Source: Hydrogenophaga sp. (GTDB lineage: Bacteria; Pseudomonadota; Gammaproteobacteria; Burkholderiales; Burkholderiaceae_C). From it: 64,000 nucleotides of DNA. Below are positions 1 to 64,000 of this stretch, in pieces. Under the pieces are notes generated by a model. That model did not search any database and was not told the origin of the DNA. It saw nothing but the letters and a program-made list of their open reading frames with translations. Numbering within the stretch: position 1 is the stretch's first letter; each line of letters opens with the position of its first letter. The translations under genes and the position numbers were made by a program. The stretch lies in NCBI GenBank assembly GCA_016741995.1, contig JACVCO010000003.1, positions 124,001-188,000 on the forward strand, given 5' to 3'.

Positions 1-6
1 GCATCT

Positions 7-1329
7 TCAACCCACGAACTGGACGAGCCAGAGCGAGATGGGCGGGAACAGCAGCAGCAGCGTGGTGCGCACCACGTCGCTGGCCAGGAAGGGCATCACA
101 CCCTTGTAGCTCTCGACGATGGGCACGTCCTTGGCGAGGCCGTTGACCACGTAGACGTTCAGGCCCACGGGCGGTGCGAGCAGGCCGAAGCCCACGGTCA
201 TGAGCACCATGATGCCGAACCAGATGGCGGTGTGCTCCTGCGACATGCCGAAGTCCAGGCCCATGATCACCGGGAAGAAGATCGGGATGGTCAGCAGGAT
301 CATGGACAGCTCGTCCATCACCGCGCCCAGCACCACGTAGAAGATCAGGATGCCGGCCACCACCATGTAGGGCGACACGTCCCAGCCCTGGATGACGCTG
401 GCGAGCTGGCCCGGCACCTGGGTGAGCGCCAGGGCGGTGTTCATCATGTCGGCACCGATGAAGATCATGAAGATCATGGCGCTGGCCGCCGCGGTGGACA
501 GGAAGCAGAGCTTGACCTTGTGCAGCGTCAGTTCGCCCTTGAGCAGCGCCGCGACGAAGGTGCAGGCCACGCCCACGCCCGCGCCTTCGGTGGGCGTGAA
601 CAGGCCACCGTAGATGCCGCCGAACACCACCAGGAACACGATCGCCAGGGGCAGCACACCCATCAGGGCCTGCAGCGACATCTTGGGCAGGTCGACGCCG
701 TCGTGGTCGGGCGCGTGGCCGGGGCTCACGCGCACGTAGATCGCGATCGCGATCATGTAGCCCAGCATGGCGATGATGCCGGGGATGGTGGCCGCGGCGA
801 ACAGCTTGGCGATGTTCTGCTCGGTCAGGATGGCGTAGATCACCAGCGGTACCGAGGGCGGGATCAGGATGCCCAGCGTGCCGCCGGCCGCGAGCGTGCC
901 GGTGGCCAGGCGACCGGAATAGCCGTGCCGCTTCATCTCGGGCAGCGCCACCGAGGTGATGGTGGCGGCGGTGGCGATGGACGAGCCGCAGATGGCGCCG
1001 AAGGCCGCGCTGGCGCCCACAGCGGCCATGGCCAGGCCACCCTTGAAGCGCGCCATGAGCACGCTGGCGAACTGGAACAGCGCCTTGGAGATGCCACCCT
1101 GCGTGGCGAAGTTGCCCATCAGGATGAAGAGCGGGATGACCGACAGGTCGTAGCTGGCAAAGCGCGCGAACGCCAGGCCGTTGAGGTTGTTCAGGAAAGG
1201 CGGCAGGCCGACCTGGTAGAGGTAGCCATAGGTGCCGGCGGCGAACATGGCCACGGCGATAGGCACGCGCACCACCATGAGGGCGAGCATCACGCCGAAG
1301 ATCGAGAGGGCAAGGGTCAGCGCGCTCAT
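7..1329 (-). CDS. dctM: TRAP transporter large permease, DctM type
   Basis: This 440-residue inner-membrane protein is the main permease subunit of a TRAP transporter, which imports an organic acid using an ion gradient. The translation is almost entirely hydrophobic segments and starts MSALTLALSIFGVMLAL; the glycine-rich stretches (for example LAAGGTLGILIPPSVPL) are typical of DctM. The start at 1329 overlaps the dctQ stop by four bases (ATGA), which indicates translational coupling; an upstream in-frame extension to 1623 lies inside dctQ and is not believable. It is the last gene of the set Rieske oxygenase-GntR-reductase-dctP-dctQ-dctM. The substrate cannot be read from sequence; the neighbours suggest an aromatic or other organic acid. 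Confidence 0.93.
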   Translation of the reverse strand: MSALTLALSIFGVMLALMVVRVPIAVAMFAAGTYGYLYQVGLPPFLNNLNGLAFARFASYDLSVIPLFILMGNFATQGGISKALFQFASVLMARFKGGLAMAAVGASAAFGAICGSSIATAATITSVALPEMKRHGYSGRLATGTLAAGGTLGILIPPSVPLVIYAILTEQNIAKLFAAATIPGIIAMLGYMIAIAIYVRVSPGHAPDHDGVDLPKMSLQALMGVLPLAIVFLVVFGGIYGGLFTPTEGAGVGVACTFVAALLKGELTLHKVKLCFLSTAAASAMIFMIFIGADMMNTALALTQVPGQLASVIQGWDVSPYMVVAGILIFYVVLGAVMDELSMILLTIPIFFPVIMGLDFGMSQEHTAIWFGIMVLMTVGFGLLAPPVGLNVYVVNGLAKDVPIVESYKGVMPFLASDVVRTTLLLLFPPISLWLVQFVG

Positions 1330-1817
1330 GCGAGGCCCTCCCCTTTCTGCGCCGGGCCGATCGCCTGAACCAGCGCGATCACGCCGGTCAGCAGCAGCGG
1401 CGGCACCATGAAGGCGTAGGTGATCCACTCGGGAAAGCCGAGCATCATGGTGGTGGTCATGGAGTCGTGGGCGCTGATGCCGCCGATGGCGGTGCGCCAG
1501 GCGATCACGGTGAGCATGATGGAGAGCAGCAGCGCTCCGAAGCGATCGAACATGGCGTTGACGGACGCCGGCGCCTTGGCGGTGAAGAAGTCCACGATGA
1601 TGTTTTCGCGGCGCAGCTGGCACAGCGGCATGAACAGCGCAACGGCCGCGCCCGCGGCCACGGCCGTGAGTTCGTAGTCGCCGAGGATGGTCCAGCCGGT
1701 GGTGTTGCGGCCGATGAGGCTGACGCAGGTGACCAGCGTCACAGCGGTGAGGATGAAGCCGGCCAGCACCGCGCAGACCTGGGCTAAGAACGAGAGGAAC
1801 TTCAAGGCGGGGTCCAT
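1326..1817 (-). CDS. dctQ: TRAP transporter small permease, DctQ type
   Basis: The product is a 163-residue membrane protein with about four predicted helices and a charged loop after the second (QLRRENIIVDFF), the usual DctQ layout. In TRAP systems this subunit pairs with DctM in the inner membrane and helps receive the substrate from the periplasmic DctP protein. It lies 88 bases downstream of dctP and overlaps dctM by four bases, so all three parts of one transporter are together. The length agrees with the family (about 160-200 residues). Confidence 0.92.
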   Translation of the reverse strand: MDPALKFLSFLAQVCAVLAGFILTAVTLVTCVSLIGRNTTGWTILGDYELTAVAAGAAVALFMPLCQLRRENIIVDFFTAKAPASVNAMFDRFGALLLSIMLTVIAWRTAIGGISAHDSMTTTMMLGFPEWITYAFMVPPLLLTGVIALVQAIGPAQKGEGLA

Positions 1818-1905
1818 TCAGAAAATCAAGCCGATCCGTCCCGGCGCAAACCAGGGCGGACCGGCATGCAGCGGCCCTCGCAGGGGCCGTCGGTGAAAGC
1901 CGGGA

Positions 1906-2943
1906 TTATCGGCTGTGCTTCGCGATCAGGGCACGTGCCTCTGCAGCAAGCTTCGCGCCATCGATGCCCTTGCCCTTCACTTCGTTGATCCAGTCGGTTT
2001 CCACCGTGGACGCGGTGCGGCGCCAGCGCTGGGTTTCGGCAGCGTCCAGGGACACGATGTTGTTGCCGGCCTTGACCGCGATCTCGCGGCCGGCCTTGTC
2101 GCCGTCGTCCATCGCGCGGCCGAACATGGCCGCCGTCTCGATGCCCGAGTTCTTGTCGATCACGGCCTTCAGGTCGGCCGGCAGCTTCTCGTAAGAGGCC
2201 TTGTTCATGGAGAAGGCGAAGGTCTGGGTGTACAGGCCTTCCTTGCCGGCGAAGGTGGTGTGGTTCTTCACCAGCTCGCTCACCTTGAGCGCGGGCGTCA
2301 CCTCCCAGGGGATGGTGGTGCCGTCGATGGTGCCTTTGGTGAGCGCGTCGGTGACGGCCGGCACCGGCATGCCCACCGGCGTGGCGCCGAGCTTCACGAG
2401 CATGTTGTTGATGATGCGCGAGCCGCCACGCACCTTCATGCCGCGCAGGCTCTCCAGGCCGGTGACGGGCGTCTTGGTGTGGAACAGGCCCGGGCCGTGG
2501 GTGTGGACCGCGATGAGCTTGACGTCCTTGAACTCGTCGGCCGCGTACATCTCGACGTACTCCTGGATGGCGCGCGAGGACGCCACGGGGTCACCGCTCA
2601 TGAAGGGCAGTTCGAAGACTTCGGTCTTGGGGAAACGGCCAGGCGTGTAGCCCAGCACCGTCCAGGTCAGGTCGACAACGCCGTCGCGCGCCTGGTCGAA
2701 CAGCTGCGGCGGTGCGCCACCGAGCTGCATGGCGTGGAACAACTGCACCTTGATGCGGCCACCCGATTCGGCTTCGACTTTCTGCGCCCAGGGCGTGAGC
2801 GCGCGGGCGGGGATCGTGGCCTGCCCGGGCAGCATCTGGTGCAGGCGCAGGGTCACGGTCTGGGCCATGGCGGTACCGGCCAGCGTGGCCGCGGCCACCG
2901 CCCCCAGCACCGCCAGCGCGGTGCGTCGCTTCAGGAACTTCAT
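1906..2943 (-). CDS. dctP: TRAP transporter periplasmic solute-binding protein, DctP type (copy 1)
   Basis: The 345-residue protein has a signal peptide (KFLKRRTALAVLGAVAAATL, likely cleaved after TAMA at residue 27) followed by a DctP domain. It would capture the substrate in the periplasm for DctQM. The start at 2943 is preceded by GGAGACA at good spacing; a longer frame to 3024 lacks this and would bury the signal peptide. It is strikingly similar to the second DctP at 7320-8360: whole blocks such as KVRGGSR, LGATPVGMPVPAVT and ADLKAVIDKNSGIETA match. Copy 1 has its permeases next to it and copy 2 does not. The substrate is unknown. Confidence 0.93.
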   Translation of the reverse strand: MKFLKRRTALAVLGAVAAATLAGTAMAQTVTLRLHQMLPGQATIPARALTPWAQKVEAESGGRIKVQLFHAMQLGGAPPQLFDQARDGVVDLTWTVLGYTPGRFPKTEVFELPFMSGDPVASSRAIQEYVEMYAADEFKDVKLIAVHTHGPGLFHTKTPVTGLESLRGMKVRGGSRIINNMLVKLGATPVGMPVPAVTDALTKGTIDGTTIPWEVTPALKVSELVKNHTTFAGKEGLYTQTFAFSMNKASYEKLPADLKAVIDKNSGIETAAMFGRAMDDGDKAGREIAVKAGNNIVSLDAAETQRWRRTASTVETDWINEVKGKGIDGAKLAAEARALIAKHSR

Positions 2944-3062
2944 CGTCGTGTCTCCAATCGGGTTTCGCCCGCGCCTTGTCCGGTGGGTGCTCGTGGGCAC
3001 GGGCTTTTTGGACGAGCCCCACACTGTGCATTTGCCTCGTCGGGCCGGCCAGCCCGATGACC

Positions 3063-3099
3063 GACTTTCAGCTATGCCGTTATGTTATGAAACCAGCGC
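3063..3099 (-). promoter_or_regulatory. Conserved block upstream of dctP copy 1
   Basis: These 37 bases match 8486-8522, upstream of dctP copy 2, at 32 of 37 positions, including TATGAAACCA and GACTTTC. Both lie about 120-125 bases before the dctP start codon. The block overlaps the last codons of the reductase gene. It is probably a promoter or binding site for a shared regulator; which protein binds is not known. Confidence 0.55.
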
Positions 3100-4104
3100 A
3101 AACCCTGAGATTCGGTCTGGCTCGGCGTCCGATCGGTACGCGCTGTCCACGGTGACGCAGCCCACCACGCGCGACACGCAGGCGCACAGGCGGCGGTTCT
3201 CCTGCCGCTCGTGCGCGCTCAGGAACACGTCGCGGTGGTCGATCTCGCCATCCAGCGCCAGCACATCCAGTGCGCACAGCCCGCACTCGCCGCGGCGGCA
3301 GTCGCTCATCACCTCCACGCCCGCGGCCTCCAGCGCGTCCAGCAGCGATTCGCCCGCGGGCACGGTGATCTCGGCACCGTGGCGCGGCACACGCACCACG
3401 AAGCTGGCGCTGGGCAGGCGCCCGCCGCTGCCGAAGGTCTCGAAACGCAGATCGGCCGCGGCGCGGGCCTGCGCCGCCCAGGCGCTGCGCGCGGCATCCA
3501 GCAAGCCCGCGGGGCCGCAGACGTAACACGGCGCACCCATCGGCAACGCGGCGATTTCGCGGGCGACGTCGAAGCGCTCACCGCGCGCGGAGACGGCCGT
3601 GATCAAGGCATAGCCCAGGCCATCGCGCAGGGTGTCGGCGTAGGCCAGTTCCGCGTCGGTGCGCGCCGCGTACAGCAGGCGCACGCCTTGGCCGCGTTGC
3701 CGCAGCGCGCGCGCCATGCCCACCATGGGCGTGATGCCGATGCCACCGGCCAGCAGCAGCGTTTCGGGCGCGTCGATCGAGAGCGCGAAGTGGTTCTGCG
3801 GCGCGCTGGCCGCGAGCGTGTCGCCCACGGCCAGCGACCACATCGCCTTCGAGCCGCCGCGGCCGTCGTCGAGCCGCTTCACCGCAATGCGGTAGGCACC
3901 GGGCGCGTCGCCCGGCAGGCCCACGAGCGAATACGAACGCACTTGCTCGCGCCCGGCCACATGCAGACGCAATTGCAGGTGCGCGCCCGGCGGCCAGGCC
4001 AGGGCGTCGCCGTCGGTGGGTTGCAGCACGAACTCGCGCACGGTGGGGGTGAGATCGGTGGTGGCGGCGATGCGCACCGCCTGCCAGGTGGGGTTGCTCT
4101 TCAT
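3085..4104 (-). CDS. Phthalate-dioxygenase-type ferredoxin reductase (VanB-like)
   Basis: This 339-residue protein would pass electrons from NAD(P)H to the Rieske oxygenase encoded two genes upstream. It has the three-part PDR layout: a flavin-binding barrel with RSYSL at residues 56-60, a nucleotide-binding domain with GGIGITPM at 120-127, and a C-terminal plant-type [2Fe-2S] domain with C269, C274, C277 and C307 (CX4CX2CX29C). Four bases separate it from the GntR gene, so it is probably in the same operon. The family includes VanB (vanillate O-demethylase reductase), but many PDR reductases serve other oxygenases, so the exact role is inferred. Confidence 0.9.
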   Translation of the reverse strand: MKSNPTWQAVRIAATTDLTPTVREFVLQPTDGDALAWPPGAHLQLRLHVAGREQVRSYSLVGLPGDAPGAYRIAVKRLDDGRGGSKAMWSLAVGDTLAASAPQNHFALSIDAPETLLLAGGIGITPMVGMARALRQRGQGVRLLYAARTDAELAYADTLRDGLGYALITAVSARGERFDVAREIAALPMGAPCYVCGPAGLLDAARSAWAAQARAAADLRFETFGSGGRLPSASFVVRVPRHGAEITVPAGESLLDALEAAGVEVMSDCRRGECGLCALDVLALDGEIDHRDVFLSAHERQENRRLCACVSRVVGCVTVDSAYRSDAEPDRISGFALVS

Positions 4105-4108
4105 GGGA

Positions 4109-4873
4109 TCAACGGCGGCGGATGAGACGAAGGGCCGGCATGGACGCGTGCGCCTGGCCTTTGGTGTGGCCGGCCAGCACGGCGCGCAGGTTGCGTTGCG
4201 CCAGCCGCGAGTGCTCGCGCAGGATGGCCTCGGCGCGCGCGCCTTCGCGGCGTTCGATCGCGTCGAGCACCTGGCGGTGCTGGTCCTGCGCGACGATGAG
4301 CATGTCGCGCGCCTGGCGCGACTCGGCCTCGGCGAGCACGAAGCCCGAGGGCGAAGCGAAGGGCAGCGCGCACACGCGATCGAGCTGGCGTTCCACCGTG
4401 GGGCTGTCGGCCATCTCGGCCATCAGCACATGGAAGCGGCTGTTGAGCGCCACGTAGTCGGAGAAGGCCTCGTCGTCGAGCGTGGGCGCCGCGAGCACGG
4501 CGTCGATGCGGTCGAGCACGCCGCGCGCTTCGGTGAGCACGGCCGCGGGCGCACCGCGCTCGGCCGCGAGGCGCGCGAGCAGGCCCTCGAGCGTGCCGCG
4601 CAGTTCGATGGCGTCGGCGATGTCGCGCTCGGAGAACGTTTCCACCACGTAGCCGCCACCGGGCAGCGCGCGCAGCAGGCCCTCTTGCTCCAGCCGCAGC
4701 AGCGCGGCGCGCACCGGCGTGCGCGACACGCCCAGGCGCTCGACGATGGCGAGTTCGGCGATGCGCGAACCGCCGGGCAGGTCGCCCGAGAGGATGAGTT
4801 CGCGCAGCTGCAGCAGCGCGCGCACCTGGGCGCTCTCGGGCACGCCGTCGTTCAGGGTGTTGTGGGTGGCCAT
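4109..4873 (-). CDS. GntR-family regulator with FCD domain (VanR-like)
   Basis: The 254-residue product has an N-terminal winged helix (about residues 15-75, with [19 protein letters not shown]) and a helical FCD ligand-binding domain (about 90-230, beginning [15 protein letters not shown]). FadR-type regulators of this group sense small carboxylic acids and usually repress neighbouring catabolic genes. It lies between the oxygenase and reductase genes with four-base gaps on each side, so the operon probably includes its own regulator. VanR of vanillate clusters belongs to the same family. A candidate operator is the palindrome at 5979-5988. Confidence 0.9.
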
Positions 4874-4877
4874 GGGT

Positions 4878-5969
4878 TCAGCCCGCGCGGCGGATGGGAA
4901 TGACGCTGGAGCCCGCGCCCGGCGCGCCGCGTTCGGCGTCCACCTGCCTGTCGATCAGCCGCCGCGCCCACATGGCGCCGGCGTCGATGTTGAGGTTGTA
5001 GAACTTGTGGTCCGGGTGCTCCTCGATGGCTTTCTGCTGCGCCTCGAGCACGAGCTCGTCTTCCCGGAAGATGCCGGCCACGCCCTCGCGCAGCTGGTGC
5101 GTCAGGCGCTGCTCGTTCAGGCTGTAGTTGCGCGCGAAGGCCCAGAAGTAGAGGCAGGTGTTGTCGGTCTCGGGCGTGATGGTGTTGAGCACCATGCCGT
5201 TGACGCCCTGGCTGCGGTCGCCCTGCGGCGCGCCGCTACCGGCCGGGGCCACGCCGACGTCGATGGCCACGGTGCACGGCGCCTCGAAGCGGATGATCTG
5301 CCAGCGGTCCACCGGGCCGCTGTACCCGCGCGCCTGCCGGATCTGCCCGGCCCAGAACGGCGGCGCCTCGATGCCCTCCATCCAGCGCGTCACCGTGGCC
5401 ATGCGTTCGCCGTGCGTGGCCACGAAAGGTGCCTCGGCCACCGCGCGGTTGCCGATGCTGCTGCCGTGCACGAAGGTCTCGTGCGTGAGGTCCATCAGGT
5501 TGTCGATCACCAGCCGGTAATCGCACTTCACGCGGATCATCTTCCCGTCGCCCGCCCAGGCCGGGTCGTGGTTCCAGTGCAGGTCGGGGATCAGCGCCTC
5601 GTCGGCCAGCGCCGGGTCGCCCGGCCACACCCAGACGAAGCGGTGCTTTTCAGCCAGCGGGAAACGCCGCACGCAGGCCGCGGGGTTGATGCTTTCCTGG
5701 CTGGGCATGTGGGTGCAGCGGCCCTCGGCATTGAAGACCAGGCCGTGGTAGCCGCAGACCACCTCGTCACCGTCCAGCCGGCCCATGGAGAGTGGCAACA
5801 GCCGGTGCCAGCAGGCGTCCTCCAGCGCGGCCACGCGGCCGTCGGTCTGGCGGTAGAGCACCAGCTTCTGGTTGCAGACCGTGCGCGCCAGCAGGCTGCG
5901 GCCCACCTCCACGTCGTAAGCGGCGGCGTACCAAGCGTTCAGGGGAAAGTGGTTGGGCGCGGTGTTCAT
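4878..5969 (-). CDS. Rieske non-haem iron oxygenase, vanillate O-demethylase (VanA)-like
   Basis: The 363-residue protein is the terminal oxygenase of a two-component system. The Rieske [2Fe-2S] motif is C53-W-H55 and C72-GY-H75; the mononuclear iron site is in [12 protein letters not shown], with D160 bridging and H163 and H168 as ligands. This layout is that of VanA/TsaM-type demethylases, which remove O-methyl groups from methoxybenzoates with release of formaldehyde. The reductase is two genes downstream. Vanillate is a reasonable candidate because hydroxycinnamate genes lie nearby, but related enzymes act on other methoxy- or carboxy-aromatics. Confidence 0.88.
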
Positions 5970-5978
5970 GGATACGCA

Positions 5979-5988
5979 ATGTATACAT
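5979..5988. promoter_or_regulatory. Palindrome ATGTATACAT, candidate GntR operator
   Basis: This perfect 10-base palindrome lies 10 bases before the Rieske oxygenase start, in the divergent promoter region shared with the MetE-like gene. FCD-type GntR proteins often bind short sites of the form TNGTNNNACNA, and ATGTATACAT resembles the centre of such sites. On the minus strand TATACA could also serve as a -10, so binding would block transcription. Assignment to the GntR protein at 4109-4873 is inferred. Confidence 0.45.
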
Positions 5989-6130
5989 GCAATGTCATTT
6001 TTCCAATGAAATCCTTCAAACCAGCTCGGATTCGGCCATTTATGTATTCAATGATGGCAAGGTGATTGCCACCCGGCCGGGCTTCCGTTACCGTCGCCGG
6101 CTTCAATTTCTGCAACCCCCTGGAGACAAC

Positions 6131-7255
6131 ATGAGCCTGAACCCCCCGTTCCGCGCCGACCACGTCGGCAGCTTTCTGCGCCCCGCCTACCTGCTGCAGG
6201 CGCGCGAACAGAAAGCCAAGGGCGAGATCACGGCCGCCCAACTGCGCGAGGTGGAAGACCGCGCGATCACCGAGATCGTGAAGTTCCAGGCCGACGTGGG
6301 CCTGCCCTCCATCACCGACGGCGAGTTCCGCCGCACCTACTTCCACATCGATTTCCTGGAGCAGCTGGGCGGCGTGAAGACCGACATCCCGGTCACCATC
6401 CGCAAGCCGGATGGCACCGAGGAACTGGCGCCGCCCGTGATCCGCGTGATCGACAAGGTGCGCCACGCCAAGAACATCCAGCTCGCCGACTTCCAGTACC
6501 TGCAGGCGCAGGTGAAGGCGCTGGGCCTGCCGGGCCTCACGCCCAAGGTCACCATCCCCTCGCCCACCATGCTGCACTTCCGCGGCGGGCGCGCGGGCAT
6601 CAGCAAAGCCGCCTACCCCGAGCTCGACCCGGTGTTCTACGACGACGTGGCCCAGGCCTATGCCGATGAACTGCAGAGCCTGGCCGACGCCGGCTGCACC
6701 TACGTGCAGATGGACGACACCAACATGGCCTACCTGTGCGACGAGAAGATGCGCGAGGCCGCCCGCCAGCGCGGTGACGACCCCAACGAGCTGCCGCACC
6801 GCTACGCCAGCTTCATCAACAAGGTGGTGGACAAGAAGCCCAAGGGCATGACGCTGGCCATGCACCTGTGCCGTGGCAACTTCAAGAGCACGCACGCCGC
6901 GGCCGGCAACTACGAACCCGTGGCCGAGGCCCTGCTCTCCGAGATGCGGCTGGACGCCTTCTTCCTCGAGTACGACGACGACCGCTCGGGCGATTTCCGC
7001 CCGCTGCGCTACCTGAGCAAGGGCAAAACCGTGGTGCTGGGCCTGGTCACCACCAAGTTCGGCCAGCTCGAAAGCAAGGACGACCTGAAGCGCCGCATCG
7101 ACGAGGCCGCGAAGCACGCGCCGCTGGAGCAGCTCTGCCTGTCGCCGCAGTGCGGCTTCTCCAGCACCGTGCACGGCAACAACATCGCGGTGGAAGACCA
7201 GCGGAAGAAGTTGTCGCTCGTCGTGGAAACCGCGCGCGAGGTCTGGGGCGGTTGA
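6131..7255 (+). CDS. MetE-like cobalamin-independent methionine synthase family protein (catalytic domain only)
   Basis: This 374-residue protein corresponds to the C-terminal catalytic domain of MetE, with zinc ligands H245-x-C247 (MHLC) and C341 (SPQC). Full MetE is about 750 residues, so the N-terminal half is absent, as in YxjG/YxjH-type proteins. The start at 6131 follows GGAGACAAC. Family members move methyl groups to thiols, but the short forms often have undefined substrates. It is divergent from the O-demethylase operon, so a role in handling methyl or thiol compounds is possible but unproven. A strong terminator follows at once. Confidence 0.82.
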   Translation: MSLNPPFRADHVGSFLRPAYLLQAREQKAKGEITAAQLREVEDRAITEIVKFQADVGLPSITDGEFRRTYFHIDFLEQLGGVKTDIPVTIRKPDGTEELAPPVIRVIDKVRHAKNIQLADFQYLQAQVKALGLPGLTPKVTIPSPTMLHFRGGRAGISKAAYPELDPVFYDDVAQAYADELQSLADAGCTYVQMDDTNMAYLCDEKMREAARQRGDDPNELPHRYASFINKVVDKKPKGMTLAMHLCRGNFKSTHAAAGNYEPVAEALLSEMRLDAFFLEYDDDRSGDFRPLRYLSKGKTVVLGLVTTKFGQLESKDDLKRRIDEAAKHAPLEQLCLSPQCGFSSTVHGNNIAVEDQRKKLSLVVETAREVWGG

Positions 7256-7271
7256 ACTGGGGTTGTTGAAC

Positions 7272-7300
7272 GAAAAAGGCGGCCACCGGCCGCCTTTTTC
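7272..7300. terminator. Bidirectional intrinsic terminator
   Basis: An inverted repeat GGCGGC/GCCGCC with a short ACCG-type loop is flanked by A5 and T5 runs. It can end transcription of both the MetE-like gene (plus) and the dctP copy 2 gene (minus), which converge here. Confidence 0.85.
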
Positions 7301-7319
7301 GCATCGGGCGCGGTGCCGC

Positions 7320-8360
7320 TTACTTCGCGTGTTTGGCGATCAGCGCGCGCGCGTCCGCGACCAGCTTGGCGCCGTCGAGGTTCTTGCCCTGCACTTCTTT
7401 CACCCAGTCGGCCTCGACCACCGCGGCGGTGGTTTTCCAGCGCTGGGTTTCGGCGGCGTCCAGCGTCACGATGTTGTTGCCCGCCTTCTTCGCCACGTCC
7501 AGGCCGACCTTGTCGCCCTCGTCCATCGCGCGGCCGAAGAAGCCCGCGGTCTCGATGCCCGAGTTCTTGTCGATCACGGCCTTCAGGTCCGCGGGCAGCT
7601 TGTCGTAGCTGTTGCGGTTCATCACCAGCGCGAAGGTCTGGGTGAACAGGCCGGTGGGGCCCGAGAACGTGGTGTGGTTCTTCACCATGTCCGCGATCTT
7701 GAGCGAGGGCGTCACCTCCCAGGGAATGGTGGTGCCATCGATCACGCCCTTGGTGAGCGCCTCCGTCACGGCCGGCACGGGCATGCCCACGGGCGTGGCG
7801 CCGAGCTTGAGCAGCATGCCGTTGATGACGCGCGAGCCGCCACGCACCTTCTTGCCCTTGAGGCTGTCCAGGCTGGTGATGGGTTGCTTGCTGTGGAACA
7901 GGCCCGGGCCGTGCGTGTGTGCGGCCAGCAGCTTGACCTGGCGGAACTCGTCGGCCGCGTGCGTTTCCACGAACTCGTGGAAAGCGCGCGAGGCGGGCTC
8001 GGCGTTGCCGCTCATGAAGGGCAGCTCGAACACCTCGGCCTTGTTGAAGCGGCCCGGGGTGTAGCCCAGCACGGTCCACACGATGTCGACCACACCGTCG
8101 CGCGCCTGATCGAACAGCTGCGGCGGCGAGCCGCCCATGGACATGGAATGGAACAGCTGCACCTTGATGCGACCGCCGGACTCGGCTTCGAGCTTCTGCG
8201 CCCACGGCACGATGGCGCGCGCGGGGATGGTGGCGGTCGGGGGCAGGAACTGGTGCAGGCGCAGCGTCACGGTCTGCTGGGCCAGGGCTTTGCCCGCCAG
8301 GGAGGCGGCGCCCAATGCGGCGGCGGCCACGATGGCGCTGCGGCGACGAAGAAGCGTCAT
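7320..8360 (-). CDS. TRAP-type solute-binding protein DctP (orphan copy 2)
   Basis: The 346-residue protein has a signal peptide (TLLRRRSAIVAAAALGAASL, cut expected after KALA at residue 27) and a DctP domain nearly collinear with that at 1906-2943, sharing VRGGSR, KLGATPVGMPVPAVT, DGTTIPWEVTP and DLKAVIDKNSGIETA. No dctQ or dctM accompanies it, so it either serves permeases elsewhere or feeds the DctQM at 7-1817. The start at 8360 is placed at the signal peptide; longer frames have no support. An upstream block shared with copy 1 suggests common regulation. Confidence 0.9.
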   Translation of the reverse strand: MTLLRRRSAIVAAAALGAASLAGKALAQQTVTLRLHQFLPPTATIPARAIVPWAQKLEAESGGRIKVQLFHSMSMGGSPPQLFDQARDGVVDIVWTVLGYTPGRFNKAEVFELPFMSGNAEPASRAFHEFVETHAADEFRQVKLLAAHTHGPGLFHSKQPITSLDSLKGKKVRGGSRVINGMLLKLGATPVGMPVPAVTEALTKGVIDGTTIPWEVTPSLKIADMVKNHTTFSGPTGLFTQTFALVMNRNSYDKLPADLKAVIDKNSGIETAGFFGRAMDEGDKVGLDVAKKAGNNIVTLDAAETQRWKTTAAVVEADWVKEVQGKNLDGAKLVADARALIAKHAK

Positions 8361-8485
8361 GGAAAAACCTGTCAAGAGAGAGAAACACCGGCGGCGTCGC
8401 ACAGGACGCGCCAAGGCATGTGCCACGTCAGACACAAGTGCGCCGACTCTGCCGGCCCGGGCGATGCTGCGCCACAGCATTTCGG

Positions 8486-8522
8486 GACTTTCTGCTATTC
8501 CCTTATGGTATGAAACCAACGC
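8486..8522 (-). promoter_or_regulatory. Conserved block upstream of dctP copy 2
   Basis: This is the counterpart of 3063-3099, 126 bases before the dctP copy 2 start, with 32 of 37 bases identical. Here it is in true intergenic DNA between dctP and the divergent isomerase gene, so coding constraint cannot explain the conservation. Confidence 0.55.
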
Positions 8523-8541
8523 CGCGCTGCGGCATCGCGCC

Positions 8542-9132
8542 ATGTCCACGCCCATCCACGTCCACCTCGATTTCATCTCGCCTTACGGCTACTTCGCCTC
8601 GCTGCGCGTGGAAGCACTGGCGGCGCGGCACGGGCGCGTGGTGGCCTGGCACCCCATGCTGCTGGGCGTGACGGTGCTCAAGGTGATGGGCCTGAGGCCC
8701 TTGATGGAAACACCGCTGAAGAGCGACTATGTGGAGCGCGACGTGCTGCGCTACGCGCGCGAGCACGGCGTGCCCATGAAACGCCAGCCGCGCGATGCGG
8801 TGATGAACCCGCTGGCCAGTGCGCGTGCGCTGGCCTGGGTGAACCACCACCAGCCCGAACGGGCGGGCGAGGTGGTGCACGCCCTCTACCGCGCCTGCTG
8901 GGCCGAGGGGCGGGATCTGTCCACGCCGGTGTCGCTCGAACCCGTGGTGGGCGAAACCATCGCGCGCGCGGCCGCGGGCGAAGAAGCCGCCACGCTGCTG
9001 CGCGCCGAGGTCGATGCCTCGCTCGCTGCGGGCATCTTCGGCTCGCCCACGCTGGTCATCGACGGCGAGCCTTTCTGGGGCTCGGACAAACTGGCGCAGG
9101 CCGAACGCTGGCTGGCCACGGGGGGCTGGTAG
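8542..9132 (+). CDS. DsbA-family oxidoreductase / 2-hydroxychromene-2-carboxylate isomerase
   Basis: The 196-residue protein opens with HLDFISPYGYFASLRVEALA, the start of the 2-hydroxychromene-2-carboxylate isomerase (GST kappa-like) family, where a serine replaces the redox cysteine of thioredoxin folds. The C-terminal GIFGSPTLVIDGEPFWGSDKL segment is the typical cis-proline and FWG end of this family. Characterised members are glutathione-dependent isomerases in naphthalene breakdown; many relatives have unknown substrates. The start at 8542 was chosen because the fold begins there. It is divergent from dctP copy 2. Confidence 0.87.
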   Translation: MSTPIHVHLDFISPYGYFASLRVEALAARHGRVVAWHPMLLGVTVLKVMGLRPLMETPLKSDYVERDVLRYAREHGVPMKRQPRDAVMNPLASARALAWVNHHQPERAGEVVHALYRACWAEGRDLSTPVSLEPVVGETIARAAAGEEAATLLRAEVDASLAAGIFGSPTLVIDGEPFWGSDKLAQAERWLATGGW

Positions 9133-9163
9133 GCGGTTGGTGGAGCCCCGCGCGCGGCCCCGG

Positions 9164-10150
9164 TCAGTCGATGGTGACCTTGCCGTCCTTGACCAGCTTG
9201 GCGAAACGCACCGTGTCGTTGGCGATCTGCTGGGCCATCTGCTCGCGGCTGTTGCCGATGGGCTCGGCGCCGATCTCGGCCATGCGCGCGCGGAACTCGG
9301 GCGACTGGATCACCTTCACCGCCTCGGCGTTGAGGCGGCTCAGGATCTCGGGCGGCGTGGCGGCGGGCGCCAGCACACCGAACCAGGTGCCGATGTCGAA
9401 GCCCTTGAGCCCGGCCTCTTCCAGCGTCGGCACGTCGGGCAGTGCGCCCGAGCGTTTGGCCGTGGTCACCGCGAGCGCGCGCAGCTTGCCGGCCTTGATG
9501 TGCGGCAGCACCGGCGTCACGGTGTCGAAGCTCATGAGGATCTGGCCGCCCAGCAGATCGGTGGCCAGCGGCCCGCTGCCACGGTACGGCACGTGGATGA
9601 AGCTGGTGGCCGTGCTCTGCTCGAACTGCGTGCCAATGAGGTGCTGCGCCGTGCCGTTGCCGTTGGAGCCGTAGGAGAACTTGCCCGGCGAGGCCTTGAG
9701 CAGCGCCACGAGTTCGTTCACGTTCTTCGCGGCCGTGCCCGCATTGACCACCAGCACGTTGGGCACCATGGCCACGGTGGTGATGGGCGCGAGGTCTTTC
9801 GAGAAGTCGTACGGCAGGCTCTTGTAGACGCTGGGCGCGATGGTGTGGTGCACGGCGCCCATCAGCAGCGTGTGGCCATCGGGCCGGGCCTTGGCCACGT
9901 AGTCGGCGCCGATGGTGGCGCCCGCGCCGGGCTTGCTCTCCACCACCACGGGCTGGCCCAGGCTCTGCGAGAGCCGGTCGGCGAGCGCGCGCGCGAGCAC
10001 GTCGGTGGTGCCGCCGGCCGCGAAGGGCACGATCAGGCTGATGGGTTTGGTGGGCCAGGCGGGCTGGGCCATGGCCAGACCGCTCCAGGCCAGCGGCGCG
10101 AGCGTGGCCACCTGCAGCAGGCGGCGGCGGATGCGGGATGCGTTGTTCAT
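9164..10150 (-). CDS. Bug-family (tripartite tricarboxylate transporter) periplasmic binding protein
   Basis: This 328-residue secreted protein begins with an RIRRRLLQVATLAPLAWSGL signal peptide, followed by the Bug hallmark PTKPISLIVPFAAGGTTDV and, later, VESKPGAGATIGADYVAKA. Bug proteins bind carboxylates or amides and are greatly expanded in Burkholderiales, often without linked permease genes, as here. It is 52 bases downstream of the tartrate/D-malate dehydrogenase gene on the same strand, so its ligand may be that enzyme's substrate. The start at 10150 is set by the signal peptide. Confidence 0.92.
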   Translation of the reverse strand: MNNASRIRRRLLQVATLAPLAWSGLAMAQPAWPTKPISLIVPFAAGGTTDVLARALADRLSQSLGQPVVVESKPGAGATIGADYVAKARPDGHTLLMGAVHHTIAPSVYKSLPYDFSKDLAPITTVAMVPNVLVVNAGTAAKNVNELVALLKASPGKFSYGSNGNGTAQHLIGTQFEQSTATSFIHVPYRGSGPLATDLLGGQILMSFDTVTPVLPHIKAGKLRALAVTTAKRSGALPDVPTLEEAGLKGFDIGTWFGVLAPAATPPEILSRLNAEAVKVIQSPEFRARMAEIGAEPIGNSREQMAQQIANDTVRFAKLVKDGKVTID

Positions 10151-10202
10151 GCTTGTCTCCTTCAATGGCGCTGTGCGCGCTCTGGGGTGGGGGGAAAACG
10201 GC

Positions 10203-11291
10203 TCAGGCGGCCTTGCGCAGGCCACCCTGGGCGAGCAGGTCGCACACCGCCTGCGTGACCTGTGCGGTGGTGGCCCGGCCACCCAGGTCGCCGGTGTGCA
10301 GCGCGGGGTTGGCCGTCACCTGTTCGATCGCGGCCATCAACCGCGCCGCGCCCTCGGCTTCGCCGAGGTGCTCGAGCATCATCACCACCGACCAGAACGT
10401 GCCGACGGGATTGGCCAGGCCCTTGCCCATGATGTCGAAGGCCGAGCCGTGGATGGGTTCGAACATGCTGGGGTAGCGGCGCTCCGGATCGATGTTGCCG
10501 GTGGGTGCGATGCCCAGGCTGCCCGCGAGCGCAGCGGCCAGGTCGCTCAGGATGTCGGCGTGCAGGTTGGTCGCAACGATGGTGTCCAGCGAGGCCGGGC
10601 GGTTGACCATGCGCGCGGTGGCCGCGTCCACGATCTCCTTGTCCCAGCGCACGTCGGGGAACTCGGCCGCGATCTGCACCGCGATCTCGTCCCACATCAC
10701 CATCGCGTGGCGTTGCGCGTTGCTCTTGGTGATCACCGTGAGTTGTTTGCGCGGCCGCGATTGCGCCAGGCGGAAGGCAAAGCGCATGACGCGCTCGACG
10801 CCGGCGCGCGTCATCATGGTCACGTCGGTGGCGGCCTCGATCGGGTGGCCCTGGTGCACGCGCCCGCCCACGCCCGAGTACTCGCCCTCGGAGTTCTCGC
10901 GCACGATCACCCAGTTCAGGTCTTCGGGCTTGCAGCGCTTGAGCGGCGCATCGATGCCCGGCAGGATGCGCGTGGGCCGCACGTTGGCGTACTGGTCGAA
11001 GCCCTGGCAGATCTTCAGGCGCAGGCCCCAGAGGGTGATGTGGTCGGGGATGTCGGGATCGCCCGCCGAGCCGAACAGGATCGCGTCCTTGTGCTTCAGG
11101 CGCTCCAGGCCGTCGGCCGGCATCATCACGCCGTGCTGGCGGTAGTGGTCGCCGCCCCAGTCGAAATCCTCGAAGGTGCAGCGAAAGCCCGCGCCGCTGG
11201 CGGTGAGCGCCTCCAGCACCTGGCGGCCGGCGGGCACCACCTCCTTGCCAATGCCGTCACCGGGAATGGTGGCAATCGAATAGGTCTTCAT
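10203..11291 (-). CDS. Tartrate / D-malate dehydrogenase (isocitrate-isopropylmalate dehydrogenase family)
   Basis: The 362-residue enzyme belongs to the beta-decarboxylating dehydrogenases and matches the TtuC/DmlA group in length and motifs: IATIPGDGIGKEVVPAG at the N-terminus, WVIVRENSEGEYSGVGG, and the C-terminal FEPIHGSAFDIMGKG that binds NAD. These enzymes oxidise tartrate or D-malate with NAD and often decarboxylate it. The gene is divergent from a LysR regulator, like dmlA-dmlR in E. coli, and is followed by a Bug binding protein. Choosing between tartrate and D-malate is not possible from sequence alone. Confidence 0.88.
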   Translation of the reverse strand: MKTYSIATIPGDGIGKEVVPAGRQVLEALTASGAGFRCTFEDFDWGGDHYRQHGVMMPADGLERLKHKDAILFGSAGDPDIPDHITLWGLRLKICQGFDQYANVRPTRILPGIDAPLKRCKPEDLNWVIVRENSEGEYSGVGGRVHQGHPIEAATDVTMMTRAGVERVMRFAFRLAQSRPRKQLTVITKSNAQRHAMVMWDEIAVQIAAEFPDVRWDKEIVDAATARMVNRPASLDTIVATNLHADILSDLAAALAGSLGIAPTGNIDPERRYPSMFEPIHGSAFDIMGKGLANPVGTFWSVVMMLEHLGEAEGAARLMAAIEQVTANPALHTGDLGGRATTAQVTQAVCDLLAQGGLRKAA

Positions 11292-11335
11292 CGCGCGCTG
11301 TCTCCAAGGGTCGTTCGGTGGGCGGACTGTAGGCA

Positions 11336-11365
11336 TTGATCCCGGTGACGGATCGCCTCTATAGT
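11336..11365 (+). promoter_or_regulatory. Candidate sigma-70 promoter of the LysR gene
   Basis: TTGATC (11336-11341) and TATAGT (11360-11365) are separated by 18 bases and point to the LysR gene at 11401. A palindrome lies just downstream (11375-11391), a position suited to autoregulation. Confidence 0.5.
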
Positions 11366-11374
11366 GAATCCATC

Positions 11375-11391
11375 GTTGAAATCAATTCAAC
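11375..11391. promoter_or_regulatory. LysR-type palindrome GTTGAAATCAATTCAAC
   Basis: Two six-base arms (GTTGAA and TTCAAC) flank ATCAA. It contains the T-N11-A core expected of LysR boxes and lies 9 bases before the LysR start, between the divergent genes. Binding here could repress lysR and control the dehydrogenase promoter. Confidence 0.55.
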
Positions 11392-11400
11392 AATCGAACC

Positions 11401-12330
11401 ATGCCCGACACCATCCAGCCCGCCGACCTCGGCTTCTTCAGCGCACTCGCCAACGCCGGCAGCCTCAGCGGTGCGGCGCGCGAGCTGGGCATCACCACCT
11501 CGGCCGTGAGCAAGCACCTCACGCTCATGGAATCGCGCGTGGGCGTTCCCCTGGTGAACCGCACCACGCGGCGCATGGGCCTCACGCCCGAGGGCGAGCT
11601 GTACCTGGAGCACGCGCGCCGCATCCTCGGCGACATCGACGCGATGGAAGAGTTGCTGGGCAGCGCGCGCTCCACGCCGAAGGGCCTACTGCGCATCAAC
11701 GCCACGCTGGGCTTCGGGCGCAGCCACGTGGCGCCGCTGGTGTCACGCTTCGCGCAAAAGCACCCGCAGGTGGAGGTGCAGTTGCAGCTGTCGGTGAACC
11801 CGCCCGCGCTCACGGACGACAGCTACGACGTCTGCATCCGCTTCGGCGCGCCGCCCGACGCGCGGGTGATCGCGCGCCACCTGGCCCCCAACCGGCGTTT
11901 GCTGTGCGCCACGCCCGCCTATCTGGCGCGCCACGGCACGCCGCGCGTGCCGCGCGACCTGATGCAGCACAACTGCATCGGCATCCGCCAGGGCGAGGAG
12001 GCCTACGGCGTGTGGCGCCTCACGCATGGGCGCGGGCGCAGCGCCACCACCGAATCGGTGCGCGTGCGCGGCAACCTCACCACCAACGACGGCGAGATCG
12101 CGGTGAAGTGGGCGCTCGACGGGCACGGCATCCTGATGCGCGCGGAGTGGGACATCGAGCGCTACCTGCGCAGCGGGCGCCTGGTGCAGGTGCTGCCGCA
12201 GTACGCCACGCCCGACGCCGACATCCACGCCGTCTACCCACCCCGCCACCAGCACGCGGCGCGCGTGCGCGCCTTCGTGGATTTCATGGCGGCCTCGTTC
12301 TCGCAGATGGCGGGCAGCGCCCGCACCTGA
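11401..12330 (+). CDS. LysR-family transcriptional regulator (DmlR-like)
   Basis: The 309-residue protein has an N-terminal winged helix in residues 1-60 (SLSGAARELGITTSAVSKHL) and a periplasmic-binding-like effector domain from about residue 90. It is transcribed away from the tartrate/D-malate dehydrogenase gene with 109 bases between, the usual arrangement for a LysR activator and its target; DmlR-dmlA in E. coli is organised the same way. The effector is therefore probably tartrate, malate or a related hydroxy acid, which is inference from context. Confidence 0.9.
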   Translation: MPDTIQPADLGFFSALANAGSLSGAARELGITTSAVSKHLTLMESRVGVPLVNRTTRRMGLTPEGELYLEHARRILGDIDAMEELLGSARSTPKGLLRINATLGFGRSHVAPLVSRFAQKHPQVEVQLQLSVNPPALTDDSYDVCIRFGAPPDARVIARHLAPNRRLLCATPAYLARHGTPRVPRDLMQHNCIGIRQGEEAYGVWRLTHGRGRSATTESVRVRGNLTTNDGEIAVKWALDGHGILMRAEWDIERYLRSGRLVQVLPQYATPDADIHAVYPPRHQHAARVRAFVDFMAASFSQMAGSART

Positions 12331-12335
12331 AGCGC

Positions 12336-14168
12336 TCAGGCGCCGAAGCGCACCTCGGTGGGCACGGCGATCGCGGCCAGCGCGGCCTGCAGCCGGTCGG
12401 CCAGCGCGGCATCGGGCGCGCCCGCGAACGTCACCGTCGCGCGCTGGCGTCCGCCCTCTTCGCGCGCCTGCACCTGTGCCGAGCGGTCCGGTGCCAGTTC
12501 GCGTGCCAGGTCGGCCAGCTTCAGTTCGATGGCGCGCAAACGCAGTGCGGGCTTGAACACCTTGCCGATGGCCGTGAGCGGCAGCGCGTCGACGATGACC
12601 ACGCGCTTGGGGACCGCGGGGCGTTCGTACACCTGCGGCGCCACGGCGCGCAGCAGCTCATCGGCGTCGATCGCGGTGCGCAGCACCACGAAGGCGGCCG
12701 GCACCTCTCCGGCGTAGGCGTCGGGCTCGGCCACCACCGCGCACTGCGCCACCGCGGGGTGGGCCAGGAAAGCGTCTTCCACCAGGCCGGGGTCGATGTT
12801 GTGCGAGCCGCGGATGATCACGTCCTTGGCGCGGCCCGTGAGGTGCACGCGGCCTTCGGCGTCGAGGTGGCCAAGGTCGCCCGAGACGATCCAGCCCCGT
12901 TCGAACATGCCGGCGTTGCGCTTCGCATCGAGGTAGCCCGGGCTCATGTGCGGGCCGCGCAGCACCACCACGCCGGTTTCGCCGGGCGCGCAGCGTTCAT
13001 CCAGCTTCGCTTCGCCGTCGCGCCAGGGCACGGCATGCACCTGGGTGAACGGCAGGCGCCAGCCGGCCGAGCCCGGCACGCGCGGCGCGTGCAGCGGCTC
13101 GATGCTGACGAGGCCCGCGCACTCCGTCATGCCCAGGATGTTGCGCACCGCGATGCCGGTGGCGGCCTCGAAGCGCTGCGCCAGCTCACCGGGCAGCGGT
13201 GATCCGCCGGTGTACGCGGCGCGGATGCGCGAGATGTCGGCGTCGACCGGCACGCCGAGCAGGCTGGCCAGCACCGTGGGCACGCAGGCCAGGTGCGTCA
13301 CGCGCTCGCGTTCGCAGAAGCGCCAGTAGCGCTGCACGAAGCCGGCACTGCGCATGCCCGAGAGCGTGGGCAGCACCTGGCGCGCGCCCACGGCCAGCAG
13401 CGCCAGGCCATAGACGAAGGCACCGGCCACGTGGAAGAGCGGAAAGCCATTCACCTCCACGCTGTGCTCGTCGCAGTCGTAGTAGGCGTGTGCGAACCAG
13501 GCGGTGTGCGCCTCGTTGCCCGCGGTGTGCTGCGCGAGCTTGGGCGCGCCGGTGGTGCCCCCGGTGTGGAACAGCGCCACCACGCGGTCGGGGTTCAGGT
13601 CGGGGGTGAAGCCGAGCGTGTCGGGCTGCGCGGCCATCAGGTCCTGCAGCGACGCGAGGCCAGGCACGGCTTCATCGACGGCGATCGGCACCAGCGTGCA
13701 TGCGTGGTGTTGCTGCACCTTCAACGCGGTGGGCCACACCGCAAGTTCGGTGTTCGGGCCCAGCGCCACCAGCACCTTGGCATTCGCGGCCTGCATCAGC
13801 GCGGCGATGTGATCCGGCTGCAGCAGCACGTTGATCGGGCACACGCGGCCCGCAAGCTGCGCGCCCCACAGCACGGCGTGCGCCTCGGGCGTGTTGGGCG
13901 CAAGCAGGGCCACGCTGTCGTTCGGGCCGATGCCCAGTGCGCGAAACGCGTTCGCCGCACGGTGGATGTTCGCGAGCAGCTCGCGGTAGCTCACGCGCTG
14001 CGGTGCGCTCGCCAGATCGGCGTCGCGCAGGAAGGTGAAGGCCTCGCGGTCACCGAAGCGCTCGGCCGCGGCACGGATCAGCCCGTAGGGCGTTCGCTGC
14101 GGCGCCACCTCGTGCAGCGGCCGGTGCTCCAGCGCCTCGATGTCGGCCAGCGAGGCGAAGGGCTTCAT
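12336..14168 (-). CDS. AMP-forming acyl-CoA synthetase
   Basis: This 610-residue adenylate-forming ligase activates a carboxylic acid with ATP and CoA. The ATP-binding loop is ALFHTGGTTGAPKL, the Y/FG-type motif NILGMTECAG follows, then SGDLGHLDAEGRVHLTGRAKDVIIRG, and the C-terminal catalytic lysine is in LTAIGKVFKP. The start at 14168 overlaps the amidohydrolase stop by four bases, so the two are co-translated. The acid is not known; it could be a hydroxycinnamate, a cinnamate analogue or a medium-chain acid. The plus arm of the cluster has its own feruloyl-CoA synthetase. Confidence 0.88.
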   Translation of the reverse strand: MKPFASLADIEALEHRPLHEVAPQRTPYGLIRAAAERFGDREAFTFLRDADLASAPQRVSYRELLANIHRAANAFRALGIGPNDSVALLAPNTPEAHAVLWGAQLAGRVCPINVLLQPDHIAALMQAANAKVLVALGPNTELAVWPTALKVQQHHACTLVPIAVDEAVPGLASLQDLMAAQPDTLGFTPDLNPDRVVALFHTGGTTGAPKLAQHTAGNEAHTAWFAHAYYDCDEHSVEVNGFPLFHVAGAFVYGLALLAVGARQVLPTLSGMRSAGFVQRYWRFCERERVTHLACVPTVLASLLGVPVDADISRIRAAYTGGSPLPGELAQRFEAATGIAVRNILGMTECAGLVSIEPLHAPRVPGSAGWRLPFTQVHAVPWRDGEAKLDERCAPGETGVVVLRGPHMSPGYLDAKRNAGMFERGWIVSGDLGHLDAEGRVHLTGRAKDVIIRGSHNIDPGLVEDAFLAHPAVAQCAVVAEPDAYAGEVPAAFVVLRTAIDADELLRAVAPQVYERPAVPKRVVIVDALPLTAIGKVFKPALRLRAIELKLADLARELAPDRSAQVQAREEGGRQRATVTFAGAPDAALADRLQAALAAIAVPTEVRFGA

Positions 14169-15028
14169 GCCAGCCCCAGCAGCCGCACCGCGTTGCCCTT
14201 CAGGATGCCCGGCATCACCTCGGGCTTGAAGCCGGCCACTTCGAAGTCCTTCATCCAGCGCTCGGGCGTGATCAGCGGGTAGTCGCTGCCGAACAGCACG
14301 CGGTCTTTCAGCAGCGTGTTCGCGTACTGCACGAGCTGCTTGGGAAAGTACTTGGGGCTCCAGCCGCTGAGGTCGATCCACACGTTGGGCTTGTGCGTGG
14401 CCACGCTGAGCGCTTCGTCCTGCCAGGGAAAGCTCGGGTGCGCCATCACGATCTGCATGTCGGGGAAGTCGATCGCCACGTCGTCGAGGTGCATGGGGTT
14501 GCTGTACTCCAGCCGCAGCCCGCCGCCGCAGCGCATGCCGCTGCCGATGCCGCTGTGCCCGGTGTGGAAGATGGCCGGCAGCTTGTGCGCGTTGATCACC
14601 TCGTAGATCGGCCAGGCCATCTTGTCGTAGGGGTGGTAGCCCTGCACCGTGGGGTGGAACTTGAAGCCCTTCACACCCTCTTCCCTGATGAGCCGCTCGG
14701 CCTCGCGCGCGCCCATCTTTCCCTTGTGCGGGTCGATGCTGGCGAAGGCCATCATCATGTCGCTGTTCTCGCGCGCGGCCTGCGCGATCTCCTCGTTCGG
14801 GATGCGGCGGCGGCCCAGTTTCGATTCGCTGTCCACCGTGAACATCACCAGGCCGATCTTGCGTTCGCGGTAGTACGCGATGGTCTCGGCGATGCTGGGG
14901 CGGCGGTTGCTGCCGAAGTACTTGTCGGCCGCGCGGTCGTATTCCTCGCCGTAGTTGTCGAACGGGTTCCAGCAGCTCACCTCGGCGTGGGTGTGGATGT
15001 CGATGGCGATCAGGTTCTGGTGGTCCAT
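14165..15028 (-). CDS. Amidohydrolase_2 family metal-dependent hydrolase (ACMSD-like fold)
   Basis: The 287-residue protein has the ligands of the amidohydrolase superfamily: H12-T-H14 (DIHTHAE), H155 (IFHTGH), H197 (VMAHPSFPW) and D249 (FGSDYP). Members decarboxylate or hydrolyse aromatic acids or lactones. As I recall, the Rhodococcus p-hydroxycinnamate pathway uses an amidohydrolase-type enzyme (CouO) to cut an aryl beta-ketoacyl-CoA. The CoA ligase in the same operon and the hydratase and dehydrogenase on the facing arm fit such a role. A decarboxylase is the main alternative. The start at 15028 follows GGAGACCCACC. Confidence 0.83.
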   Translation of the reverse strand: MDHQNLIAIDIHTHAEVSCWNPFDNYGEEYDRAADKYFGSNRRPSIAETIAYYRERKIGLVMFTVDSESKLGRRRIPNEEIAQAARENSDMMMAFASIDPHKGKMGAREAERLIREEGVKGFKFHPTVQGYHPYDKMAWPIYEVINAHKLPAIFHTGHSGIGSGMRCGGGLRLEYSNPMHLDDVAIDFPDMQIVMAHPSFPWQDEALSVATHKPNVWIDLSGWSPKYFPKQLVQYANTLLKDRVLFGSDYPLITPERWMKDFEVAGFKPEVMPGILKGNAVRLLGLA

Positions 15029-15094
15029 GGGTGGGTCTCCGGCGGTGCTTTCCTGGGTTCGTTGTTTCGTATCGTGCCTGCTTGTGTGGCGGGT

Positions 15095-15329
15095 GTCAGG
15101 GCGGTGCCCCCGGGCCGGGCGGCGCAACTGCGGCGGTCCTCGCGTTGCGAGGACTCCCCTGTGGTGCTCGGGCGAGCGGCCCACGGCATAACTCACTGCG
15201 CGAGCTCTGCTCGCTCCGTTCAAACAGATGCCGTGAGTCAGTCAACAAAGCGCGCTGCGCGCGCGGCCGCTCCCCCTGCGCTCCTCGGCGCCGCACATGC
15301 GCCGCCCAACCCGGGAGCACCGCCCTGAC
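15095..15329 (+). repeat. Palindromic element A (about 235 bases, terminal inverted repeats)
   Basis: Ends 15095-15126 and 15298-15329 are near-perfect inverted repeats (GTCAGGGCGGTGC at each tip). Inside are an eight-base hairpin (GTCCTCGC/GCGAGGAC, 15136-15154), a stem CACGGCAT/ATGCCGTG (15182-15189 with 15228-15235) and a hairpin GCGAGC/GCTCGC (15200-15214). Single-stranded parts such as CCCTGTGGTGCTCGGG (15157-15172) are shared with element B, which lies in the opposite orientation. Confidence 0.8.
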
Positions 15330-15374
15330 GCTGACGTGGTTGGTTTTCCACCGGTGGCGTGCCGACATCTCGCT

Positions 15375-15613
15375 GGCCGAGGGCTTGGGCTGTGTGGCCG
15401 GGGGCGCCTGTGCGCAGCCGAGGAGCGCAGGGTGGGTGGGCGCGCGCGCAGCGCGCTTCGTTGACTGATTCGCGGCGGCTGTTTGAGCGGAATTCGCAAC
15501 GCGCATGCAGCGAGTTCCGCCGCGGCCCAGCCACCCGAGCACCACAGGGCACCCTTCGCGCAGCGAAGGGCTGCGCAGTGAAGCCCCTGGCCACACAGCC
15601 CAAGCCCTCGGCC
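15375..15613 (-). repeat. Palindromic element B, inverted relative of element A
   Basis: Ends 15375-15417 and 15571-15613 are inverted repeats beginning GGCCGAGGGCTTGGGCTGTG, different in sequence from those of element A. Internal stems are CGCGGCGG/CCGCCGCG (15471-15478 with 15517-15524) and CCCTTCGC/GCGAAGGG (15552-15570). Read on the minus strand, unpaired segments match A (CCCTGTGGTGCTCGGG, CAAACAG, TCAGTCAAC, CCCTGCGCTCCTCGGC), while the stems differ in sequence but keep pairing. Confidence 0.8.
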
Positions 15614-15704
15614 CGCCACCAAAGCTGGCATTCACAACAGACACCGGCCACGTCTCCTCGTCCAAACCCCGGGAAAACCCGCACGCCATTCAGAGGGCTG
15701 CGGA

Positions 15705-15733
15705 TTGATTTGGTTATTGGTTATAACAATAAT
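15705..15733 (+). promoter_or_regulatory. Promoter and nested-palindrome operator of the hydroxycinnamate arm
   Basis: TTGATT (15705-15710) and AATAAT (15728-15733) are spaced 17 bases, a plausible sigma-70 promoter 28 bases before the hydratase start. Between them lies TTATTG-GTTATAA-CAATAA (15714-15732), an inverted repeat that also contains the perfect palindrome GTTATAAC. A bound dimer would block the promoter. The MarR regulator encoded at the end of this arm is the obvious candidate. Confidence 0.6.
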
Positions 15734-15760
15734 CGAACACCCTCACAAGGCACCCAACCC

Positions 15761-16549
15761 ATGCCCATCCAGACCACCGACCTGACGATCGAACTGCGCG
15801 GAGACCAGCAGCAGATCGCCCTCATCACCCTCAACCGCCCGAACAAGCGCAACGCCCTCAACGACGGCCTGGTGCTGGCCCTGCGCGATGTCTTCCAGGG
15901 CATGCCGCACAGTGTGCGGGCGGCCGTGATCCACGGCAATGGCGACCACTTCTGTGCCGGGCTGGACCTCTCCGAACTCAGCGAGCGCGACGCCGCCGCC
16001 GGCCTGCACCACTCGCGCATGTGGCACCACGCGCTCGACCAGGTGGAGCGCGGCCCGGTGCCGGTGGTGGCCGCGCTGCACGGCGCCGTTGTCGGTGGCG
16101 GGCTCGAACTGGCCAGCGCCTGCCACGTGCGCGTGGCCGATGCGTCCACCTTCTTCGCGCTGCCCGAGGGCTCGCGCGGCATCTTCGTGGGCGGCGGTGG
16201 TTCGGTGCGCATCCCGCGCCTGATCGGCACCGCGCGCATGGCCGACATGATGTTCACCGGCCGGGTGCTGAGCGCCGAAGAAGGCGAACGCACGGGCCTG
16301 GCGCAGTACCTGGTGCCGCAAGGCACCGCGCTGGACAAAGCGCTGGAGCTCGCCACGCGCATCGCCGCCAACGCCCCGCTCACCAACTACGCGCTCATGC
16401 AGGCGCTGCCGCGCATCGCCGACCAGACGGCCGACCACGGCCTCTTCACCGAAGCGCTGATCTCGGCCATCGTGCAGGACGCGCCCGAGGCCAAGGCCCG
16501 CGTGCGCGAGTTCCTCGAAGGCCGCGGCCCGAAGGTGAAGAAGCAATGA
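15761..16549 (+). CDS. Enoyl-CoA hydratase/isomerase (crotonase) family protein
   Basis: The 262-residue crotonase has the oxyanion-hole segments HFCAGLDLSE (about 63-72) and HGAVVGGGLELA (107-118), and both acid residues used for water addition, E116 (GGGLE) and E136 (LPEG). It should hydrate an enoyl-CoA. It differs in detail from the classic hydroxycinnamoyl-CoA hydratase-lyase (Ech), so it may only hydrate and leave oxidation to the short-chain dehydrogenase three genes down. The start at 15761 is the first ATG after the promoter; the stop overlaps the ligase start by four bases. Confidence 0.88.
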   Translation: MPIQTTDLTIELRGDQQQIALITLNRPNKRNALNDGLVLALRDVFQGMPHSVRAAVIHGNGDHFCAGLDLSELSERDAAAGLHHSRMWHHALDQVERGPVPVVAALHGAVVGGGLELASACHVRVADASTFFALPEGSRGIFVGGGGSVRIPRLIGTARMADMMFTGRVLSAEEGERTGLAQYLVPQGTALDKALELATRIAANAPLTNYALMQALPRIADQTADHGLFTEALISAIVQDAPEAKARVREFLEGRGPKVKKQ

Positions 16550-18408
16550 GCGCATCGGTGCGCTACCGGCCGATGACTTTCGGCGTGACCGAGGCCGATC
16601 TGCGGCACGCCGCCGACGGCACCGCGTACCTCAAGGCCACGGTGCCGCTGCAGGGCTACCCGCAGCGGCTCACCGATCGCCTGGTGCACTGGGCGCAGGT
16701 GGCGCCGGAGCGCACGTTCATGGCGCGCCGCGCGAAGAACGCCGACGGCACGACGGGCGACTGGGTGCACCTGAGCTACGCGCAGGCGCTCGACGCCGCG
16801 CGCTGCATCGGCCAGGCCCTGATCGACCGCGGCCTGAGCGCCGAGCGCCCGGTGCTGATCGCGAGCGAGAACGACCTGGAGCACGCGCAGATTGCGCTGG
16901 GTTGCCTGTACGCGGGCATTCCCTGGGCGCCGGCCTCGCCCGCCTACTCGCTGGTGAGCCAGGACTACGACAAGCTGCGCCACCTGGTGAACACGCTCAC
17001 GCCTGGCCTGGTGTTCGCGGCCGACGCGGCGCGCTACGAGCGCGCGCTGCTCGCCACGCTGGGCGATGGCGTGGAGATCGTCACCACCAGCGGTAGCGTG
17101 CCCGGCCGCCCCACCACCAGCTTCGCCGCGCTGCGCGCCACCCGGCCCACCCCCGCGGTCGACGCCGCCATGCAGGCCACCGGCCCCGACACCATCGCCA
17201 AGTTCCTGTTCACCTCGGGCTCCACCAAGCTGCCCAAGGCCGTCATCAACACGCACCGCCTGTGGTGCGCCAACCAGCAGCAGATGGCGCAGAGCATGCC
17301 GGTGCTGGCCGACCCCGACACGCCGCCCGTGCTGCTCGACTGGCTGCCCTGGAACCACACCTTCGGTGGCAACCACAACGTGGGCCTGGTGCTCATGCAT
17401 GGCGGCACGCTCTACATCGACGACGGCAAGCCCACGCCCGCCCTCATCGGCGAGACGCTGCGCAACCTGCGCGAGATCGCGCCCACGGTCTACTTCAACG
17501 TGCCCACCGGTTTCGAGGCCATCGCCAACGCGATGAAGACCGACACCGTGCTGCGCGACACGCTGCTCAGCCGGGTGCGCATGTTCTTCTACGCCGGCGC
17601 CGCGCTCGCGCAGCCGGTGTGGGACACGCTGCACGCGGTGCAGGAACAGGCGGTGGGCGAACGCATCGTGATGGGCACCGGCCTGGGCATGACGGAGTCC
17701 GGCCCGTTCGGCATCTTCATCACGCGGCCCGAGGTGAAATCCGGCGACCTGGGCCTGCCCGCGCCGGGCCTGGAACTCAAGCTCGTGCCCAGCGGCGACA
17801 AGGTGGAGGTGCGCTACCGCGGCCCCAACATCACACCCGGCTACTGGCGCAGCCCCGAAGCCACGGCCGAGGCCTTCGACGACGAGGGCTTCTTCTGCAC
17901 CGGCGACGCCGTCACCTGGATCGACCCCGCGCAGCCCAACCTGGGCCTGCGTTTCGACGGCCGCATCGCCGAGGACTTCAAGCTCGCCACCGGCACCTTC
18001 GTGAGCGTGGGCCCGCTGCGCGCCAAGATCATCGCGGCGGGCGCGCCCTTCGTGCAGGACGCGGTGATCACCGGCCTGAACGAGAAGGAGGTGGGCGCCA
18101 TGCTGTTCACCACGCCGGCCGTGCGCACGCTCGCGGGCATGGCGGCCGACGCACCGCTGGCCGAGGCGCTGGCCCACCCGAAGGTGCTCGCGCACTTCCA
18201 GCAGGTGGTGAACGACCTGGCCGCGCAGGCCACCGGCAGCGCCAACCGCGTGGCGCGCCTGGTGTTGCTGGCCGAGCCGCCCGGCATCGACAAGGGCGAG
18301 GTCACCGACAAAGGCTCCATCAACCAGCGCGCGGTGCTCAAGCACCGCGCCGAACTCGTCGCCGCGCTGCACGCGGGCACGGCACCGAACACCCTGAGAC
18401 CCGCATGA
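16546..18408 (+). CDS. Feruloyl-CoA synthetase-type AMP-dependent ligase
   Basis: The 620-residue ligase matches the feruloyl-CoA synthetase group in length and N-terminal style (LVHWAQVAPERTFMARRA). The phosphate-binding loop is FLFTSGSTKLPKAVINTH, with GTGLGMTESGPFGIFIT as the substrate and adenylate motif and STOP-proximal KGEVTDKGSINQRAVLKHR as the C-terminal hinge-lysine region. It would form the CoA thioester of ferulate, coumarate or caffeate using ATP. ATGA overlaps on both sides place it in one transcript with the hydratase and the SnoaL-like gene. The substrate is inferred. Confidence 0.87.
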   Translation: MSASVRYRPMTFGVTEADLRHAADGTAYLKATVPLQGYPQRLTDRLVHWAQVAPERTFMARRAKNADGTTGDWVHLSYAQALDAARCIGQALIDRGLSAERPVLIASENDLEHAQIALGCLYAGIPWAPASPAYSLVSQDYDKLRHLVNTLTPGLVFAADAARYERALLATLGDGVEIVTTSGSVPGRPTTSFAALRATRPTPAVDAAMQATGPDTIAKFLFTSGSTKLPKAVINTHRLWCANQQQMAQSMPVLADPDTPPVLLDWLPWNHTFGGNHNVGLVLMHGGTLYIDDGKPTPALIGETLRNLREIAPTVYFNVPTGFEAIANAMKTDTVLRDTLLSRVRMFFYAGAALAQPVWDTLHAVQEQAVGERIVMGTGLGMTESGPFGIFITRPEVKSGDLGLPAPGLELKLVPSGDKVEVRYRGPNITPGYWRSPEATAEAFDDEGFFCTGDAVTWIDPAQPNLGLRFDGRIAEDFKLATGTFVSVGPLRAKIIAAGAPFVQDAVITGLNEKEVGAMLFTTPAVRTLAGMAADAPLAEALAHPKVLAHFQQVVNDLAAQATGSANRVARLVLLAEPPGIDKGEVTDKGSINQRAVLKHRAELVAALHAGTAPNTLRPA

Positions 18409-18806
18409 CCACCACGCCCCAGATCGACACCGTTCGCCGTTACCTGAAGGCGCTGCACGCCAGCGACACCGCCGGCCTCGTCGCCAGCTTCGAGGCCGAC
18501 GGCATGGTGCATTCGCCCTTCCTGGGCGACATGCTCGCGCGCGATTTCTTCCCCAAGCTCTCGCAGGCATCGAGCAACAGCGTCATCACGCCGATCGACC
18601 TGTTCGCCAGCGTGGAGCCGGCGAACGGCGGCACGCGCGTGGCGGCCTACTTCCGCTACGACTGGACGCTCAAGGACGGCAAGGTCGTCACCTTCACCTG
18701 CGTGGACGTGTTCGGCTTTCGCGCCGGCAGCGACCGCATCGCCGACATGAACATCGTCTACGACACCCATCCCCTGCGCGAGGAAGTCGGCGACAAGTAC
18801 GCCTGA
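18405..18806 (+). CDS. SnoaL/NTF2-like small protein
   Basis: This 133-residue protein fits the NTF2-like cone fold: an N-terminal helix (VRRYLKALHASDTAGLVASF), then DGMVHSPFLG and alternating strands ending in a conserved MNIVYDTHPLREEVG. Such proteins act as small isomerases or hydratases, or bind ligands, and cannot be assigned by sequence. The start overlaps the ligase stop by four bases, and the dehydrogenase follows after 31 bases, so it is part of the same operon and may act on a pathway intermediate. Confidence 0.75.
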   Translation: MTTTPQIDTVRRYLKALHASDTAGLVASFEADGMVHSPFLGDMLARDFFPKLSQASSNSVITPIDLFASVEPANGGTRVAAYFRYDWTLKDGKVVTFTCVDVFGFRAGSDRIADMNIVYDTHPLREEVGDKYA

Positions 18807-18837
18807 CGCATCGCACCCCACCAACCGAGGAGACAAC

Positions 18838-19602
18838 ATGAAGATCGAAGGACAGGCCGCACTCGTCACCGGCGGCGGCTCGGGGCTCGGCGAGGCCACC
18901 GCGCGCGAACTCGCGCGCCTGGGCGCCAAAGTGGCCGTGCTCGACGTGAACCTGGAGGGCGCGCAGCGCGTGGCGAAGGACATCGGTGGCATCGGCCTCA
19001 AATGCGATGTGACCGACACCGCCAGCGTGCAGGCCGCGATCGACGCCGCCGCCGCCGCGCACGGGCCGGCGCGCATCCTCATGAACATCGCCGGCATCGG
19101 CACCGCCAAACGCGTGGTGCAGAAGGACGGCAGCGCCGCGCCCCTGGACGACTTCGCGCGCGTCATCCACGTCAACCTCATCGGCACCTACAACGCCAGC
19201 CGCCTGTTCGCCGCCGCGTGCGCGAAGCTGGACGCGCTGGAAGACGGCGAGCGCGGCGTGATGCTGTTCACCGCCAGCGTGGCCGCGTTCGACGGCCAGG
19301 TGGGTCAGCAGGCCTACAGCGCGTCCAAAGGCGGGCTGGTGGGCATGACGCTGCCGATGGCGCGCGACCTCGCGCAGCACGGCATCCGCGTGTGCACCAT
19401 CGCACCCGGTCTGTTCTCCACCCCGCTCATGCGCCAGTTGCCCGAGCCGGTGCAGGCCTCGCTGGCGGCCAGCATCCCGTTCCCGCCGCGCCTGGGCAAG
19501 CCCGAGGAGTTCGCGGCGCTGGCCGCGCACATCGTCAGCAACACGCACCTCAACGGCGAGGTGATCCGCCTCGACGGCGCACTGCGCATGGCGCCGCGCT
19601 GA
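18838..19602 (+). CDS. Short-chain dehydrogenase, 3-hydroxyacyl-CoA dehydrogenase (HSD10)-like
   Basis: The 254-residue SDR has the cofactor motif TGGGSGLGEA (11-20), D36 at the end of the second strand favouring NAD, NIAG (83-86), and the catalytic S147, Y160 and K164 (YSASK). The arrangement, with a long insertion near KRVVQKDGSA, is that of type 10 hydroxyacyl-CoA dehydrogenases. In this operon it would oxidise the beta-hydroxy group made by the hydratase to a beta-ketoacyl-CoA. A good ribosome site (GAGGAGACAAC) precedes the start. Confidence 0.88.
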   Translation: MKIEGQAALVTGGGSGLGEATARELARLGAKVAVLDVNLEGAQRVAKDIGGIGLKCDVTDTASVQAAIDAAAAAHGPARILMNIAGIGTAKRVVQKDGSAAPLDDFARVIHVNLIGTYNASRLFAAACAKLDALEDGERGVMLFTASVAAFDGQVGQQAYSASKGGLVGMTLPMARDLAQHGIRVCTIAPGLFSTPLMRQLPEPVQASLAASIPFPPRLGKPEEFAALAAHIVSNTHLNGEVIRLDGALRMAPR

Positions 19603-19642
19603 AGCGCGCCACCGACACAAAAGACACCCGAGGAGACACACC

Positions 19643-21373
19643 ATGCGAACCCTGCCCCTGACCAGTGCCGCGGTGCTTGGCGCGGCCGCGTTGCTGAGCG
19701 CCTGCGCGAACGCACCCGGCGCATCGGACGGCGTTGCCACGCCCGCGCGCCTGAGCCCCGCCACCGGCGCCGCGCTGCAGGCCTGCGAGGCCCTGGCCGC
19801 GCAGTTCCAGCACCCGGCCACGCGCCTCGAATCGGCTGTGCCCGTGGCCGCCGGCGGCCTGCAGCTGGGTGGCCAGCCGGTGGCCGCGCACTGCCTCGTC
19901 AAGGGCCGCATGCACGAGCGCAAGGGCAGCGACGGACGCGACTACGCCATCGGCTTCGAGATGCGCCTGCCGCAGGCCTGGAACGGCCGCTTCTACTACC
20001 AGGGCAACGGCGGGCTCGACGGCAACGTGCAGCCCGCGCAAGGCGCGCTCGGCGGCGGCCCCGTCACCGGCGCACTGGTGCAGGGCTTCGCGGTCATCAG
20101 CTCCGACGCCGGCCACACCGGCCCGCAGACGCCCTACTTCGGCCTCGAGCCGCAGGCGCGGCTGGACTACGGTTACCAGGCCGTGGCCAAGCTCACGCCC
20201 ATGGCCAAGGCGCTGATCCGCAGCGCCTACGGCAAGGCGCCCGAACGCTCCTACATCGGCGGTTGCTCCAACGGCGGGCGCCACGCCATGGTGGCCGCCA
20301 GCCGCCTGGGCGACCAGTACGACGGCTACCTGATCGGCGCGCCCGGCTACCGCCTGCCCAACGCGGCGCTGGCGCAGCTGTGGGGCGCGCAGAAGTGGGC
20401 GGCCATCGCCACGCCCGGCACCACGGTGCGGCACCCGCTCAACCCCAACGCCACCATCCCCGACCTGGGCAGCGCGCTCAGCCCCAGCGAACGCCAGGCC
20501 GTGGCCCAGGCGGTGCTGCAGCGCTGCGACGCGCTCGACGGCCTGGCCGATGGCCTGGTGCAGGCCACGCAGGCCTGCCAGGCCACGTTCGACTTGGCGC
20601 GCGATGTGCCCACCTGCGTCAGCGGGCGCATCGGCACCTGCCTCACCCCGCTGCAAAAGCGCACGCTGGCCGAGGTGCACGCCGGTGGCAAGGCCACCAA
20701 CGGCCAGCCGATCTACAGCGCCTTCCCTTACGACCCGGGCATCGCCGCCAACAACTGGGCCACATGGAAGTTCGTCAACGCGGTCGCGCTGGACCCGCTC
20801 TCGGTGGGCACGGTGTTCACCGCGCCGCCCGCCGCCCCGGTGAACTTCGCCAGTGCCGACATCGACGCGCTGCTGCCCGCCATCGCCGCTACCAGCGACG
20901 TGTACCGCGAATCGGGCCTGGCGCTGATGGGCCCGCCCGGCCACGAGAAGCCCGACAACCTGCTGCCCCTGCGCGCGCGCGGCGCCAAGCTGGTGCTGTA
21001 CCACGGCGTGAGCGACGCGATCTTCTCGGCCGAGGACACGCGCCAGTGGTTCGAGCGCCTGCAGGCCAGCCAGAAAGGCCGCGCCGCCGATTTCGCGCGC
21101 TACTTCCCCGTGCCCGGCATGAACCACTGCAGCGGCGGCCCCACCGCCGACCAGTTCGACCTGCTCGGCCCGCTGGTGCAGTGGGTGGAGCACGGCGTGC
21201 CGCCGCAGGCCGTGAAGGCCGTGGCGCGCGGCGCGGGCAACCCCGGCGGCGTGAACACCGAACTGCCCGCGAACTGGTCGACGCAACGCAGCCGCCCGCT
21301 GTGCGCATACCCGAGCGTGGCGCGCCACCAGGGCGGCGCCCCCGACAATGCCACCAGTTTTTCCTGCCAATGA
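19643..21373 (+). CDS. Tannase/feruloyl esterase family lipoprotein
   Basis: The 576-residue esterase carries a lipoprotein signal with lipobox LSAC (C21), so it is probably anchored at the cell envelope. It has the tannase-family CS-D-HC catalytic set: C208-S209 (GGCSNGG), D458 (GVSDAIF) and H495-C496 (MNHCSGG), where the two cysteines form a disulfide next to the serine and histidine. Such enzymes free hydroxycinnamates or gallate from esters. Its place between CoA-ligase pathway genes suggests it supplies the acid that the ligase activates. GAGGAGACACACC precedes the start. Confidence 0.88.
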   Translation: MRTLPLTSAAVLGAAALLSACANAPGASDGVATPARLSPATGAALQACEALAAQFQHPATRLESAVPVAAGGLQLGGQPVAAHCLVKGRMHERKGSDGRDYAIGFEMRLPQAWNGRFYYQGNGGLDGNVQPAQGALGGGPVTGALVQGFAVISSDAGHTGPQTPYFGLEPQARLDYGYQAVAKLTPMAKALIRSAYGKAPERSYIGGCSNGGRHAMVAASRLGDQYDGYLIGAPGYRLPNAALAQLWGAQKWAAIATPGTTVRHPLNPNATIPDLGSALSPSERQAVAQAVLQRCDALDGLADGLVQATQACQATFDLARDVPTCVSGRIGTCLTPLQKRTLAEVHAGGKATNGQPIYSAFPYDPGIAANNWATWKFVNAVALDPLSVGTVFTAPPAAPVNFASADIDALLPAIAATSDVYRESGLALMGPPGHEKPDNLLPLRARGAKLVLYHGVSDAIFSAEDTRQWFERLQASQKGRAADFARYFPVPGMNHCSGGPTADQFDLLGPLVQWVEHGVPPQAVKAVARGAGNPGGVNTELPANWSTQRSRPLCAYPSVARHQGGAPDNATSFSCQ

Positions 21374-21376
21374 CCC

Positions 21377-21796
21377 ATGACCAGAACCGTGATCTATGAA
21401 GTGGAGGTGATGTTCGGCGACTGCGATCCCGCCGGCATCGTCTTCTTCCCCAACTTCAGCAAGTGGATGGACGCCTCGTCCCTCAACTTCTTCGTGCAAT
21501 GCGGCGTGCCGCCCTGGCGCGAGCTCGTCAAGACGCGCGGCATCATCGGCACGCCGCTGCTGGAGATCCACACCAAGTTCAGCAAACCCGCCACGTACGG
21601 CGAGCGCCTGCAGGTGCACACCAGCGTCATCGAATGGGGCGCCAAGGTGTTCAAGCACCAGCACCGCGTGATGCGCGGCGACACCCTGCTGTGCGAAGGC
21701 ACCGAGGTGCGCGCCTTCTGCGAGCGCCACCCCGACGACGCTTCGCGCATCCGCGCCATCGCGGTGCCCGAGGACATCAAGGCCCTGTGTTCCTGA
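21377..21796 (+). CDS. 4-hydroxybenzoyl-CoA thioesterase-family protein
   Basis: The 139-residue hotdog-fold protein contains the 4HBT motif FGDCDPAGIVFFPNF, with D17 as the expected catalytic aspartate. It should hydrolyse an aromatic acyl-CoA to free acid and CoA. Three bases separate it from the esterase stop. In the pathway context it could release vanillate, 4-hydroxybenzoate or protocatechuate from the aryl-CoA left after side-chain removal; it could also be a safety valve that recovers CoA. Confidence 0.87.
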   Translation: MTRTVIYEVEVMFGDCDPAGIVFFPNFSKWMDASSLNFFVQCGVPPWRELVKTRGIIGTPLLEIHTKFSKPATYGERLQVHTSVIEWGAKVFKHQHRVMRGDTLLCEGTEVRAFCERHPDDASRIRAIAVPEDIKALCS

Positions 21797-21809
21797 GCGA
21801 CCACCCCGG

Positions 21810-22367
21810 ATGAGCGAACCCTCGATCGCCAACGCCTTGCGCCGCCCCCGCGGTGCGCGCAAGACCGCCCCGCCCAACACGCCGGTACCCGACGGCATGG
21901 CCGGTGACGGCCTGCCCGACACGGCCTACCTCGAAACCCTGGTGGGCTACAACGCGCGGCGTGCGGCGCTCGCGGTGATCGCGATCTTCCTGCGCCGCAT
22001 GGCCCCCTTCGAGCTGCGGCCGGTGGATTTCTCCGTGCTCAGCGTGGTCGCGCACAACCCGGGCGTGACCTCGCGCCAGATCTGCGCCGCGCTCGACATC
22101 CTGCCGCCCAACCTGGTGGGCATGGTGCGGGCACTGCAGAAACGCAAGCTCATCACGCGCCGACCGCACCCGAGCGACGGCCGCGCGCTCGGCCTGCACC
22201 TCACGCCCACGGGCGAGCGGCTGCACCGCGAAGCGCAGGCCACCGCCAGCGCACTGGAGGCCGAGGCCACCGCCGCGCTCACGGCCGACGAGGTGCAGAC
22301 ACTGATCACGCTGCTGCGCAAGGTCTACCGCCCCGGCGCGCACGGCAACGGCGACGCGGGCGTGTGA
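21810..22367 (+). CDS. MarR-family regulator, likely of the hydroxycinnamate operon
   Basis: The 185-residue protein has an N-terminal tail of about 45 residues, then a MarR winged helix with VTSRQICAALDILPPNLVGMVRALQKRKLI as recognition region and RPHPSDGRALGLHLT as the wing. MarR proteins such as CouR and FerC repress hydroxycinnamate genes and are released by the CoA thioester. It is the last gene of the plus arm, 13 bases after the thioesterase. The operator candidate is 15714-15732. Confidence 0.85.
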   Translation: MSEPSIANALRRPRGARKTAPPNTPVPDGMAGDGLPDTAYLETLVGYNARRAALAVIAIFLRRMAPFELRPVDFSVLSVVAHNPGVTSRQICAALDILPPNLVGMVRALQKRKLITRRPHPSDGRALGLHLTPTGERLHREAQATASALEAEATAALTADEVQTLITLLRKVYRPGAHGNGDAGV

Positions 22368-22431
22368 AACCGGCCGCGGCCATCCGGTCAAACCCGGGTG
22401 GCCCGGCCGCCACATTGCTGCACTGCACACA

Positions 22432-22448
22432 GCTACCAACTTGGTAGC
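22432..22448. promoter_or_regulatory. Palindromic operator GCTACCAACTTGGTAGC
   Basis: A perfect eight-base inverted repeat with one central base covers the -35 element of the promoter at 22441-22469, ahead of the HxlR-type gene. Its location implies that a bound dimer would compete with RNA polymerase; self-repression by the HxlR protein is likely. Confidence 0.65.
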
Positions 22449-22469
22449 AACGGGTGGCATGCCTATAGT
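22441..22469 (+). promoter_or_regulatory. Sigma-70 promoter of the HxlR-type gene
   Basis: TTGGTA (22441-22446) and TATAGT (22464-22469) are separated by 17 bases, the ideal spacing, and point at the gene starting at 22512. Confidence 0.65.
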
Positions 22470-22511
22470 GCGGTGAACAGGCCCCGTCCAGGCCGCGCGA
22501 GGAGACCGCCG

Positions 22512-22871
22512 ATGAGCAAGGACAAGGAAGCGCTGGACCAGCTGTTCGATCTGCTGGAGTCGCGCTACGCCATGCGTGTGATCCGGGCACTGGCCGACGG
22601 CCACCCCCAGACCTTCCGGCTGCTGCAGGACAGCGTGGGCGGCGTCACGCCCAACACGCTCAACACCCGCTTGAAGGAACTGCGCGCGGCGCACCTGCTG
22701 GACCACTGCGGCACCGGTTACCGGCTCACGCCGCAAGGCGCCGAGCTCGCGCGCCGGCTGGGTGATCTCAAGCTGTTCGCGGGGCGCTGGGGCAACCAGC
22801 AGCGCCTGCGCCTCAACGGCCATGCCACGCGCACGGCCAGCGCACGCCAGCCAGCGCGCGCGTCGCCCTGA
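22512..22871 (+). CDS. HxlR/winged-helix family transcriptional regulator
   Basis: The 119-residue protein has one winged helix: LLESRYAMRVIRALADG, then GGVTPNTLNTRLKELRAAHLL and a wing GTGYRLTPQGAELA, as in HxlR-type regulators. These work as dimers, often sensing electrophiles or redox state through a cysteine; here the one cysteine lies in DHCG. The start at 22512 follows GAGGAGACCGCCG; a longer frame from 22398 would include the promoter and is rejected. Its target beyond its own promoter is not evident. Confidence 0.8.
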   Translation: MSKDKEALDQLFDLLESRYAMRVIRALADGHPQTFRLLQDSVGGVTPNTLNTRLKELRAAHLLDHCGTGYRLTPQGAELARRLGDLKLFAGRWGNQQRLRLNGHATRTASARQPARASP

Positions 22872-22877
22872 GCCGGC

Positions 22878-23729
22878 TCAAGCCGCCGGGCCGTTCACCA
22901 CCTGCTGGCGCTGCTCGCCCAGGCCGCGCCCGCCCAGGGTGATCACGTCGCCCGCCTTCAGGTACAGCGGTGGCTTGTGGCCCATGCCCACACCCGGCGG
23001 CGTGCCGGTGGGGATCACGTCGCCCGGCTGCAGCACCATGAAACGGCTCAGGTAGCTCACGATGTGCGCCGCACCGAAGATCATGGTGCGGGTGTTGCCG
23101 TGCTGGCGGCGCACGCCATTCACGTCGAGCCAGAGCTCCACGTCCTGCGGGTCACCCAGCTCGTCGGGCGTCACCAGCCAGGGGCCGATCGGGCAGTGCG
23201 TGGGGTAACTCTTGCCCTTGACCCATTGGCCCTCATGTTCCATCTGGTAGGCGCGCTCGGACACGTCGTTCACCAGGCAATAGCCCGCCACGTGGCGCAG
23301 CGCGTCCGCCTCGCTCACGTGGAAGGCGCGCTGGCCGATCACGATGCCCAGCTCCACCTCCCAGTCGAGCTTGAGCGAACCCGGCGGCAGCCAGACGTCG
23401 TCGTTCGGCCCGCTGATCGACGCGCCGTGCTTGTTGAAGACGATGGGCTGGCCGGGCGGCTTCAGGCCGGCTTCGGCGGCGTGGTCGGCGTAGTTCAGGC
23501 CGATGCCGATGACGTTGCCCACGCGCCCCACACAGGGCCCCAGGCGCGTGCCCCATGGCACGGGCGGCAGCGTCAGCGGGTCGAGCGCCCCCAGCCGGGC
23601 CATAAAATCCGGGCCCAGCGTGGCCGGCTCGATGTCGGCCACCACCCCGGTCAGGTCGCGCAGCGTGCCGCTGGCGTCGATCAGGCCGGGTTGTTCGGCG
23701 CCGGGCAGGCCGTGGCGGATCAGCTTCAT
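22878..23729 (-). CDS. Fumarylacetoacetate hydrolase family protein
   Basis: The 283-residue enzyme has the FAH fold motifs: GIGLNYADHAAEAG, FNKHGASISGPND, DWEVELGIVIG (acidic metal ligands) and the C-terminal VIPTGTPPGVGMG. Members cleave C-C bonds of, or decarboxylate, oxo-acids in aromatic or sugar acid breakdown, including ureidoglycolate-lyase-like and 2-hydroxyhepta-dienedioate isomerase-like enzymes. It stands alone, convergent with the HxlR gene and divergent from grpE, so context does not choose a substrate. The start at 23729 begins the domain. Confidence 0.88.
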   Translation of the reverse strand: MKLIRHGLPGAEQPGLIDASGTLRDLTGVVADIEPATLGPDFMARLGALDPLTLPPVPWGTRLGPCVGRVGNVIGIGLNYADHAAEAGLKPPGQPIVFNKHGASISGPNDDVWLPPGSLKLDWEVELGIVIGQRAFHVSEADALRHVAGYCLVNDVSERAYQMEHEGQWVKGKSYPTHCPIGPWLVTPDELGDPQDVELWLDVNGVRRQHGNTRTMIFGAAHIVSYLSRFMVLQPGDVIPTGTPPGVGMGHKPPLYLKAGDVITLGGRGLGEQRQQVVNGPAA

Positions 23730-23794
23730 GGTTCGTGCGGCAAGGGTGAAAAGGCGCCGATTCTGCCCCCTGGTGGCGCCCCGCGCCGCCGCCC

Positions 23795-23822
23795 CTTGAA
23801 ATCCGCCGGACCGGCCCCAGTT
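23795..23822 (+). promoter_or_regulatory. Sigma-32 (heat-shock) promoter of grpE
   Basis: CTTGAAA (23795-23801) and CCCCAGTT (23815-23822) are spaced 13 bases, close to the heat-shock consensus CTTGAA-N13-15-CCCCAT. It lies 68 bases before the grpE start. No CIRCE repeat is visible, so RpoH control is more likely than HrcA. Confidence 0.7.
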
Positions 23823-23889
23823 GCCCGACTTGTCGGGCAAACCGACGCCGTTCCACCCGTTTCCACGCACCCGCAACGCCCTTCTCACG

Positions 23890-24450
23890 ATGAGCCAGAC
23901 GCCCCCCAACGACCCGCAGATGACCCCGGACAACCGCCTGAGCCCCGAAGAGGCCGAGGCCGCCCAGGCCGCTGGCGAGGCCGACGCCCTGGCCGCGCTG
24001 CAGGCCGAGCTGGCCGTGCTGAAGGCCCAGAACACCGACCTGGCCGACCAGTTCCTGCGCGCCAAGGCCGAGGCCGAGAACGCCCGCCGCCGTGCCGAGG
24101 AAGAGGTGTCCAAGGCCCGCAAGTTCGCGGTGGAAAGCTTTGCCGAAAGCCTGCTGGCCGTGGCCGACAGCCTGGAAGCCGGCCTGGCCATCACGGAAGC
24201 CACGCGCGAGCAGCTGCGCGAAGGCACCGAGGCCACGCTCAAGCAGCTCAAGAGCGCGCTGGAGCGCCACAAGGTGGTGCAGATCGCGCCGCCCACCGGC
24301 ACGAAGTTCGACCCGCACCAGCACCAGGCCATCAGCATGGTGCCGGCCGACCAGGAGCCCAACACCGTGGTGACGGTGCTGCAGAAGGGCTACCTCATCG
24401 CCGAGCGCGTGCTGCGCCCGGCCCTGGTCACGGTGGCGGCGCCCAAATAG
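23890..24450 (+). CDS. grpE: Nucleotide exchange factor GrpE
   Basis: The 186-residue protein has a long N-terminal coiled coil ([20 protein letters not shown] followed by [14 protein letters not shown]), a helical bundle ([16 protein letters not shown]) and the C-terminal beta domain ([29 protein letters not shown]) that opens the DnaK nucleotide cleft. GrpE drives ADP release from DnaK in the cytosolic chaperone cycle. The start at 23890 gives the usual family length. dnaK follows after 82 bases. Confidence 0.96.
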
Positions 24451-24455
24451 GCGCC

Positions 24456-24462
24456 CTTGAAA
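24456..24462 (+). promoter_or_regulatory. Possible second heat-shock -35 (CTTGAAA) before dnaK
   Basis: CTTGAAA lies directly after the grpE stop, but no good CCCCAT element is at the right distance; the nearest is weak (ATCCACAC). dnaK may have its own heat-shock promoter or may depend on the one at grpE. Confidence 0.3.
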
Positions 24463-24532
24463 TACCCACCGCTTATCCACACCTTCCGCACATCCTTTTC
24501 ACACCAATTTCCACATCCGAACGGAGAACCCC

Positions 24533-26470
<1,938 letters not shown>

Positions 26471-26493
26471 TCGCGCCGCGACATCCGCCACAC

Positions 26494-26521
26494 CGCCGCG
26501 TCCGCGCAAGCTGACGCGGCG
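26494..26521. other. GC hairpin between dnaK and dnaJ
   Basis: CGCCGCGTC and GACGCGGCG form a perfect nine-base stem with a 10-base loop, 23 bases after the dnaK stop and 29 before the dnaJ start. There is no T-run, so it is more likely a messenger-stabilising or attenuating structure than a strong terminator. Confidence 0.5.
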
Positions 26522-26550
26522 TTCGTGTTCAAACACAAGCCCTAGAGACC

Positions 26551-27687
26551 ATGGCCAAACGCGACTTTTACGAAGTGCTGGGTGTGCCCAAGAACGCCTC
26601 CGACGAGGAGATCAAGAAGGCGTACCGCAAGCTCGCGATGAAGTACCACCCGGACCGCAACCAGGGCGACACGGCCAAGGGTGCCGAAGAGAAATTCAAG
26701 GAGGCCAAGGAGGCCTACGAGATGCTCTCGGACGCCCAGAAGAAAGCCGCCTACGACCAGTACGGCCACGCCGGCGTGGACCCGAACATGCGCGGCGGTC
26801 CCGGCGGGGCCGAAGGCTTCGGCAATTTCGGCGATGCCTTCGGCGACATCTTCGGCGACATCTTCGGTGGCGCACGCCGCGGCGCGGGCGGTGGCCGGCA
26901 GGTGTACCGCGGCACCGACCTCTCCTACGCGATGGAGATCACGCTCGAGGAAGCCGCCAACGGCAAGGAAACGCAGATCCGCATCCCCAGCTGGGACGAC
27001 TGCGAGACCTGCCACGGCAGCGGCGCCAAACCCGGCACCAGCGCCAAGACCTGCGGCACCTGCCACGGCCAGGGCGTGGTGCAGATGCGCCAGGGCTTCT
27101 TCAGCGTGCAGCAGACCTGCCCCACCTGCCAGGGCCGCGGCAAGGTCATCCCCGAGCCCTGCACCACCTGCCATGGCCAGGGCAAGATCAAGAAGCAGAA
27201 GACGCTGGAGATCAAGATCCCCGCGGGCATCGACGACGGCCAGCGCATCCGCTCCACCGGCAACGGCGAACCCGGCCAGAACGGTGGGCCGGCGGGTGAT
27301 CTCTACATCGAGATCCGCCTGCGCAAGCACGACATCTTCGAGCGCGATGGCGACGACCTGCACTGCCAGGTGCCCGTGAGCATGACCACCGCCGCCCTGG
27401 GCGGCGAGATCGACGTGCCCACGTTGCAAGGCAAGGCCACCATCGACCTGCCCGAGGGCACGCAGAGCGGCAAGACCTTCCGCTTGCGCGGCAAGGGCAT
27501 CAAGGGCGTGCGCTCCAGCTACCCCGGCGATCTGTACTGCCACGTGGCGGTGGAAACGCCGGTGAAGCTCACCGAGCACCAGCGCAAGCTGCTGAAAGAG
27601 CTCGACGAATCTTTCAAGAAGGGCGGCCACAAGCACAGCCCGAACGACAAGGGCTGGTTCGAGAAGGCGAAAGACTTCTTCAGCTGA
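26551..27687 (+). CDS. dnaJ: Chaperone DnaJ (Hsp40, class A)
   Basis: The 378-residue co-chaperone has the J-domain with H33-P34-D35, a Gly/Phe-rich linker (about 75-115), four zinc-binding CxxCxGxG repeats ([32 protein letters not shown]) and the C-terminal substrate-binding domains. It delivers clients to DnaK and triggers ATP hydrolysis. It follows dnaK by 80 bases on the same strand, and a strong terminator comes after it. Confidence 0.97.
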
Positions 27688-27709
27688 CCGGCCCACCCGC
27701 CCATCCCCG

Positions 27710-27740
27710 AAAAGCGACGCTCCGGCGTCGCTTTTTCTTT
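27710..27740 (+). terminator. Intrinsic terminator after dnaJ
   Basis: AAAGCGACGC-TCCG-GCGTCGCTTTTT forms a seven- to ten-pair stem with a four-base loop followed by a T-rich tract; it ends the dnaK-dnaJ transcript. Confidence 0.85.
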
Positions 27741-27811
27741 TCCGGCCACGGGGGGCTTCTCAGGCACGGTGGATCGGCGTACAACCCGTTTCCTGAAACG
27801 GTATAAATCGT

Positions 27812-28543
27812 ATGAACCGTATACCTCGATACACGAGGACGGTTCTGCTGCTGGTGGCCTGGTGCATCGCCTGGCCCGCGGCGGCACAACCGGCCTGCCA
27901 CGACGACGCCCGACGCGCCGCCGAGCAGCGCGCGCTCGACGAAGCGCAGATCGAGGCCATGCGCCGGGATCAAGGCACGGTTCCCATCCCACCCCACCTG
28001 CAGGCCCTGCTCGATCAGTTGGTGGCCGTCTCGCCCCGCTTGAGCAGCGGCCCGCCGGTGCAACTGCTCGCGCTCGACGACCGCGAACTCAACGCCTTCG
28101 CGGCCGACCACGGCGTGATCATTCTCACCAGCGCGCTGTGGGACCCGAAGCACCGCCTCAGCGACGATGAGCTCGCCGCCGTGATCGCCCACGAGCTGGC
28201 CCACGTGGAAGCGCGCGATGGCCTGGCCGAGGCCTGCGAGATGCAGTTGCGGCTGGGCGATGCGCACATGGGCATCGATCAGGTGCGCGCGCGGCTGGGC
28301 ACATTGAACCCGGGCTCCGCCCTGGGCCAGGACGCGGCCGAATTGCTGCACGAACAGGAACTGCTGGCCGACGCGCGTGGCATTGCGCTGCTGCGGCTCG
28401 CGGGCCGCGACCCGCTGGCCATGGCCAGCGTGCTGGCCAAGCTGCACGCGCCCACGCTGCCCGGCGCGGCGTTCACGGTGGGCCACACCCACCCGGCCTT
28501 GCAGGAGCGGCTGGTGCGGGTGCGCGCGCTGGCCAGCCGTTAG
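27812..28543 (+). CDS. Secreted M48-family zinc metallopeptidase
   Basis: The 243-residue protein starts with a signal peptide (TRTVLLLVAWCIAWPAAAQP) and has the zinc motif H127-E128-L-A-H131, with E183 in EQELLADARG as the likely third ligand. M48 peptidases of this kind act in the periplasm, often in outer-membrane protein quality control (BepA/LoiP-like). This one lacks the TPR domain of BepA. The start at 27812 is in a short repeat-rich leader (GTATAAATCGTATGAACC). It converges with the AHSA1 gene, overlapping by four bases. Confidence 0.82.
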   Translation: MNRIPRYTRTVLLLVAWCIAWPAAAQPACHDDARRAAEQRALDEAQIEAMRRDQGTVPIPPHLQALLDQLVAVSPRLSSGPPVQLLALDDRELNAFAADHGVIILTSALWDPKHRLSDDELAAVIAHELAHVEARDGLAEACEMQLRLGDAHMGIDQVRARLGTLNPGSALGQDAAELLHEQELLADARGIALLRLAGRDPLAMASVLAKLHAPTLPGAAFTVGHTHPALQERLVRVRALASR

Positions 28544-28992
28544 CCCGGCGGGCGCTGGCTGGCCAAGGCCCGCGTGAGCCGGTCCAGGTTCTGCTCATTC
28601 GCGGGGCCGATGATGTGGCGCATCGCGGGCATGAAGCGCGGGTCTTCGAAAGCCTGCGCCCAATCCACCTGCGTACCGCCCACCACGGGCGTCAGTGTCA
28701 CCGTGAGCACGTAGTGGGGCGACGCGATGTGCCGGATGACGACCTTCGCACCCGGCTCAAGCGCCACGAACTCGCTCAGGTTGGCGTAGCGCTTGCCCTC
28801 GGGGCCGATCATGTCGAACTTCCAGCGCCCGCCTTCGCGGAACTCGAACACCTCGAACGCGTTGCTGAAGCCGTCCGGCCCCCACCACGAGGCCAGCACC
28901 TCGGCCGATTCGAAGGCCGCATACACCGCACCGGGCGGGAACGGCAGGGTTCGCGCCGTGCGCAGGGTGTTCTCGTCGGCCGCTGAGCCCAT
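28540..28992 (-). CDS. SRPBCC/AHSA1-family protein
   Basis: The 150-residue protein has the START-like AHSA1 fold: TARTLPFPPGAVYAAFESAE, then LASWWGPDGF, and the closing amphipathic helix MRHIIGPANEQNLDRLTRAL. The family binds hydrophobic ligands or, as in Aha1, Hsp90; bacterial members are mostly uncharacterised. It begins two bases after the cupin gene and is probably co-transcribed with it. Confidence 0.78.
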   Translation of the reverse strand: MGSAADENTLRTARTLPFPPGAVYAAFESAEVLASWWGPDGFSNAFEVFEFREGGRWKFDMIGPEGKRYANLSEFVALEPGAKVVIRHIASPHYVLTVTLTPVVGGTQVDWAQAFEDPRFMPAMRHIIGPANEQNLDRLTRALASQRPPG

Positions 28993-28994
28993 GG

Positions 28995-29564
28995 TCAGCT
29001 TTCGTTGTGCGCCACCTGGATGCGCCGGCGGCTGCGGGCCGGCACGTCGTAGATGTTGAAGTTGCTCATCATGCGGCCGTACAGGTGCAGGCTCACCGCA
29101 CGCGGCCGCTCGGTGGGCACGCCGGTGATGTGGATGTGGTCCGGATTCGGCACGAAGCTCGTCACCGCCCCGCGGTTGAGCAGGATCGCCCCGCCGCGCG
29201 CGAGCTCGATGCCTTCGTCCGCGCCGCGGTCGGGCGAGAGCCGCACGTAGTTGCGCTCTTCGAGCACGCCCTCCACCACCCCCACCACGCCCCAGCTGCC
29301 GTGGTCGTGCACCGGCGTCCACTGCCCCGGCAGCCACACGAGTGCGTACAGCGACAGGCCATCATCCGGCGTTTCGTGGATCAGGTTGCGCGTGTAGCCG
29401 GCCGGGTCGCTGCGGTAGTGCTCCGGCTGCAGGAAATCGCCGGCGTGTTCGATCAGATCGAGCATCAGCGGCGCCAGCGCCAGCACGCAATCGGCCGGGC
29501 TGGCCGCAGCGCGGCTGCGGGCAATGGATTGGGTGATGAAGGTGTCGAGGGCGGAGCGGGTCAT
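28995..29564 (-). CDS. Cysteine dioxygenase-family cupin
   Basis: The 189-residue cupin has the iron ligands H86 and H88 (PVHDHGSWG) and H143 (DHIHITG), typical of thiol dioxygenases that convert cysteine or 3-mercaptopropionate to the sulfinic acid. The bacterial form lacks the Cys-Tyr crosslink cysteine seen in mammalian enzymes. Whether the substrate is cysteine or a related thiol cannot be told here. The start at 29564 (MTRSALDTF) suits the domain; upstream frames are out of place. Confidence 0.8.
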   Translation of the reverse strand: MTRSALDTFITQSIARSRAAASPADCVLALAPLMLDLIEHAGDFLQPEHYRSDPAGYTRNLIHETPDDGLSLYALVWLPGQWTPVHDHGSWGVVGVVEGVLEERNYVRLSPDRGADEGIELARGGAILLNRGAVTSFVPNPDHIHITGVPTERPRAVSLHLYGRMMSNFNIYDVPARSRRRIQVAHNES

Positions 29565-29630
29565 CGGGCGATTGTGCGGGGGCGCGCCGGGCGCTATCCC
29601 CACCATTGCCAACATCGATTGGCCGCCATT

Positions 29631-29651
29631 GATAGTTTTTGACAAACTATC
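29631..29651. promoter_or_regulatory. Palindrome upstream of the ZIP transporter
   Basis: GATAGTTT and AAACTATC form a perfect eight-base inverted repeat around TTGAC, 24 bases before the transporter start and also near the divergent cupin gene. It looks like a dimeric repressor site, perhaps metal- or redox-responsive, but no binding protein can be named. Confidence 0.5.
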
Positions 29652-29675
29652 GGCAACTTTCGATTGCCCCAACCC

Positions 29676-30674
29676 ATGTCCACCCTCATCCGCCAGATCC
29701 AGCCCGTCTGGGCCCAGTTGCAGCAGCTCGAGCTGCCCGTGCCCGCGCACGCCCTGCGCAACACCTTGCTCGCGCTCGCGGCGGGCCTGCTGGTGATGGC
29801 CGGGATCGCGGCTGGCTCCACGTCCTGGGCGCCCACGCGGGCCTGGTGGCTGGCGGTGGACGGTGGCAGCGCGCTCGTGCCGGGCGTGCAGGCCTCGCTG
29901 CTGGCGGCCGTGGCCACCGCGGTGGGCGCCTTGCCGGTGTTCGTGGTGCAGCGCCTGAGCAAGCGGCAGGAGTCGGCGTTCATGGCGTTCGCGGCCGGGG
30001 TGATGCTCGCGGCCGCGGTGTTCGCGCTGCTGCTGCCCTCGCTGGACGCCAGCGCGGCGCTGGTGGGCGCCGGCGGTTCGGCGGCCTTGCTCACAGGCCT
30101 GGGTCTGGCGCTGGGCATGGGCCTGATGCTGGGCATCGACCGCGCGCTGCCGCACGAGCACGCGGTGCTGCCCCCGGCGGCGCCGGGCCACGCCAGCGCC
30201 TGGGTGCCCGGCCACCCGGCCACGCAGCGCGCCTGGCTGATGGTGCTGGCGCTCATGATCCACAACGTGCCCGAGGGCCTGGCGGTGGGCGTGGCCTATG
30301 CCGGCCCGGCCGGTGCAGACGCGGTGCACGACGGCGCTGCCGTGGCGCTGGCGATCGGCCTGCAGAACATGCCCGAAGGCCTGATCGTGGCCATGGCCTT
30401 GCGCACGCTGGGCCTGAGCGCCTTCAAGGCCTGGGGTGTGGCCGCGCTCACCGGCCTGGCCGAACCGCTGGGTGCCTTGCTGGGCCTGCTGGTGCTGGGC
30501 AGCGTGCCGGTGGCCTACCCGCTGGGCCTGGCGCTCGCGGCCGGTGCCATGATCTTCGTGGTCAGCCACGAGATCATTCCCGAGACGCACCGCAACGGCT
30601 TCGAGGGCGCGGCCAGCGCCACACTGCTGGCCGGCTTCATCTTCATGATCTGGCTCGACGCAGCCCTCGCCTGA
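29676..30674 (+). CDS. ZIP-family metal transporter
   Basis: The 332-residue membrane protein has about eight helices and the ZIP signatures HNVPEGLAVG in helix 4 and QNMPEGL in helix 5, plus HEIIPE near the end. ZIP proteins import zinc or other divalent metals into the cytoplasm. The start at 29676 is the ATG after AACC; an alternative TTG at 29664 would add four residues. An operator-like palindrome lies upstream. It is closest to the GufA branch by its motif order, which is a judgement from sequence style. Confidence 0.87.
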   Translation: MSTLIRQIQPVWAQLQQLELPVPAHALRNTLLALAAGLLVMAGIAAGSTSWAPTRAWWLAVDGGSALVPGVQASLLAAVATAVGALPVFVVQRLSKRQESAFMAFAAGVMLAAAVFALLLPSLDASAALVGAGGSAALLTGLGLALGMGLMLGIDRALPHEHAVLPPAAPGHASAWVPGHPATQRAWLMVLALMIHNVPEGLAVGVAYAGPAGADAVHDGAAVALAIGLQNMPEGLIVAMALRTLGLSAFKAWGVAALTGLAEPLGALLGLLVLGSVPVAYPLGLALAAGAMIFVVSHEIIPETHRNGFEGAASATLLAGFIFMIWLDAALA

Positions 30675-30735
30675 AACATGATCGGTGGTTGGCACTTCAC
30701 CTGAACTTTTCGCGCCTGGCACGCGTCCCTTCTTC

Positions 30736-31914
30736 ATGCGCCCCCTCATTCCCCTGCTGCTGCTCTCCACCGCTGTCGCGGCCCACGCACAAACCGACGA
30801 CTTCGCGCGCTGCCTCGACGGCCTGCGCACCACCGCACGCACCAGCGGCGTGAGCGAGGCCACCTTCCGCACGCACACCGAGGCGCTGCAACCCAACATG
30901 GGCGTGGTCGGCAACCTGGACGCGCAGCCCGAGTTCAAGACGCCGATCTGGGACTACCTCGCGTTTCTCGTCGATGACGAGCGCGTGGCCGACGGCGCCA
31001 CGCGCCTGAAGGAACACGCCGAGGTGCTGCAGCGCGTGCAGCAGCGCTACGGCGTGGACCCGGCCACCGTGGTGGCCGTGTGGGGTGTGGAAAGCAACTT
31101 CGGCCAGGGCTTCGGGCGCACGCCCATCGTGCAGTCGCTGGCCACGCTGTCGTGCTTCGGCCGGCGCCAGGCCTACTTCCGCACCGAGTTCCTCGCCGCG
31201 CTGCGCATCCTGCAGGCCGGCCACTTCGCGCCCGAGCGCTTCACGGGTTCGTGGGCCGGCGCCTTCGGCCACACGCAGTTCATGCCCAGCACCTTCGAAC
31301 GCCTCGCGGTCGATTTCGACGGCGATGGCCGCGCCGACCTGTTCGACAGCGCGCCCGACGCGCTGGCCTCCACGGCCAACTTCCTGCAGCGCGCGGGCTG
31401 GAGCAACCAGTTGCCCTGGGGCTTCGAGGTGAAGCTGCCCGCGGGCTTCAGCGCCGCGGGCGAAGGCCGGCGCACCAAGCGCCCCAGCGCCGAGTGGCGC
31501 GCGCGCGGCCTGCGCCTGGTCGACGGATCGTCCGTGCCCGAGGGCATGAGCCTGGGCCTGCTCACGCCCGCGGGCGTGCAAGGGCCGGCCTTCCTCGTCA
31601 CGCGCAACTTCGACGCGCTCTACAGCTACAACGCGGCCGAAAGCTACGGCCTGGCCATCGCCCACCTGGCCGACCGGTTGCGCGGCGCGGGCGCCTTCAC
31701 CACCCCCTGGCCCACCGACGACGCCGGCCTCTCGCGCGCCGATCGCCGCGAAGTGCAGACGCTGCTGCTCGCGCGCGGGCACGACATCGGCGCGGTGGAC
31801 GGCGCGCTCGGCGAGAAAACGCGCGCCGCGGTGCGCGTCGAGCAGGAACGCCTGGGCTGGGAAGCCAATGGCCGCGCGGGGCAGAAGCTGCTGAAGGCGC
31901 TGCGCGGCGGCTGA
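30736..31914 (+). CDS. Lytic murein transglycosylase B-type with peptidoglycan-binding domain
   Basis: The 392-residue protein has a signal peptide (RPLIPLLLLSTAVAAHAQ), an SLT_2/MltB domain with the catalytic E119 in VVAVWGVESNFGQ, the substrate-binding AFGHTQFMPSTF, and a C-terminal peptidoglycan-binding domain (about 335-390, ADRREVQTLLLARGHDIG). It cuts the glycan strand of peptidoglycan. No lipobox is seen, so it is periplasmic rather than lipid anchored. The start at 30736 begins the signal peptide. Confidence 0.9.
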   Translation: MRPLIPLLLLSTAVAAHAQTDDFARCLDGLRTTARTSGVSEATFRTHTEALQPNMGVVGNLDAQPEFKTPIWDYLAFLVDDERVADGATRLKEHAEVLQRVQQRYGVDPATVVAVWGVESNFGQGFGRTPIVQSLATLSCFGRRQAYFRTEFLAALRILQAGHFAPERFTGSWAGAFGHTQFMPSTFERLAVDFDGDGRADLFDSAPDALASTANFLQRAGWSNQLPWGFEVKLPAGFSAAGEGRRTKRPSAEWRARGLRLVDGSSVPEGMSLGLLTPAGVQGPAFLVTRNFDALYSYNAAESYGLAIAHLADRLRGAGAFTTPWPTDDAGLSRADRREVQTLLLARGHDIGAVDGALGEKTRAAVRVEQERLGWEANGRAGQKLLKALRGG

Positions 31915-31932
31915 GGCGCAAGCCACACCCGC

Positions 31933-32937
31933 TCAACCGCAAGAGCCGCCGTCGGCGCCCTCGCCGGCGCCATCGCCCGAACGCGCCAGGCTGCGCGCCA
32001 CACGCCCGGCCGCCTTGCGCAGCAACGCCTTCAGCGCGGGCGGTTGCTGCACCTCGAACTCCACGTCCATCGCCACCAGCCACCACGCCAGCGATTCGAG
32101 CTGGTTCGCGCTGCAATGCATCAGGCAGCGCGCGTCGTCGAGCGCTTCGAGCCGCGCGGCCGCGGGCGGGATGCGCCGGCTCATCAGGTCCAGCGGTTGG
32201 TGCAGCACCACGCGCGCGGGCTCGGCGTCGCTGGTGCGCGCGAGCGATTGCGCCACGTAGGCGCGCAGATCGCCACCGCCCGGCGCGGGGCGCGGCGCAA
32301 AGTGCGCCCCGGTGCGCGCCGCGCCTTCCATGCGGTCGATGCGGAAGGTGCGCCAGTCGCTGCGCGCCGGGTCCCAGGCCACCAGGTACCAACGGCCATC
32401 CACGTGCACCAGGCCTTGCGGCTCCACCTCGCGCTGCGTGGGTTGGCCGCGGCTGTCGCGGTAGGCAAAGGCCAGGCGCAACTGGTCGCGGCAGGCCACG
32501 GCCAGGGTCGCGAGCGCGGTGGCATCCACCGTGGGGCGCAGCGTCTCCATGGGCAGGATGACGTCGCGCAGCGCCTCGCTGCGCTGGCGCAGCCGCGCGG
32601 GCATCACCTGCTGCAGTTTCACCAGCGCGCGCAGCGAACCTTCCTCGATGCCGCTCACCGTGCCGGCCGCCGCCATGTGCAGCGCGATCGCCACCGCCTG
32701 CGCTTCGTCGTCGTCCAGCAGCAGCGGCGGCAGCGCCTTGCCGGCGCGAAACGCGTAGCCCCCGGCCACGCCGCTGCTGGCCTGGATGGGGTAGCCGAGC
32801 TGGCGCAGGCGGTCGATGTCGCGGCGCAGGGTGCGCGGGTGCACCTCGAGCCGTTCGGCCAGCTCGGCACCGGCCCAATGGCTGCGGGCCTGCAGCAGCG
32901 AGAGCACCCGCAGCAGCCGGGAGGAAGAGGACAACAT
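31933..32937 (-). CDS. WYL-domain transcriptional regulator (YafY-like)
   Basis: The 334-residue protein has an HTH_11 DNA-binding domain in the first 60 residues (AELAERLEVHPRTLRRDIDRL), then GGYAFRAGKALPPLLLDDDEAQAVA, a WYL ligand-binding domain (about 135-215, with GRWYLVAWD) and a WCX C-terminal part. These regulators often control the gene next to them. It is divergent from the glutathione S-transferase gene with 111 bases between, making that gene the likely target. The C-terminal residues (GEGADGGSCG) look disordered. Confidence 0.87.
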   Translation of the reverse strand: MLSSSSRLLRVLSLLQARSHWAGAELAERLEVHPRTLRRDIDRLRQLGYPIQASSGVAGGYAFRAGKALPPLLLDDDEAQAVAIALHMAAAGTVSGIEEGSLRALVKLQQVMPARLRQRSEALRDVILPMETLRPTVDATALATLAVACRDQLRLAFAYRDSRGQPTQREVEPQGLVHVDGRWYLVAWDPARSDWRTFRIDRMEGAARTGAHFAPRPAPGGGDLRAYVAQSLARTSDAEPARVVLHQPLDLMSRRIPPAAARLEALDDARCLMHCSANQLESLAWWLVAMDVEFEVQQPPALKALLRKAAGRVARSLARSGDGAGEGADGGSCG

Positions 32938-33048
32938 GCCGCGCACTCTACCTCTTATCGAGGGCGGAATCTGTCCGCAATGGGCGAGACCATGCGGCCA
33001 CGCGTTCGGCGCAGTGCCGAACCGGACCACCCCCATCAGGAGCCCACC

Positions 33049-33657
33049 ATGTCCCAAGCCATCGTTCTCTACTGGCACCCCATGTCCAGCGCCACGCCCG
33101 TGGCCTGCGCGCTGGCCGAACTCGGCCTGCCGCACGAACGCGTGAAGGTCGACATCACCACCGGCGAACAGCGCCGCCCCGCGTTCCTGGCGCTCAACCC
33201 CAACGGCAAGGTGCCCACGCTGACGGTGGGCGACGCGCCCATGTTCGAGGCGCTGGCCATCGAGCTCTGGCTGGCCGAACAGCACGGCGTGCAACGCGGC
33301 CTGTGGCCCAAGGCCGGCACGCCCGCGCAGCTGCAGGCGTTTTCCTGGTGCACCTGGGCCTACGTGACCTACGGCGCCCAGGTGATGCGCCGCCAGGCCG
33401 CGATCGACAAGGGCACGCCCGACGACGACCACGGCACCGCGGCCCTGCAGGCCATGGACCAGTTGCTCGCCGTGCTCGACGAGCGCCTGGCGAAGCAGGC
33501 CTGGATGCTGGGCGAGGCGTACTCGCTGGTGGACCTGTGCGTGGGTTCGGTGATCGGCTACAGCGCCTACCTGGGTGCGCCGGTGAACAAGCACCCGCAC
33601 GCGCAGGCCTGGCTGGCCCGCGTGCAGGCGCGCCCGGCCATGCAGGTCGAGGCCTGA
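33049..33657 (+). CDS. Glutathione S-transferase family protein
   Basis: The 202-residue protein has an N-terminal thioredoxin-like domain (YWHPMSSATPVACALAELGL, then LNPNGKVPTL with the cis-proline) and a helical C-terminal domain with ALQAMDQLLAVLDERLA. The catalytic residue is probably a serine or cysteine-like position near the start (MSSATP). Substrate is unknown. CAGGAGCCCACC precedes the start. The WYL regulator is divergent and may control it. Confidence 0.87.
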   Translation: MSQAIVLYWHPMSSATPVACALAELGLPHERVKVDITTGEQRRPAFLALNPNGKVPTLTVGDAPMFEALAIELWLAEQHGVQRGLWPKAGTPAQLQAFSWCTWAYVTYGAQVMRRQAAIDKGTPDDDHGTAALQAMDQLLAVLDERLAKQAWMLGEAYSLVDLCVGSVIGYSAYLGAPVNKHPHAQAWLARVQARPAMQVEA

Positions 33658-33661
33658 TCGC

Positions 33662-34006
33662 TCAGAGCTTCACCGCGGTGCCGCTCACGGCGACCATCAT
33701 CATCCCGTTGCTTTCGCCGAGCACTTCGTAGTCGAAGTCGATGCCGATGACGCCGTTGGCACCGAGCTCGCGCGCGGACTCGATGAGGTCCTCCAGCGCG
33801 GCGTCGCGCGCGCCGGAGAGGGCGCGCTCGTAGCCACCGGCGCGCCCGCCCACCACGTCGCGGATGGAGGAAAACATGTCGCGAAAGATGTTGGCGCCGA
33901 TGATGGCTTCGCCATGCACCACGCCCACCATCTGCGTGCGTTCCACGCCCGGGGGCATGGTGGTGCTGAGGAAGAAGCCCTGCGGCGCTTTGGAAAACCA
34001 GCCCAT
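33662..34006 (-). CDS. YbjQ family (heavy-metal-binding domain) protein
   Basis: The 114-residue protein contains the YbjQ core [34 protein letters not shown] and the second half [20 protein letters not shown]. Family members form pentameric rings; function is unsettled. It converges with the transferase gene and is 53 bases downstream of the ThiQ-like gene on the same strand. Confidence 0.85.
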
Positions 34007-34059
34007 GGTGTGCTCCGGTGACGGTGGAACCGGGATGCTAGTTCAGCGGCCCGGCGCCC

Positions 34060-34687
<628 letters not shown>

Positions 34688-34704
<17 letters not shown>

Positions 34705-36250
34705 GGGGATCCGTGTGGCGGCGGCCGGCGCCGTCGATGAGCAGAAAAGCCGCGAGCGCCAGCGCCATCAACAGCGCCGCGAGCACCAGCGCGGCCTGCA
34801 GGTTCGCCTCGCCCGGGCGACCCAGGCGCTGGTGGATGAGCGTGGTGAGCGTGATCCACTCGGGCCGCGAGAGGAACAGCGACACCGCGAACTCGCCCAG
34901 CATGGTGGCCGCGGCGAAGGCGCTGCCGCGGCGCAGCGCAGGCCACACCAGCGGCAGCGTGATCCGCGCGAACACACGCGCGGGTGGGGCACCCAGCGTG
35001 GCCGCGGCCTGGGCCAGGTGCGGCGGCACGGCATCGAGCGCCGCACCGAGCGCCTTGGCGATGAAGGGGTAAGCGATGAGCGCGTACGCCGCCACCAGCA
35101 GCGGCAGGCTCGCCGTCCACTGCGGATAGAGCAGCAACAGCCCGAAGGCCACGGTGACGGGCGACACCACGAACGGAAGGAACGCCGCCGCGCGCCAGAC
35201 CACGCCCCACCCGCGCAGCGCCTGCGCCGACACCGCATGCAGCAGGCCCATGAGCAGCGCCAGGGCCAGCGCCATCGCGCTGAAACGCAAGGTGTTGGCG
35301 AGCGCGCCGAGCGTGGACGGTTCGCCGAGCACGGCCCAGGCACTGCCGTCCAGCACCGCCGGCGCCACGCGCGCCAGGATGGCCAGCAGCGGCGCCGCGG
35401 CCACGAGGCCCAGCACACCCAAGGCCATCGCCACGGCGGCGCGTTCGCGCGCGCTGCGCGCCGGCCGGCGCGGCAACGGGTCGGTGCGCGCGGGCGCGGC
35501 CAGGCGCTGTTCGATGGCGGCGTAAGCGATGGCCACCGCGCCGTTGAGCAGCAGCATCCACACCGCGAGCACACCGGCCTGCCCGAGTGCGAGTTCGTGC
35601 GCCACCAGGGTGTAGATCTCGACCTCGGCAGTGGCCCAGCGCTGGCCACCCAGCACCAGGGCCAGGCCGAAGCCGCTGAGGCAGTAGAGAAACACCAGGC
35701 ACGCGGCCGACGCGAGCCAGGGCCGCATGGCCGGCCACTCCACGCGGCGGAACGCGCGCCAGGGCGTGGCGCCGAGCGTGCGCGCCGCGGCCACGCGCGA
35801 GGCGCTCACGTGCTCCAGCGCGTCCACGCCCGCGCGCACCACCAGGCAGAGGTTGAAGAACACGTTGCCGTAGATGAGCAACCACGGCGTGCCCGAGCCA
35901 TCGACGCCGAGCACGCCGCGCGGGCCGAGCAGCGCCAACACCCCCATGGCCGCCACCAGCGTGGGCACCACGAAGGGCAGCATGAGTGCGCGCAACGCGA
36001 GCGCGCGGCCAGGGAAATCGAAGCGCGCGAACACCCAGGCCAGGGGCACACCGATCAGCAAACACAGCAGCGTGCTCAGTGCGGCCTGCGCGAGCGACCA
36101 CAGCACGCGGCCGCGCAGGTAGGCGTCGCTCCACAGCGCCCAGAAACCAATGTCGCCCGTGCCCCAGCCTTCGGCCAGCAGCCGCGTCACCGGCGCCACC
36201 GCCAGCAACAGCAGAAAGCCCAGGGGCAGCGCGCTCAGGGCGAAACGCAT
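34688..36250 (-). CDS. thiP: ABC transporter permease, thiamine (ThiP) type
   Basis: The 520-residue permease is a tandem duplication of two six-helix halves, each with an EAA-type loop (VSASRVAAARTLGATPWRAFRRV and LAQAAATLGAPPARVFARI), as in ThiP (about 536 residues in E. coli). It forms the channel for the binding protein at 36267-37289. Translation probably couples with thiQ through the 17-base overlap. Confidence 0.82.
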
Positions 36251-36266
36251 GCGTGGGGGCCCATGT

Positions 36267-37289
36267 TCAACGCAGCACGGTCTTCACCCAACGGTCCTGC
36301 CAGGCGCGCAATGCGGTGCTGGCGGGTTCGGCGGCCGGGTTGTCGAAGCGGGTGGGTTCGGCGGCGTGGCGCTGCAACAGCTCGGCGCGCGCCACACCGG
36401 GTTCGGCCGGGTACATCCACATGTGGGTCTGCAGCGCCTGCTGCACCGCGGCCGAGCGCAGGAATTCGATGAAACGGCCCGCGGCCTCGCGCACCGCGGG
36501 GTTGCCGCCTTTCACCAGGGCCACGCCCTCCACCTGCCGGTACACGCCGCCCCGCAGGAACAGGTTGGCGGTGGGCGATTCGGTGAGCGGCGTCTTGCTG
36601 TAGAAGACCTCGGCCGCGGGGCTGGTGGCGTAGCTCACCACGATGGGCCGCGTGCCGCCGTTGCGCGTGAAATCGGTGTAGTAGGCCTCGCTCCAGCCCT
36701 TGGCCACCTTCACGCCGTTGGCGCGCATCTGCGCCCACCAGGCAAACGCAGCCTCTTCGCCCAGGCCCGCGATGGTGGCCTGCAGGAAGGCCTGCCCGGG
36801 GCTGGACGTGCCGGGGTGCTGCACCACCAGCAGGTCCTTGTAGGCGGGCCGGGCAAGGTCGTCCAGAGAAGCCGGCAGCGCCAGACCCTTCTGCGCGAAC
36901 CAGGCCTTGTCGATGTTGAGCGTGACGTAGCCCAGGTCCACCGGCACCACGCCCGCGCCCAGCGGGGCCACCGCGGCGCGCTTCGCGGCCGGGCCCTCGT
37001 ACGCGTCGAACACACCGGCCTGTTGCGCGCGCGGCAACAGCGCGTTGTCGATCCCGAAGGCCACGTCGGCAATGGGCTTGGCGCGCGTGAGGATGAGGCG
37101 GTTGAGCATCTCGCCCGCGTCGCCCCCCTTGATCAACTGCAGCTTCACCCCCGCTTCGCGCTCGAACTGCGCCAGCAGCGGGGCCGGCAGGTCGAAGGAT
37201 TCGTGGGTGATCACGCGCAGCGGCGTTTGCGCGGCTGCAATGCCGGCCGCACCGGCAAGTGCAAGGGTGAGCAGGAGGCGGCGTTGCAT
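36267..37289 (-). CDS. thiB: Thiamine-type periplasmic binding protein (ThiB-like)
   Basis: The 340-residue protein has a signal peptide (QRRLLLTLALAGAAGIAAAQ) and an SBP fold. Motifs shared with ThiB/TbpA include KGWSEAYY, VSYATSPA and MWMYPAEPG, in the right order. It is followed by matching permease and ATPase genes. No thiamine-pyrophosphate riboswitch is visible upstream, so regulation differs from the usual case or the ligand is not thiamine. The start at 37289 begins the signal peptide. Confidence 0.8.
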   Translation of the reverse strand: MQRRLLLTLALAGAAGIAAAQTPLRVITHESFDLPAPLLAQFEREAGVKLQLIKGGDAGEMLNRLILTRAKPIADVAFGIDNALLPRAQQAGVFDAYEGPAAKRAAVAPLGAGVVPVDLGYVTLNIDKAWFAQKGLALPASLDDLARPAYKDLLVVQHPGTSSPGQAFLQATIAGLGEEAAFAWWAQMRANGVKVAKGWSEAYYTDFTRNGGTRPIVVSYATSPAAEVFYSKTPLTESPTANLFLRGGVYRQVEGVALVKGGNPAVREAAGRFIEFLRSAAVQQALQTHMWMYPAEPGVARAELLQRHAAEPTRFDNPAAEPASTALRAWQDRWVKTVLR

Positions 37290-37301
37290 GGTGTGGCCCT
37301 C

Positions 37302-37328
37302 AAAGTAAAAAACCCGCCGAAGCGGGCT
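37302..37328 (-). terminator. Intrinsic terminator after the 55-residue gene
   Basis: On the minus strand AGCCCGC-TTCG-GCGGGTTTTTT forms a compact stem followed by a T-run. It lies between the small gene (37354-37521) and thiB and separates their transcripts unless read through. Confidence 0.75.
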
Positions 37329-37353
37329 TGTCAGAGCGCGGGGGTGGGCCCGC

Positions 37354-37521
37354 TCAACCGCTGTGAGCGCGCTTGCCCGGGTTCTTCTTGCTGCGCGTGG
37401 CCACGCCACGCTCCAGGCTCACGCGCTGGCCGCGGCCGGCGGTGGGCAGCACGACGCCGTTGGCGGGTTGCGGACGCGGGGTGGCCTTGCGGTCGGCCTC
37501 GGTGACGATCTTGTTGCCCAT
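37354..37521 (-). CDS. Small basic protein of unknown function (55 aa)
   Basis: The product is rich in Lys, Arg, Pro and Gly (KIVTEADRKATPRPQP, then ATRSKKNPGKRAH) with no hydrophobic segment, and is probably soluble and nucleic-acid or membrane-surface binding by charge alone; that is a guess. It has a good ribosome site (AGAGGA) and its own terminator, which support its being real. I do not recognise the family. It is divergent from the FtsX-type permease gene. Confidence 0.6.
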   Translation of the reverse strand: MGNKIVTEADRKATPRPQPANGVVLPTAGRGQRVSLERGVATRSKKNPGKRAHSG

Positions 37522-37622
37522 GGCAAATCCTCTGTTCGACGGGAAAAAGCAAAGCCCGTATTCAACCACAGGCCCCGGGGCCGGCCCGACCGCCCGGCGG
37601 AGACGCGCGTAAGCTCCCCGCC

Positions 37623-40157
37623 ATGCGCCGGCTGCTCGCCACGTTCTCCTCACAAGAGCTGCGCCACCACCCGTGGCGCAGCGCGGTGGCGGTGCTGGCC
37701 GTGGCGCTGGGGGTGGCGCTGGCGTTCGCGGTGCAACTCATCAACACCTCGGCCCTGGCCGAGTTCGGCCAGGCGGTGGCCGCCGTGAACGGCCAGCCCG
37801 ACGCCGAACTGCGCGCGCGCCAGGGCACGCTGGACGACGCCTGGGTCGCGCGCGTGGCGGCCCACCCCGAGGTGGCCGTGGCGAGCCCGGTGCTGGAGGT
37901 GGTGGCCGAGGCACGCACGCCGCAGGGCGAACGCCTGCCGCTGCGCCTGCTGGGGGTCGACGCGCTGCTCGTGGGGCGCGTGGCCCCGGCCCTGCAGCCC
38001 GTGGTCGACAACACCCGCACGGGCACGGACCGGCTCGACCTGTTCGCGCCCGACACACTCTTCCTCAACCCCGCGGCGCGCGACGCGCTCGGCCCCGCCG
38101 CCGCGCTGCCGCTGCGCCTGGGCACGGCGGCAGCCAGCCTGCGCGTGGCCGGAGGTGTGAACACGCCCGGTGCACCGCTGGCGGTGATGGATGTGGCCGC
38201 GCTGCAGGCGCTGGCCGGGCGCCCTGGCGCGCTGAGCCGCATCGACCTGCGGCTGGCGCCTGGCGCCGCGCTCGACGCGGTGGTGGCCGACCTGGCCCTG
38301 CCGGCGCAGGTGCTGGTGCAGCGCCCCGCGCAGGCGGGCGAGCGCGTCAGCAACCTCTCGCGCGCCTACCGCGTCAACCTCACGGTGCTGGCGCTGGTGG
38401 CCTTGTTCACGGGCGCCTTCCTTGTCTATTCGGTGCTGGCGCTGTCGGTCACGCGGCGGCTGCCGCAGTTCGCGCTGCTGGGCGTGCTGGGCCTGGCGGC
38501 GCGCGAGCGGCTGCGCCTGGTGCTGGCGGAATCGGCGTTCATCGGCGTGCTGGGCAGCGGGCTCGGCCTGCTGCTGGGCACCGCGCTCGCCGCGCTCGCG
38601 CTGCAGCGCCTGGGTGGCGACCTGGGCGGTGGTTACTTCACGGGCGTGTCGCCGCCGCTGCGCTGGAGCACGCCGGCCGCCCTGCTCTACGGCGCGCTCG
38701 GCGTGGCCGCGGCGCTGGTGGGGGGTTGGTGGCCCGCGCGCGCCGCGGCGGGGCTGGCGCCTGCGCAGGCGCTCAAAGGGCTGGGCGCCGCCGCACCCAC
38801 GGCACGGCGCCACGGCCTGGCGCTGGCCCTGGTGGCGCTCGCGGGCCTGGCCGCGCTCGCGCCGCCGGTGGCCGGCGTGCCGCTGGGCGCGTACGCCTCG
38901 GTGGGTTTGCTGCTCGTCGGGGGCATCGCGGCGCTGCCGCTCGCGGTGGGCGCGCTGCTCGACCGCCTGGCCCCCGCCGTGGCCGGCCATGTGTTGCCCC
39001 TGCTGGCGGTGGAGCGCGCGCGCCGCCTGCGCGAGACCGCGGCCGTGGCCACCAGCGGCGTGGTGGCGAGCCTGGCCTTGTCGGTGGCGCTCACGGTGAT
39101 GGTGGCGAGCTTTCGGGATTCGGTGACGCACTGGCTCGACGCCGTGCTGCCGGCGCCGCTGTACCTGCGCAGCGCCGGCGCCGGGCCCGACGGCGCCCAC
39201 CTGCCCGAGGCTTTCGTGGCTGGCGTGCGCGCGCTGCCGGGTGTGGCGCGCGTGGACACGCTGCGCGCCCTGCCGCTGCAGTTCGACCCCGCGCGCCCGG
39301 CCGTGACGCTGCTGGTGCGGCCGCTGAACACGGAGCCCCTGCCCCTGCCGCTGGTGGGCAACGCCGCGGCGGCGCCGCCCGGCAGCGTGCCCGTGTACGT
39401 GAGCGAGGCCATGGTGGACCTGTACGGCGCGCGCGTGGGCGCAGCGCTGCCCGCACTTGCGCAGGCGCTGGCCGGCCCCGAGGCCCGCAGCACGCGCTTC
39501 GTGGTGGCTGGCGTGTGGCGCGACTACGCGCGCCAGCACGGCAGCATCGCGATCGACACCGACACCTTTGCACGCCTCACGCGCGACACGCGCGTGAGCG
39601 ACCTCGCGCTTCACCTGGGCGATGGGGTCGACCCGGCCGGCGTGCATGCTGCCCTGCGCACGCTGGCGGCGCAGCACGGCCTGGCGGACGCGATCGAGCT
39701 CGCCGGTGTCGAGCAGATCCGCGCGACCTCGCTGCGCATCTTCGACCGCAGCTTCGCCGTCACCGTGTGGTTGCAGGCGGTGGCCATCGGCATCGGCCTG
39801 TTCGGCGTGGCCGCGAGCTTCAGCGCGCAGGTGCTGGTGCGGCGCAAGGAGTTCGGCCTGCTGGCGCACCTGGGCTTCACACGCGCGCAGGTGCTGGGCG
39901 TGGTGGCGCTCGAAGGCCTGGCGTGGACGGTGCTCGGCGCGCTCGCCGGCCTGGGCCTGGGCTTGCTCGTGAGCCTGGTGCTGGTGCACGTGGTCAACCC
40001 GCAGAGCTTTCACTGGACCATGGACCTGGTGCTGCCCTGGCCTCGCCTGCTGGCGCTGTGCGCCGCGGTGGTGGCCGCGGGCACGCTCACCGCGTGGCTG
40101 TCCGGCCGCGCGGCCGCCTCGGCCGACGCGGTACAGGCCGTGAAGCAGGATTGGTGA
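37623..40157 (+). CDS. FtsX-type ABC transporter permease (two FtsX domains)
   Basis: The 844-residue membrane protein has an N-terminal helix, a large periplasmic domain, three helices (FtsX), a middle group of helices, a second periplasmic domain and a final three-helix FtsX unit ending in AVKQDW. This is the layout of MacB/LolE-like permeases that lack fused ATPases and move lipids or lipoproteins. The partner ATPase normally precedes such a gene in the same operon, but here the upstream gene is unrelated and on the other strand. Five bases downstream is the AttH-like gene. Confidence 0.85.
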   Translation: MRRLLATFSSQELRHHPWRSAVAVLAVALGVALAFAVQLINTSALAEFGQAVAAVNGQPDAELRARQGTLDDAWVARVAAHPEVAVASPVLEVVAEARTPQGERLPLRLLGVDALLVGRVAPALQPVVDNTRTGTDRLDLFAPDTLFLNPAARDALGPAAALPLRLGTAAASLRVAGGVNTPGAPLAVMDVAALQALAGRPGALSRIDLRLAPGAALDAVVADLALPAQVLVQRPAQAGERVSNLSRAYRVNLTVLALVALFTGAFLVYSVLALSVTRRLPQFALLGVLGLAARERLRLVLAESAFIGVLGSGLGLLLGTALAALALQRLGGDLGGGYFTGVSPPLRWSTPAALLYGALGVAAALVGGWWPARAAAGLAPAQALKGLGAAAPTARRHGLALALVALAGLAALAPPVAGVPLGAYASVGLLLVGGIAALPLAVGALLDRLAPAVAGHVLPLLAVERARRLRETAAVATSGVVASLALSVALTVMVASFRDSVTHWLDAVLPAPLYLRSAGAGPDGAHLPEAFVAGVRALPGVARVDTLRALPLQFDPARPAVTLLVRPLNTEPLPLPLVGNAAAAPPGSVPVYVSEAMVDLYGARVGAALPALAQALAGPEARSTRFVVAGVWRDYARQHGSIAIDTDTFARLTRDTRVSDLALHLGDGVDPAGVHAALRTLAAQHGLADAIELAGVEQIRATSLRIFDRSFAVTVWLQAVAIGIGLFGVAASFSAQVLVRRKEFGLLAHLGFTRAQVLGVVALEGLAWTVLGALAGLGLGLLVSLVLVHVVNPQSFHWTMDLVLPWPRLLALCAAVVAAGTLTAWLSGRAAASADAVQAVKQDW

Positions 40158-40161
40158 ACCC

Positions 40162-41286
40162 ATGCTCTCGCGCCGCCCCTTCCTGCTGACCCCGCTGGCA
40201 CTGGCGCTGCCGGGCCGACCGGCGCACGCGCGCGACATCGCGCGGCCCGGCGACGCGCTGCGCCCGCGCGCGCTGGTGTTCCCGCGCGACCACGGCACGC
40301 ACAACGACGCGCGCACCGAGTGGTGGTACCTGACCGGCCACGCGCAAGATGCACAAGGCCGCGAGTTCGGTTTTCAGGTGACCTTCTTCCGCAGCCGCGT
40401 GGACGCCGCGCAGGCCTTGCCCGGCCGGCTCGCGGCGCGCCAGCTGCTGTTTGCGCACGCCGCCATCACCGACGTGGCGGGCCAGCGCCTGCACCACGAC
40501 GAACGCATTGCGCGCTGGAACGGCGAACCGCCCGAGCAGGTGGAGCGCGCCGTGTTCGCCAGCGCGCGCGACACCGAGGTGCACATCCGCGACTGGTTCA
40601 TCCGCCGGCGCCCCGATGGCGGCTACGCCACGCGCGTGACGGGCGACGCGCTGCTGATCGATATCGAGGCCGAGGCCCCACAGGCGCTGCTGCTGCAGGG
40701 CGAACAGGGTTTTTCGCGCAAAGGGCCCGAGCCTTCGCAGGCCAGCTTCTACGTGTCGCAACCGCAGTTGCGCGTGCGCGGCACGCTGGGCCTGGCGGGC
40801 CGGCGCTTCACCATCACCGGCACCGCCTGGCTGGACCACGAGTGGAGCGAGGCGCTGCTGCACCCCGAGGCCGTGGGCTGGGACTGGATCGGCATGAACC
40901 TGCTTGACGGCCACAGCCTGACCGCCTTCCAGCTGCGCCGGGCCGACGGCAGCAAGCTCTGGGCCGGCGGCTCGTTCCGCGCCGCGGCCAGCGCGCAGGA
41001 GCCGAACGGCATCTACCGTTTCCAGCCCGGCGAGGTGGATTTCCAGCCCCGGCGCTGGTGGACCAGCCCACTCACGCGCACCCGCTACCCGGTGGAATGG
41101 GTGGTGCGCACGCCGGCCGATTTCTACACCGTGCGCGCCCGTGTGGACGCCCAGGAACTCGACAGCCGCGCCAGCAGCGGCGCCATCTACTGGGAGGGCC
41201 TGTCGGACCTGATCGACAGCAACGGCCGCACCGTGGGCCGTGGCTACCTGGAGATGACCGGCTACGCGAGCCGGCTCACGCTCTGA
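40162..41286 (+). CDS. AttH/lipocalin-like (carotenoid 1,2-hydratase family) protein
   Basis: The 374-residue protein has a signal peptide (SRRPFLLTPLALALPGRPAHA) and two lipocalin-like domains with the family start TEWWYLTGHA and GFQVTFFRSR, plus GTAWLDHEWSEALL in the second half. Family members are secreted and accompany FtsX permeases (attEFGH-type clusters), probably binding a lipid. Carotenoid hydratase activity is not expected, since no carotenoid genes are near. Confidence 0.82.
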   Translation: MLSRRPFLLTPLALALPGRPAHARDIARPGDALRPRALVFPRDHGTHNDARTEWWYLTGHAQDAQGREFGFQVTFFRSRVDAAQALPGRLAARQLLFAHAAITDVAGQRLHHDERIARWNGEPPEQVERAVFASARDTEVHIRDWFIRRRPDGGYATRVTGDALLIDIEAEAPQALLLQGEQGFSRKGPEPSQASFYVSQPQLRVRGTLGLAGRRFTITGTAWLDHEWSEALLHPEAVGWDWIGMNLLDGHSLTAFQLRRADGSKLWAGGSFRAAASAQEPNGIYRFQPGEVDFQPRRWWTSPLTRTRYPVEWVVRTPADFYTVRARVDAQELDSRASSGAIYWEGLSDLIDSNGRTVGRGYLEMTGYASRLTL

Positions 41287-41301
41287 GCGTTCGGGCCGGG
41301 T

Positions 41302-41571
41302 TCAGGCGGGCTTCTTCGCCTCGGCGCCCACCGCGTCGCGCACGCACTTGTTCGTGAAACTGGTCTTGGCGGCGCCGGCCAGCTTTTTCTCCAGCGCGTT
41401 CGCGTCGCACGTGGCGCCGGCGTCCTTTTCGCACTTGGTAAGGAAGCTGGTCTTGGCGGCGCCGGCCAGCTTCTTCTCGGCCGCGCGGGCATGGCAGCTG
41501 CCGGCTTCGGCCAGCGCGCCCGAGGCGGCGAAGGTCAGGCTCAGGGCGGCAAGCAGGGTCTTGGCAAACAT
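41302..41571 (-). CDS. PsiF-repeat secreted small protein
   Basis: The 89-residue protein has a signal peptide (FAKTLLAALSLTFAASGALA) and two PsiF repeats, EKKLAGAAKTSFLTKC and EKKLAGAAKTSFTNKC, 18 residues of linker between. PsiF was found as phosphate-starvation inducible in E. coli; its role is unknown. The start at 41571 begins the signal peptide. It converges with the AttH-like gene and is divergent from the exporter. Confidence 0.82.
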   Translation of the reverse strand: MFAKTLLAALSLTFAASGALAEAGSCHARAAEKKLAGAAKTSFLTKCEKDAGATCDANALEKKLAGAAKTSFTNKCVRDAVGAEAKKPA

Positions 41572-41701
41572 GGGCGGCTCCGGTTTGAATGGTGTACCAA
41601 TTGTTATCACCCAACCCAATGGCACGCAATCGAGTTGCACGCTAACTTGTTTGTCAGCCAGCCGACATGCCCCCGACAGGCCGCCACGGCAGAATTGCCG
41701 C

Positions 41702-43483
41702 ATGACCACCCCCTCCGACCGGCCGCGGGGCAGCAGCCCGCGCTCGCTCAGCGGCCTGCTGCCCTTCATGCGCCCCTACCGGCTGCAGATGGCGCTGGCG
41801 CTGCTGTTCCTGGTGCTCGCCGCGGCCGCCACGCTGGCGTTTCCGCTCGCGCTGCGGCTGTTGATCGACAACGGCCTGGTGCCGGCGGGCCGCGGGGAAC
41901 AGGCGCTCGCGCTGCGCGGCCACTTCGTGCTGCTGTTCGGCGTGGCGGTGGCGCTGGGCCTGTTCTCGGCGGTGCGCTTCTACCTGGTGAGCTGGATCGG
42001 CGAACGCATCACCGCCGACCTGCGCAACGCGGTCTACGCCCACGTGCTGCGCCAGAGCCCGCAGTTCTTCGAAACCACACAGACGGGCGAGGTGCTGTCG
42101 CGCCTGACCACCGACACCACGCTGGTGCAGACCGTGGTGGGTTCCTCGCTCTCCATGGGCCTGCGCAACGCGGTGATGGGCCTGGGCGCGCTGGCCATGC
42201 TGGTGTGGTCGCACCCCTATGTGATGGTGCAGGTGCTCGCGGTGGTGCTGTTCGTGGTGCTGCCGACCATCTGGTTCGGCCGCCGCGTGCGCCGCCTCTC
42301 GCGGGCCAGCCAGGACCGCGTGGCCGATTCGAGCTCGATCGCGGCCGAGGTGCTCAACGCCATCCCCACGGTGCAGAGCCACGCGGCCGAAGCGCGCGAA
42401 TCGCAGCGCTTCGATCGTTCCACCGAACACGCCTTCGAGACCGCGATCCGCCGCACCCGCGCGCGCGCTGCGCTGGTGGCCTTCATCATCGTGGCCAACG
42501 CGGCGCTCATCCTGTGGGGCCTGTTCCAGGGCACGCAAGCGGTGTTCGATGGCTACCTCACGCCGGGCCAGCTTGGCCAGGCGGTCTTCTACGTGGTCAT
42601 CTTCGCGGGCGCGGTGGCCGTGCTCGGCGAAGTCTATGGCGACCTGCTGCGCGCCGCGGGCGCGAGCGAGCGCCTCATGGAACTGCTGGCGAGCGAGTCG
42701 CCCGTGCAGTCACCGGCCACGCCCGTCTCGGCGCCGCGGCCCACGGGCGGCAGCGCGCTGGGGTTCGAGAACGTCGGATTCCACTACCCGTCGCGCCCGG
42801 CCCAGGCGGCGCTGGAAGACTTCACGCTCTCGGTGGCGCCGGGCCAGACGGTGGCCATCGTCGGCCCCAGCGGCGCCGGCAAGACCACCGTGTTCGCGCT
42901 GCTGCTGCGCTTCTACGACCCGCAGCGCGGGCGCATCCTGCTCGACGGCACACCCATCCACGACATGGACCTGCAGGCGCTGCGCGAGCGCGTGGGCATC
43001 GTGCCGCAGGAGCCGGTGATCTTCTCCAGCAGCGCGCTGGAGAACATCCGCTACGGCCGGCCCGATGCGAGCGACGACGAGGTGAAGGCCGCCGCGCGTG
43101 CGGCCTTTGCCGACGAGTTCATCGCGCGGCTGCCCGAGGGCTACGGCACGTTTCTGGGCGAGCGCGGCGTGCGCCTCTCCGGCGGGCAACGCCAGCGCAT
43201 CGCGATCGCCCGCGCCATGCTCAAGAACCCACCGCTGCTGCTGCTGGACGAAGCCACCAGCGCGCTGGACGCGCAGAGCGAGCGCGTGGTGCAGGCCGCC
43301 CTGGAAGCCGCAATGCGCGACCGCACCACGCTCGTGATCGCGCACCGCCTGGCCACGGTGCAACGCGCGGACCACATCGTCGTGCTCGACCATGGCCGGC
43401 TGGTGGAACAAGGCACCCACGCGGCGCTGGTGGCGCGCGGCGGTGTGTACGCCGGGCTGGCCGCGCTGCAGTTCGCGGCCTGA
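41702..43483 (+). CDS. MsbA-type ABC exporter (fused membrane and ATPase domains)
   Basis: The 593-residue half-transporter has six helices (about 20-320) and a C-terminal ATPase with Walker A GPSGAGKTTVF, signature LSGGQRQRIAIARA, Walker B LLLLDEATSALD and the switch histidine in VIAHRL. It would work as a homodimer exporting a lipid, peptide or drug; it resembles the ABC exporters annotated as MsbA/Lbd-like in this group, not the lipid A flippase with certainty. The start at 41702 begins the protein with the natural N-terminus. Confidence 0.88.
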   Translation: MTTPSDRPRGSSPRSLSGLLPFMRPYRLQMALALLFLVLAAAATLAFPLALRLLIDNGLVPAGRGEQALALRGHFVLLFGVAVALGLFSAVRFYLVSWIGERITADLRNAVYAHVLRQSPQFFETTQTGEVLSRLTTDTTLVQTVVGSSLSMGLRNAVMGLGALAMLVWSHPYVMVQVLAVVLFVVLPTIWFGRRVRRLSRASQDRVADSSSIAAEVLNAIPTVQSHAAEARESQRFDRSTEHAFETAIRRTRARAALVAFIIVANAALILWGLFQGTQAVFDGYLTPGQLGQAVFYVVIFAGAVAVLGEVYGDLLRAAGASERLMELLASESPVQSPATPVSAPRPTGGSALGFENVGFHYPSRPAQAALEDFTLSVAPGQTVAIVGPSGAGKTTVFALLLRFYDPQRGRILLDGTPIHDMDLQALRERVGIVPQEPVIFSSSALENIRYGRPDASDDEVKAAARAAFADEFIARLPEGYGTFLGERGVRLSGGQRQRIAIARAMLKNPPLLLLDEATSALDAQSERVVQAALEAAMRDRTTLVIAHRLATVQRADHIVVLDHGRLVEQGTHAALVARGGVYAGLAALQFAA

Positions 43484-44551
43484 TCAACGCGCCGAGGGCG
43501 CCCACTCCCGATAGAAGCGGATGCGCTCGGCGTCGGCCGGGTGGCTGGCGATGGCGATGGGCAACAGCCCGGCTTCTTCGTCTCCGCCGGCGCCTTGCGA
43601 CCGATGGGCGCGCAGCCGATCGAACAGCGTGGCCATGACCGCAGGCGACACGCCATTGGCGTGCAGCAGCTCGGCCGCGCGCTGATCGGCGCGGCGTTCG
43701 GCGTCGCGCGAATAGGCCTGGGTGACCAGCGCGGCGGGTACCGCGGCGATGAAGCCTCCCATGTCGCCGAAGACCACGCCCACCAGGGCACTGATGAAGG
43801 TGGAGCGCACGAGCATGTCCATGCCGTCGCGGTGGTGCACATGGCCCAGCTCGTGCCCGAGCACGCCCATGAGCACATCGGGGTGGTCGTGCAGCAGCGT
43901 CGCCAGTTCGTCGGTCACGACGATCTGGCCACCCGGCAGGGCCAGGGCGTTGGGGCCCAGGCGCGGCGAGGCACGAAACGACAGCGTGTGCGCCGGCGCG
44001 TCTCCCGCGGGGTGGGCGCGCTGCACCATGGCCTGCCAGCGCGTCTGCAACGCCTGCTGCTGCGCCTCGGGCAGGGTGCTCGGTCGCAGGAACAGCCGCT
44101 CGAGCTGGGCCAGGCTTTCGGCGCCGATGCGCCGTTCGATCGCCTCGGGCAGGTTGTGCGCGATGCGTTCGCTCGCCCAGGGCACGCCCCAGACCCACGT
44201 GATGCCGAGCACGGCCACCGTGGTCACCAAGGCGATCAGCACGCCGCGCCAGCTTTGCTGCCAGCCCACGACGAAGGATTCGGCCAGACCCTGTGCGGCC
44301 CACCAGGCGTCCCACTCGGCGGGGTCGGCGTGCTGCAACAGGCCGCCATCGGGGAGTTCGGTCTGGCGCAGGCCATGGGTGCGGCGTTCGGGCCAGCGCA
44401 CACGCGCCACCGGGTGGCGTTGCACCCCCAGGTCGGGTTCCTGCGGAGCGATCACCAGGGTCTCGCCCTCGATGTGCACGTGCACCGCATGGGCACGCGG
44501 GGTGCGCCCGTCGTACCAGCGCGTGAGCAAGGGCGCGCCGCGCAGCATCAC
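43484..44551 (-). CDS. Membrane-anchored M48-family metallopeptidase
   Basis: The 355-residue protein has an N-terminal cytoplasmic-like region, one hydrophobic segment (VLIALVTTVAVLGITWVWGV), the zinc motif HELGH (GHELGHVHHRDG) and E-R-RAD as third ligand region (SRDAERRADQRAAELL). The layout resembles M48 peptidases that act at the inner membrane. It overlaps the DUF898 gene by four bases, so the two are co-translated and probably act together. Confidence 0.85.
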   Translation of the reverse strand: MMLRGAPLLTRWYDGRTPRAHAVHVHIEGETLVIAPQEPDLGVQRHPVARVRWPERRTHGLRQTELPDGGLLQHADPAEWDAWWAAQGLAESFVVGWQQSWRGVLIALVTTVAVLGITWVWGVPWASERIAHNLPEAIERRIGAESLAQLERLFLRPSTLPEAQQQALQTRWQAMVQRAHPAGDAPAHTLSFRASPRLGPNALALPGGQIVVTDELATLLHDHPDVLMGVLGHELGHVHHRDGMDMLVRSTFISALVGVVFGDMGGFIAAVPAALVTQAYSRDAERRADQRAAELLHANGVSPAVMATLFDRLRAHRSQGAGGDEEAGLLPIAIASHPADAERIRFYREWAPSAR

Positions 44552-45717
44552 AAGCCCATGTCGATGCCGAAGAAATCACCTGCCGCGTCGCCGAGCACGC
44601 CGTCGTGGCGGCGGGATTCGGCGCGCGCCATCCACGAATCGACATCGCCCTTGACCTGCAGAGCCATGGCATCGAGCCGCGTGCGCGCCAGCCGAACCTG
44701 CGCAAAGGGCCAGTACAAGCCGAGCGTGAGCACGATCAGCAGCCAGTTGAGCGCATTGACCTTGAACAACGCGCCGTAACGCAATTCGCTGCGAAAACGC
44801 GTGTTGCGGCTGCGCGTGCCGGCCCAGACGAGGTTCTGCAGACCCACCGTGGCCAGCGGAATGACGATCAACGGCAACAGCACATACGCCACGCTGGCGA
44901 GCCCGACGACGGCGAGCACGCCCGCGCCCGGCGAGCCCGCGCCGAACACGAACAAGGCCCCCGCGCCAACGGCGACGGCCAGCACCAGCAACGTCACACC
45001 ACCGACGCGCAACATCAGGCCGTAGAACGCGCCCGTGGTGGCGCGCAGTTCGGTGCGCTCGCCCGCGAACACGTAGCCGCCATGCTGGTAGCGCTTCAGG
45101 CGCGCGAAGCACCAGGGCAGCAGCGCGAGGCTGAACAGCGCCACGGCCCCCAGCACGATGAATATCTGCTTCGATTGCTCCGGCGTGGGCTCTTCGTCCT
45201 CGGCGAGTTCGGGCATGAGCAGCACCAGCGCCAGCGCCGGCATGAAGAACGGCAGCAGCGCCATGTAGGCGCCTTTGAGATCGCCCACGAAGGCCATGCG
45301 CACGCCACACCAGCTGGTGTTGCGCAGACGGAACTGCAGCGAGGCGCGCCACAGCGCAGGCCACACCAGCGCGAACACCACGAACAGGAAGGCCGCGATG
45401 GCGGGCATCGTGTTCGACAACGCGCCGTAAGCGATGCCCAGAAGCAGCACGACGAGGTAACCCCGGAACATCTTCCACGGGTCGCCGTGGAAACCCAGCG
45501 GGTCTTCGCCCACGAAGGTGTTGTTCTGAAAATAGGCGATGCGCCGCGCCCGGGCGAACGGCCAATACAGCGAGAACGTCACCAGCGTGAGCAGCAGGTT
45601 GACTATCCAGATGCGGAAATATTCGCTGCCCGAACCGGTGAAACAGATCGGCAGCGTCTGCACGCTCACGCGCTGCGGTGATGGTGCGGGCGTGCCCGCG
45701 CTATCGGCCAAAGCCAT
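44548..45717 (-). CDS. YjgN/DUF898-family membrane protein
   Basis: The 389-residue protein has about eight helices and the repeated family motif: LVTFSLYWPFARARRIAYFQNN near the start and LTLGLYWPFAQVRLARTRL near the end. The function is unknown. The start at 45717 precedes MALADSAG; a longer frame is out of place. The translationally coupled M48 peptidase is a common neighbour in related bacteria, suggesting a joint role in membrane quality control. Confidence 0.85.
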   Translation of the reverse strand: MALADSAGTPAPSPQRVSVQTLPICFTGSGSEYFRIWIVNLLLTLVTFSLYWPFARARRIAYFQNNTFVGEDPLGFHGDPWKMFRGYLVVLLLGIAYGALSNTMPAIAAFLFVVFALVWPALWRASLQFRLRNTSWCGVRMAFVGDLKGAYMALLPFFMPALALVLLMPELAEDEEPTPEQSKQIFIVLGAVALFSLALLPWCFARLKRYQHGGYVFAGERTELRATTGAFYGLMLRVGGVTLLVLAVAVGAGALFVFGAGSPGAGVLAVVGLASVAYVLLPLIVIPLATVGLQNLVWAGTRSRNTRFRSELRYGALFKVNALNWLLIVLTLGLYWPFAQVRLARTRLDAMALQVKGDVDSWMARAESRRHDGVLGDAAGDFFGIDMGL

Positions 45718-45908
45718 GGTGTCCCCTCCCTCTTTCGAGCGTGGCGGAATGCCCGCTCGTCGGCGATCGTAGCAGCGCACGGCCCGCCAAACCTCCATGC
45801 AGCGCCTGCATGAAGCCATCCTGAGCCGGCCTTGGACAGTGGCGAACCGCCTGCGTAAAGTGCCGCGCAGGTTGCCGCCACGGCAACACGAACGGAGAAA
45901 CACGCACC

Positions 45909-47213
45909 ATGCCGCCCAGCAACGCACCGGCTGCCTTCACGCAGGCACTGCCGTCCTACCTCGACCCCAACCACCTCGGCCCCTGGGGCATCTACCTGCA
46001 ACAGGTCGACCGCGTGACGCCCTACCTCGGCAAGCTCGCCCGGTGGGTCGACACCCTCAAGCGCCCCAAGCGCACGCTGATCGTCGACGTGCCCATCCAC
46101 CTCGACAACGGCACCGTGGCCCACTTCGAGGGCTACCGCGTGCAGCACAACACCAGCCGCGGCCCGGGCAAGGGCGGCGTGCGCTTCCACCAGGACGTGA
46201 CGCTGTCCGAAGTGATGGCCTTGTCGGCCTGGATGTCGATCAAGAACGCCGCGGTGAACGTGCCCTACGGCGGCGCCAAGGGCGGCATCCGCGTCGATCC
46301 GCGTCAGCTGTCGCGCGGTGAGCTCGAGCGCGTGACGCGCCGCTACACCAGCGAGATCGGCATCATCATCGGCCCGAGCAAGGACATCCCCGCACCCGAC
46401 GTCAACACCAACGAACAGGTGATGGCCTGGATGATGGACACCTACTCGATGAACGAAGGGTCCACCGCCACTGGCGTCGTCACCGGCAAACCGGTGGATC
46501 TGGGCGGCTCGCTCGGTCGGCGCGAGGCCACCGGCCGCGGTGTGTTCACCGTGGGCACCGAAGCGGCGCGGCGCATCGGCATGGACGTGGCCGGTGCCCG
46601 CGTGGCGGTGCAGGGCTTCGGCAACGTGGGTGGTGTGGCCGGCAAGCTCTTTGCCGAAGCCGGCGCGCGCGTGGTGGCCGTGCAGGACCACGGTGGCACG
46701 GTGGTCCGGGAAACCGGGTTGAACGTGCCCGCCCTGCTCGACCACGTGGCGCGCCACGGCTCGGTCAAGGGCTTTGCCGACGCGGAAACCGTGCCCGACG
46801 CCGACTTCTGGGGCCTGCCCTGCGACATCCTCATCCCCGCGGCGCTCGAAGGCCAGATCACCGACAAGAACGCCGGCCGCATCCAGGCGCGCATGGTCAT
46901 CGAGGGCGCCAACGGCCCGACCACGCCGCAGGCCGATGACATCCTGAACGACCGCGGCGTGCTCGTGCTGCCCGACGTGATCGCCAACGCCGGCGGCGTG
47001 ACGGTGAGCTACTTCGAGTGGGTGCAGGATTTCTCGAGCTTCTTCTGGACGGAAGACGAGATCAATGCCCGGCTCGTGAAGATCATGAAGGATGCGTTCG
47101 CGGCCGTGTGGCAGGTGGCCGAGGACAACAAGGTGAGCCTTCGCACCGCCACCTTCATCATCGCGTGCCAGCGCATCCTGCACGCGCGCGATCTGCGCGG
47201 CCTGTACCCCTGA
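45909..47213 (+). CDS. gdhA: Glu/Leu/Phe/Val dehydrogenase family, glutamate dehydrogenase
   Basis: The 434-residue enzyme has the substrate domain with the catalytic lysine region [13 protein letters not shown] and the Rossmann domain with [11 protein letters not shown]. It interconverts glutamate and 2-oxoglutarate plus ammonia. The Asp/Glu at the end of the second Rossmann strand that picks NAD or NADP cannot be judged firmly. It is monocistronic, with a perfect terminator behind it. Confidence 0.93.
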
Positions 47214-47248
47214 ACAACAAAGGGCGCCATCGGCGCCCTTTGTTGTTG
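47214..47248. terminator. Bidirectional terminator between gdhA and the nuo operon tail
   Basis: AACAACAAAGGGCGCC-AT-CGGCGCCCTTTGTTGTT is nearly a perfect palindrome, with A-rich and T-rich flanks that give an effective stop in either direction. Confidence 0.85.
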
Positions 47249-47268
47249 TGCTTCACGCGCGCTGCGAT

Positions 47269-47736
47269 TCACTGCAGCGTTTCCTTGGTGGGTGGCAGCA
47301 GCGGCAGCGGCATCACATCCACGCCCTCCTCGATCAGTTCGAGCGCCGCCTCGGGCGTTGCCTGGCCGCGGATGTTGCGGTGTTCCATCTCACCGTGATG
47401 CATGGCGCGCGCCTGCTCGGCAAAGCGCTCACCCACGTCTTCGGTGTTGTTCACGATCTCGCGCATCGCCTTGAGCATGCGCGCCTGCAGTTCGGCCAGC
47501 TCGGCGTAGGCCGGGTGGTTGCTCATGGCAACGGCGCGCGGCGTGGCGGCGGCCGGATCTTCCTTGCCCGCACGCAGATTCAGGCGCGGGGCAGAGAGCT
47601 TTTTCTCGATGCGCTGGTCACCGCACAAGGGGCAGCTCACCAACCCGCGCTCCAGCTGGCTCGCGAAGTCTTCTTCGGAGCCAAACCAGCCTTCGAAAAC
47701 GTGCTGGTGCACGCATTGCAGATCCAGAACCTTCAT
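47269..47736 (-). CDS. DUF1178 family protein
   Basis: The 155-residue protein has the family signature: KVLDLQCVHQHVFEGWF at the N-terminus, a two-cysteine knuckle SCPLCGDQRIEKKLSAP, and a helical C-terminal half (AELAELQARMLKAMREIV). The cysteines suggest a metal site, with the third and fourth ligands near the start (C8, H10). Function is unknown. The start at 47736 overlaps the NUDIX stop by four bases; it is the last gene downstream of nuoN. Confidence 0.87.
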   Translation of the reverse strand: MKVLDLQCVHQHVFEGWFGSEEDFASQLERGLVSCPLCGDQRIEKKLSAPRLNLRAGKEDPAAATPRAVAMSNHPAYAELAELQARMLKAMREIVNNTEDVGERFAEQARAMHHGEMEHRNIRGQATPEAALELIEEGVDVMPLPLLPPTKETLQ

Positions 47737-48314
47737 GGCGACGGATTCTCCTGCCAGTCCAATACCCAGGCACCGGCGAGGACGTTCTGCAGCCACAGCG
47801 CACCCACCAGGGTCTTGCAATCGATGATGCGCCCATCGCGGCACATGGCCTGCAGCTCGTCGGGCGTGGCCGCGAAGACGTCGAGCGCCTCGCCTTCGTC
47901 GAGCGCACGCGCACCCAGGTTCAGACCACGCGCAAACCAGATGTCGATGACCTCGTCAGAGTACGCGATCGTGGGGGCAAGCCGGCCGGCGAACGCCCAT
48001 TCGCGCGCGCGGTAACCGGTCTCTTCGATCAGCTCGCGCCGCGCACACGCCAGGCTGCCCTCGCCGGCGTCGAGCTTGCCGGCGGGGAACTCGACCATCA
48101 CGGCCTGCATCGGGTGGCGGTACTGGCGCTCCAGCACCACACGGCCGTCGTCGAGCAGGCCGATCACCATCACCGCGCCGGGGTGCAGCACGAACTCGCG
48201 CGTGGCCTCGGCGCCGCCGGGCAGGCGCACCGTGTCGCGCACCACGTGCAGAAAATGCCCCCGCAGCAACTCGGTGCGCGAGAGCGGTACTTCGTTCAGG
48301 TGGGCGTCATCCAT
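47733..48314 (-). CDS. NUDIX hydrolase, ADP-ribose pyrophosphatase-like
   Basis: The 193-residue protein has the NUDIX box GKLDAGEGSLACARRELIEE with following TGY, and the proline downstream used by ADP-ribose pyrophosphatases. It hydrolyses a nucleoside diphosphate linked to another group. It lies in an overlapping chain DUF2818-NUDIX-DUF1178 after nuoN, so it may be expressed with complex I. Confidence 0.88.
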   Translation of the reverse strand: MDDAHLNEVPLSRTELLRGHFLHVVRDTVRLPGGAEATREFVLHPGAVMVIGLLDDGRVVLERQYRHPMQAVMVEFPAGKLDAGEGSLACARRELIEETGYRAREWAFAGRLAPTIAYSDEVIDIWFARGLNLGARALDEGEALDVFAATPDELQAMCRDGRIIDCKTLVGALWLQNVLAGAWVLDWQENPSP

Positions 48315-48612
48315 GTCGCTTCTTGTACAGATAGCGGTAGACGAAACCCGGGAAAGCCAGCGTCAGGAAGAGCGAGGCGGTGGTGGCGTAGAACTCCCAG
48401 CCCTGCGGGTAGATCTGGCCAGCATGCTGTTCGAGGCCAAGGCCCAGCGCGCCGACCAGGCCATAGAACACGAGCAGCTCAAGCAGACGCACCCACAGCG
48501 ACTTGGGGTCTTGTCGCGGGCCGAGCACGAACCAGCGCTCGTTCACGAACGGCAAATTGGCGGCAATGAGGGCCGTGGCAAGCACCAGCCAGACGGCAGC
48601 AGTTTGATCCAT
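48307..48612 (-). CDS. DUF2818 family small membrane protein
   Basis: The 101-residue protein has three helices (TAAVWLVLATALIAANLPF, LLELLVFYGLVGALGLGL, FYATTASLFLTLAFPGFVYRYL) and a basic C-terminus (YKKRHG). It is regularly encoded next to nuoN in betaproteobacteria and may be an accessory factor of complex I, though no function is proven. It starts 46 bases after nuoN and overlaps the NUDIX gene by eight. Confidence 0.85.
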   Translation of the reverse strand: MDQTAAVWLVLATALIAANLPFVNERWFVLGPRQDPKSLWVRLLELLVFYGLVGALGLGLEQHAGQIYPQGWEFYATTASLFLTLAFPGFVYRYLYKKRHG

Positions 48613-48658
48613 GAAGCTCAGAGCGCGGTGCGCGCCGCCGGTTCCGCGCTCAACGCAC

Positions 48659-50158
48659 TCAAGCGAACAGCGCCGCGACCGATTGCGCGCAAAGCGCCAT
48701 CAGGCCACCCGGCACGATGCCCAGCACCAGCACCAGCGCACCGTTGAGCGACAGCACCGAGCGCACCTCGAGGCCGGCCTCGATGGGGGCGCTCTGCGTG
48801 GGTGCGTCGAAATACATCACCTTGATCAGGCGCAGGTAGTAGAAGGCGCCGATCAGCGACATGAGCACGGCGAACACCGCCAGGCCGATGTTGAACGCGG
48901 TGGGCACGGCCAGCAGCGCCTGCAGCACCGAGAGCTTGGCGTAAAAGCCTACCAGCGGGGGAATGCCGGCGAGGGAGAACATGCAGATGGCCATGACGCC
49001 GGCATAGAGCGGGCTGCGCTGGTTCAGGCCGGCGAGGTCGTCGATGTTGTCGGACTCGAAGCCCTGGCGCGAAAGCAGCATGATCACGCCGAAGGTGCCC
49101 AGCGTGGTCAGCACGTAGGTGATCACGTAGAACATGGCCGAGCTGTAGGCGTTGGCCATGTTGGTGCCATCGCCGCCGCCCGACACGCCGGCCAGCAGGC
49201 CCAGCAGCAGGAAGCCCATCTGCGCGATGGTAGAGAAGGCCAGCATGCGCTTGAGGTTGGTCTGTGCAATGGCGGCCAGGTTGCCCACCAGCAGCGACAC
49301 CACCGCGAGCACCCCCAGCATCTGCTGCCAGTCGATGGCCAGCGGGGCCATGCCTTCGACCAGCAGGCGGATCACGATGGCAAAGGCGGCGAGCTTGGGC
49401 GCACCACCGATCAGCAGCGTGATCGAGGTCGGCGCGCCGTGGTAGACGTCGGGCACCCACATGTGGAACGGTGCCACACCCAGCTTGAACGCCAGGCCAG
49501 CCACCACGAACACCAAGCCCAGCGTGAGCACCTGGGGCGATCCCTTGAGCGTGGCTTCTCCACCCGCGATGGCGGCCAGCACCTGCGCCAGGTCGAGCGA
49601 GCCGGTGGCACCGTAGACCATGGACAGGCCGTAGAGCAGGAAGCCACTGGCCAGTGCACCCAGCACGAAGTACTTCATCGCGGCCTCGGTGGCAGCGATG
49701 TTGTCGCGGCGCAGGGCCACCAGCGCGTAGCTGGAGAGCGTGAGCAGTTCCAGGCCGAGGTAGATGACCAGGAAGTTGTGGCCCGAGATCATCACGAACA
49801 TGCCCAGCAGCGCGAGCAGGCTCATGGAGAACATTTCGCCGCCGCGCAGCATCTCGCGTTGGGCGGCGTAGCCGCGGCCATAGACCAGCGTCACCATGAG
49901 CGCGATGGCGGCAAAGCACTTGAGCCAGTTGCCCATCGGGTCGCTCACGATCATGCCGCCGAAGCCCATGATGGTGTGGCCGTTGGACGCCGCCACGCCG
50001 AGCAGCAGCGCCACCACGGCCAGCGTGAGCAGCGTGAGGAAATGGGTGGCGCCGCGCAACGGCGTCTTCACGGTCAGGTCGACCAGTGCGATCACGCAGG
50101 CCATCACCGCGAGCAGGATTTCCGGGTAGGCCGCGACCCAGCTGAGGTTGTCGATCAT
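48659..50158 (-). CDS. nuoN: NADH-quinone oxidoreductase subunit N
   Basis: The 499-residue membrane subunit has about 14 helices of the antiporter-like fold, including the family segments LLYGLSMVYGATGSLDLA and FKLGVAPFHMWVPDVYHGAP. It carries one of the proton paths of complex I. It is the last nuo gene, 28 bases after nuoM. Confidence 0.97.
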   Translation of the reverse strand: MIDNLSWVAAYPEILLAVMACVIALVDLTVKTPLRGATHFLTLLTLAVVALLLGVAASNGHTIMGFGGMIVSDPMGNWLKCFAAIALMVTLVYGRGYAAQREMLRGGEMFSMSLLALLGMFVMISGHNFLVIYLGLELLTLSSYALVALRRDNIAATEAAMKYFVLGALASGFLLYGLSMVYGATGSLDLAQVLAAIAGGEATLKGSPQVLTLGLVFVVAGLAFKLGVAPFHMWVPDVYHGAPTSITLLIGGAPKLAAFAIVIRLLVEGMAPLAIDWQQMLGVLAVVSLLVGNLAAIAQTNLKRMLAFSTIAQMGFLLLGLLAGVSGGGDGTNMANAYSSAMFYVITYVLTTLGTFGVIMLLSRQGFESDNIDDLAGLNQRSPLYAGVMAICMFSLAGIPPLVGFYAKLSVLQALLAVPTAFNIGLAVFAVLMSLIGAFYYLRLIKVMYFDAPTQSAPIEAGLEVRSVLSLNGALVLVLGIVPGGLMALCAQSVAALFA

Positions 50159-50186
50159 GGGGCAGTTCTCGCTGTTCTCGGTCCGG

Positions 50187-51662
50187 TCAGTTCAGCTTGG
50201 AGTTCGCGACGTGACGCAGCAACTCGGCCACGGACGGATCCATCACGTCGGTGAAGGGCTTGGGGTACACGCCCATCCAGAGCACGGCGATGGCGAGCAG
50301 CGCCATTACGAGGAATTCGCGCGCGTTGATGTCGGTGAGCGCCTTCACGTCGTCGTTGCCGGGCTCGCCCAGGTAGACGCGTTTGAACATCCAGAGCGAG
50401 TAGGCGGCGCCGAAGATCAGCGCGGTGGCGGCCAGCAGCCCGATCCAGAAGTTGGCCTTCACCGCGGCGATGATCACCATCCACTCGCCCACGAAGCCCG
50501 CGGTACCGGGCAGGCCGGCGTTGGCCATGGTGAACAGCAGCGCGAACGCGGCGAAGCGCGGCATGGTGTTGACCACGCCACCGTAGGAAGCGATCTCGCG
50601 CGAGTGCACGCGGTCGTACAGCACGCCGATGGCCAGGAACATGGCCGCCGAGACGAAGCCGTGCGAGACCATCTGCACCAGCGCGCCGGTGACGCCCAGG
50701 TCGCTGAAGACGAAGAAGCCCAGGGTGACGAAGCCCATGTGCGCCACCGACGAGTAGGCGACGAGCTTCTTCATGTCCTGCTGCACCATGGCGACCAGGC
50801 CGACGTAGATGACGGCCACGAGCGAGAGACCGATCATGAAGCCGGCCCACTCCTGCGAGGCGTCGGGCAGGATGGGCAGCGAGAAGCGCAGGAAGCCGTA
50901 GGCGCCCAGCTTGAGCATGATGGCCGCCAGCACGGCGGAACCGCCGGTGGGCGCTTCCACGTGCACATCGGGCAGCCAGGTGTGCACCGGCCACATCGGC
51001 ACCTTCACGGCAAAGGCGGCGAAGAAGGCGAAGAACAGCAGGGTCTGTGCGGTGCTGCCCAGCGGCAGCGCATACCAGTCGGTCAGCGCGAAGCTGCCGC
51101 CCGATTGCACGTAGAGGTAGATCAGCGCGACGAGCAGCAGCAGCGAGCCCAGCAGCGTGTAGAGGAAGAACTTGAAGGCCGCGTAGATCTTGTTCGGGCC
51201 GCCCCAGATGCCAATGATCAGGTACATCGGGATCAGCGTCGCCTCAAAGAAGACATAGAACAGCATGCCGTCCTGAGCGCAGAAGACGCCGATCATCAGG
51301 CCCGAGAGGATCAGGAACGCGCCCATGTACTGGTTCACGCGCTCGGTGATGACCTCCCAGCCTGCGATCACCACGATCACGGTGATGAAGGCGGTGAGCA
51401 GGATCAGCCACAGCGAGATGCCGTCCACACCAAGGTGGTAGTTCACGTTGAAGCGCTCGATCCACGAGGCCTTCTCGACGAACTGCATGGCCGCGCTGCC
51501 GACTTCGAAGCCGGTGTAGAGCGGTACGGTGGCGACCAGACCGGCGATCGCACCGATCAGCGCGACCCACCGGACCATGCCCGCGTGCTCGTCACGCCCC
51601 AGCGCGAGCAGCACGACACCGAAGAGGATCGGTGTCCAGATGGCGAGGCTCAGCAAACCCAT
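50187..51662 (-). CDS. nuoM: NADH-quinone oxidoreductase subunit M
   Basis: The 491-residue antiporter-like subunit has the helix-5 region HLGVDGISLWLILLTAFIT and the conserved VPMWPVHTWLPDVHVEAPTGGS. It carries a proton path in the membrane arm. It follows nuoL after 21 bases. Confidence 0.97.
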   Translation of the reverse strand: MGLLSLAIWTPILFGVVLLALGRDEHAGMVRWVALIGAIAGLVATVPLYTGFEVGSAAMQFVEKASWIERFNVNYHLGVDGISLWLILLTAFITVIVVIAGWEVITERVNQYMGAFLILSGLMIGVFCAQDGMLFYVFFEATLIPMYLIIGIWGGPNKIYAAFKFFLYTLLGSLLLLVALIYLYVQSGGSFALTDWYALPLGSTAQTLLFFAFFAAFAVKVPMWPVHTWLPDVHVEAPTGGSAVLAAIMLKLGAYGFLRFSLPILPDASQEWAGFMIGLSLVAVIYVGLVAMVQQDMKKLVAYSSVAHMGFVTLGFFVFSDLGVTGALVQMVSHGFVSAAMFLAIGVLYDRVHSREIASYGGVVNTMPRFAAFALLFTMANAGLPGTAGFVGEWMVIIAAVKANFWIGLLAATALIFGAAYSLWMFKRVYLGEPGNDDVKALTDINAREFLVMALLAIAVLWMGVYPKPFTDVMDPSVAELLRHVANSKLN

Positions 51663-51683
51663 GATTGCGTTCTCTTTCTTGTC

Positions 51684-53705
51684 TTATTTCGCGAGCCAGA
51701 CGAACCAGGTCATGAACAGCATCACCCCGACCAGCATCATGAGCGCGTAGTGGTAGAGGTAGCCGGTCTGAGCGCGGCGAACCACGGACGAGATGAAACC
51801 CACCAGCTTCCAGCTGGCGTTGACCACGCCCCCCTCGATGACGCCGCGGTCGCCGCCCTTCCACAGGCCGACACCCAGGCCGCGCGCCGCGCGCGCCAGC
51901 ACGTTCTCGTTGAACCAGTCCATGTAGTACTTGTTCTCGAGAACGGTGACGATGGGTTTGAGTGCACGCGCGATGGCTGCCGGCACGGCCGGGTTGACCA
52001 TGTAGCAATACCAGGCGCTCAGGAAACCGGCCAGGGCCAGGTACAGCGGCGGCGTGCTGAAGGCGTGCCCGGCCATCGACAGCGGGCCATGGAAGATCTC
52101 GGCGAACTTCGTGAGCGCCGGGTGGGCCTCGGCGTTGATGGTGATGGCGTCGCGGAAGAAATCGCCGAACACCATGGGCTCGATCGTGAGGTAGCCGATG
52201 ACCACGGACGGGATGGCGAGCAGCACCAGCGGCAGGGTCACGACCCAGGGCGACTCGTGCGGTTTGCCGTCGCCGTGATGGCCGTGGTCGTCATGGTGGT
52301 GATCGTGGTGCGCGTCGGGGTTCTGGTCGTAGCGCTCTTTGCCGTGGAAGACCAGGAAGTACAGGCGGAACGAGTAGAACGAGGTGACGAACACGCCCGC
52401 CAGCACCGCGAAATACGCGAAGCCCGCGCCCGGCAGGTTGCTGAAGTGCACCGCCTCGATGATCGAGTCCTTCGAGTAGAAGCCCGAGAACAGCGGCGTG
52501 CCGATGAGCGCCAGCGTGCCCAGCAGCGACGTGATCCAGGTGATGGGCATGTACTTGCGCACGCCACCCATCCAGCGGATGTCCTGGTTGTGGTGCAGGC
52601 CCATGATGACGGAGCCGGCGGCCAGGAACAGCAGCGCTTTGAAGAACGCGTGCGTCATGAGGTGGAACACCGCGACCGAGTAGGCCGAGGCACCGAGCGC
52701 CACCGTCATGTAGCCCAGCTGCGAGAGCGTGGAGTACGCCACCACGCGCTTGATGTCGTTCTGGATGATGCCCAGGAAGCCCATGAACAGCGCGGTGATG
52801 GCGCCGATGATCATGATGAAGTTCAGCGCCGTATCGGACAGCTCGAACAACGGGCTCATGCGCGCGACCATGAAGATGCCGGCCGTCACCATGGTGGCGG
52901 CGTGGATCAGCGCCGAGATGGGCGTGGGGCCTTCCATCGAATCGGGCAGCCACACGTGCAGCGGGAACTGCGCGCTCTTGCCCATGGCGCCGATGAACAG
53001 GCAGATGCAGATCACGGTGATCAGCATCCAGTCGGTGCCCGGGAAACCGAGTGCGCCCAGTTCGCCCGCCTTGGCAAAGATCTCGCTGTAGTTCATCGTG
53101 CCGGTGTAGGCCACGATCAGGCCGATGCCGAGGATGAAGCCGAAATCGCCGACCCGGTTGACCAGGAAGGCCTTCATGTTGGCGAAGATGGCCGACGGCT
53201 TGTTGAACCAGAAGCCGATCAGCAGGTACGACACCAGACCCACCGCCTCCCAGCCAAAGAAGAGCTGCAGCAGGTTGTTGCTCATGACCAGCATGAGCAT
53301 CGAGAAGGTGAACAGCGAGATGTAGGCGAAGAAGCGGTTGTAGCCTTCGTCCTCCGCCATGTAGCCGATGGTGTAGAGGTGCACCATGAGCGAGACGAAG
53401 GTGACGACCACCATCATCATTGCGGTCAGGCCGTCGACCAGGAAGCCGATCTCCATCTTCAGGCCGCCGATGACCATCCATTCGTAGATGGTGGCGTTGA
53501 AGCGCGCGCCCTCAATCACGTCGCACAGCGTAATGACCGACAGGACCAGCGCGACCAGCACGCCCAGGATGGTGGCGCCGTGCGAGGCGCGCCGGCCGAT
53601 GACGTTGCCGCCGAACGCGGTGCCCAGAATGCCGGCCACGACGGAGCCCACCAGGGGCGCCAGCGGTACGGCCAGGAGCGTGGAAGCGGATAGCGTGTTG
53701 CTCAT
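51684..53705 (-). CDS. nuoL: NADH-quinone oxidoreductase subunit L
   Basis: The 673-residue distal subunit has the usual antiporter core (FLVDGLTAMMMVVVTFVS, FPLHVWLPDSMEGPTPISAL) and the long C-terminal lateral helix. A histidine-rich loop (NPDAHHDHHHDDHGHHGD, near residue 465) is an insertion of variable type seen in several betaproteobacteria. Seven bases separate it from nuoK. Confidence 0.97.
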   Translation of the reverse strand: MSNTLSASTLLAVPLAPLVGSVVAGILGTAFGGNVIGRRASHGATILGVLVALVLSVITLCDVIEGARFNATIYEWMVIGGLKMEIGFLVDGLTAMMMVVVTFVSLMVHLYTIGYMAEDEGYNRFFAYISLFTFSMLMLVMSNNLLQLFFGWEAVGLVSYLLIGFWFNKPSAIFANMKAFLVNRVGDFGFILGIGLIVAYTGTMNYSEIFAKAGELGALGFPGTDWMLITVICICLFIGAMGKSAQFPLHVWLPDSMEGPTPISALIHAATMVTAGIFMVARMSPLFELSDTALNFIMIIGAITALFMGFLGIIQNDIKRVVAYSTLSQLGYMTVALGASAYSVAVFHLMTHAFFKALLFLAAGSVIMGLHHNQDIRWMGGVRKYMPITWITSLLGTLALIGTPLFSGFYSKDSIIEAVHFSNLPGAGFAYFAVLAGVFVTSFYSFRLYFLVFHGKERYDQNPDAHHDHHHDDHGHHGDGKPHESPWVVTLPLVLLAIPSVVIGYLTIEPMVFGDFFRDAITINAEAHPALTKFAEIFHGPLSMAGHAFSTPPLYLALAGFLSAWYCYMVNPAVPAAIARALKPIVTVLENKYYMDWFNENVLARAARGLGVGLWKGGDRGVIEGGVVNASWKLVGFISSVVRRAQTGYLYHYALMMLVGVMLFMTWFVWLAK

Positions 53706-53712
53706 GTTCCGG

Positions 53713-54021
53713 TCAGCCCTTGAGCGTGTTGAGTTCTTCGACGCTGATCGACGACTTGTTGCGGAACAGCAGCACGAGGATGGCCAGGCCGATGGCGGAC
53801 TCGGCCGCAGCGACGGTGAGGATGAAGAACACGAACACCTGGCCGTGCAGATCGCCCAGGTAGTGCGAGAAGGCCACGAAGTTCATGTTGACCGCGAGCA
53901 GCATGAGCTCGATGGCCATGAGCAGCACGATGAGGTTGCGGCGGTTGAGGAAGATGCCGACCACCGAGATGGCGAACAGGATCGCACCGACCGACAGGAA
54001 ATGACCCAGACCCAGACTCAT
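53713..54021 (-). CDS. nuoK: NADH-quinone oxidoreductase subunit K
   Basis: The 102-residue membrane protein has three helices with the conserved glutamates in [19 protein letters not shown] and [12 protein letters not shown] that form part of the proton channel. Start at 54021 overlaps the nuoJ stop by four bases. Confidence 0.97.
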
Positions 54022-54656
54022 GCCTTGCCCTCCTCTGCGGCGGCGGGTGCGGCCGGCGGTGCTTGCGTGACGGCGGCCATGGGCACGACGACGAGGCGGT
54101 CGCGCGCGCGCACCAGCACCTGGTCGCCCGGGTTGATGGCCTTGCTGTCCTTGCGCTGGCGCAGCGTGAGCGCGATGGCGGCGATCATGGCCACCAGCAG
54201 GATGAAGCCGGCGACCTGGATCGGGTAGAGGTATTCGGTGTAAAGCAGCTTGCCGAGTTCGCGCGTGTTGGACACATCGGCCGCCACCGCGGGCGCGCTG
54301 GTGGCGATGCCCGGGAAGCCGATCCACAACACGGCAATGAGCTCGCCCGCCACCACGACGCCGATGATCGCGGCCAGAGGAAAGTGGCTCCAGAAGCCGC
54401 GCCGCAGCGCATCGATGTTGATGTCGAGCATCATCACCACGAACAGGAACAGCACCATCACCGCACCGAGGTACACCAGCACCAGGGTGATGCCCAGAAA
54501 CTCGGCCTTGAGCAGCAGCCACAGGGCAGCGGCCTGCGAAAAGGCGAGCATCAGGTAGAGCACGGCGTGCACGGCATTGCGCGAGGTGACCACGCGAAAC
54601 GCCGCGAACAGCAGCACCGCCGCGAAGAGGTAGAAGAAACCGGTCGTGAAGTCCAT
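54018..54656 (-). CDS. nuoJ: NADH-quinone oxidoreductase subunit J
   Basis: The 212-residue protein has five helices with [18 protein letters not shown] and [16 protein letters not shown], the bulge region that moves on quinone reduction. The C-terminal extension (about 160-212) is Ala/Pro rich and longer than in E. coli. Confidence 0.95.
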
Positions 54657-54668
54657 GGTGTCTCGGGC

Positions 54669-55187
54669 TCAGCGGTACGGGGCGTCGGCCGCCTTGGCCG
54701 CGGCGATCTGCGGTTCGTAGCGATCACCCACAGCCAGCAGCATCTCCTTGGTGAAGTAGAGGTCGCCGCGTTTTTCGCCGTGGTATTCGAAGATGTGGGT
54801 CTCGACGATGGAGTCGACCGGGCAGCTCTCTTCGCAGAAGCCGCAGAAGATGCATTTGGTGAGGTCGATGTCGTAGCGCGTGGTGCGGCGCGTGCCGTCG
54901 TCGCGCACATCGCTTTCGATGGTGATGGCCAACGCCGGGCACACCGCCTCGCAGAGCTTGCAGGCGATGCAACGCTCTTCACCGTTTTCATAGCGGCGCA
55001 AGGCGTGCAGCCCGCGGAAACGCGGCGACAGCGGGGTTTTCTCTTCGGGAAACTGCACCGTGACCTTGCGACGCAAGGCGTAGCGGCCCGTGAGGGCCAT
55101 GCCCTTGAAGAGTTCGACGAGCAGGAAGCTCTTGCAGAAATCGCGGAAGCTGAAGGGGGCGACGGCGGTCGTGGTGGACATGTTCAT
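54669..55187 (-). CDS. nuoI: NADH-quinone oxidoreductase subunit I (two [4Fe-4S])
   Basis: The 172-residue protein has two ferredoxin-type motifs, [12 protein letters not shown] and [12 protein letters not shown], which hold clusters N6a and N6b and carry electrons to N2 in NuoB. The start at 55187 (MNMSTT) is close to an alternative at 55181 (MSTT); the first is kept because it is preceded by AGGGTC. Confidence 0.96.
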
Positions 55188-55199
55188 GACCCTGTCCTT

Positions 55200-56282
55200 T
55201 TATTGCCAGATGTTCCAGGGCGACTTCATGAGCGCGCCCACGAGCACCAGCCACACCAGGGTGACGGGAATGAAGATCTTCCAGCCCAGACGCATGATCT
55301 GGTCGTAGCGGAAGCGGGGAAAGGTGGCGCGTATCCAGATGAACATCGAAACCACGAAGAAGGTCTTGATGCCCAGCCAGATCCAGCCCGGGACCCAGTT
55401 GAAGAGCGCGCTGTCGATCGGGGGCAGCCAGCCACCGAGGAACATCAGCACGGCCAGGACGGACACCAGCCACATGCTCGCGTACTCGGCGAGGAAGAAG
55501 ATGGCGAAGCCCATGCCCGAGTACTCGACCATGTGGCCGGCCACGATCTCGGCCTCGCCCTCGACCACGTCAAAGGGGTGCCGGTTGGTTTCGGCCACGC
55601 CCGAGATCACGTAGACCACGAAGATGGGCAGCAGCGGCAGCCAGTTCCACGACAGGAAGTTCAGGCCCAGGCCAGCGGCAAAACCGCGGTCTTGCGAGGC
55701 AACGATCTCGGCCAGGTTCAGGCTGCCCGCGGTCATCACGACCACCAGGAAGCAGAAGCCGATCGCGATCTCGTAGCTCACCATCTGCGCCGAGGCGCGC
55801 AGCGCGCCGAGGAAGGCGTATTTGGAGTTGGAAGCCCAGCCCGCGATGATCACGCCGTAGACCTCGATCGAGGTGATGGCGAGGATGACGAGCAGGCCGG
55901 CGTTGACGTTGGCCAGCACGGCCTCGGGCCCGAAGGGAATGGCCACCCAGGCGGCCAGCGCCGGCATGATGGCCATGACGGGACCCAGGCGGAACAGCCC
56001 GTTGCTCGCTGCGCTGGGGCGAATCAGCTCTTTGGTGAGCAGCTTGAGTGCATCGGCAATGGGCTGCAGCAAACCGAACGGGCCCACGCGGTTCGGGCCG
56101 TGGCGCACCTGCATCCAGCCGAGCAGCTTGCGCTCCCACAGCGTGAGGTAGGCCACCGCGCCCATCAGCGGTGCAAGCACCGCCACGATCTTGATGAGGT
56201 TCCAGATCACGGGCCAGGCGGCGGTGGTCCACCACGCGGCGTTGATCAGCCCCAGACCGGCGTTGTACATCGCGTCGATCAC
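55200..56282 (-). CDS. nuoH: NADH-quinone oxidoreductase subunit H
   Basis: The 360-residue membrane subunit forms the quinone entry site with NuoB/NuoD. It has the conserved [22 protein letters not shown] and the acidic loop [20 protein letters not shown]. The start overlaps the nuoG stop by four bases. Confidence 0.97.
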
Positions 56283-58408
56283 GCTGCGGCTCCTTCTTCG
56301 GCGCGGGCCTTGCGGGCGTCGGCCGTGAGCTGCAGCGCGGGTGCGCGGCGCACCAGGCCGTCGAGCTGGTAGATGCTGGCCACAGCGGGAACGCCTTGCG
56401 CCGGGCTGAGGTCGATCGCCGCGGCGCTGGTGTTGCCCAGGCGCTCGGCGGGCACGACACCGCCCTGCTCCACGCCGGGCAGCGCCTTGGCGAGCACGGC
56501 TTGCGACGACTCGGCATCGAAGCCCTGCAGGCCGAGCAGGTTGCCCAGCACGCGCAGCACCTTCCAGCCCGGGCGCGTATCGCCCAGGGGGCGCACCACG
56601 GCGTGGAAACTCTGCAGGCGGCCTTCGGCGTTGACGAAGCTGCCCGAGGTTTCGCTGAAGGGCGCGATGGGCAACAGCACGTCGCTCACGTCGAGGTTGG
56701 TCTTGAACGGGCTGAGCGTGACGACCATGCCGGCGTTCTTCAGGCCGTCGAGGCCGACGGCCGTGTCCTGCGCTTCGACGTTGAGCAGCAGCGCGCCCTT
56801 GAGTGCACCACCGAGCATCTGCGCGGCATTCAGGCCGCCCTGCGCGGGCACGGCACCGACGAGCTGCGCGCCCACGGTGTTGGCGGCCTCGGTGAGGTAA
56901 CCCACGGTGGCGCCGGTGTGCTCACCGATGAAGTTGGCCAGCGCGAGCAGGCTGGCGGCCTTGGGGTGGTGCGCGGCGGCGTTGCCCAGCAGCACGGCCT
57001 TGTGCTCGCCACCCAGCAGGGAGGCGGCGATGGCCTTGTGGGCGTCGTTGGCCTCGGCGGCCCCCGGGGCGTTGACGCCCTTCTCGGCCGCGACCGCGGC
57101 GGCGATGCCGGCCAGGGCGCTGGCCCAGTCGCGGCTGTCGGCCAGCAGCGGGTGCCGGACGTTCATGGCCCAGGCGGGTTGGGTGCTCACGAGCGCGCTG
57201 AGCTGCGCGCCCTTGCGCACGGCCTGGCGGATGCGTTGCGCGAACAGCGGGTGGTCCTTGCGCAGGTTGCTGCCGACCACGAGCACGCGTTGCAGCGTGG
57301 AGAGCTCGGCGATCGGGCGGCCAAGCCAGCGGGCGGCACCGGCCGGCGCGGCATTGCCGAAGTCGGCCGCGCGCAGGCGGCTGTCGATGTTGGCGCTGCC
57401 GAGACCGCGCACCAGCGCGCCGGCCAGGGCCAACTCTTCCACCGTGCTGTGCGGGCTGGCGAGCAGGCCGATGGCACCGGCACCGTGCTCGGCCTGGATC
57501 TGCTTGAGGCCGTGGCCGACGTACTCGAGCGCGGTCTGCCAGTCGACCGTCTTCCATTCACCACCCTGCTTGAGCATGGGTTGCGTGAGGCGGTCGGGGC
57601 CGTTCAGGGCCTCGTAGGAGAAGCGGTCGCGGTCGGCGATCCAGCACTCGTTGACGGCTTCATTTTCGAGCGGCACCACGCGCATGACCTGGTGGTTCTT
57701 GACCTGCACCACGAGGTTTGCGCCGGTGGAATCGTGCGGGCTCACGCTCTTGCGGCGCGAGAGCTCCCAGGTGCGGGCGCTGTAGCGGAACGGTTTGCTG
57801 GTGAGCGCGCCCACGGGGCAGATGTCGATCATGTTGCCCGAGAGCTCGGAGTCGACCGACTGGCCCACGAAGGTCTCGATCTCGGCGTGCTCGCCGCGGT
57901 GGCTCATGCCGAGCTCCATCACGCCGGCGATTTCCTGGCCGAAGCGCACGCAGCGCGTGCAGTGGATGCAGCGGCTCATCTCCTCCATGGAGACCAGCGG
58001 GCCCACGTTCTTGTGGAAGACGACGCGCTTTTCTTCCTGGTAGCGCGAACCGGAGCCGCCGTAGCCCACGGCCAGATCCTGCAGCTGGCATTCGCCGCCC
58101 TGGTCGCAGATCGGGCAGTCGAGCGGGTGGTTGATGAGGAGAAACTCCATCACCGACTTCTGCGCCTTGACGGCCTTGTCGCTCTGGGTGCGCACGATCA
58201 TGCCCTGCGTGACCGGCGTGGCGCAGGCGGGCATGGGCTTGGGCGCCTTCTCCACCTCGACCAGACACATGCGGCAGTTGGCCGCGATGGAGAGCTTCTT
58301 GTGGTAGCAGAAGTGCGGGATGTAGGTGCCGGCCTTCTCGGCCGCATGCATGACCATGCTGCCCGGGGGCACTTCGACCTTCTGGCCGTCGAGTTCGATT
58401 TCAACCAT
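56279..58408 (-). CDS. nuoG: NADH-quinone oxidoreductase subunit G
   Basis: The 709-residue peripheral subunit carries cluster N1b (C34, C45, C48, C62), N5 with a histidine ligand ([14 protein letters not shown]) and N4 (CIHCTRC plus ICPVGAL). The C-terminal molybdopterin-like domain has no cofactor set, as expected. The extra N7 cluster of E. coli is not seen. Twenty-two bases follow before nuoF stops upstream. Confidence 0.96.
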
Positions 58409-58430
58409 GGGGATGTCCGTGTTCCTCGCT

Positions 58431-59789
58431 TCAGGCCGCGGTTGCCTGGGCGCCCGGCTGGGCGGCGGCGATCCTGGCCTCGAACTCGTGGCGGAAGTGC
58501 TTGATCATGGCGCGCACCGGCATGGCCGCCGCGTCGCCGAGCGCGCAGATCGTGCGGCCCATGATGTTCTCGGCCACGTTGTCGAGCAGGGCCATGTCCT
58601 CGGGCTTGCCGAGGCCGCGGTCGATGCGGTCGACCAAACGCCAGAGCCAGCCGGTGCCTTCGCGGCACGGCGTGCACTGGCCGCAGCTCTCGTGCATGTA
58701 GAAGTAGGACAGGCGCTTGAGCGACTCGACCATATCGCGCGAGTCGTCCATCACGATGACGGCGCCCGAACCCAGCATGGAGCCGGCCTTGGCGATGGAG
58801 TCGTAGTCCATCGTGCAGTCCATCATGATGTGCGCGGGCAGCACCGGGGCCGACGAGCCACCCGGGATGACGGCCTTGAGCGTGCGGCCCTTGCGCACGC
58901 CGCCCGCGAGTTCGAGCAGCTTGCTGAAGGGCGTGCCCAGCGGGACCTCGAAGTTGCCGGGCATCTCGACGTCACCGCTGACCGAGAAGATCTTGGTGCC
59001 ACCGTTGTTGGGCTTGCCGATCTCGAGGTAGGCCTGGCCGCCATTACGGATGATCCAGGGCACCGCCGCGAAGGTCTCGGTGTTGTTGATGGTGGTGGGC
59101 TTGCCGTAGAGGCCGAAGCTCGCCGGGAACGGTGGCTTGAAGCGCGGCTGGCCCTTCTTGCCTTCGAGCGATTCGAGCAGCGCGGTTTCTTCGCCGCAGA
59201 TGTAGGCACCGAAGCCGTGGTGCGCGTGCAGCTGGAACGAGAAGCCCGAGCCCAGGATGTTGTTGCCCAGCAGGCCAGCCGCCCTCGCCTCTTCCAGCGC
59301 GGCTTCGAAGCGCTCGTACACCTCGAAGATCTCGCCGTGGATGTAGTTGTAGCCCACGGTGATGCCCATGGCGTACGCCGCGATCGCCATGCCTTCGATG
59401 ACGATGTGCGGGTTGTACATGAGGATGTCGCGGTCCTTGCAGGTGCCCGGTTCGCCCTCGTCGGAGTTGCACACCAGGTACTTCTGGCCCGGGAACTGGC
59501 GTGGCATGAAGCTCCACTTCAGGCCGCTCGGGAAGCCGGCACCACCCCGGCCGCGCAAGGCCGATTCCTTGACGGTGGCGATCACCTGGTCTTGCGTCAG
59601 GCCTTCGCCCTGGCCGTCCTGGCCCAGGATCCGGCGCAGGGCCTGGTAACCACCGCGCGCCTCGTAGTCCTTGATCGACCAGTTCTTGCCATCGAGGTCC
59701 GCGTAGATCTGCGGGCTGATGTGGCGGCCATGGAAGCAGGTCTGCACGCCGGTGGCGGCGAACTGGCCAATGATCTGTTCGGCGTTCAT
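58431..59789 (-). CDS. nuoF: NADH-quinone oxidoreductase subunit F (NADH- and FMN-binding)
   Basis: The 452-residue flavoprotein binds NADH and FMN ([29 protein letters not shown], and the loop [19 protein letters not shown]-like segment) and cluster N3 ([12 protein letters not shown] with a later cysteine). Electrons enter complex I here. The start overlaps the nuoE stop by one base (TGATG). Confidence 0.97.
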
Positions 59790-60295
59790 CAGGCTTTGCC
59801 CTCCGAGGCACGCAGGCCGTCGACCAGCTGGTCAAGCTTGTCGTGGCTCATGAAGCTGCACATGTGGCGGTCGTTCACCAGCATCACGGGCGCGTCGGCG
59901 CAGGCACCCAGGCACTCGCTCTGCTGCAACGTGAACAGGCCGTCGGGCGTCGTCTCGCCCATTTCGATGCCGAGCTTGTGCTCCAGATGGTGCAACGCCT
60001 TCTGGCCATCGCGCAGCTGGCACGGCAGGTTGGTGCAGACGTTGAGCTTGAACTTGCCCATCGGCCGCTGGTTGTACATGTTGTAGAAGGTCGTGACCTC
60101 GTGCACCGCGATCGGCTCGACGCCGATGTAGGCGGCCAGAGCGGCCTCGGCCTCGGTGCTCACCCAGCCCTGCTCCTGCTGGATGATGGACAGGCAGGCC
60201 ATCACGGCGGAGATGCGCTGATCGGGCGGGTACTTGGCGACCTCGCGGTCGAAGCGCGCGATGGTGGCCGCAGCGAACTGCGCGGGCGTGCTCAT
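59789..60295 (-). CDS. nuoE: NADH-quinone oxidoreductase subunit E
   Basis: The 168-residue thioredoxin-fold protein holds the [2Fe-2S] cluster N1a (CTNLPC and CLGACADAP). It sits beside NuoF. The start overlaps the nuoD stop by four bases. Confidence 0.96.
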
Positions 60296-61545
60296 CGATC
60301 GATCTCCCCGAAAACGATGTCCATGGTGCCGATGATGGCGACCGCGTCGGCCAGCATGTGGCCGCGTGCCATTTCGTCGAGCGAGGCCAGATGCGCGAAG
60401 CCGGGGGCACGGATCTTCACGCGGTACGGCTTATTGGCGCCGTCGCTCACCAGGTAGATGCCGAATTCGCCCTTCGGGTGTTCCACGGCGGCATACGCTT
60501 CGCCCTCGGGCACGTGGAAACCTTCGGTGAAGAGCTTGAAGTGGTGGATCAGCTCTTCCATGTTGGTCTTCATCGCCTCACGGCCGGGCGGCGCAACCTT
60601 GTGGTTGTCGGTGATCACCGGGCCCGGGTTGGCGCGCAACCAGCTCACGCACTGCTTGATGATGCGGTTGGACTGCTTGAGCTCTTCCATGCGCACCAGG
60701 TAACGGTCGTAGGTGTCGCCGGTCTTGCCCACGGGGATGTCGAAATCCAGGCGGTCGTAGACCTCGTAAGGCTGCTTCTTGCGCAGGTCCCAGGCGATGC
60801 CGGAGCCGCGCAGCATGGGGCCGGTCATGCCGAGGTTGAGGGCGCGCTCGGGCGGCACCACGCCAATGCCGACAGTGCGCTGTTTCCAGATGCGGTTGTC
60901 GGTGAGCAGCGTGTGGTACTCGTCGAGGTAGGTCGGGAAGCGCTGGGTGAAATCGTCGATGAAATCGAGCATCGAACCCTGGCGGTTCTTGTTGAGCTCA
61001 TCGACGCCGCGCTGGTTGCGCACCTTGCTCGCCTGGTACTGCGGCATGCTGTCGGGCAGATCGCGGTAGACACCGCCGGGGCGGAAGTAGGCCGCGTGCA
61101 TGCGCGCACCCGACACCGCCTCGTACATGTCGAACAGGTCCTCGCGCTCGCGGAAGGCGTAGATGAGGATGGTGGAGCTGCCGCAATCGTTGCCGTGCGA
61201 ACCCAGCCACATGAGGTGGTTGAGCATGCGCGTGATCTCGCTGAACATCACGCGGATGTACTGCGCGCGGATCGGCACGTCGATGCCAAGGAGCTTCTCG
61301 ATCGCCAGGCAGTAGGCGTGCTCGTTGCTCATCATGGACACGTAGTCGAGACGGTCCATGTAGGGCAGCGACTGGATGTAGGTCTTGTGCTCGGCGAGCT
61401 TTTCGGTCGCGCGGTGCAGCAGACCGATGTGCGGGTCGGCGCGCTGCACGACCTCGCCGTCGAGTTCGAGCACCAGGCGCAGCACGCCGTGCGCAGCCGG
61501 GTGCTGCGGGCCGAAGTTCAGGGTGTAGTTCTTGATCTCTGCCAT
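60292..61545 (-). CDS. nuoD: NADH-quinone oxidoreductase subunit D
   Basis: The 417-residue subunit has [20 protein letters not shown] at its start and the quinone-site tyrosine and histidines in [15 protein letters not shown]. It is separate from nuoC here, unlike the NuoCD fusion of E. coli. The start at 61545 gives the normal length; an extension to 62367 crosses nuoC. Confidence 0.97.
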
Positions 61546-61562
61546 GTCGGTATGCCCCGCGC

Positions 61563-62186
61563 TCAGTGCAGGCCGCCGTAGTTGTCTTCGCGGATCACGC
61601 GCGGCGTGATTTCGCGCGGCTCGATCGTCACAGGCTCGTAGACCACGCGCTGGCGCTCGGCGTCGTAGCGCATCTCGACGTGGCCCGAGAGCGGGAAGTC
61701 CTTGCGGAAGGGGTGACCGATGAAGCCGTAGTCGGTGAGGATGCGGCGCAGATCGGTGTGCCCTTCGAACACGATGCCGTAGAGGTCGAAGGCTTCGCGC
61801 TCGTACCAGTTGGCGCTGTTCCAGATCGCACTGACCGAAGGCAGCACGGGGAAATCGTCGTCGGTGGCGAACACGCGCACACGCACGCGCTGGTTCAAGC
61901 TCACCGACAGCAGGTGCGACACCGCCGCGAAGCGTGCGCCCTCCCAGCGACCCTCGCCGTGCGCGGAATAGTCGAGGCCGCAAAGGTCGATGAGCTGTTC
62001 GAAGTGCGCCACGGGGGCATCGCGCAGCGTCTGCATCACGCCCAGGTAGTCGGCAGCCGCCACGGTGACGGTGACCTCGCCACGCGAGAGCTCGACCGAC
62101 CGCACGCGGCCTTCGAGCAGATCGGCGAGGCGCTGGCGCAGGTCTTCGGGCGCGATGGCTTGAGCGGCGGGGGCGTGTGCGGTCAT
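61563..62186 (-). CDS. nuoC: NADH-quinone oxidoreductase subunit C
   Basis: The 207-residue protein has the 30-kDa subunit signature ([30 protein letters not shown]). It is structural and joins NuoD in the peripheral arm. The start at 62186 follows a weak ribosome site; the nuoB stop is 11 bases away. Confidence 0.95.
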
Positions 62187-62197
62187 GGCAAGGCTTC

Positions 62198-62677
62198 TCA
62201 GGCGCGCGCGATCGTGTGGGTGCGGCGGATCTTCTGCTGCAGCTGAATGATTCCGTACAGCAGCGCCTCTGCGGTGGGCGGGCAGCCGGGCACGTAGACG
62301 TCGACCGGCACGATGCGATCGCAACCACGCACCACGGAGTAGCTGTAGTGGTAGTAGCCACCGCCATTGGCGCACGAACCCATGGAAAGCACCCAGCGCG
62401 GCTCGGCCATCTGGTCGTAGACCTTGCGCAGGGCTGGCGCCATCTTGTTGCACAGCGTGCCGGCCACGATCATGAGATCGGACTGGCGCGGGCTGGCGCG
62501 AAACACCTCGGAACCGAAGCGGCCGATGTCGTAGCGCGCGGCGGCCGCGTGCATCATCTCGACAGCGCAACAGGCCAGCCCGAAGGTCATGGGCCAGAGC
62601 GAGCCGGTCTTGGCCCAGTTCACCACCGCGTCGTAGCTGGTGGTGACGAAACCTTCCTTGAAGACACCTTCAATCAT
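62198..62677 (-). CDS. nuoB: NADH-quinone oxidoreductase subunit B (N2 cluster)
   Basis: The 159-residue protein carries cluster N2 with the tandem cysteines in [11 protein letters not shown], then [21 protein letters not shown] and YVPGCPP. It hands electrons to the quinone. Thirty-six bases follow nuoA. Confidence 0.97.
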
Positions 62678-62713
62678 GCGAAGCTCCGGCGCGCCCGTAA
62701 CGTGGGCGCAGGT

Positions 62714-63073
62714 TCATTCCCAGTCGAGCGCGCCCTTTTTCCACTCGTAGGCGAAGCCCACGGTGAGGATGGCCAGGAACACGACACCTGCCACGAACCC
62801 CGTGACACCGATGTCGGTGAAGGCCACCGCCCAAGGAATGAGAAAGGCGATCTCGAGATCGAACAGGATGAAGAGGATGGCCACGAGGTAGTAGCGGACA
62901 TCAAACTTCATGCGCGCGTCTTCGAAGGCTTCGAAGCCGCATTCGTAAGGGGAGTTTTTCTCGGCGTCCGGCAGGTTCGGGCCAAGAATGAAACCGAGGA
63001 CTTGCGGAATGATGCCTACCGCGATGCCCACGAGGATGAACAGAAGCACGGGCAGGTACTGGTCTAGGCTCAT
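62714..63073 (-). CDS. nuoA: NADH-quinone oxidoreductase subunit A
   Basis: The 119-residue protein has three helices and the signature [34 protein letters not shown]. It is the first gene of the 14-gene operon; a promoter is expected between it and the tRNA gene. Confidence 0.97.
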
Positions 63074-63122
63074 CGTGGGTCGGTTCCATAAGCCGGGCCT
63101 GCTGGCCGGGCTTTCAACGATC

Positions 63123-63207
63123 TGGTGCCGACGGCGAGACTCGAACTCGCACAGCTTTCGCCACTACCCCCTCAAGATAGCGTGTCTACCAATTTCACCA
63201 CGTCGGC
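63123..63207 (-). tRNA. tRNA-Leu (anticodon GAG)
   Basis: An 85-base class II tRNA: acceptor GCCGACG pairs with its 3' strand, the anticodon stem is CTATC/GGTAG around the loop TTGAGGG, giving GAG, followed by a variable arm and a T arm with GTTCGAGTC. The CCA end is encoded. It reads CUC/CUU leucine codons. It lies between secG and nuoA, as in other Burkholderiales. Confidence 0.95.
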
Positions 63208-63361
63208 TTGGGTCTGCGTTGCCATACTCACGAGGGTTGGGTGAGCAATCGCGACAACCCCGGGAGTTTACCCTGAAACACCTGCGCTTTTCGGGAGGCG
63301 CGCGCCCTTTTTTGAAGCATCCGGGCCGCGTGTCAGCACGCCGCCCGGAGCACCGGGGCAC

Positions 63362-63754
63362 TCACTGCGAAGGAATCTGACCGGCACCGGTCGGGGCCGG
63401 CGCCGGGGTGCCTTGTGCAGGGGCTGCGCCTGCCGGCGGCGCGCCGGTGCTGCCGGGAATCTGCTGCGCCGGCACGGCCTCCAGCACGCTGCCCGAGCTG
63501 GGCGCTTCGCGCAGGTTGCCGAAATAGGCCAGGCCCAGCGTACAGGCCAGAAACACCGCCGCCAGAACGGCGGTGGTGCGCGAAAGGAAGTTGGCACCGC
63601 CCGAGGCGCCGAACAGGCTGGCCGAGCCAGCACCGCCGCCACCGAAAGCCGCGCCCGCATCGGCGCCCTTCCCATGCTGCATGAGGATGAGGGCGATCAT
63701 GCCGAGAGCAGCCAGGATCTGCACCACGAGCAAAAGGGTCAGGAAGACATTCAT
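63362..63754 (-). CDS. secG: Preprotein translocase subunit SecG
   Basis: The 130-residue protein has two helices (VFLTLLLVVQILAALGMIALILMQ and TTAVLAAVFLACTLGLAYFG), the linker GKGADAGAAFGGG between, and a Pro/Ala-rich tail of about 50 residues. It helps SecYEG move proteins across the inner membrane. It follows tpiA by 55 bases. Confidence 0.93.
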   Translation of the reverse strand: MNVFLTLLLVVQILAALGMIALILMQHGKGADAGAAFGGGGAGSASLFGASGGANFLSRTTAVLAAVFLACTLGLAYFGNLREAPSSGSVLEAVPAQQIPGSTGAPPAGAAPAQGTPAPAPTGAGQIPSQ

Positions 63755-63809
63755 CGATTTCTCCGGGGTTTCCATGCGGGCGGCACACGCCACCCTGACA
63801 AGTTGGTGT

Positions 63810-64000
<191 letters not shown>

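Follow-up and report, generated by a model that had tools for sequence, protein, structure and literature searches.

The window analysed here, a stretch of 64,000 nucleotides from a Hydrogenophaga genome, contains two large palindromes lying side by side between an amidohydrolase-like gene that starts at ~15027 on the minus strand and an enoyl-CoA hydratase-like gene that starts at ~15762 on the plus strand, both named by eye from their translations. The question raised by this locus is what kind of entity the palindromes represent. A sequence-only reading had described them as two elements in opposite orientation, with stems that differ in sequence and still pair, and had suggested either a mobile non-autonomous element or a structured RNA. 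Its sequences, coordinates and orientations are correct, and the three stem pairs it quoted are present, with different letters in the two copies. Unit A (15095-15329, plus strand) and unit B (15375-15613, minus strand) are homologous and can be aligned over their length. The arms of A (15095-15135 and 15289-15329) are 88% complementary, as are those of B (15372-15419 and 15569-15616), and in each unit the arms close three internal hairpins that are common to both, again with differing stem letters. What had been taken for two separate elements is better described as the paired ends of one element of ~0.56 kb, an arrangement that recurs in other genomes (see below).

Folding places the first hairpin of A at 15136-15154 (GTCCTCGC-GTT-GCGAGGAC, helix 2 of the covariation analysis) and the second at 15182-15235 (CACGGCAT...ATGCCGTG, helix 4), where AACTC and TCAAACA are conserved and unpaired. 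The following segment, 15236-15264, begins with the conserved unpaired AGTCAGTCAACAAA and ends in hairpin 3, GCGCGC-TGC-GCGCGC, and is supported by folding, covariation and conservation. The predicted counterparts in B, all on the minus strand, are hairpin 1 at 15552-15570 (CCCTTCGC...GCGAAGGG), hairpin 2 at 15472-15525 (CGCGGCGG...CCGCCGCG) and hairpin 3 at 15442-15456. Between the two ends lies a short spacer (15330-15374), which has relatives in two other copies of the same genome (C12 and C7) and corresponds to the position where other copies carry genes. Outside the units there is an additional inverted repeat of ~20 nt; its left part occupies 15075-15094 (the TGCCTGCTTGTGTGGCGGG region), of which 15075-15093 is 84% complementary to the right part at 15612-15630 on the minus strand. 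Such outer repeats are more general, as the outer 26-nt flanks of 16 pairs gave a mean of 14.6 mutual matches out of 26, compared with 10.3 for more distant flanks.

Both units fold far better than expected from their composition. With RNA parameters the z values are -11.6 for A and -10.3 for B, with DNA parameters, on opposite strands, they are -10.5 and -10.6, and in each case none of 200 dinucleotide shuffles folded as well. Covariation was examined in 31 of 41 units extracted from six genomes of one genus, the ten others being left out because one was truncated, one contained an internal duplication and eight had a divergent type of end. Standard pairs make up 96.9% of the 1638 pair cells, and changes on both sides occur at 29 of the 53 pairs. 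For four of five measures none of 500 shuffles reached the observed value, while 497 of 500 did so for the fifth (further pair types), and six controls in which the pairing was slid gave far lower values than the real pairing. Conservation is higher in unpaired than in paired columns, 0.84 vs 0.73 in A3 (p 4e-4) and 0.89 vs 0.83 in A2 (p 0.03), where the p values are descriptive only, because cells and related units are not independent. The positions of mismatches and bulges, as well as the letters of the loops, are kept across units of many genera. The earlier proposal of selection on a folded structure with compensatory change is thus borne out by the foldability of A and B and by covariation beyond that of shuffled units.

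The genome of the window (82% complete, 29 contigs) contains eight core copies, of which three lie at a contig end or close to one; the eight include further copies of A, and unit B has a 95% identical copy on G000:C7. A nucleotide search found units in 13 of 60 genomes, counting the genome itself. A covariance model of the unit core (R1), built from the 31 units, reached considerably further, with matches in 178 of the 299 genomes sampled from the GTDB family, and in 93 of its 141 genera, in a survey that scored 8 candidates per genome. In each of 8 genomes searched more deeply there are 15-36 units. Across the order, 53 of 250 genomes have matches, 47 of the 53 lying outside the family, and the units there are often shorter (140-170 nt), with some of full length; overall, unit length ranges from ~140 to 240 nt. 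At least 80 named loci were obtained by pattern search, and the genera among the matches listed include Hydrogenophaga, Rubrivivax, Aquabacterium, Methylibium, Rhizobacter, Variovorax, Rhodoferax, Albitalea, Inhella and Pelomonas. The divergent end type was left out of R1, so the unit counts are probably lower bounds. Elements with this type were seen in G025, G035 and G015 (L051-L056, L058, L060), where it is paired with a normal end. The search of Burkholderiales genomes that the sequence-only reading had proposed therefore yielded many dispersed copies in which covariation is kept, rather than the two isolated copies, or homologues with decayed pairing, that would have spoken against it.

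The inverted arrangement seen in the window is the rule. R1 finds 127 units in 80 named loci among the matches listed, and in this set, of 45 adjacent units no more than 3.5 kb apart, 44 are in +/- order, pointing inward. The core-to-core gaps are 53-285 nt in 40 cases and 712-2485 nt in four, the widest being that of L135, whose left unit is a weak match. Twenty units without a partner are close to the edge of their locus, and for 19 of the 127 no partner was detected despite at least 700 nt of sequence on the partner side, again among the matches listed. Each pair combines ends of two types, for example a GTCAGG-type with a GCCGAGGGCTTGG-type end in Hydrogenophaga. In G222 and G241, with eight dimers each, the spacers are mostly related while the outer flanks differ, and from this we infer that the dimer moves, rather than the single unit; the spacers of four G235 dimers look unrelated. 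A +/- pair spanning 13 kb in G276 (L378) was rejected as a single element, as it encloses ordinary-looking chromosomal ORFs.

Comparison with related genomes shows sites without the element. The joined flanks of 12 elements were searched against G000, G028 and G022 by flank-wise alignment. The window site is uninterrupted in G022, where the span that is absent corresponds approximately to 15062-15663 (limits set by eye, ± ~15 nt or more on each side), and the site of the G000:C7 element is uninterrupted in both G022 and G028. The flanks of L042 and L044 are 64 and 76 nt apart in G022, and for the remaining elements the flanks were either not found together or lie 0.8-6.2 kb apart. The latter are L048, L049 and L050, whose flanks in G000 (for L050 also in G028) enclose no R1 match; L321-L324 are the counterparts. 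At the window locus, G028 has an extra ligase-like ORF and no unit. The G000:C7 element lies between two converging stop codons, separated by 4 nt in G022, which leaves room for a target duplication of ~2-3 nt at most; none is visible there, and at the other sites the flanks have diverged. Out of 77 pairs, 60 could be classified by gene context in a rough, ORF-based way (another 8 gave no clear assignment, and the flanks of 9 were too short to be used): 14 have convergent neighbours, 41 co-directional and 5 divergent ones, the window copy being one of these five. Inverted paired ends, dispersed copies and a window site that is uninterrupted in a relative all agree with the suggested mobile non-autonomous element.

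Most pairs enclose only a short spacer, and some enclose one to three genes of lower GC content. These include a putative AbiC (PF16872, with weak AbiP/AbiC matches in PADLOC), a MauJ-like protein (PF17419), DUF6678 and DUF1963 proteins, a Phd/YefM protein with a YoeB-like toxin, an 8xMP membrane protein and several genes with no family match. The element at L042 contains a phage-integrase-family fragment just under the cut-off (1766-2044, minus strand), together with two further ORFs; by eye the fragment resembles the C-terminus of an integron integrase. No transposase was found inside the elements examined. The interior GC content is 44-58% in 11 of 12 cases, compared with 69% for the window and 55-67% overall for eight source loci; the exception, L376, has 66%, and its content may be ordinary chromosome. 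Orthologous positions were compared at two loci. At one, between cupin and GST genes, L041 and L119 have the flanks and both units in common and enclose unrelated interiors of ~1.4 and ~0.65 kb, while the genome of the window has A, a short spacer and the start of B, followed by the contig end. At the other, L042 and L325 share the flanks and unit B, again with unrelated interiors; in L325 (1680-1715), unit A has been lost through a deletion that runs from within one arm up to the outer repeat, and unit B and the cargo remain. L041 and L042 have a similar stretch of 71 nt next to unit B. The cargo thus differs at the same place, which is consistent with exchange in place or with repeated insertion at a preferred site. 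Two other observations concern the cupin/GST site. In L223 (G022:C1, ~852493) a short stretch like the left outer repeat leads directly to the stop codon of the GST gene, an arrangement that may be a deletion scar with TCAG microhomology, and in other genomes of the genus Hydrogenophaga (L224, L226, L229-L231, L237) the site is occupied by a second, different palindromic family, often an inverted dimer of ~290 bp as judged by eye.

The explanation that we consider probable is a non-autonomous mobile element with inverted, branched DNA-hairpin ends, ~240 nt each in the copy described here and shorter in some other families, which hold a short spacer or accessory genes between them. When the outward strand is exposed, a hairpin would be extruded at each end; an enzyme supplied in trans would recognise both ends by their bulges and conserved unpaired bases and cut near the outer ~20-nt inverted repeat, and the element would be moved to another intergenic site. 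Cargo may be gained or swapped between the ends, either by the mobilising enzyme or by homologous recombination between copies.

Other explanations start from the same palindromes. They might be passive, their arms kept alike by template switching during replication, and be spread as MITEs of a DDE transposon by way of the outer ~20-nt repeats. Arm-to-arm copying gives Watson-Crick covariation too and predicts the near absence of half-changed pairs that is observed; the outer repeats exceed their control, and the deletion between the arms of unit A in L325 is typical of palindromes. The same copying should, however, erase the mismatches, bulges and loop letters that are kept across genera, so the conserved bulge pattern counts against it, as does the strand asymmetry in folding described below. 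MITEs and TIMEs resemble the element in being non-autonomous, in having outer inverted repeats and in their ability to bracket genes, as MITEs reportedly do in the MITE-bracketed integron units of Acinetobacter (PMC3934969). For the outer repeats of the element, no autonomous transposon that shares them was noticed. Ordinary MITEs are not known to have a conserved interior, whereas the element has a covarying one conserved across many genera, with no target duplication seen. Passive palindromes are judged unlikely. A family of structured RNAs or transcription terminators, carried around by chance, would explain the very stable folds and the intergenic sites with few divergent neighbours, but gives no obvious reason for inverted pairing. 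No Rfam family scored above its gathering cut-off with the units, nor did any below it come near its own. The kinds of base pair bear on this alternative most directly. Among the matches listed, 124 distinct units give 5407 Watson-Crick, 59 G-T, 109 A-C and 202 other cells at 51 of the 53 pairs, those being mostly Watson-Crick, and GU makes up 1.1% of the canonical cells at consensus pairs, against 9.9% in the RNase P RNA of 13 Hydrogenophaga genomes. That RNA shows 41 two-sided and 43 one-sided standard changes. The 31 units, treated by the same pipeline, show 242 two-sided and 4 one-sided changes (to wobble) and 2.1% GU, with 30 of the 33 GU cells at one position. Other controls are less clear-cut: RNase P from 29 genomes of the order has 80 two-sided vs 12 one-sided changes and 3.6% GU at 13 usable pairs, and the best 60 named-locus units, refolded, have 732 vs 46 and 3.75%. 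In free folds of single sequences the gap is also smaller, with GU at 6.1-6.5% on the top strand of the units and 7.1-7.5% on the other, vs 9.5-10.4% for RNase P, which is also more diverged than the units (68% vs 78% mean identity), and 9.8% for shuffled units. With DNA parameters, better folding is predicted for the outward strand, the one that at its end reads 5' to 3' from the interior of the element towards its exterior, in 139 of 150 units (105/109, 32/39 and 2/2 by set), and arm mismatches in the 150 units, read on the other strand, comprise 121 A-C, 59 G-T and 342 others. Near-pure Watson-Crick covariation and the outward-strand preference favour folded DNA, and on balance the constraint appears to act on DNA, with mixed wobble controls. 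The structured RNA suggested by the sequence-only reading is thus not favoured, and is given a low probability.

A further alternative concerns the enzyme, which may be an integron integrase acting on the hairpins as distant attC-like sites. The attC sites are structure-conserved DNA hairpins of one strand with conserved unpaired bases, and integron cassettes carry single accessory genes. The predicted folds of the element likewise involve one DNA strand with conserved unpaired bases, its accessory genes of foreign composition resemble cassette genes, and L042 contains the integrase-like remnant. IntI shows a loose association with the units: with a best E < 1e-60 (reached in 136 genomes, while 131 pass the family cut-off) it is present in 99 of 178 genomes with units and 37 of 121 without, or conversely units are found in 99 of the 136 IntI-positive and 79 of the 163 other genomes (odds ratio 2.85, p 2e-5, not corrected for phylogeny). 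Against this, 79 of the 178 unit-bearing genomes have no IntI at this threshold, so that IntI does not seem to be required, and the surroundings of the 30 best intI genes, 1.5 kb to each side, contain no convincing unit; the two best matches there, weak R1 hits in L353 and L358 (E 0.0004 and 0.002), look like coding sequence, similar by eye to that of a LysR-type regulator. The ends of attC sites carry boxes with the consensus RYYYAAC / GTTRRRY, and none of 41 units has such a pair at its ends; nor do 12 cargo interiors contain an attC by a strict pattern. The element also has two unlike ends that are inverted, whereas attC sites are direct, and its copies are dispersed rather than arrayed. 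An integron integrase as mover is given a low probability.

A Y1 HUH enzyme (RAYT) was rejected as the mover. Y1_Tnp genes occur in 13 of 15 unit-bearing genomes, as one copy in 12 of them, and G307 and G157, with 23 and 29 units, are without one. Around 14 of these Y1_Tnp genes no unit was found at a distance of up to 1.5 kb, the best model hit there having an E value of 0.038. Over 299 genomes, Y1_Tnp shows no association with the units: 132 of the 178 unit-bearing genomes have it, as do 90 of the 121 others (odds ratio 0.99, p 1), which leaves 46 of the 178 without it. The mover would be a structure-specific nuclease or recombinase acting in trans. Carriage by phages or plasmids was also rejected: unit B has no blastn match in plasmids or phages, one G222 dimer gave a single 57-nt match in plasmids, and two patterns found 0 and 1 stretch in viral contigs. 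One IMG/VR contig classed as viral (L361, 1889-2448) contains a unit dimer.

In organisation the element resembles REP/REPIN sequences with their RAYT (TnpA-REP, Y1 HUH), likewise dispersed intergenic dimers of inverted hairpins that are non-autonomous and thought to be moved in trans, and the inverted dimer arrangement is shared in the 44 of 45 adjacent units mentioned above. In contrast, the element can hold gene cargo, was not found beside the 14 Y1_Tnp genes inspected, and has GTAG/GTGG at the foot of only 6 of 41 units, not enriched over a random expectation of 15%. Its units of ~140-240 nt are also much longer than REP units, given as 21-65 nt in PMC6006769. The BRE (beta-proteobacterial repeat element), a mostly intergenic repeat of function unknown in Comamonadaceae and Bordetella, is 75-91 bp long and often tandem (PMC3110155); a partial overlap of its sequence with the unit is possible. 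The element is not described in the available portions of PMC3110155, PMC5460862 and PMC6006769, and no account of it was found in the open-access literature searched. The first impression of an unrecognised family thus holds, the units matching no Rfam family and lacking, beside the shared traits named above, other defining features of both REP/REPIN and attC.

The hairpins of known folded-DNA elements (attC, REP, the ends of IS200/IS605) are mostly smaller. The element described here has a large, branched and clearly covarying fold at both ends, occurs across much of the order and can carry and change accessory genes. More tentatively, and rather doubtfully at present, the element could represent a new class of gene capture, a chromosomal slot with two unlike folded-DNA ends in which genes are exchanged by a dedicated structure-specific recombinase, independently of integrons; such a class would occur in over half of the species sampled from the family. 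If the reading as a mobile element is right, it would provide environmental Burkholderiales with an added route for the exchange of defence, toxin-antitoxin and unknown genes, and the covarying sites would form a set with which the mobilising enzyme may be sought.
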